Below are positions 1 to 22,245 of a stretch of DNA of 22,245 bases, piece by piece. The notes below the pieces were generated by a model. It did no database searches. It saw nothing but the letters and a program-made list of their open reading frames with translations, and was not told the DNA's origin. The position numbers were made by a program, and so were the translations under genes. Positions within the stretch are counted from its first letter, which is position 1. Each line of letters opens with the position of its first letter. The DNA comes from a virus, in the IMG/VR virus record IMGVR_UViG_3300045131_001168, positions 1 to 22,245 of that record; one strand, 5' to 3'.

Positions 1-110
1 GTGATGTTGGGGGGACACGAAGAGAGCTTGGTGCTATTCAAGTTCCACACAGCGGTTGTCAGGAGGTGGATGCGGAACGAAGCATTGCAGAAGAGCGGGA
101 ATGTATTTGA
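1..110 (+). CDS. 3' end of an upstream gene (partial, unknown)
   Basis: Reading from base 3, this frame is open to TGA at 108-110 and gives a 35-residue tail ending IAEERECI. It has no start in the window, so it would be the C-terminus of a gene lying upstream. The main support is position: its stop sits 8 bases before a strong intrinsic terminator hairpin at 118-149. A competing frame (bases 1-258) stays open through that hairpin and is considered less likely. No function can be assigned from so short a fragment, and the choice of frame is an inference. Confidence 0.35.
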   Translation, partial: DVGGTRRELGAIQVPHSGCQEVDAERSIAEERECI

Positions 111-117
111 CCACATG

Positions 118-149
118 AAGCGACCAGTCATTGACTCGGTCGCTTTTTT
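118..149 (+). terminator. Rho-independent terminator
   Basis: AAGCGACC (118-125) pairs perfectly with GGTCGCTT (138-145). The 12-base loop AGTCATTGACTC can pair further at its base. The stem runs into six T residues (144-149). This is a classic intrinsic terminator and separates whatever lies upstream from the packaging module that starts at 224. Confidence 0.75.
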
Positions 150-223
150 GCTTCAGAAGAAGACGAAGTTCCCGGTGAGCAAGGGTCGGGATTCCGAAGT
201 TCAATTTCAGTCCTGGGGGACAG

Positions 224-784
224 ATGGAGAGCATGGGAGAGACTCAGGAGACGAGTAAGGAGCAAGACTCCTTTAGGGTAACACCGAACCAACTTCGGGA
301 CTTCCGGTCTGTTCTCTCTTTTCTGAATGAGAAAGACCGGGATATCCTGTTTCTGGTTTTCTGCTCCGGGAAGAAGCAGAAAGAGGTCGAGACCATTATC
401 AAGAGAAGCCAGCCTTCTCTCTGCTACGACATCAAGCGAATCCGGAGGAGGGTTCGCTTCATCAGCTACCTCAACTCAGTTCTTGACGTTTTCATTTCTT
501 TTGTCGAGTCCAAGCACCCGGACTTCGGCCCTTTTGAGATGGACGTCTTGACGTTGATGTTCTACACAAGTTCCTTCACGGTGACGGCAGAGGTCATAGG
601 CTGTTCTCAGGTTAAGGTCCGCTACAGCTTTGACCGGTGCCTGGCGAAGCTGGCTGAATCTCAAGCATGGGAAGTCTATGAGATTTTCACGGTAGTTCGA
701 AACAATTTGAATCTGGTTCGGCGGACCTATAAACGGAAGATTGATGGGGGAGGGCGTCTGAATGGAGTTTACGTCCCCATCTAA
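224..784 (+). CDS. Sigma-factor-like protein with two helix-turn-helix units
   Basis: The product is 186 residues. Residues about 30-80 (LSFLNEKDRDILFLVF followed by an E-V...S-Q-P-S...R-I-R-R turn and recognition helix) follow the pattern of sigma-70 region 4. Residues about 103-145 (FEMDVLTLMFYT...VIGCSQVKV) look like a second, diverged copy of the same fold. No region 2 is present, so it cannot be a complete sigma factor. It stands just upstream of the terminase operon and a promoter-like box. It could be a transcription regulator for late genes, or a DNA-recognition protein of the packaging machine such as a small terminase subunit. Start ATG 224 is preceded by a weak GGGGGA; ATG 233 in the same frame is an alternative. 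The fold is read from sequence pattern; the role is inference. Confidence 0.65.
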   Translation: MESMGETQETSKEQDSFRVTPNQLRDFRSVLSFLNEKDRDILFLVFCSGKKQKEVETIIKRSQPSLCYDIKRIRRRVRFISYLNSVLDVFISFVESKHPDFGPFEMDVLTLMFYTSSFTVTAEVIGCSQVKVRYSFDRCLAKLAESQAWEVYEIFTVVRNNLNLVRRTYKRKIDGGGRLNGVYVPI

Positions 785-800
785 GAATTTCTTTATAATT
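784..800 (+). promoter_or_regulatory. Promoter-like box upstream of the terminase operon
   Basis: The 17-mer AGAATTTCTTTATAATT occurs here and identically at 14160-14176. It contains a perfect TATAAT (794-799), lies in a short intergenic gap 31 bases before the next start codon, and is AT-rich in an otherwise GC-rich region. No good -35 hexamer stands at the usual distance, so it may be a phage-type late promoter rather than a standard host promoter. Confidence 0.55.
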
Positions 801-824
801 GGCACTCCGGATAGGAGGTGATGC

Positions 825-1094
825 GTGAAAGGTGATATTTTTGAAAATTTCGCGTGGCACAGTTCAATCGGGATTGACAGTGCCATTGATGGGAACAAGC
901 AGTTCGTCACTCGCCTCCCGAATACGGCTAAAGCCAGACGGTCGTTTGTTGCATCGGGCGATAGCCTCCTGATTCATCGGACCACGAAGTCCCTTTGGAA
1001 GGTGTCCGATGACAAGAAGAGCATCGAGCCGGTCTTCGCAACGGACGTTCTTACCGAGGACCAAGTTAAGCAGGCGATGGAGGATGACGAATGA
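825..1094 (+). CDS. Hypothetical protein, first gene of the terminase operon
   Basis: This 89-residue protein starts at GTG 825 behind a strong AGGAGGTGAT site, and its TGA overlaps the next gene by ATGA. The sequence has no membrane segment, cysteine cluster or recognisable motif. The middle (residues about 46-65, GDSLLIHRTTKSLWKVSDD) reads like a short beta-sheet unit and the end is an acidic helix. Its place as leader of the operon that encodes terminase suggests a packaging or virion role, but no function can be named. Confidence 0.75.
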   Translation: MKGDIFENFAWHSSIGIDSAIDGNKQFVTRLPNTAKARRSFVASGDSLLIHRTTKSLWKVSDDKKSIEPVFATDVLTEDQVKQAMEDDE

Positions 1095-2392
1095 ATCTCG
1101 GTGCCATTCTGAAAGAAGGCTCGGTGGTTGACCATAGCTGGATGGAGGAAGGCCTTGTCGCGCCGAATTTTGACCCCTCCGGCCATAACCGCAACAATGA
1201 TATCAAGCCTGAGCTTGAGTTGGAGTTCGGCCTGAGTGATGTTGCTCCGCTTTTCGATGAGACCAATTCCGGAGAGGTGAAGCGGAACATTCCCGAGGAT
1301 GCTCTCGGGGATATGGGTCCGGTTGTCATCTTCGCCAGGGGGATGATGAACGCTGGCGCGAGTGCCAAGACCGTTGACCAAGCGATTCGGGCCAAGTTCG
1401 CCAAGGTTCAGATTTCCAAAGAGGTTAAGGCGTTGCTTCGGATGTTCAAACTGGATGGGGTTGTCGGGAGGTTCGTCCTGGATGGGCGGGTTCCTGGTGG
1501 CTGTGTCGCCGCTGTGAAGCAGGCCGCCAATTCCCCCTTCAAGAAGTTCATCAGGCATGTCATCGGCTGTCAGTGCGGTGACCCGCAGATGATTCACTCC
1601 AACAAGGTTGGGATGAAGATGGTCGAGTCCAGTGGCAATGCCATGGATGATTTCTTTAATGACAACCAGAAGCATGCGTCGGTTTTGGTTCCTCATTGCA
1701 GGAAAGTCGGACTTCCGCTCTTGGCGTCGATGGATGACCTGGATGAGGAATGGCTTTCTGATACCCTCATTGACATTGGGAACATTGCAGGGGCCGAGGA
1801 TGTGGTTAAGTCGGCCAAGGTGGCTGGGAGCCCGGCTGTGAAGGCCAGGGAGGTATTCCGGGCCATTGACCGGGTTGCCGCCGAGGGTGAGGCCAAGAAG
1901 TATGCTGGCAGGGTGGAGACTTCTTCTTTCGTTGTCGAGATGGCGGAGAATGAGGTTGAGCTTTCCGGGGTGGCTATGCCCGACATTGAAATCAACCATG
2001 TCAATGAAGAAATCCAGCAGGTCATTCCGATTGACCCGTACGCGAGGACGAACTTCGACGGGCCGAAGTCTCTTCAGAAGAACCTGAACGAGATTGACCT
2101 TTGTGGGGCTCCCTCCCTTATTGACCAGGAGATTGAGCAGAATGATACCGGGGATATCTTTGTTCCCGAGGCCAAGCAGGCTCCTGGGGTTCTGGACGTT
2201 CGGCCCAGCCAGGAGGGGTTCCTTGGTCAGCCGGTGGACGGTTTGTTTCCGGTGGAGTTGGACCAAGAGCCGATTGATATGGGGTTGAGGCCCGACGATT
2301 TCTTCGATGGCGGGGATGAGTTCGAGCTGGATGAGCAGAAGTCGGCTGAGGGGGTCAACGTTGATATCTGCGAGTCGGAGATGGAATGGTGA
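1091..2392 (+). CDS. Hypothetical 433-residue protein in the terminase operon
   Basis: A long, clear reading frame is joined to its neighbour by an ATGA overlap. Residues about 75-200 are helical and basic and include a small cysteine/histidine group (C-Q-C-G-D near residue 158, and V-P-H-C-R near residue 200). The last 150 residues are acidic and rich in proline and glycine, ending GVNVDICESEMEW, which suggests a partly disordered tail. I do not recognise the family. Being fixed between a small leader gene and the terminase pair, it may be a packaging accessory or virion protein; that is inference from position only. Confidence 0.75.
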   Translation: MNLGAILKEGSVVDHSWMEEGLVAPNFDPSGHNRNNDIKPELELEFGLSDVAPLFDETNSGEVKRNIPEDALGDMGPVVIFARGMMNAGASAKTVDQAIRAKFAKVQISKEVKALLRMFKLDGVVGRFVLDGRVPGGCVAAVKQAANSPFKKFIRHVIGCQCGDPQMIHSNKVGMKMVESSGNAMDDFFNDNQKHASVLVPHCRKVGLPLLASMDDLDEEWLSDTLIDIGNIAGAEDVVKSAKVAGSPAVKAREVFRAIDRVAAEGEAKKYAGRVETSSFVVEMAENEVELSGVAMPDIEINHVNEEIQQVIPIDPYARTNFDGPKSLQKNLNEIDLCGAPSLIDQEIEQNDTGDIFVPEAKQAPGVLDVRPSQEGFLGQPVDGLFPVELDQEPIDMGLRPDDFFDGGDEFELDEQKSAEGVNVDICESEMEW

Positions 2393-2952
2393 CCGACAAC
2401 GATGAGTTTGTGAGTGCGGATAGGGAAGCCGGTGTGGCGGTGATTCCTCCAGGGAGTGGGGGAACACCGCTGGTCGTCGGGAGCCGTGCCGCCTTTCGGA
2501 ATACCCTGGTGGAACAGTACCACAAGGGCTCCAAGTCGCTGGTTGAGCGACTCAAAAAAGACAATAAGGCGGATGCGGAGTCTCTCCTGATTTGCCTAAT
2601 TGATGAGGTCATTGGGGAGTCGGACCATCTTCTTGGGAATGAGTTGGTGGCGACCGAGAATGGGGACTTGCGGGATGCCTCTGTAATCTCGTATAAGCGT
2701 GCGGAGGTTCTGGAGAAAGCCATCAAGGCTGTTCAGGCCAGGAATCAGGTTGAGAAGGAGAGTGGGGTAGACCTTGACTCCCCTTCGATGATGGTGGTAT
2801 TCCGGTTCTTCATGTTCAAGGTCAAGGAAACGTTCAAGAAGATGGGTATATCGGATGAACAGTCCGATATCTTCTTTAGGACTCTTGGCGAAGAAATGGA
2901 AGACTGGAAAAAGGAGCTGCGCGAGCAACTGTCCATGCTGAAGGGACGGTGA
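2386..2952 (+). CDS. Candidate terminase small subunit
   Basis: The 188-residue product starts at ATG 2386 (GGAG at 2377-2380), overlaps the previous gene by 7 bases and ends 4 bases before the large terminase gene. It is mainly helical. Residues about 98-150 (SYKRAEVLEKAIKAV...ESGVDLDSPSM) and the C-terminal helix (EEMEDWKKELREQL) look suited to oligomerisation. The N-terminal 30 residues are glycine- and proline-rich. The small terminase subunit recognises phage DNA and often sits directly upstream of the large one. No clear DNA-binding motif is visible, so the call rests mostly on position, size and helical character; the sigma-like protein at 224-784 is a rival candidate. Confidence 0.5.
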   Translation: MVTDNDEFVSADREAGVAVIPPGSGGTPLVVGSRAAFRNTLVEQYHKGSKSLVERLKKDNKADAESLLICLIDEVIGESDHLLGNELVATENGDLRDASVISYKRAEVLEKAIKAVQARNQVEKESGVDLDSPSMMVVFRFFMFKVKETFKKMGISDEQSDIFFRTLGEEMEDWKKELREQLSMLKGR

Positions 2953-2956
2953 AGCC

Positions 2957-5900
2957 GTGGCTACCAATCTTGTTGCCCAGATAGCCAACGAGTTCATTTC
3001 CGGGAACACGGAACATGTCGTTGATGCCGTGACATTCGTTGAGGCATCCTGGGGTCTGGGAATCAACCTCCTCCCTGTCCAGCGTTTCATGCTCAAGGCG
3101 TTTTATGGCATGCCCCTGGACGCAAGCTCCAAGAATATCACGGTTCCCGATATCCTGAATGAGAAGGTCCTCTATACGATGACCGAGCATGAGTTCCTCC
3201 ACTTCCTGAAGGAGGAGGGGCGATGCAATACGGACGTGGTAGAGGGGAAGAACTTCCATGAGATGGTACTGGTCTTGGGTCGGCGCGGTACGAAGTGCCG
3301 GGACATGGAAGACCGCATCGCGACGACTGTCGGTTCTATCACGTTCGGTGAACTGGCGAGAAGATTAAAGGCAGGAGAGAGGATTGGGATTGGAACGTAT
3401 GACCAGTCTACTCTAAAGCATTCAATATCGTATGAGGCAAAGGCTGAGTTCAACGGGGAGGTGGAGTGTTTCGAGGTCGTGACCGGACGTGGGATTTGTG
3501 AAACGTCCTCGTGGAATCATCCTTATCTCGTTTGGCGTGACGCGTGGGAACGTCCTCGTTTTATTGATGCTATCGACCTAATTCCGGGTGATAGAATCTC
3601 GATTGCCGCTTCTACAAAGTTGTTTGGTCCCGGTTCTATTGGGGTAAAGCGGGCCGCTCTTCTTGGTCATTTACAGGGTGATGGTGGGACGACTTGTTCG
3701 GTTGGATACACGACCAAATGTCCGACAATGCTGGCGGACTTTACCGATTTAATCCAATCTGAATTTCCAGGGTATGTGGTCTGCAAAAAAGGTGCGGCGT
3801 CTTGGAGGTTTGGGTATGAGGTCGTTAAAGGTTCGAAACGATTTAAGCAGAATGGCAGTCAAAAAAATGAGGTCCGGGATTGGTTAAGGTCGCTGGGATG
3901 CTTTGGTAAAAAGGCGATTGTCAAGCAGGTACCGGACTGTATCTATCGTGGGAGCCGTGAAGAGATTGCCGCGTTTGTTTCACGGCTCTTTGGTTGTGAT
4001 GGGCATGCTAATGTAGAGAAGACCGTTGGGGTTGGTCATGGTGGGGTGCCGAAGTCTCATGTTGGATTTTGTTCCGCATCGAAGGAATTAGTTGATGGGG
4101 TGCGGCATTTACTCCAAAAGTTTGGGATTCATGGAGTAGTTGGCACTACTGCCGTGACTTGTGACGGGAAGAAGTTTAAGGCATGGACTTATCGAATAGT
4201 CAGACGTGAGTGCCTGGAGAAGTTTAATGAAGAGATTGGGATATTCTCCAAGGAAGTCGGGGTGCGTGGGGTTATAGACGCGGCACGTCTTCGCGGAGAC
4301 TCGAAGGGCGAGTTGGACTGTATTCCAAAGGGGGTTTGGACCTACGTCAAGAAAATTCAGAGGGAGCGAGGTCTTTCGGGGAGTGCTATTTCCGGTGGGG
4401 TGGGAGGTGGCTCAACGGCTCGTATTCGGTGGTCTTATGCTCCAAGCCGGTGGAAGGTTACGGGCTATGGCCATCGCATTCATGATGATTTCTTGACGGC
4501 CATGGGAGAATCCGACGTTCTATGGGACAAGGTTCGGGAGGTTCGTCCAGTCGGGAAGAGGATGACGGTAGATGTTGAGGTGCCCGGCACTCATGTTATC
4601 GGCGGTGATATTGTTTCCCACAACTCCACCCTGGCATCCTGTATCTCGAACTACGAGCTGTACAAGTTGGTGAAGCGGGGAGACCCCGCCAGCTATTATG
4701 GCTTCCCTCAGAATGCTGAAATTTCCATCCTGAATGTGGCTCCGACGGATGACCAAGCTGGTATCGTCTTCGGCATGATTCAGAGCATGGCGTTGAAGTG
4801 TCCCTATCTCCGGGACCGGTCATTGCATCAGACGATGACCTACTTCGACCTTCAGACGGACTCAGACCGAAAGACTCATGGACGGCCTCGGGCGAGTCTG
4901 CTGTCTATCGCTGGTGGTTGCTCGTCCAATGCCCTCCGTGGTCGGAATGCCATTATCGTGATTCTGGATGAGATGGCCTTCTTTATTGACAAGGATAATT
5001 CACGGTTCAGCGGCGGTGAGGTCTACAAGGCTTTGACCCCTTCGATGGCTTCGTTCGGCAAGGACGGCAAAGTGGTCTGTCTGAGTTCTCCTTATGCCAA
5101 GTTCGGTCGGTTCTACGAGCGGTACATGGAGAGCTTCAACGAGCCTGACTATGCCTTGATGTTCCGGATGTATACGGCTCTGGCCAATCCGACGGTTCCA
5201 AGTGAGATTCTTCGGGCTGCCTATCGGCGGGACCGGTCTTCGTTCATGTGTGAATACGGTGGTGACTTCTCCGACCGGGTGACGGCTTGGGTTGAGTTGG
5301 AGTCGGAGTTGAAGAAGTGCGTTGTCTCGAAGCCCCCACCGACGAAAGGGAAGCCGGATACACCCTACTACATGGGTATCGACCTGGGATTCCAGAACGA
5401 TGGGACATCAATCGCCATTGTTCATAGGGAGGGAAAGAAGGTTGTCCTGGACCATGCCGATGTGTGGTTCTCGGGGTCTTCCGATGTATGGGAGTTTGAG
5501 GACAGCATCTATAGCGAGTGTGATAAGTACAAGATGAATGAGCTTCTCCGGATGTCTGATGTAGTCCAGGAAGTCAAGAGATTATGCCGGTGGTTCCCGA
5601 TTAAGAGGGGGATATTTGACCAGTCGAATGGCTATGCCTTGTCGGAGCTGTTGAATGATGCCGGGTTTACCCAATTCGATATGGTTCATTTCAGTGACCA
5701 AACGAATCATGAAGTATACGAGCTGGTCAAGCGCCTCTACTCAGAGTGGTTGATTGAGCTTTACGACCACCCGATTTTGATTCCGGAGATGTTGTCTTTG
5801 GAGGCGACGAGGAGGAACAAGGCACGAGTGGACGTGGCAGCTCCGGACAGGCGTGGAGCGCATGACGATATTTCGGATGCCTATACTCGGGCGGTATGGG

Positions 5901-6100
5901 CTTGCTACAACGTGACTGGGAATAGGACTTCATGCAGGGCTACCGGTGCGGGCGGGATAAGCGGTGGTTCTCCTATTGGCAGGATTGGGGCCGGATGCGC
6001 TCCGAAGGTTGAGTCGCAGAACTCGTTTGCCGTCAAGAGGCTCAAGATGCACGGGCCGAGTCCGCGTCCTTCCGGGCTCCTGCGGGGTGGGCGTCGGTGA
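2957..6100 (+). CDS. terL: Terminase large subunit (packaging ATPase/nuclease), intein-containing precursor
   Basis: The precursor is 1047 residues; removal of the intein (residues 114-556) leaves about 604, a normal length for TerL. TerL drives DNA into the prohead with its ATPase and cuts concatemers with its nuclease. The joined exteins give LVLGRRGTK-S, the deviant Walker A motif of terminases. Walker B is IIVILDEM (D671, E672 of the precursor). The RNase H-like nuclease domain begins at YYMGIDLG (D809), with further acidic residues in GIFDQSNG (D888) and AHDDISDAY (970-974). The end is Gly/Arg-rich. GTG 2957 is taken as start because it lies 4 bases after the preceding stop, though its ribosome site is weak. 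Without splicing the P-loop is broken, so the enzyme should depend on the intein excising itself. Confidence 0.95.
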   Translation: MATNLVAQIANEFISGNTEHVVDAVTFVEASWGLGINLLPVQRFMLKAFYGMPLDASSKNITVPDILNEKVLYTMTEHEFLHFLKEEGRCNTDVVEGKNFHEMVLVLGRRGTKCRDMEDRIATTVGSITFGELARRLKAGERIGIGTYDQSTLKHSISYEAKAEFNGEVECFEVVTGRGICETSSWNHPYLVWRDAWERPRFIDAIDLIPGDRISIAASTKLFGPGSIGVKRAALLGHLQGDGGTTCSVGYTTKCPTMLADFTDLIQSEFPGYVVCKKGAASWRFGYEVVKGSKRFKQNGSQKNEVRDWLRSLGCFGKKAIVKQVPDCIYRGSREEIAAFVSRLFGCDGHANVEKTVGVGHGGVPKSHVGFCSASKELVDGVRHLLQKFGIHGVVGTTAVTCDGKKFKAWTYRIVRRECLEKFNEEIGIFSKEVGVRGVIDAARLRGDSKGELDCIPKGVWTYVKKIQRERGLSGSAISGGVGGGSTARIRWSYAPSRWKVTGYGHRIHDDFLTAMGESDVLWDKVREVRPVGKRMTVDVEVPGTHVIGGDIVSHNSTLASCISNYELYKLVKRGDPASYYGFPQNAEISILNVAPTDDQAGIVFGMIQSMALKCPYLRDRSLHQTMTYFDLQTDSDRKTHGRPRASLLSIAGGCSSNALRGRNAIIVILDEMAFFIDKDNSRFSGGEVYKALTPSMASFGKDGKVVCLSSPYAKFGRFYERYMESFNEPDYALMFRMYTALANPTVPSEILRAAYRRDRSSFMCEYGGDFSDRVTAWVELESELKKCVVSKPPPTKGKPDTPYYMGIDLGFQNDGTSIAIVHREGKKVVLDHADVWFSGSSDVWEFEDSIYSECDKYKMNELLRMSDVVQEVKRLCRWFPIKRGIFDQSNGYALSELLNDAGFTQFDMVHFSDQTNHEVYELVKRLYSEWLIELYDHPILIPEMLSLEATRRNKARVDVAAPDRRGAHDDISDAYTRAVWACYNVTGNRTSCRATGAGGISGGSPIGRIGAGCAPKVESQNSFAVKRLKMHGPSPRPSGLLRGGRR
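3296..4624 (+). mobile_element. Intein with LAGLIDADG homing endonuclease, inserted in the terminase Walker A loop
   Basis: The element is 443 residues, in frame, between K113 and S557 of the precursor. It begins with Cys (C-R-D-M-E-D-R-I-A-T-T, block A) and ends ...DIVSHN before a Ser (block G), as expected for Cys1/His-Asn/Ser+1 splicing. Block B reads SSWNHP, with His188 as the expected catalytic histidine and Ser185 where Thr is usual. Block F is VDVEVPGTHVIGGDI. Two dodecapeptide motifs, ALLGHLQGDGG (D242) and AFVSRLFGCDGH (D348), mark a LAGLIDADG endonuclease domain with both catalytic aspartates kept. The insert is visibly richer in A+T than the flanking exteins, a sign of separate origin. 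It looks intact for both splicing and homing. Confidence 0.93.
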
Positions 6101-6106
6101 TATTGC

Positions 6107-6117
6107 CTTTATATTCA
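6107..6117 (+). promoter_or_regulatory. Promoter-like box between terminase and the next gene
   Basis: CTTTATATTC lies in the 55-base gap after terminase, 41 bases before the next start codon. It matches the CTTTATAATT core of the two 17-mer boxes except for one base (TATATT for TATAAT). It is the only AT-rich stretch in the gap. Its presence at a gene-group boundary supports a promoter role, but the match is short. Confidence 0.4.
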
Positions 6118-6155
6118 CCGGGATGGTGAGGCTTTGATTTTCAGGAGTTCGTTTT

Positions 6156-6764
6156 ATGGGTGACCAAGTTAAGATTCTCAAGGGGAACCTCGAAGTCCCG
6201 GTGGAGCCGGTTGGTTCCTTGGTGGGCGATGGGTGGCTTCCGGGTACTTGGGTGAAACCCGCGAGTGCGGCTCCGGTTCTGACTCCCGGGGTTCTTTTTG
6301 CCGTTGAGAGGTCCGATGGGACTTCTCCTATTTTGGGATTTGTGAAGACTGGCTCCCAGCATAAACAGCCGGTACTGACGCTGTCGGACATGTGGACGAC
6401 TGATGTCCGGCAAACTCCTGGCGGGGACGTGCATGCGGACTGGTCCGGGTTCGATGCTGGCGGGCCGATGGAGTTTGACAAGCAAGGCCAGCTCCAGAGG
6501 CTCGGGAGTAGGGTCGTGACCCTTCAGATTCTGGACAATGGTGCCTACAAGTTCTATGTCTTCGAGACGCTCCCGAAGGCGGTTCGACATGGAGGGCCTG
6601 GAGTCCCGCTGGTTTATGCTGTGGGTGACCCGATTTATGTGAGTGAAAATGGATTGACGACGAAAGAGCAGGAGGACGGTAGCCATCCAGACGTCGGGTT
6701 TATCGTGGCGAGGGTTGGTTCGGATGTCGAGGGTGACTTCATCCTTATCTGTTCGGCAGTTTAA
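6156..6764 (+). CDS. Beta-rich virion-like protein, paralogue of the decoration-like protein at 19813
   Basis: The product is 202 residues and starts at ATG 6156 behind AGGAG (6143-6147). Its C-terminal part (residues about 126-198) contains FYVFETL, YAVGDPIYVSENGLTT (Y154) and VGFIVARV. These align with VDVYETR, YAVGDMLYSSAQGFLT and IGIVTKAP in the protein encoded next to the major capsid gene. A shared beta-sandwich domain is therefore likely, pointing to a capsid surface or head-associated protein. The N-terminal half adds a region with GVLFAVERSDGTSPILGFV that may match the first half of the other protein as well. No signal peptide, membrane segment or catalytic motif was seen. The exact place in the virion is unknown. 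Confidence 0.65.
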   Translation: MGDQVKILKGNLEVPVEPVGSLVGDGWLPGTWVKPASAAPVLTPGVLFAVERSDGTSPILGFVKTGSQHKQPVLTLSDMWTTDVRQTPGGDVHADWSGFDAGGPMEFDKQGQLQRLGSRVVTLQILDNGAYKFYVFETLPKAVRHGGPGVPLVYAVGDPIYVSENGLTTKEQEDGSHPDVGFIVARVGSDVEGDFILICSAV

Positions 6765-6781
6765 CCTCAAAGGAGGACAAT

Positions 6782-7360
6782 ATGAAAAAGGTGGAGAAAC
6801 TGAAGAGCGGGGCCGCTCTGTCAAGATTGATGGAGGTGGAGGGGACACTGGCTCGGGCTAAGGCTCGGCAATTAGAGGAAGACCTGGATGGCCTTCCGGA
6901 TGATGACCCTGCGAAGGTGGAGGCTCGGCGTCAGAAGATGATGTTGGGTGGTGACTTGGCGGGGTTGCCGCCAGGGCATCCACTTTTGAAGATATTGGAA
7001 GAGGCCAAGCTCCGGTATGAATCCGGAGAGAAGCTGTCGGCGGAGGAGAGGGCGGAGAAGCAATCCGGACCAGCCGTTCGGAAGGCGAAGAGGCTCGACC
7101 TCAAGAAGAAGGCCGCTCAGGAGCGGGCCGAGGAAGAGAGCAAAACTCAGCGGCGTCGGGCCGCTGCGAAAGGGCTCAAGGGTGCGATGGAGACGATGCT
7201 CGTTTCAGTTCGGACTTTCAAAGACGTTGCGTTACAATCTTCTGAAGCATTCAAGGGTGACGTCCACTCAGTTGCGAAGATTCAGAGGTTGCTGAGGATG
7301 TCTGTTGCGGTTGAGAAATGGATTACTGACGGGTTGTCCGGTGCCGGGAGGATGGCCTAA
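6782..7360 (+). CDS. Charged coiled-coil protein upstream of portal
   Basis: The 192-residue product starts at ATG 6782 behind AAAGGAGG; its TAA shares a base with the portal start (TAATG). Residues about 20-145 are rich in Lys, Arg, Glu and Ala, with stretches such as RKAKRLDLKKKAAQERAEEE that look like a long helix or coiled coil. The final 50 residues are a less charged helical domain (DVHSVAKIQRLLRMSVAVEKWI). I do not recognise a family. Tight coupling to the portal gene suggests a head-assembly or terminase-docking role, which is inference only. Confidence 0.75.
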   Translation: MKKVEKLKSGAALSRLMEVEGTLARAKARQLEEDLDGLPDDDPAKVEARRQKMMLGGDLAGLPPGHPLLKILEEAKLRYESGEKLSAEERAEKQSGPAVRKAKRLDLKKKAAQERAEEESKTQRRRAAAKGLKGAMETMLVSVRTFKDVALQSSEAFKGDVHSVAKIQRLLRMSVAVEKWITDGLSGAGRMA

Positions 7361-9300
7361 TGGCTAAGAAAAGAACGTCTGCTAAGTCTCCTGTCTCTCC
7401 TGAGAGAGCCGAGGCTTTTCTTGGGGGAGTCAAAAGGCCTGCGGTCACGACGGGGAAGGTTGACCCAGTGCGGACCCGTATGGCCAAGAAGGCTACTGCC
7501 TCTATGCCTGGGATGTCCAAACAGGCTGGCATGATGCTGGACAATATCCAGTCGGCTGCCCCGTATCAATCCGGGTTCCGTCTGGATGCGTACCGGACAA
7601 GCTATGCGAATGGGTTGGATAGTCGGTCGGGGGCGTATGACGTTCCGACTTACTTCTCCACCATGAATCAGCAGAACGGTGGACTCATCTATTGGCCGGT
7701 GACCCTTCAAGAAAAGTATTCCTGGTATCGGTATTGGGTCAGGACTGATGCCTATATTGGCCGGGCCATGGAGCTGATGGCCGACCTGCCGATGTCCAAG
7801 CTGACTCTGAACATGCCGAAGATGCCTGGACAGCCGAAGGAGAAGCGGCAAGAGATTCTGGATTTCTTCCACTGGCAGGTGGAGAAGTTGGACCTGTTCA
7901 ATCTCTGCCTGAATATCCTCTGGGAAATGAACTCTATCGGGAATGTTTACATCTTCCATGAATGGGATGATGAGAAGAAAATGTGGAGTAGGGCAGTTAT
8001 CCTTCCTCCCGAAGAAGTCTACATCTTCCAATACCCGTTCTCGGACAACTGCCGGGTGGAGTACAAGCCGGAGAGGCTTCTTTCTTTGGTGAAGCAGAAT
8101 ATGGTCGATGGTAAGATTGCGACGAACAATCAAGCGGGCCAATGCAACCGTGGGGACCTCAATGAGAAGATTCTGGAGGGCATTCCCAGCGAGCTGGTTG
8201 ACATGATTCAGAACGAGGGCTGTATCGTCATGGATACGGACCCATCCACGGGTTCATTCGTCCATCACGTTGCCCGCCGAAAGTCGCCATACCAGGACTT
8301 GGGGGCGAGTGCCCTGGAGCGGGTTCTGGTTCCGATGCTCCAGAAGGAGCATTTCCGGTATACCCAGCTTAGTCTGGCGAGCCGGAATATGACGCCGAAG
8401 AATCTCATTACGGCGGAAGGGCTCATGCCTGAGGAGTTGGAGGAATTGAGGACTCAGGTGGATATGTCCTACATGGACCCTGAGTACAGCATCATCACGA
8501 ATTATCCGGTTGAGTGGCAGCAGATTGGTGCCGACCAGAGGCTCCTTGACCTTCAGCGGGAATATGAGGTTATCGAGAACCAGGTGTTTGCGGCTCTTGG
8601 GACGAATCGGGAATTGTTGATTGGTGAGGGGATGTACTCCAGCAGCAAAATCACCATCGAGATTCTGAACAGCATGTTCATGCTGACTCGTGAGGTGCTG
8701 AAGAACTACATCGAGAAGAAGCTATTCAAGCCGGTGGCGGAAGCGCATGGATGGTTCACCGAAGACAAGAACGGGGTGAAGAAATACTGGTATCCTGAAA
8801 TCAGCTTCAACCGTCTGACCATCCGTGACAATGGGGAAGTCTTCGATAGCCTGTTCCAGCTCTACCAGAAGGGCGGCTTGCCGGTCGATGTGATTTATGA
8901 GCTGTTCAACCTGAATCCGGAACGGATGGCCGAGCAGTTGAAGAAGGATGCTTTCACGGTTCGGGATGCGACGTTCAACCGGATGCTGGAGGAGACGAAT
9001 TCCGAGATTGGTCGGAAGTTGGTGGAAGGTAGTGACGTTGTCAAGAGAGTCATCAAATACCTCGGTTTGGCGGAGCAGGCGGCTGCCAGCGGTGATGGCG
9101 GTGGGCAAGATGGTGGTTTTGGAGGGTTTGGTGGTTTCGGTGGTGGGGCCGATGCCGGGAGTGGGGAAGATGGCGGTGGCGAGGAATCGGGTGGGTCGAA
9201 TGGGGTTCTGGAACAGTTCGCGGAAGAGGTGGCAGACGAGTTGCCGCCCGACGCTTCCGATGAGGAGATAAGGGAAGAGATTAACAGGAAGGTCGAGTGA
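7360..9300 (+). CDS. Portal protein
   Basis: The portal forms the dodecameric ring at one capsid vertex through which DNA enters and to which the tail joins. The 646-residue product has typical phage portal features: TLQEKYSWYRYWVRTDAYIGRAMEL-type helices (residues about 113-140), FHWQVEKLDLFNLCLNILWEMNSIGNVYIFHEW-type wing segments (about 168-205), a PPEEVYIFQYPF strand and, after residue 400, ALGTNRELLIGEGMYSS with the following long stem helix. The C-terminus carries a flexible Gly-rich run (about 580-612) and an acidic helix ending EEINRKVE. GGGAGGATGG lies just before the start. Length, gene order after terminase and before protease, scaffold and capsid, and the motifs agree. Confidence 0.88.
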   Translation: MAKKRTSAKSPVSPERAEAFLGGVKRPAVTTGKVDPVRTRMAKKATASMPGMSKQAGMMLDNIQSAAPYQSGFRLDAYRTSYANGLDSRSGAYDVPTYFSTMNQQNGGLIYWPVTLQEKYSWYRYWVRTDAYIGRAMELMADLPMSKLTLNMPKMPGQPKEKRQEILDFFHWQVEKLDLFNLCLNILWEMNSIGNVYIFHEWDDEKKMWSRAVILPPEEVYIFQYPFSDNCRVEYKPERLLSLVKQNMVDGKIATNNQAGQCNRGDLNEKILEGIPSELVDMIQNEGCIVMDTDPSTGSFVHHVARRKSPYQDLGASALERVLVPMLQKEHFRYTQLSLASRNMTPKNLITAEGLMPEELEELRTQVDMSYMDPEYSIITNYPVEWQQIGADQRLLDLQREYEVIENQVFAALGTNRELLIGEGMYSSSKITIEILNSMFMLTREVLKNYIEKKLFKPVAEAHGWFTEDKNGVKKYWYPEISFNRLTIRDNGEVFDSLFQLYQKGGLPVDVIYELFNLNPERMAEQLKKDAFTVRDATFNRMLEETNSEIGRKLVEGSDVVKRVIKYLGLAEQAAASGDGGGQDGGFGGFGGFGGGADAGSGEDGGGEESGGSNGVLEQFAEEVADELPPDASDEEIREEINRKVE

Positions 9301-9301
9301 T

Positions 9302-11890
9302 ATGGACCTCGCGAGAATTGCTCAGAAGTTGACCGATGAAGAGATTGACCTCCTTGCCGCGAAGGTGAAGGACAAGCTGAAATCGAAGGGTCAATCCGGG
9401 GATGAGACCGTTACTAGCGATGACGGCATGTCCGCTGAAGACTCGGTGACCGGTGAGCAGTCGGATTCTGGGGAGAAGTCTGGTCTGGAAGATGGTGGAG
9501 CCGATGAAGATGGGGGGATGCCCGAGGCTCCGCCGGAGGGAATGGTTATCCTGATGGATGAGGGTATCAAGGCCTCCTTGCGCGTTGCCTTGGAGTTCGA
9601 CACTCGGGAGGAGTTCGACGAGTATAAGAAGACGCATGAATTGTCGCCGAGTACCAAGGTGAAGATTCGGAACGAGGGCGGCGGTTCTGAGAAGAAGGAT
9701 GCTCCTGGTAAGAATCCCGGCAAGGGAGAGAAGGAAGAGGGGGAGCAGAAGACGGGACCACAGGAAGAGAAGCAACCGGAGCAGAAGAAGCAACCGGAGC
9801 AGAATCAGAAGTCGGAAGAGCCGGCCCCTCATGAGAAGAGCTGGCCGAAGTCCCAGTCCGGGGATATGGCACGGCAGGTTGCCATCAAGGACGAGTTGAT
9901 TGGTCAGCTCGGCAAGGATGCTAAGGGCTGGTCTGCCCATAAGCTACATCCCAATCAGATGACTCCCGGAGTATTGGTGCGGTTTCCGGATGGAACGTCG
10001 AAGAAGTATGGAGAGCTTTCCGGGAACGAGAAAGCCCGCGTTGATAAGGCTCTGGATGGAGGACTCGCGGCCCACAAGGGGATGAATGACTACCAGTCGA
10101 CCAATCTGGCTTCCCTTCAGACGAACATAAAGAACAACCTTGCCCTCTACGACAAGAAGGACGTGGTTGAGTCGAAGAATGAGAAGCAGGAGCCGCTGAC
10201 CCGGGAGAACGCATCGGAGATGGCGTCCTCTGTCCGGGACAATGCCAGGAGTGTAGTCCACAAGTATGCGCAATCCATGTCTGGTCTTTCCAGGCCGATG
10301 CTGGAAGCCCATGTGGACAGGATGGCTCAGGCGATAGCCGATGGGGCTACCGATGGGTCGCTGGCCGGGGTCAAGCAGTCTGACTTGGATGAGTTGGTTC
10401 GGGATGACGTGAAGCGGCTTATTCATCAGGAGATTGAGACTCGTCGTCGGTCGTTGGGGGACCACGGGATTCGGCACTCGACTTCGAATGCCGATAGTTC
10501 GATGAAGATGATGGACCAGCTCAAGGCGGCTGGAATCCCGATTACAGGTAAAGACAAGTTGATGGCGCTCACCGTGCAGGCCAACCATGACACTGGCTAT
10601 ACCCTTGGGGCTCCGGCTCTGGATGCTCGGGCTAAGGGTCATCAGGAGCTTTCGTCGAATATCGCGAGTGAGGAGAAGGAGAAGTATTCCAAGGTCTTTG
10701 GTTCCGAGGGTGCGGAGAAGATTCAGGAACTCATAAAGACCCACGATAAGAACATTATCGACTGGGACAAGGACCCGGTTGGCTCCTCTGTCCGCATGGC
10801 TGACATTTCCGCTTTGTTCGGCAAGGACAAGGTTCAAGACCTTTTCATTCGGTCCCCGAGGTCGATGGAGGTGGTTTGCAGGATGAAGCTGGCTCTTGAT
10901 GCGGACCCGGAGAACACGGAGTTGCATGGGGCCTTGAGAAAGCAGCTTCACGGTGTTGTGGATGAGGAGAACTTCGATTCCATCGACAAGGATATGCTGC
11001 ATCGTCAGGTGGATGAGATGACCGCGAATAAGGACTCGCTGGCGTTCACCACCAAGGATGTTCTGGCCAGATACAGTGGTCGGTTGGACGGGTTCAAGTT
11101 CGATAAAGAGAAGAAGGTCATGGACGTGAACATGTCCTATTCTCCTGAGGGTCAGATGGTCGACCAGCTTTTTGGTTCCGAGCTGGCTGCCAAGAAGTTC
11201 AGCAGTTTCGCGGATGACCTTGGAGTCAAGGTCGAGGATGGCAAGATGCCGAACCGGATGACCTTTGGCAAAGAGAAGCCGGTGGTGGCCGTTAACATTG
11301 CCAGATTTGATGAGGGTATGGAGAAGACGGCCACGACGGATGCCATGAAGTCTTTCGCCACCAATACGGCGCGGGAAGGATTCCAGGAGGCCAAGAAGGC
11401 TTTGATTGCCCCTCCGCCTCCGACCAAGACCACGATGAATAAGGCGAGAAAGAAGGTCAAGGCCCAGAAGGGTAAGTTCGACGATGAGGAGTGGGACAAG
11501 GTCGAGAAACTTTTCGAGCAGTTTGCCGATGACCCGGAGAAGCTGGCTCAGGCTCTCGGACGGTTTCCTCTGCTGAAGTCGGAGAAGGAATATCTCCTTT
11601 CGAAGGTTCCTGGTGGGAGTGCGATGGTGGCTCGGGTTGTCCGGGCATTCTTTGTCGAAGACTTGACGGCCAGGGTTGCCGGATGGTTTGTTGCGACCAG
11701 GGGGACTCAGACGAAGCGGAAAGACAAAGATTTGATGTCCGATACGGGTGGTTCCTCCAAGCGCAGGGAGAGGGAGCCAGACCAGAAGCCGCCGAGGGAT
11801 GACGTGAAGAAGCGTTTCCGGACCAAGGATAAACCGGCGGAGACTCGTGACGAAGATGTCGACAAGGACAAAGACAAGGTCAAGGAGTAA
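9302..11890 (+). CDS. Large head-module protein with an embedded HD domain
   Basis: This 862-residue protein follows the portal by one base, with AGGAAGG before ATG 9302. Residues 1-25 (MDLARIAQKLTDEEIDLL) carry the short IA-x-x-L helix seen in several neighbours. Residues about 30-185 are acidic, low-complexity and probably disordered (repeats of EQKKQPEQ). Residues about 380-510 match an HD metal-dependent phosphohydrolase: DHGIRH (H388/H392), NHDTGYT (H429-D430), GHQEL (H447), THDKN and RMADISALFG (D501). Spacing resembles known HD domains. About 770-815 is another helical domain, and the last 60 residues are Lys/Asp/Arg-rich. HD proteins act on nucleotides, but here the domain is placed among virion genes, so it may be a packaged or structural enzyme. 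Substrate unknown. Confidence 0.72.
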   Translation: MDLARIAQKLTDEEIDLLAAKVKDKLKSKGQSGDETVTSDDGMSAEDSVTGEQSDSGEKSGLEDGGADEDGGMPEAPPEGMVILMDEGIKASLRVALEFDTREEFDEYKKTHELSPSTKVKIRNEGGGSEKKDAPGKNPGKGEKEEGEQKTGPQEEKQPEQKKQPEQNQKSEEPAPHEKSWPKSQSGDMARQVAIKDELIGQLGKDAKGWSAHKLHPNQMTPGVLVRFPDGTSKKYGELSGNEKARVDKALDGGLAAHKGMNDYQSTNLASLQTNIKNNLALYDKKDVVESKNEKQEPLTRENASEMASSVRDNARSVVHKYAQSMSGLSRPMLEAHVDRMAQAIADGATDGSLAGVKQSDLDELVRDDVKRLIHQEIETRRRSLGDHGIRHSTSNADSSMKMMDQLKAAGIPITGKDKLMALTVQANHDTGYTLGAPALDARAKGHQELSSNIASEEKEKYSKVFGSEGAEKIQELIKTHDKNIIDWDKDPVGSSVRMADISALFGKDKVQDLFIRSPRSMEVVCRMKLALDADPENTELHGALRKQLHGVVDEENFDSIDKDMLHRQVDEMTANKDSLAFTTKDVLARYSGRLDGFKFDKEKKVMDVNMSYSPEGQMVDQLFGSELAAKKFSSFADDLGVKVEDGKMPNRMTFGKEKPVVAVNIARFDEGMEKTATTDAMKSFATNTAREGFQEAKKALIAPPPPTKTTMNKARKKVKAQKGKFDDEEWDKVEKLFEQFADDPEKLAQALGRFPLLKSEKEYLLSKVPGGSAMVARVVRAFFVEDLTARVAGWFVATRGTQTKRKDKDLMSDTGGSSKRREREPDQKPPRDDVKKRFRTKDKPAETRDEDVDKDKDKVKE

Positions 11891-11895
11891 CCGAC

Positions 11896-12159
11896 ATGGA
11901 CCGGAGGATTCAGGCGATGGCGGAACGGGTTGCCAAGTCGGTTGAGGGTGGGGACAGAGACGAGGCGATGGAGAAGGTTGATGAGGCCGTGGATGCCATC
12001 ATCGCAGCCTTGATGTCCCTGGAGGAGAATCTCCCACAGGTCAAGACGGACTCGGTCCCGGAGAAGGCTGCGGTTGATACCGTGATTAGTCTTCTGAATG
12101 AGGCTGTCAAGCCTTACATGGCGGACGTCGCCAAGGCTTTGGACGTCTTTGAGCGGTGA
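11896..12159 (+). CDS. Small helical protein
   Basis: The product is 87 residues, starting 5 bases after the previous stop with AAGGAG at 11882-11887. It is almost wholly helical and acidic. The N-terminus MDRRIQAMAERVAKSVEGG closely matches the C-terminal MAMAERVANSI of the protease-like protein at 16093-17103 and is one member of the recurring terminal helix. Residues 28-85 are a hydrophobic-patterned helical pair (VDAIIAALMSLEENL, AVDTVISLLNEAV). No enzyme motif. It could be a small internal head or scaffold-associated protein; the function is unknown. Confidence 0.75.
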   Translation: MDRRIQAMAERVAKSVEGGDRDEAMEKVDEAVDAIIAALMSLEENLPQVKTDSVPEKAAVDTVISLLNEAVKPYMADVAKALDVFER

Positions 12160-12193
12160 GTCTTTGATTGTTGCTCTTTCGAGGAGGTGTCGG

Positions 12194-12958
12194 GTGAATC
12201 GGATAAAGGTGGCGAGTGAGATGATTCTGGCGGCAAAGGATATTGCTGCCGCCGTTGAGTTCAAGCATCAATCTTTGATTGGGGTGATGTGGGGGAAGAA
12301 GATTAGAGAGGCACAGGACCGCCAGGGAATCCGTTTTGATTTGGAGAATGATGGCAGTACGGATGACGTGAAAGAAGTAAAGGTCGGTTCTTATAAGGAC
12401 TATGACCACAAGGATAAGCAATATCGTTTTCTCATTCAGGAATGTCAGGCGGGAGGGGATTGGGAGAATCCGGTTTTGTATTATCGGGTACAGGTCCATC
12501 CTAAGGGCTCGACTCCTTATGTTGATGTTTTCGGGTCTGATGATAATTGCATGGTTTATATCCCGATTGGGGGGAATCTGAATTTGGTGGAGACGAAAGC
12601 CTCGAAGGGCGGGAAGTTGTTGGGTCCCACTGGCGGGTCGGAGACGGATGGAGAAAAGATTGATAAGAAAGCATGTAAAGAGGACTTGATTGCTTTCTTG
12701 GAGAAGGTCGTGGCTATCAAGCCGGACAAGGATGCTGAGTATGGTGCCCCGGTGAAATTGGAGTTCAAGAATGGGAAGATTGCAGGGGAGCTTCGGACGT
12801 TTCTGGAGATTCGTCAGGAGGCGCATGCCAGTGGAGAGCATCACCACTTGAAGTTGGTATGTGCGGTTTGTGATGACGTGCAAACTTGTCGGTGTAGTGC
12901 GCCGAAGGTTGAGGTTATTGGAATCTGTGATGATTGTGCCCAGAAGAGGGAGAGCTAA
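12194..12958 (+). CDS. Hypothetical protein with C-terminal zinc-binding cysteine cluster
   Basis: GTG 12194 is chosen because a strong AGGAGG (12182-12187) stands 6 bases upstream; the frame is open further upstream but without a site. The 254-residue product begins MNRIKVASEMILAAKDIAA, an example of the recurring terminal helix. The middle (residues about 70-140) is beta-rich (YRFLIQEC, PVLYYRVQVHP, NCMVYIPIGGNLNLVET). The end has CAVCDDVQTCRCSA...GICDDC, three cysteine pairs that suggest one or two zinc sites. The coding sequence is noticeably richer in A+T than its neighbours, which may mark recent gain. Family not recognised. Confidence 0.75.
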   Translation: MNRIKVASEMILAAKDIAAAVEFKHQSLIGVMWGKKIREAQDRQGIRFDLENDGSTDDVKEVKVGSYKDYDHKDKQYRFLIQECQAGGDWENPVLYYRVQVHPKGSTPYVDVFGSDDNCMVYIPIGGNLNLVETKASKGGKLLGPTGGSETDGEKIDKKACKEDLIAFLEKVVAIKPDKDAEYGAPVKLEFKNGKIAGELRTFLEIRQEAHASGEHHHLKLVCAVCDDVQTCRCSAPKVEVIGICDDCAQKRES

Positions 12959-12960
12959 AG

Positions 12961-13356
12961 ATGGCTGTCAACGAGAGAATTCAGAGAACTATCAATGACC
13001 TTCCCAGTGGGCAGTTGGCTCCCTCCCAGGCTGCCAGGACGGAATGGTATCCGGGGAAAGCCCGGTCCAGGGCTGGAGATATGAATTGGGAGAAGCATTA
13101 CAGGTGTCCTGTTGGATTGCCGCAACTTGAGGAGATGGGTCCTCTGGAAGTGGAGCATATTCGGGTGGAGAAATTGGGAAGGTCCTCTGTGTCGGACCAA
13201 ACGATTCCGGCTCCGACGGTGACGGGGACCAAGACCACGACCATCACGGCCCCGATGGTGTGGGGAGTTACCACTCCTGTTCATGTGGTGACCGAGACTG
13301 AAACGGCGGAAGAGCCTGCCATTCTGGAGAGGAATGCCGGGAGCGACGGGGTATGA
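12961..13356 (+). CDS. Hypothetical small protein
   Basis: The 131-residue product is read from ATG 12961, just after the previous stop and behind GAGGGAG. The first 60 residues are mixed (ERIQRTINDLPSGQL, EWYPGKARSRAGDMNWEKHYRC). The second half is Thr/Val/Pro-rich (TVTGTKTTTITAPMVWGV), typical of extended beta or linker segments in virion proteins. It overlaps the next gene by ATGA. No known domain was recognised. Confidence 0.7.
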   Translation: MAVNERIQRTINDLPSGQLAPSQAARTEWYPGKARSRAGDMNWEKHYRCPVGLPQLEEMGPLEVEHIRVEKLGRSSVSDQTIPAPTVTGTKTTTITAPMVWGVTTPVHVVTETETAEEPAILERNAGSDGV

Positions 13357-13709
13357 CGAGGCCAGTTACCGACCCTGAAATTTCAGACCCAAATCCTCAC
13401 AACCTGACTTTCCCGTATCCGTTGATTGGGAATGTGAAACGGAGGAAGGGGCAAGGTTGTACGGTTTGTGTTCATTATGGGTATTGTCCGGCGGTTTACT
13501 GGTTCAAGCGGTATGGCCAGGATAAGCTCGATGATTGGAATGGGATTCAGTGTGGGACTTGGAGTACGAATCCGGCGGACAAGGCGACCGTAGTTGCCCA
13601 GCCTGACCTGGATGAGAACCAATATATGTATGAGCAGGGCATCGGGTCGGAGGCCAACCGCAATGGTATCACGGACCCGGTGACTGGAAGCCCGAGGGAC
13701 CAGAACTAA
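13353..13709 (+). CDS. Small cysteine-containing protein
   Basis: The product is 118 residues and overlaps both neighbours (ATGA before, TAATG after), so it is translationally coupled. It holds GCTVCVHYGYCPAVYW followed by GIQCGTW: a C-x2-C-x5-C...C arrangement that could bind one zinc or an iron-sulfur cluster. Flanks are rich in Asp, Asn and Pro and lack hydrophobic helices. Not recognised; it is the second of three cysteine-cluster proteins in this stretch. Confidence 0.72.
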   Translation: MTRPVTDPEISDPNPHNLTFPYPLIGNVKRRKGQGCTVCVHYGYCPAVYWFKRYGQDKLDDWNGIQCGTWSTNPADKATVVAQPDLDENQYMYEQGIGSEANRNGITDPVTGSPRDQN

Positions 13710-14119
13710 TGGCTGCTGGACGCTCATTTCGGGAAGTGATTGACAAGGGGATTGACCGGGCTCTCTTCATCCAGCAACAGGAGGAGAAGGCTCCGAAGCG
13801 TTTACCTCGAAGGACGGGGGAGAAGCAGAAGACCGGGACCTTGTTCGCGAAGAGGAATAAGCGTTTGACGATTCGGGAGGCTGCCAAGCGTCTGGTTCAG
13901 GTTGTGATGACCTACAAGAAGACGACGACTGGTGAGGTGAAGAAGTATATCGTGGCTCCCTACAGCTACAGGTACCGGAAGTTGAAGGTGGGGTTGAGGA
14001 AGATGCTGTTCGCTTTCGATACGGCTGATGGGCATATCAAGGGGTTCAGTCTGAAGGATATTCGGAACGTGGCTCTGACGGACAGGAAGTTTAAGCCGAA
14101 GTGGGAAGTTGAAATCTGA
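13709..14119 (+). CDS. WYL-like domain protein
   Basis: The 136-residue product starts at a TAATG overlap. The basic N-terminal half (residues 1-65) has RLPRRTGEKQKTGTLFAKRNKR. Residues about 65-136 (VVMTYKKTTTGEVKKYIVAPYSYRYR, LRKMLFAFDTADGHIKGFSL, KDIRNVALTDRKFKPKWEVEI) follow the order of an SH3-like WYL domain: a Y strand, a V-x-P-Y strand, a readable-from-side A-F-D strand, a G-F-S-L-x-D-I strand, then F-x-P-x-W. WYL domains bind nucleic acid or ligands in bacterial regulators. Here there is no typical winged helix in front, so a virion or nucleic-acid-binding adaptor role is possible. The fold call is moderate. Confidence 0.65.
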   Translation: MAAGRSFREVIDKGIDRALFIQQQEEKAPKRLPRRTGEKQKTGTLFAKRNKRLTIREAAKRLVQVVMTYKKTTTGEVKKYIVAPYSYRYRKLKVGLRKMLFAFDTADGHIKGFSLKDIRNVALTDRKFKPKWEVEI

Positions 14120-14159
14120 TGGTGATGGCCAACCACTTTCACCTTGTCGTCTAGTCTTG

Positions 14160-14176
14160 AGAATTTCTTTATAATT
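14160..14176 (+). promoter_or_regulatory. Promoter-like box, identical to that at 784-800
   Basis: AGAATTTCTTTATAATT repeats exactly the box 13.4 kb upstream, with TATAAT at 14170-14175, 34 bases before the next start codon. The surrounding 84-base gap is the longest between 6165 and 17844. A -35 hexamer at normal spacing is not evident. An exact 17-base match in two intergenic gaps, both at the head of a gene group, is unlikely by chance. Confidence 0.6.
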
Positions 14177-14203
14177 TTAATACGAGTAACAGGAGGTTCC
14201 GCA

Positions 14204-14992
14204 ATGCGAGAACGACGAGGCAGCACTTTTTGGCCCAGTGAGCTTGGGCTGATGATTGAGCAGTTCAGTCTTGGTGACATCGTTTATCCGGTCACCGTGG
14301 GGACGAACTTCACGGGTGTCGTGATTGAGGTCAATCCGGCTATCAATAAGGTCATGGTTGCTTGGGGCGGTGGTTCCGAGAAGCAGCATGACCCCGATGA
14401 GATTCAGCTCCATCCTTTCGTCTCCGAGGAGATTAAGGAGAAGATGGCCTGCGTCAAGACCGCCAGATTGAAGGCTGCGGACTGTGGGTGCGCTCCGGAG
14501 GGGAGTCCCTGGTATGACGAGGAGGACGGGATTGCCGTTTCTGGGTCGAGGGTTGCCCGGAGGATGCGCGGTTCGGATGAGTTGGTGATTCCTCCCGACT
14601 TCCAGGGTGACCCGGAGACGCATGGGATTGATGAGCCTCGTGGTGGTGGGTTCAGCATCATGAAGGACTTGGCTCAAGACCTCCACAAGGAAAGCATCAA
14701 TGCGGCTGAGGAGCCGCTTCGGTCTCGTCGGGCCATGTATTGGTGCGCTCCTGGTCGGACTTACCGTCTGACTCGGGGAGAGCAGAATGGTGGGGATGCG
14801 ACCTGTCCGAAGTGCGGTGGGACGATGTCGGTTGAGCCGTATCAGCGGAAAGAGAAGATGTTCCGTTGCCCGGGGTGCGGGTTCAAGGTTTCGACTGGGA
14901 AAGTCGTGAAGCAGAAGATTGAGATTGAAGTCGATACGGATGGTTCCGTTGAGGTTGATGTTACCACGGCTGGGCGGCGGGCTTCAAGGTAA
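14204..14992 (+). CDS. Zinc-ribbon protein with N-terminal SH3/KOW-like segment
   Basis: ATG 14204 has AGGAGG eight bases before it; the upstream extension of the frame crosses the promoter box and is rejected. The product is 262 residues. Residues about 20-70 (FSLGDIVYPVTVGTNFTGVVIEV, NKVMVAWGGGSE) look like a small beta-barrel of the KOW/SH3 type. Residues about 181-232 hold YWCAPGRTY...ATCPKCGGTM...MFRCPGCGFK, two CPxC knuckles of a zinc ribbon. The last 30 residues are a beta-rich tail. Both modules often contact nucleic acid or protein partners, but the family is not recognised. Confidence 0.75.
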   Translation: MRERRGSTFWPSELGLMIEQFSLGDIVYPVTVGTNFTGVVIEVNPAINKVMVAWGGGSEKQHDPDEIQLHPFVSEEIKEKMACVKTARLKAADCGCAPEGSPWYDEEDGIAVSGSRVARRMRGSDELVIPPDFQGDPETHGIDEPRGGGFSIMKDLAQDLHKESINAAEEPLRSRRAMYWCAPGRTYRLTRGEQNGGDATCPKCGGTMSVEPYQRKEKMFRCPGCGFKVSTGKVVKQKIEIEVDTDGSVEVDVTTAGRRASR

Positions 14993-15005
14993 TCGGGGGT
15001 TGACA

Positions 15006-15049
15006 ATGGACAAGATTGCTAAGAACTCATCAGTGTTGCGAAGGAGCTG
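15006..15049 (+). other. Apparent frameshifted N-terminus of the following gene
   Basis: ATG 15006 (CGGGGG upstream) opens MDKIAK and then reads into a stop at 15048-15050. If one base is added after AAG at 15021-15023, the frame joins the gene at 15050 and the start becomes MDKIAKELISVAKELMGG. That restored sequence matches the terminal helix of other proteins here, such as MDESHIARELMAIAGKL. A one-base deletion, real or an assembly error, is the simplest explanation. No slippery heptamer is present. Confidence 0.55.
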
Positions 15050-15373
15050 ATGGGTGGCGTCGGCGTGGCTCGCATTGCCCGTGAAGCCTCTTTTATCTGG
15101 AAGTCGGATAATGCGAAAGAGGGCACCTTTGCAGTCAAGATTGAATTTAACGAGGACGATGAGGCAGACCACATTGTTGCTGCAATGTCGAAGGCACTCA
15201 AGATGATGACCCAGCGGATAATGAAGGCAGGTTTGACGTCGGAACATCCCCAAGTGAGGGTTCTCGGCGGTGACATCTACATCGTCAGGCCAGAGGTTAT
15301 TAACCTCTCTGGGAAGAATGGCTCGCAGGAGGTTATCTCAGAGGAGCAGATTAAAATTCTGCGTTACGGGTAA
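15050..15373 (+). CDS. Hypothetical protein, probably missing its first residues by frameshift
   Basis: As it stands the gene can start at ATG 15050 (107 residues), with AAGGAG only 3 bases before it, which is unusually close. The stop upstream in this frame is at 15020-15022. The intact ancestor probably began at 15006 and had about 122 residues. The body is alternating beta and helix (TFAVKIEFNEDDEADHIVAAMSKALKM, VRVLGGDIYIVRPEVI). No known family. The region just after (15374-15393) carries only a ribosome site. Confidence 0.65.
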   Translation: MGGVGVARIAREASFIWKSDNAKEGTFAVKIEFNEDDEADHIVAAMSKALKMMTQRIMKAGLTSEHPQVRVLGGDIYIVRPEVINLSGKNGSQEVISEEQIKILRYG

Positions 15374-15393
15374 GTAAAAAAGGAGAATGTGTT

Positions 15394-15612
15394 ATGGGTT
15401 TCGAATCGCTTCGTGAGAATGAGAGCATCCCGTTCTTCAAAGAAAACAAGATTGCCACTCCGGCCCGCGTGACGAGCATGCAGCCGACCGGTGGTACTCC
15501 GCAGCCGAAGCTCAAGAAGTCCCTTTTCACGGACACTGGCGTCGGCAAGCAGACTGACCAGCGGGACCCGGACATCAGCGCCTACGGCGAGAACAGCTAC
15601 AACCTGAGCTGA
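15394..15612 (+). CDS. Small hypothetical protein
   Basis: The 72-residue product starts at ATG 15394 behind AAAAAAGGAG. It is Pro/Thr/Lys-rich with little hydrophobic content (ENKIATPARVTSMQPTGG, SLFTDTGVGKQTDQRDPD) and is probably extended or disordered. The codons are C-ending like those of the abundant capsid genes, so it may be a well-expressed minor virion protein. Family unknown. Confidence 0.7.
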   Translation: MGFESLRENESIPFFKENKIATPARVTSMQPTGGTPQPKLKKSLFTDTGVGKQTDQRDPDISAYGENSYNLS

Positions 15613-15634
15613 AGATTCGGCCTGGAGTTTCTTG

Positions 15635-16093
15635 ATGGACGAGAGTCATATCGCGCGAGAACTGATGGCCATAGCAGGGAAGTTGGCGGGAGACGACGCC
15701 AACTTCCTTACTGCTTTCAAAAGGCTGGCCAGTCGGTATGGATGCGTGGACGTCAAAGCCCGGAATGGCATCTTCGAACTCAAGAAGGTTGTGGCGTCCG
15801 ATGAGAAGGGCGAGGACGTTGTCGGCTATGTGGTTCGAGGAGAGTTTATGGACCGGCCAGGGGGGCTTTGGTTCGAGGCGAATTTCTGGGTTGGAGTCGT
15901 TGGGGAGATTGGTATAGACCTTTCCTCCGAGTCTACCTATGGGGCGACGATTCCGAATGGGTCAGAGGCTTTGATGGAGCGAGAGCTTCACTCGGAGCTG
16001 TTCAAGGGGATTGAAGAAGAGGCCCGTGACTTCATGAGCCGTCATGGACGGAAGTTGCGGGAATTTGTTCCAGGCCTTGTTGGAGGTGTGTGA
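15635..16093 (+). CDS. Hypothetical protein upstream of the protease
   Basis: ATG 15635 (GGAG at 15624-15627) is preferred over the adjacent TTG. The 152-residue product begins MDESHIARELMAIAGKLAG, the clearest intact copy of the recurring terminal helix. The body is alpha/beta (NGIFELKKVVASDEKGEDVVGYVVRG, LWFEANFWVGVVGEIGIDL) and ends in a charged helix. Its TGA overlaps the next start (TGATG), so the pair is coupled. A role in the prohead core is possible from position, but nothing in the sequence shows an activity. Confidence 0.75.
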   Translation: MDESHIARELMAIAGKLAGDDANFLTAFKRLASRYGCVDVKARNGIFELKKVVASDEKGEDVVGYVVRGEFMDRPGGLWFEANFWVGVVGEIGIDLSSESTYGATIPNGSEALMERELHSELFKGIEEEARDFMSRHGRKLREFVPGLVGGV

Positions 16094-17103
16094 TGTCGGG
16101 TGTTCGCAGATGTTCCAGCGAGGGATGTATGACGGCTGCTGTTGGCAGGACCGTCAACCTTGATATGCCACTGGCCTCCGTTCTCTTGGACCCTGCCAAG
16201 GATTGGGACCGTCTGACCCTTGGTCGGAATCGGACGGCTGGGGCTAGGAATATCAAGGTAGACTGGAACACCTTCACTCAGGACCAATTCCTCTTCTCTC
16301 ATTGCTCCATCGTGGCGTCTGTGAAAGCGGAGGCTGATTGCTTCCGGATTGACCCGGTTTGTTCTCCCTTGGTGAATAAGAATGGGAATGCCTGGACGAA
16401 TCCGGTTTTGCTGGCCACCTTCCGGAGCTTTATTGGTGGCGAGAACTATGTGGAGCATATCCAGGTACCGGAGCTTTCCAAGGGGAAGTTGCTGGATGCG
16501 GTCATTCGGCCAGTGACCTACCACAATGAGAAGTTGAAGAAGGATGCCGACGTCTACTTCGTTGACATCCTGGTTGCCACCAACCGGAAGCACGGCAAAC
16601 TCTGCAAAAGGATTGCCACCGGGGAGCTGAATACTCTCTCGATGGGCTGTCTGGCTGATTGGGTGCAGTGCAGTCGGTGCGGGGTGATGTTGAAGGACGG
16701 GGAAGAGAACTGCGAGCATATCGACCATCAGCTCCTCTCGACCTACATCGACGATGATGGGGTGGAGCGGGTTGTCGCCGAACTCTGTGGACGGTGTATT
16801 CCGGACAAGGATGGCAACCTTGTTGGGGACCCGGAGAGTTGCAAGTTCATCGAAGCATCCTGGGTGGAGAAGCCGGCCTTTGAAGGGGCGGTTCTCAATC
16901 ACTTACTTTCGGAGCTTCCGAAGGCTGCTCACATTCTGGAGTTCTCGTCTTCCCGACTGGAGGAGACGGTTGAGCAGATGTTCCGGATGCGGGTGGCGGA
17001 CACTCATGGGATGGTGACTCTTCGGGTTGCCATGTATGAGTTGATGAGGCGGCGGCGGATGGCGATGGCGGAACGAGTTGCCAATTCGATTCGGAGCCGC
17101 TGA
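16093..17103 (+). CDS. Probable prohead maturation protease (T4 gp21-like) with zinc-ribbon insert
   Basis: ATG 16093 has TGGAGG 6 bases upstream. The 336-residue product contains the pattern of the assemblin-like prohead proteases: NPVLLATFRSFIGGENYVEHIQVPE (candidate catalytic His122), SKGKLLDAVI, VYFVDILVATNRKHGKL, IATGELNTLSMGC (candidate Ser183) and SCKFIEASWVEKPAFEGAVL. The enzyme cleaves scaffold and capsid proteins during head maturation. Between the Ser and the last block is an insert with C193-x2-C196, C207-x-H209 and C232-x2-C235, a likely zinc site. The C-terminal helix ends RRRRMAMAERVANSIRSR, another copy of the terminal helix. Place between portal and scaffold/capsid agrees with T4 order. 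Catalytic residues are my reading, not proven. Confidence 0.62.
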   Translation: MSGVRRCSSEGCMTAAVGRTVNLDMPLASVLLDPAKDWDRLTLGRNRTAGARNIKVDWNTFTQDQFLFSHCSIVASVKAEADCFRIDPVCSPLVNKNGNAWTNPVLLATFRSFIGGENYVEHIQVPELSKGKLLDAVIRPVTYHNEKLKKDADVYFVDILVATNRKHGKLCKRIATGELNTLSMGCLADWVQCSRCGVMLKDGEENCEHIDHQLLSTYIDDDGVERVVAELCGRCIPDKDGNLVGDPESCKFIEASWVEKPAFEGAVLNHLLSELPKAAHILEFSSSRLEETVEQMFRMRVADTHGMVTLRVAMYELMRRRRMAMAERVANSIRSR

Positions 17104-17106
17104 CGG

Positions 17107-17844
17107 ATGCACGAGATTCTCTATTATGCCGCTGTGGGATTTGCTGCCCAGATGGTTGATGGGACATTGGGCATGGCCTATGGCGTCAGTGCATCTACTC
17201 TTCTACTTGGTGGAGGGATGGCTCCTGCTGCGGTGAGTGCGACTGTCCATGCTGCTGAAGTGTTCACGACAGGGGCTTCTGGAGTTTCTCACAGGTTATT
17301 TGGGAATGTGGATGAGAAGCTCTTTATGAGGTTGGTTGTTCCGGGAGTTATTGGGGCGGTGGTTGGTGCCTACATCTTGGCCAGTCTTCCAGGGGAGAGA
17401 CTCAAGCCATTGATTGCAGCTTATCTCTTATTCATGGGGCTTCTGATTGTTTACAGGGCACTGAGGAACATGTCGGAGAGGGTGGTTACGACTCATTTGG
17501 TTCCTCTTGGGTTCTTTGGAGCTTTTGTGGATGCGATTGGTGGGGGAGGATGGGGGCCGGTGGTCACATCAACCTTGGTGGCCAGGGGGAATCCGATTCG
17601 GTCTACGGTGGGGACGGTAAATGCGGTGGAGTTCTTTGTGACGGCTGCGGCATCGGTGACTTTTATCATGATGCTGGGGGTGGGGTTCTGGAAGGTGATT
17701 GTTGGACTTGCGTTGGGAGGATTGCTCGCGGCTCCATTGGCCGCTTTGGCATGCAAGAGACTTCCATTGCGGCCATTGATGTTTGTGGTTGGAGTTCTGG
17801 TTGCTGTGTTGAGTATGAGAACACTCATGAGTTCGATGCTGTGA
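17107..17844 (+). CDS. TauE/SafE-family membrane transporter
   Basis: The complete 245-residue polytopic membrane protein has about eight hydrophobic segments. It shows the two half-repeats of the family: residues 8-30 VGFAAQMVDGTLGMAYGVSAS and ATVHAAEVFTTGASGVSH, then GFFGAFVDAIGGGGWGPVVTSTL (about 137-160) and VNAVEFFVTAAAS. Relatives export sulfite, sulfoacetate or other sulfur-containing organic anions from bacteria. It starts 3 bases after the protease stop and is followed by a 40-base gap, so it is co-transcribed with head genes. No truncation or frameshift is seen. It would sit in the host membrane and change sulfur or anion flux during infection; the substrate is not readable from sequence. 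Confidence 0.9.
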   Translation: MHEILYYAAVGFAAQMVDGTLGMAYGVSASTLLLGGGMAPAAVSATVHAAEVFTTGASGVSHRLFGNVDEKLFMRLVVPGVIGAVVGAYILASLPGERLKPLIAAYLLFMGLLIVYRALRNMSERVVTTHLVPLGFFGAFVDAIGGGGWGPVVTSTLVARGNPIRSTVGTVNAVEFFVTAAASVTFIMMLGVGFWKVIVGLALGGLLAAPLAALACKRLPLRPLMFVVGVLVAVLSMRTLMSSML

Positions 17845-17884
17845 TTCGAGTTGGTGGCGTATCAAGAAACAGGAGGTTAAGGCA

Positions 17885-18145
17885 ATGAAGACGGACAAGG
17901 AAGTGCAGGCTTCGATTCAGGCGATGGAGCGGAAACTCTTCGCGACGGATGATGCTGAGATTGAGCAGGTCGCGGAAGAGGTGGCTACCGAAGAGAAGGC
18001 CATCGTCCAAGAGAGCACGGACGTCAAGCTGGATGGTGACGTGCTTGGCCAGAACGAGAGGGCCATGCAGAACTGGCCGATTGAGGCTCGGCAGAAGGTT
18101 GCCAAGAGCTTGGTGGCTTTGGCCAAATCCATTCTTGAAGAGTAA
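17885..18145 (+). CDS. Small acidic helical protein
   Basis: The 86-residue product is behind AACAGGAGGTT and ATG 17885. Its N-terminal segment VQASIQAMERKLFATDDAE resembles two segments of the next protein (EIQAFEATL and QIKQMEAKLA). The C-terminus reads RQKVAKSLVALAKSILEE, a good copy of the recurring amphipathic helix, this time at the C-terminal end. The middle is acidic. Likely a small core or scaffold-type protein of the prohead, by position and composition. Confidence 0.75.
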   Translation: MKTDKEVQASIQAMERKLFATDDAEIEQVAEEVATEEKAIVQESTDVKLDGDVLGQNERAMQNWPIEARQKVAKSLVALAKSILEE

Positions 18146-18170
18146 TCAGTTCCACTTCTTCGGGTGTAAT

Positions 18171-18190
18171 ACTTTTTTTATATTGAGAAT
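18171..18190 (+). promoter_or_regulatory. Promoter-like box before the capsid operon
   Basis: ACTTTTTTTATATTGAGAAT lies in the 99-base gap before the capsid gene set. It contains TTTTATATTG, close to CTTTATATTC (6107) and CTTTATAATT (784, 14160). TATATT is at 18179-18184, 61 bases before the start codon. A weak hairpin CACTTCTTCGGGTG just upstream with the T run could give partial termination of the preceding transcript. Confidence 0.45.
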
Positions 18191-18244
18191 CAAAGTATAC
18201 GCTTTCGCGCATTTTTTGGTAAGACGGGCACAAGGAGAAACAAC

Positions 18245-18781
18245 ATGAGTGATGAACGCCAGAAGCTCCTTCGCGAGATTCAGGCCTTCGAGGCGACCTT
18301 GAATGGTCGTCCCGAGAGGACTGCCGCGAAGACCGGCAGCTCGCCCAAGGCGGAGTTGCTTGGGCAAATCAAGCAGATGGAGGCGAAGCTCGCCTGCATG
18401 TGCGGTGATGAGAGTGAGTTCGAGGATGAGGGTCCCGTCGCTGGTCCTGTCGAGGGTGACTCCTTCGACGCTTTCGACCTGAAGGCTTCCGAGGTTGACC
18501 CCTCTGGTGTGGAAGAGAGCATCACTCAGGATGGTCTGAGTGCCGTCGCGGAGTTGGAGAACAAGGCCGGTCTTGCCACCGATGGTTCCATGCAGGAAGC
18601 TGCGGGTGGGAAGGTTGCCTCGGCTGGTTATGTTGCTCGGCTGCGTAGCGCGTCGGCCCGTCTGGACCGCGTTGCCACTTACCTTGAGCAGAGTGGAAAA
18701 AAGGCGCTGGCTCTCCGCGTTGACAAAATCGCGGATGCCATTGACGCCCGAATCAAGAAGGAGGAAGGCATCAATGGATAA
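18245..18781 (+). CDS. Acidic scaffold- or core-like protein
   Basis: The 178-residue product starts behind ACAAGGAG. The N-terminal half has two similar helices, LLREIQAFEATLNGR and LLGQIKQMEAKLACM, then an acidic disordered stretch (DESEFEDEGP...EGDSFDAFD). The C-terminal 60 residues are basic helices (VARLRSASARLDRVATYLEQ, ALRVDKIADAIDARI). An acidic middle with helical ends, immediately before another scaffold-like gene and the capsid genes, suits a scaffold or internal core protein. It overlaps the next gene by 8 bases. Family not recognised. Confidence 0.72.
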   Translation: MSDERQKLLREIQAFEATLNGRPERTAAKTGSSPKAELLGQIKQMEAKLACMCGDESEFEDEGPVAGPVEGDSFDAFDLKASEVDPSGVEESITQDGLSAVAELENKAGLATDGSMQEAAGGKVASAGYVARLRSASARLDRVATYLEQSGKKALALRVDKIADAIDARIKKEEGING

Positions 18782-19784
18782 GCGCGTTCGTCTTACCGCC
18801 AGGAAGGCTGCCGATGGCAGCATCCCCTATCCGGGGAATGTGAACCAGCCGGGTCGTACGGACCCTGCCGCCGACAAGTATGACAACTTCGAGCAGAAGG
18901 TCAACCACGAGTTGCCCGATATGCGGACGGACTGGAAGGGTGACTCCCGCGACGAAATCGGTTTCGGTATCCCCGAAGCCTGGGGCAAGAACCCCACCAC
19001 CGCGAGTGTCAAGGTCGCCGCGAACAAGGCCGTGAAGTTGGCCTACCTGCTCCTGGGCGAGAAGGTCGAAGAGGAAGTCATCGAAGCTCAGGCTCGTGAT
19101 TTCATGATGCTCGGCCCCGTCGCCATCGACCGCAGCCTGACTCGCTTCGCCAAGACTCAGAGCCTCTACGCCAAGAGCGAAGAGACTGAAGAGGGCGAAG
19201 AGAAGACCGCCGCCAAGGGTGAAGTCCCCGAAGCCTTCAAGAAGAACTGGGACAAGGGCGACGACAAGAAGGATGAGAAGAAGGACGACAAGGCTGAGAA
19301 GGACGCCAAGAAGGCTGCTGAGGACGCCGATGCGGCTGAGAAGGCCAAGAAGGCTGCCGAGGAAGCTGAGAAGGCTGAGAAGGCCGAGAAGGAAGCCAAG
19401 AAGGCCGCTGAGGAAGCTGACAAGGCTGAGAAGGCCAAGAAGGCTGCCGAGGAAGCCGACAAGGCTGAGAAGGAAGCCAAGAAGGCTGCGGAAGAGGAAG
19501 AGGTTTCCGCTTCAAAGAAGGGCTTCGACGTTGAGCTGTCCAGTTCGATGGATGGTGAACTCGATGCCTCCGAAGACGAAGATGGCCGGATTGCTGGGTT
19601 GTTTGACGACAATATCCCCTCGGAACTTCCGATGCCCGGCGCGGGCAGGAAGGGGTCTGAGGCCAGCGAGAAGAAAGGCGTCAAGCGTCTCGGCGGACAG
19701 CCCCGCGTCGCGTCGGAAGGCGTGGGCTCCGATATCGGCTCCATCTGGGATGCGCCCCCGGATGTCAGCGAACTGTTCCGATAA
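18774..19784 (+). CDS. Scaffold-like head protein with KAAEEA-type repeats
   Basis: ATG 18774 is set by AAGGAGG about 9 bases upstream; the frame is open to 18540 but that part overlaps the previous gene. The 336-residue product has an N-terminal region rich in Pro/Asp, a helical domain at residues about 80-135 (VKVAANKAVKLAYLLLGEKVEEEVIEA, RSLTRFAKTQSLYAKS), then about 85 residues of Lys/Glu/Ala repeats forming a highly charged helix (about 160-245), then an acidic and Gly-rich tail. Heavy charge, helicity and position just before the decoration and capsid genes suggest scaffold. C-ending codons suggest strong expression. Its start MDKRVRLTARKAA is a weaker match to the recurring terminal helix. 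Confidence 0.72.
   Translation: MDKRVRLTARKAADGSIPYPGNVNQPGRTDPAADKYDNFEQKVNHELPDMRTDWKGDSRDEIGFGIPEAWGKNPTTASVKVAANKAVKLAYLLLGEKVEEEVIEAQARDFMMLGPVAIDRSLTRFAKTQSLYAKSEETEEGEEKTAAKGEVPEAFKKNWDKGDDKKDEKKDDKAEKDAKKAAEDADAAEKAKKAAEEAEKAEKAEKEAKKAAEEADKAEKAKKAAEEADKAEKEAKKAAEEEEVSASKKGFDVELSSSMDGELDASEDEDGRIAGLFDDNIPSELPMPGAGRKGSEASEKKGVKRLGGQPRVASEGVGSDIGSIWDAPPDVSELFR
19258..19505 (+). repeat. In-frame imperfect Lys/Glu/Ala-coding repeat
   Basis: Units such as AAGGCCAAGAAGGCTGCCGA recur at 19341 and 19431, 90 bases (30 residues) apart, embedded in shorter AAGGCTGAGAAGG echoes. The encoded pattern is AEKAKKAAEEADKAEK and relatives. It would form a long single helix and is prone to slip expansion or contraction. 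Confidence 0.75.
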
Positions 19785-19792
19785 GTAACAAG

Positions 19793-19806
19793 GAAAAAGG
19801 AGGGTT
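19793..19806 (+). promoter_or_regulatory. Enhanced ribosome-binding leader, first copy
   Basis: GAAAAAGGAGGGTT precedes the decoration-like gene by 6 bases and is identical to the leader at 20316-20329 ahead of the major capsid gene. An A-rich stretch followed by a strong Shine-Dalgarno site suggests high translation of both products. Confidence 0.6.
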
Positions 19807-19812
19807 CTCGAA

Positions 19813-20307
19813 ATGGCTCTGACGATTCTCATTCGGACTCAGCTCAACAGCCTGCCCGTGTTGAGCGACGACTGCTTCACCAAGCAGAACTACGGGGTGA
19901 ACACCAACGACACCCTGAGCGTCAACACCCCCCGGGGTGTTCTCGGTGGCAGTGTCGCGGCTGTCAGCCCCGGGCTGGACTACACCGCCGTTCCCGGCAG
20001 CGATGAGCTTCCGCCCATCGGTCTGTTCGTGAATGACGCTGCGGGTGCGGCCTTCGAAAACAGCCCCGCCGTCGCCAGCGGCAAGGTCGCTGTCATCAAG
20101 GGTCTTCCCAGCGTCGAAGTCGACGTCTATGAAACCCGCAATGTGGCGGACAACGCCGACCTGACCTATGCTGTCGGCGACATGCTCTACAGCTCGGCCC
20201 AGGGCTTCCTGACCAACGAGGTGTCGAACGAAGGCACGGTGATTGGTATCGTTACCAAGGCACCCTCTACCCAGAGCCCGACTCTCGGCCTGGACCAGCG
20301 CATCTAA
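19813..20307 (+). CDS. Capsid decoration-like protein
   Basis: The 164-residue product is beta-rich, Ala/Val/Ser-rich, and directly precedes the major capsid gene. It has PPIGLFVNDAAG, GKVAVIKG, VDVYETRNV, TYAVGDMLYSSAQGFLT (Y119) and VIGIVTKAPSTQSPTLGL, an arrangement typical of small virion surface proteins encoded next to capsid genes. It shares the C-terminal motif set with the protein at 6156-6764. Start ATG 19813 has AAGGAGGG 8 bases before. C-ending codons and the strong leader suggest it is abundant. Likely role: cementing or decorating the capsid shell; not proved by sequence. Confidence 0.65.
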   Translation: MALTILIRTQLNSLPVLSDDCFTKQNYGVNTNDTLSVNTPRGVLGGSVAAVSPGLDYTAVPGSDELPPIGLFVNDAAGAAFENSPAVASGKVAVIKGLPSVEVDVYETRNVADNADLTYAVGDMLYSSAQGFLTNEVSNEGTVIGIVTKAPSTQSPTLGLDQRI

Positions 20308-20315
20308 GAGAAAAA

Positions 20316-20329
20316 GAAAAAGGAGGGTT
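20316..20329 (+). promoter_or_regulatory. Enhanced ribosome-binding leader, second copy
   Basis: GAAAAAGGAGGGTT, 7 bases before the major capsid start, is the twin of the leader at 19793-19806. The gap of 29 bases between the two genes contains no promoter-like box, so the capsid gene should be transcribed from upstream. Confidence 0.6.
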
Positions 20330-20336
20330 TCAGACA

Positions 20337-21197
20337 ATGGCTCTTGATAACCAGACCAAGTACGAGCTCATCAGCCAGCACATCCGGACTGCCGCTGGCC
20401 GTCAGAAGCTGGCGAGCAGCATGATTCAGCCCCTGCGTCGTCGCCGGGACTACACCTCGGTTGGCCGCAAGGCGTTCTTCGTCGAGCAGCTCCCCGATGG
20501 TGCCCTGCCCATCTACGACAAGGACCCGGCCATCACCGCCTACGTCGTGGGCGAGGAAGGCGAGAACATCGTCGCGGTGGCCAAGCCCAAGCGCGTCCTG
20601 TTCCCCCTGTTCGAGATTGCCAGCAATCCCGAAATCCAGCTCACCGAAATCAAGCAGCGGCGTTTCGACCTCATCGAGCGCAGCGTTGACCTCGGCAAGA
20701 GCGAAATCCAGGCTGAAGAGGACCGCAAGACCTTCGCCGTCATGGATGCCCTGGCCGCTGACCCGACCAACCCGAATCCCCCGATTCCGGTGACCGGCAA
20801 CCTGACCGCCAATGCCCTGGCCGATGCGTTCGCCAGCATCGAGCGGAGCGACATCCGTGTCGCCACCGTCTTCCTCAATGCCAAGGACTATGCCGACCTG
20901 CGCAAGTGGGACCGGGATACCCTCGACATCGAGACCCAGGCCATCCTGCTGAAGACCGGGCTCATGGCCACCCTCTGGGGCGCCAAGCTCATCGTCAGCC
21001 GCATCGTCCCCGAAGGCACTGTCTACTGCTGCGGCGAGGCCGAGTTCTTCGGTCGCATCCCCGTCCGCACCGAGTTGACCGTCCTCAGTGCCGATGACCC
21101 GAAGAACCGGCTCATCGGTTTCAGCATGTTCGAGCAAATCGGCATCGGGGCATACAACCCGTTTGCACTCCAAGTGCTTGAGATCACGCGTGTTTGA
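20337..21197 (+). CDS. Major capsid protein (HK97 fold)
   Basis: The 286-residue product has the layout of HK97-type shell proteins: a helical N-terminal segment (residues 1-30), an E-loop-like region with basic RRRRDYTSVGRKAFFVEQLPDG (about 35-57), AYVVGEEGENIVAVAKPKRVLFPLFEIASNPEI strands, a spine helix (LIERSVDLGKSEIQAEEDRKTFAVMDAL), a P-domain/A-domain with VATVFLNAKDYADLRKW and a closing strand set RIPVRTELTVLSADDPKNRLIGFSMFEQIGIGAYNPFAL. It lacks a long N-terminal scaffold domain, in keeping with separate scaffold genes upstream. It is the most codon-biased gene here and is followed by a strong terminator. Confidence 0.87.
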   Translation: MALDNQTKYELISQHIRTAAGRQKLASSMIQPLRRRRDYTSVGRKAFFVEQLPDGALPIYDKDPAITAYVVGEEGENIVAVAKPKRVLFPLFEIASNPEIQLTEIKQRRFDLIERSVDLGKSEIQAEEDRKTFAVMDALAADPTNPNPPIPVTGNLTANALADAFASIERSDIRVATVFLNAKDYADLRKWDRDTLDIETQAILLKTGLMATLWGAKLIVSRIVPEGTVYCCGEAEFFGRIPVRTELTVLSADDPKNRLIGFSMFEQIGIGAYNPFALQVLEITRV

Positions 21198-21245
21198 AGT
21201 TACTGAGGTGTAAAAGCCGCTCCTAACTAAGAGCTTGTGCTTACT

Positions 21246-21277
21246 AAGCCCCCGGATGAAAGTCCGGGGGCTTTTTA
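21246..21277 (+). terminator. Rho-independent terminator after the capsid gene
   Basis: AAGCCCCCGGA (21246-21256) pairs perfectly with TCCGGGGGCTT (21263-21273) around a 6-base loop TGAAAG and is followed by TTTATTTT. An 11-base-pair GC-rich stem with a T-rich tail is a strong intrinsic terminator that ends the capsid transcript 49 bases after the stop codon. Confidence 0.92.
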
Positions 21278-21300
21278 TTTTGTTGCTATGGTAATATCAA

Positions 21301-21318
21301 GGGTGTATTATAAATGGA
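21301..21318 (+). promoter_or_regulatory. Possible promoter for the downstream endonuclease gene
   Basis: After the terminator, GTGTATTATAAATGG is AT-rich and contains TATTAT and TATAAAT. Read on the other strand it gives TTTATAAT, as in the boxes at 784 and 14160, so orientation is uncertain. Some promoter is expected because a strong terminator stands just upstream. Confidence 0.3.
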
Positions 21319-21334
21319 GGACAATGGAGGTAGT

Positions 21335-22245
21335 ATGAAAATGGTGGTATGTTCCGAGTGCGGTGGGATGGTGGTTGACGGGAAGCAGAAATACAAGCAT
21401 GCGAGGAGTTGTCCGACTTATAAGCAGGAGGGGATTGACCATGTCGTGTGTCGGGAGTGTGGGTATCGGTCGCCCATGTTGTCGAAGCATCTAAAACTTC
21501 ATGGGTTGACTGGTAAGACCTATGTGGAGAAATGGCCGGAAGCACCGATTGTGGTTCGGGGTACCGTGTCTAGACAGGTGTGCTCTAATGTTGGAAAGCA
21601 TGAGAAGATGGCCGGTGAGCATCGTGACTCGGTCGTGTGTGTGAAGTGTGGGGATGTTTATCGAGCGAGGCATGGTCATGGGCATTGGCAAGATTGTATC
21701 GGTTCACATCCGGCTCTTTACAAAGATGGGGTGGACTTTGTTCGATGCCCGGAGTGTAACAAGCCGATGCTGCGTCTCGGAGCGCATTTACACATGGTAC
21801 ATGGATGGGACAATGACCGGATAGCATTGGAGGCGGGGCGTGGGTTGAAGTTGATGGCTGAGTGTGTGGTCGAGAAGTGGCGAGAGAGGCAGGACTTCAA
21901 AGCTGCACAGGTGAAGAGGGAGAAAACCCACATGGAGAGGTATGGGTTTCCCAATCCGTTCGCTGACCCGGAGGTAAAGGGGAAGATACTGGAGACGCAT
22001 CGACGGAGATATGGGGTTGACCATCCGATGCAGAATGAGGAAGTATTCATGAGACAGAATGCTTCAGCCAATGATGGTCCATCGGCGCAGGAGTTGTTTT
22101 TCGACAAGCATACGTGCGACAATGTCGTTTTCACTGGGTATGGGGGCCGGTTCATTCGGACGAAGACGGGGGTTCATAAGTACGGTCGGGTGATTAAGGA
22201 CTTGAACCCTGATTTCATGGTTTTACCGGATAACGTTCTGGAGTC
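21335..22245 (+). CDS. Free-standing Vsr-like homing endonuclease with zinc fingers (3' end outside window)
   Basis: The frame is open from ATG 21335 (GGAGG 4 bases before; ATG 21314 in frame lacks a site) to the window end, 303 residues. Two copies of a two-finger unit are visible: C6-x2-C9...H22...C26 plus C39-x2-C42...H52-x3-H56, and C102-x2-C105...H117...C121 plus C138-x2-C141...H151-x4-H156. The HLKLHG and HLHMVHG ends resemble MucR/Ros fingers. Residues about 195-245 hold two NUMOD-type repeats (HMERYGFPNPFADPEVKGK, HRRRYGVDHPMQNEEV). GPSAQELFF and LNPDFMVLPDN at the end match the start of a Vsr/EDxHD nuclease fold. Such enzymes spread by cutting cognate alleles; here the likely target is near the capsid gene. 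Confidence 0.8.
   Translation, partial: MKMVVCSECGGMVVDGKQKYKHARSCPTYKQEGIDHVVCRECGYRSPMLSKHLKLHGLTGKTYVEKWPEAPIVVRGTVSRQVCSNVGKHEKMAGEHRDSVVCVKCGDVYRARHGHGHWQDCIGSHPALYKDGVDFVRCPECNKPMLRLGAHLHMVHGWDNDRIALEAGRGLKLMAECVVEKWRERQDFKAAQVKREKTHMERYGFPNPFADPEVKGKILETHRRRYGVDHPMQNEEVFMRQNASANDGPSAQELFFDKHTCDNVVFTGYGGRFIRTKTGVHKYGRVIKDLNPDFMVLPDNVLE

Follow-up and report, generated by a model that had tools for sequence, protein, structure and literature searches.

The 22.2-kb virus record analysed here (the window) contains a head module in which the gene following the portal gene encodes an 862-aa protein, predicted from the DNA to carry an HD phosphohydrolase-like metal site. This raises the questions of whether the site is genuine, to which kind of enzyme it would belong, and why it should be encoded among head genes. 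The module comprises a terminase with an intein, a portal, the 862-aa protein, a protease and a major capsid protein:

2957-6100, + strand: terminase large subunit, interrupted by an intein (phrog_2, E=1e-21; LAGLIDADG_3, E=4e-14)
7360-9300, + strand: portal protein (phrog_16240 portal, E=2e-29)
9302-11890, + strand: portal-adjacent multidomain protein with an HD domain (P0001, 862 aa; intact open reading frame)
16090-17103, + strand: head maturation protease (phrog_18299, E=6e-12)
20337-21197, + strand: major capsid protein (phrog_2522, E=1e-51)

The relatives of the window portal include the portals of Bacillus phage G, Tunturiibacter phage Tunturi_5 (309 kb) and an uncultured 485-kb phage, and the window virus therefore probably belongs among the large phages. 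A membrane protein of the TauE/SafE sulfite-exporter family (17107-17844, + strand; PF01925, E=6e-35) is encoded between the protease and capsid genes, an unusual location for a transporter gene. The terminase intein (within 2957-6100) carries a LAGLIDADG endonuclease, the portal of a related contig (L003) is also split by an intein-like insert, and a homing-endonuclease-like open reading frame (21314-22243) lies directly 3' of the capsid gene and runs off the end of the window.

Organization of the post-portal protein

The portal gene ends with TGA at 9298-9300 and the start codon of P0001 (ATG at 9302) follows one base after this stop, with AGGAAGG upstream; P0001 is translationally coupled to the portal. 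Orthologues lie directly after the portal in six other viral contigs, all recovered by a search anchored on the portal; a locus search with P0001 as the lone query returned no relatives. The protein is divided as follows:

9302-9865, + strand: N-terminal helix-like segment, then acidic, then K/E/Q/P-rich arm (aa 1-188; from sequence)
9869-10171, + strand: small conserved domain (aa 190-290), kept in seven orthologues and modelled with short strands and helices
10289-11026, + strand: HD domain (aa 330-575; 13-sequence alignment, AF2 model, HD-fold matches)
11069-11296, + strand: post-HD segment (aa about 590-665), which also aligns in distant relatives in the 13-sequence alignment
11693-11887, + strand: charged C-terminal tail (RKDKDLMSDTGG..KPPRxD..), common to post-portal proteins without HD and found also as a separate small open reading frame

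The low-complexity acidic and basic arm spans aa about 35-185 and, from its sequence, is probably disordered. Conservation per 20-aa block is 24-49% in the N-terminal segment and arm versus 58-76% in most of the HD core, within which the stretch around aa 441-480 is less conserved (41-51%). The original prediction framed the HD site with disordered acidic and basic arms and an N-terminal tag helix; the arm and a helix-like segment are present, but they are poorly conserved. Its description of the whole as a structural protein is not borne out by anything found here.

Metal ligands and fold of the HD domain

The predicted site, at 10430-10830 of the window, corresponds to aa 377-509 of P0001 and includes the following positions, each invariant in 13 of 13 aligned sequences:

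10463-10477, + strand: H388 and H392 in the motif LGDHGIRH (H392 putative first metal ligand; H388 possible extra acid or ligand)
10586-10591, + strand: H429-D430, the HD dyad
10640-10642, + strand: H447, putative second-metal ligand
10742-10744, + strand: H481, putative second-metal ligand
10802-10804, + strand: D501, putative final metal ligand

H388, H392, H429-D430, H447 and D501 are exactly where they had been placed, and only a further histidine given as about 474 is wrong, the conserved residue being H481. All seven post-portal orthologues, the window protein included, keep D387-H388, H392, H429-D430, H447, H481-D482 and D501. The domain alignment adds six distant loci in other architectures (two of them, L047 and L048, being copies of one type), and across the resulting 13 sequences, which are 25-55% identical to the window domain, the six ligands H392, H429, D430, H447, H481 and D501 are invariant together with D387 and H388; D482 is variable, being Q or S in L046 and L047. 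There are 10 histidines in aa 330-600, and the five motif histidines are invariant among the 13 homologues, which have 22 invariant columns in total, an excess over chance by the hypergeometric distribution (5 His of 22 invariant columns; P = 4e-4).

Single-protein searches of Pfam, PHROGs, NCBIfam and PDB sequences with P0001 gave no meaningful match, and neither the window protein nor seven close members reach the Pfam HD (PF01966) gathering score. The homologous domain of L046, which aligns with the window family through the whole HD domain, does pass it (27.1 versus 22 bits).

An AF2 model of the domain, with the 13-sequence alignment as input, has a pLDDT of 87.5 and a pTM of 0.85. In this model the first histidine is at the start of a helix, the HD dyad comes right after a helix, the next histidine starts the following helix, the one after that (H481) is just after a helix, and D501 is inside the last core helix. 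The predicted core is all-helical, and the modelled ligands match the helix positions that are canonical for HD enzymes (PMC4159591). The 50 structural matches listed in the PDB are almost exclusively HD-fold, with Z scores of 9.8-12.9, the top value being slightly lower than the caution level for helical folds; we take them to be PPX/GppA C-terminal domains, cyclic-nucleotide phosphodiesterases, SidE phosphodiesterase domains, the HD hydrolase 2pq7, Ddi2 and SAMHD1. Foldseek E-values are not significant alone (best 0.09 in the PDB), and with a larger model the best matches among viral models are phage HD hydrolases. The proposal of an HD metal site is thus upheld both by the invariance of its H/HD/D positions in homologues and by a predicted HD-type fold that puts the ligands where the helices of HD enzymes canonically carry them. 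The evidence for the fold and the metal site is good, and the domain is almost certainly a real metal-dependent HD metalloenzyme; we strongly infer both the fold and a two-metal site, and a dinuclear center is very probable.

As to the kind of HD enzyme, the order H...HD...H...H...D is diagnostic of dinuclear sites, as in YqeK (H21, H50, D51, H83, H109, D127; PMC8177086). The window family has the same six-ligand set as these YqeK-type hydrolases (Ap4A hydrolase) but differs from them in that no sequence similarity is detectable in the PDB sequence search, the domain of about 230 aa lies inside an 860-aa head-region protein, and an extra invariant D-H pair precedes the first ligand by four to five residues. 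HD phosphatases of the YfbR/YqeK/SpoT subclass typically carry an arginine about three residues before the first histidine of the motif; it is absent here, position -3 being G389 relative to H392 and L385 relative to H388, and the invariant arginines are R383 and R391. Two other assignments were rejected: HD-GYP, there being neither an HH pair (the residue after H481 is D, Q or S) nor a GYP in the aligned loop, and the SpoT-type mononuclear site, against which the extra histidines argue. Alarmone hydrolases likewise differ from the window family, which has two extra histidines.

Class I cyclic-nucleotide phosphodiesterases rank high among the structural matches, at 8-16% identity, but lack the two extra histidine ligands. 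They carry an HNxxH motif whose histidine is the general acid, and H388, four residues before the first ligand, resembles it; this resemblance would favour a phosphodiesterase. The HD domain of class II CCA-adding enzymes, which are encoded next door in relatives, has its HD, second and third histidines in register with the window family in a profile alignment that is very weak (probability 4.6%) and suggestive only, and phage CCA enzymes pass Pfam HD whereas the window family in general does not.

Proposed exchange at the post-portal site, and distant relatives

An HD domain follows the portal in 7 of the 13 genomes of the window's portal clade and is absent in the other six (L012, L013, L014, L016, L018 and L021); the domain is therefore dispensable. 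The family HD model found no HD domain elsewhere in the related contigs lacking one after the portal; it detects all 13 positive records, but these include its own members. The post-portal genes of the cultured relatives, gp15 of phage G and gp8 of Tunturi_5, have no HD motif.

The last 65 or so residues of P0001 are more widely shared. They recur in the HD proteins, at the ends of a 2132-aa (L018) and a 625-aa (L021) protein, and in separate short open reading frames (82 aa in L016). The tail profile was built from 12 sequences including these copies, most of which are found by phmmer with P0001 alone, the non-HD or separate copies matching at E values of 3e-15 to 2e-20. In a sister clade, a short similar stretch (KKPPRxDL) stands behind topoisomerase IB in post-portal proteins that also carry HAD_SAK_1, 2H or CCA-adding domains; the 12-member profile is not significant on these topoisomerase IB proteins, and a common origin is unproven. 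We read the post-portal site as a place of enzyme exchange while a tail persists.

Several features of the same region in relatives are recorded here. Portal-adjacent or near-portal topoisomerase IB proteins occur in large phages (L004, 11936-13462; L024, L027-L030, L032-L036), variously with HAD_SAK_1, 2H or CCA-adding domains. A gene for a CCA-adding nucleotidyltransferase lies shortly after the post-portal gene in four contigs (L003, 14756-16234; L011, 12607-14160; L019, 13275-14903; L013, 10776-12305) and is not there in the window. Free-standing treble-clef or endonuclease-like open reading frames separate the tail open reading frame from the upstream part in L022 (11990-13276) and L012 (10711-12027), and the copy of the latter in L002, from the same contig, contains DUF4379.

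The HD domain follows the portals of two clades, that of the window and that of L044, and on the portal tree the starred branches require the HD label to have changed at least twice. It also occurs in other settings: in one open reading frame with Phage_Mu_F (L049; E=1e-22), in one with the polyvalent-protein domain LPD1 (L047; E=3e-22), and within a protein of 2095 aa that also has an HNH domain (L046). In L043 a Mu-type portal lies about 6 kb upstream of the HD gene, which follows an open reading frame with three ADP-ribosyltransferase domains and precedes a gene that by eye resembles a Mu I-type protease, and in L045 it comes after an open reading frame that by eye is terminase-like. In the distant contigs most terminase families escaped detection.

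Two of these loci have further features. Copies of a GGPGSGxHGHAGRPGxxGGS peptide (L043, 3722-9251) precede the ADP-ribosyltransferase domains and the HD protein, and the peptide has the look of a tag common to separate payloads. In L044 the HD gene is followed immediately by a 2534-aa open reading frame (6982-14583) with 2H, CCA-adding, zincin-like and topoisomerase IB parts, assigned by eye and by a P0013 match.

With P0001, P0011 or either of two distant HD domains as query, tblastn gave no match in a phage collection of 50,697 records. A first scan of genome contigs found no HD-family match, and a second found one protein in a Patescibacteria MAG (L071) and one Cryobacterium match (L072), the latter judged spurious because a 6-phosphogluconate-dehydrogenase-like gene occupies that place on the opposite strand. 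The Patescibacteria protein (L071, 3-3308) is over 1100 aa long, has the same HD domain and has pyrimidine-biosynthesis-like neighbours; it is either a cellular relative or a product of contig mixing.

A possible role at genome entry

Enzymatic domains fused to MuF or portal proteins, and ADP-ribosyltransferases near head genes, have been described in surveys as likely packaged and injected effectors (PMC5512222, PMC9503650). The window protein resembles such polyvalent and MuF- or portal-linked effectors (PMC5512222) in being multidomain, in its head-gene context and in having relatives fused to Phage_Mu_F or LPD1; it differs in that it adjoins the portal without being fused to it and itself contains no MuF, LPD1 or other recognised hallmark polyvalent domain. 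The HD-related terms searched for are absent from the main text of the polyvalent survey and of a MuF-toxin survey (PMC5512222, PMC5576092). Because the domain recurs with its ligands unchanged in head-region proteins of unrelated phages, its distribution suggests that these phages take it with them into the host, as a weapon or a shield.

On balance we favour a head-associated, probably virion-delivered early effector of the polyvalent/MuF type that hydrolyses a nucleotide-type substrate. P0001 would be made together with the head proteins, be held in or on the capsid by its conserved C-terminal tail and flexible arms, and enter the host along with the DNA. There its central domain, an active-looking dinuclear HD phosphohydrolase or phosphodiesterase, would hydrolyse a dinucleoside polyphosphate, a cyclic di- or oligonucleotide, or some other nucleotide involved in defence or stress. 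Delivery in the virion is probable from the portal adjacency and the MuF, LPD1 and ADP-ribosyltransferase associations of relatives. A nucleotide signal as substrate is a guess from the class of ligands and is somewhat doubtful. A review warns that the sequence of an HD enzyme does not reveal its substrate (PMC8177086).

The main rival is an active HD enzyme that works late inside the infected cell, in nucleotide supply or in the repair of nucleic-acid ends at packaging, and that stays out of the virion. Neighbouring or equivalent genes of relatives do encode nucleic-acid enzymes, among them a CCA-adding nucleotidyltransferase whose gene immediately follows the HD gene (L003, L011, L019), HAD_SAK_1 plus topoisomerase IB, and a 2H phosphoesterase; many of these could be delivered just as well, however, and the presence of the same domain beside MuF, LPD1 and ADP-ribosyltransferase partners in unrelated phages fits delivered effectors, such that we regard a late enzyme as rather unlikely.

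Two further readings are possible but unlikely. A catalytically dead domain forming a purely structural part of the portal vertex would accord with the portal-adjacent position and the disordered charged arms, yet all of the ligands are invariant down to 25% identity and close relatives keep the portal without the HD domain, which is thus not needed for the head; we consider this very improbable, and the conserved ligands likewise disfavour the option in the original prediction that the enzyme had become structural. Dinuclear sites are also used by HD-fold oxygenases of the MIOX/PhnZ/TmpB type (PMC8177086), but none is among the 50 structural matches listed, which does not exclude one, and the domain is found in phage conflict and head contexts where phosphoesterases are usual; an oxygenase is the least probable of these readings.

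The favoured delivered effector has partial parallels in jumbo phages. According to a jumbo-phage survey (PMC7824862), HD-GYP and HD-alarmone phosphodiesterases of the same fold occur in large phages, are predicted to act on signalling nucleotides and are regarded as counter-nucleotide defences, and an HD domain is also fused to an RNA polymerase subunit. The window family differs from these in lacking the HH pair and GYP and in being embedded in portal- or MuF-linked proteins, an arrangement that the consulted passages of the survey do not describe. Head-associated effectors and phage HD enzymes are each known, and what is new is their combination, with a dinuclear HD family outside the searched libraries.

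More speculatively, and with less confidence, this could be a new dinuclear HD family serving as a head payload of large phages, with a constant portal-adjacent KPPRxD tail in the window's clade, interchangeable payloads and degradation of a host nucleotide signal at DNA entry. The payloads on the tail would then be either HD domains or proteins of uncharacterised kind; in the sister clade a similar tail stands behind topoisomerase IB. Pfam, PHROGs and NCBIfam as searched lack the family, four different queries did not find it in the 50,697-record phage collection, and annotation therefore misses it; further payloads can be looked for simply with the invariant LGDHG[IL]RH signature and the C-terminal tail. 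Most phage counter-defence enzymes known to degrade nucleotide signals are made once infection has begun; if delivered in the head, this HD enzyme would be at work before the host can raise its alarm.
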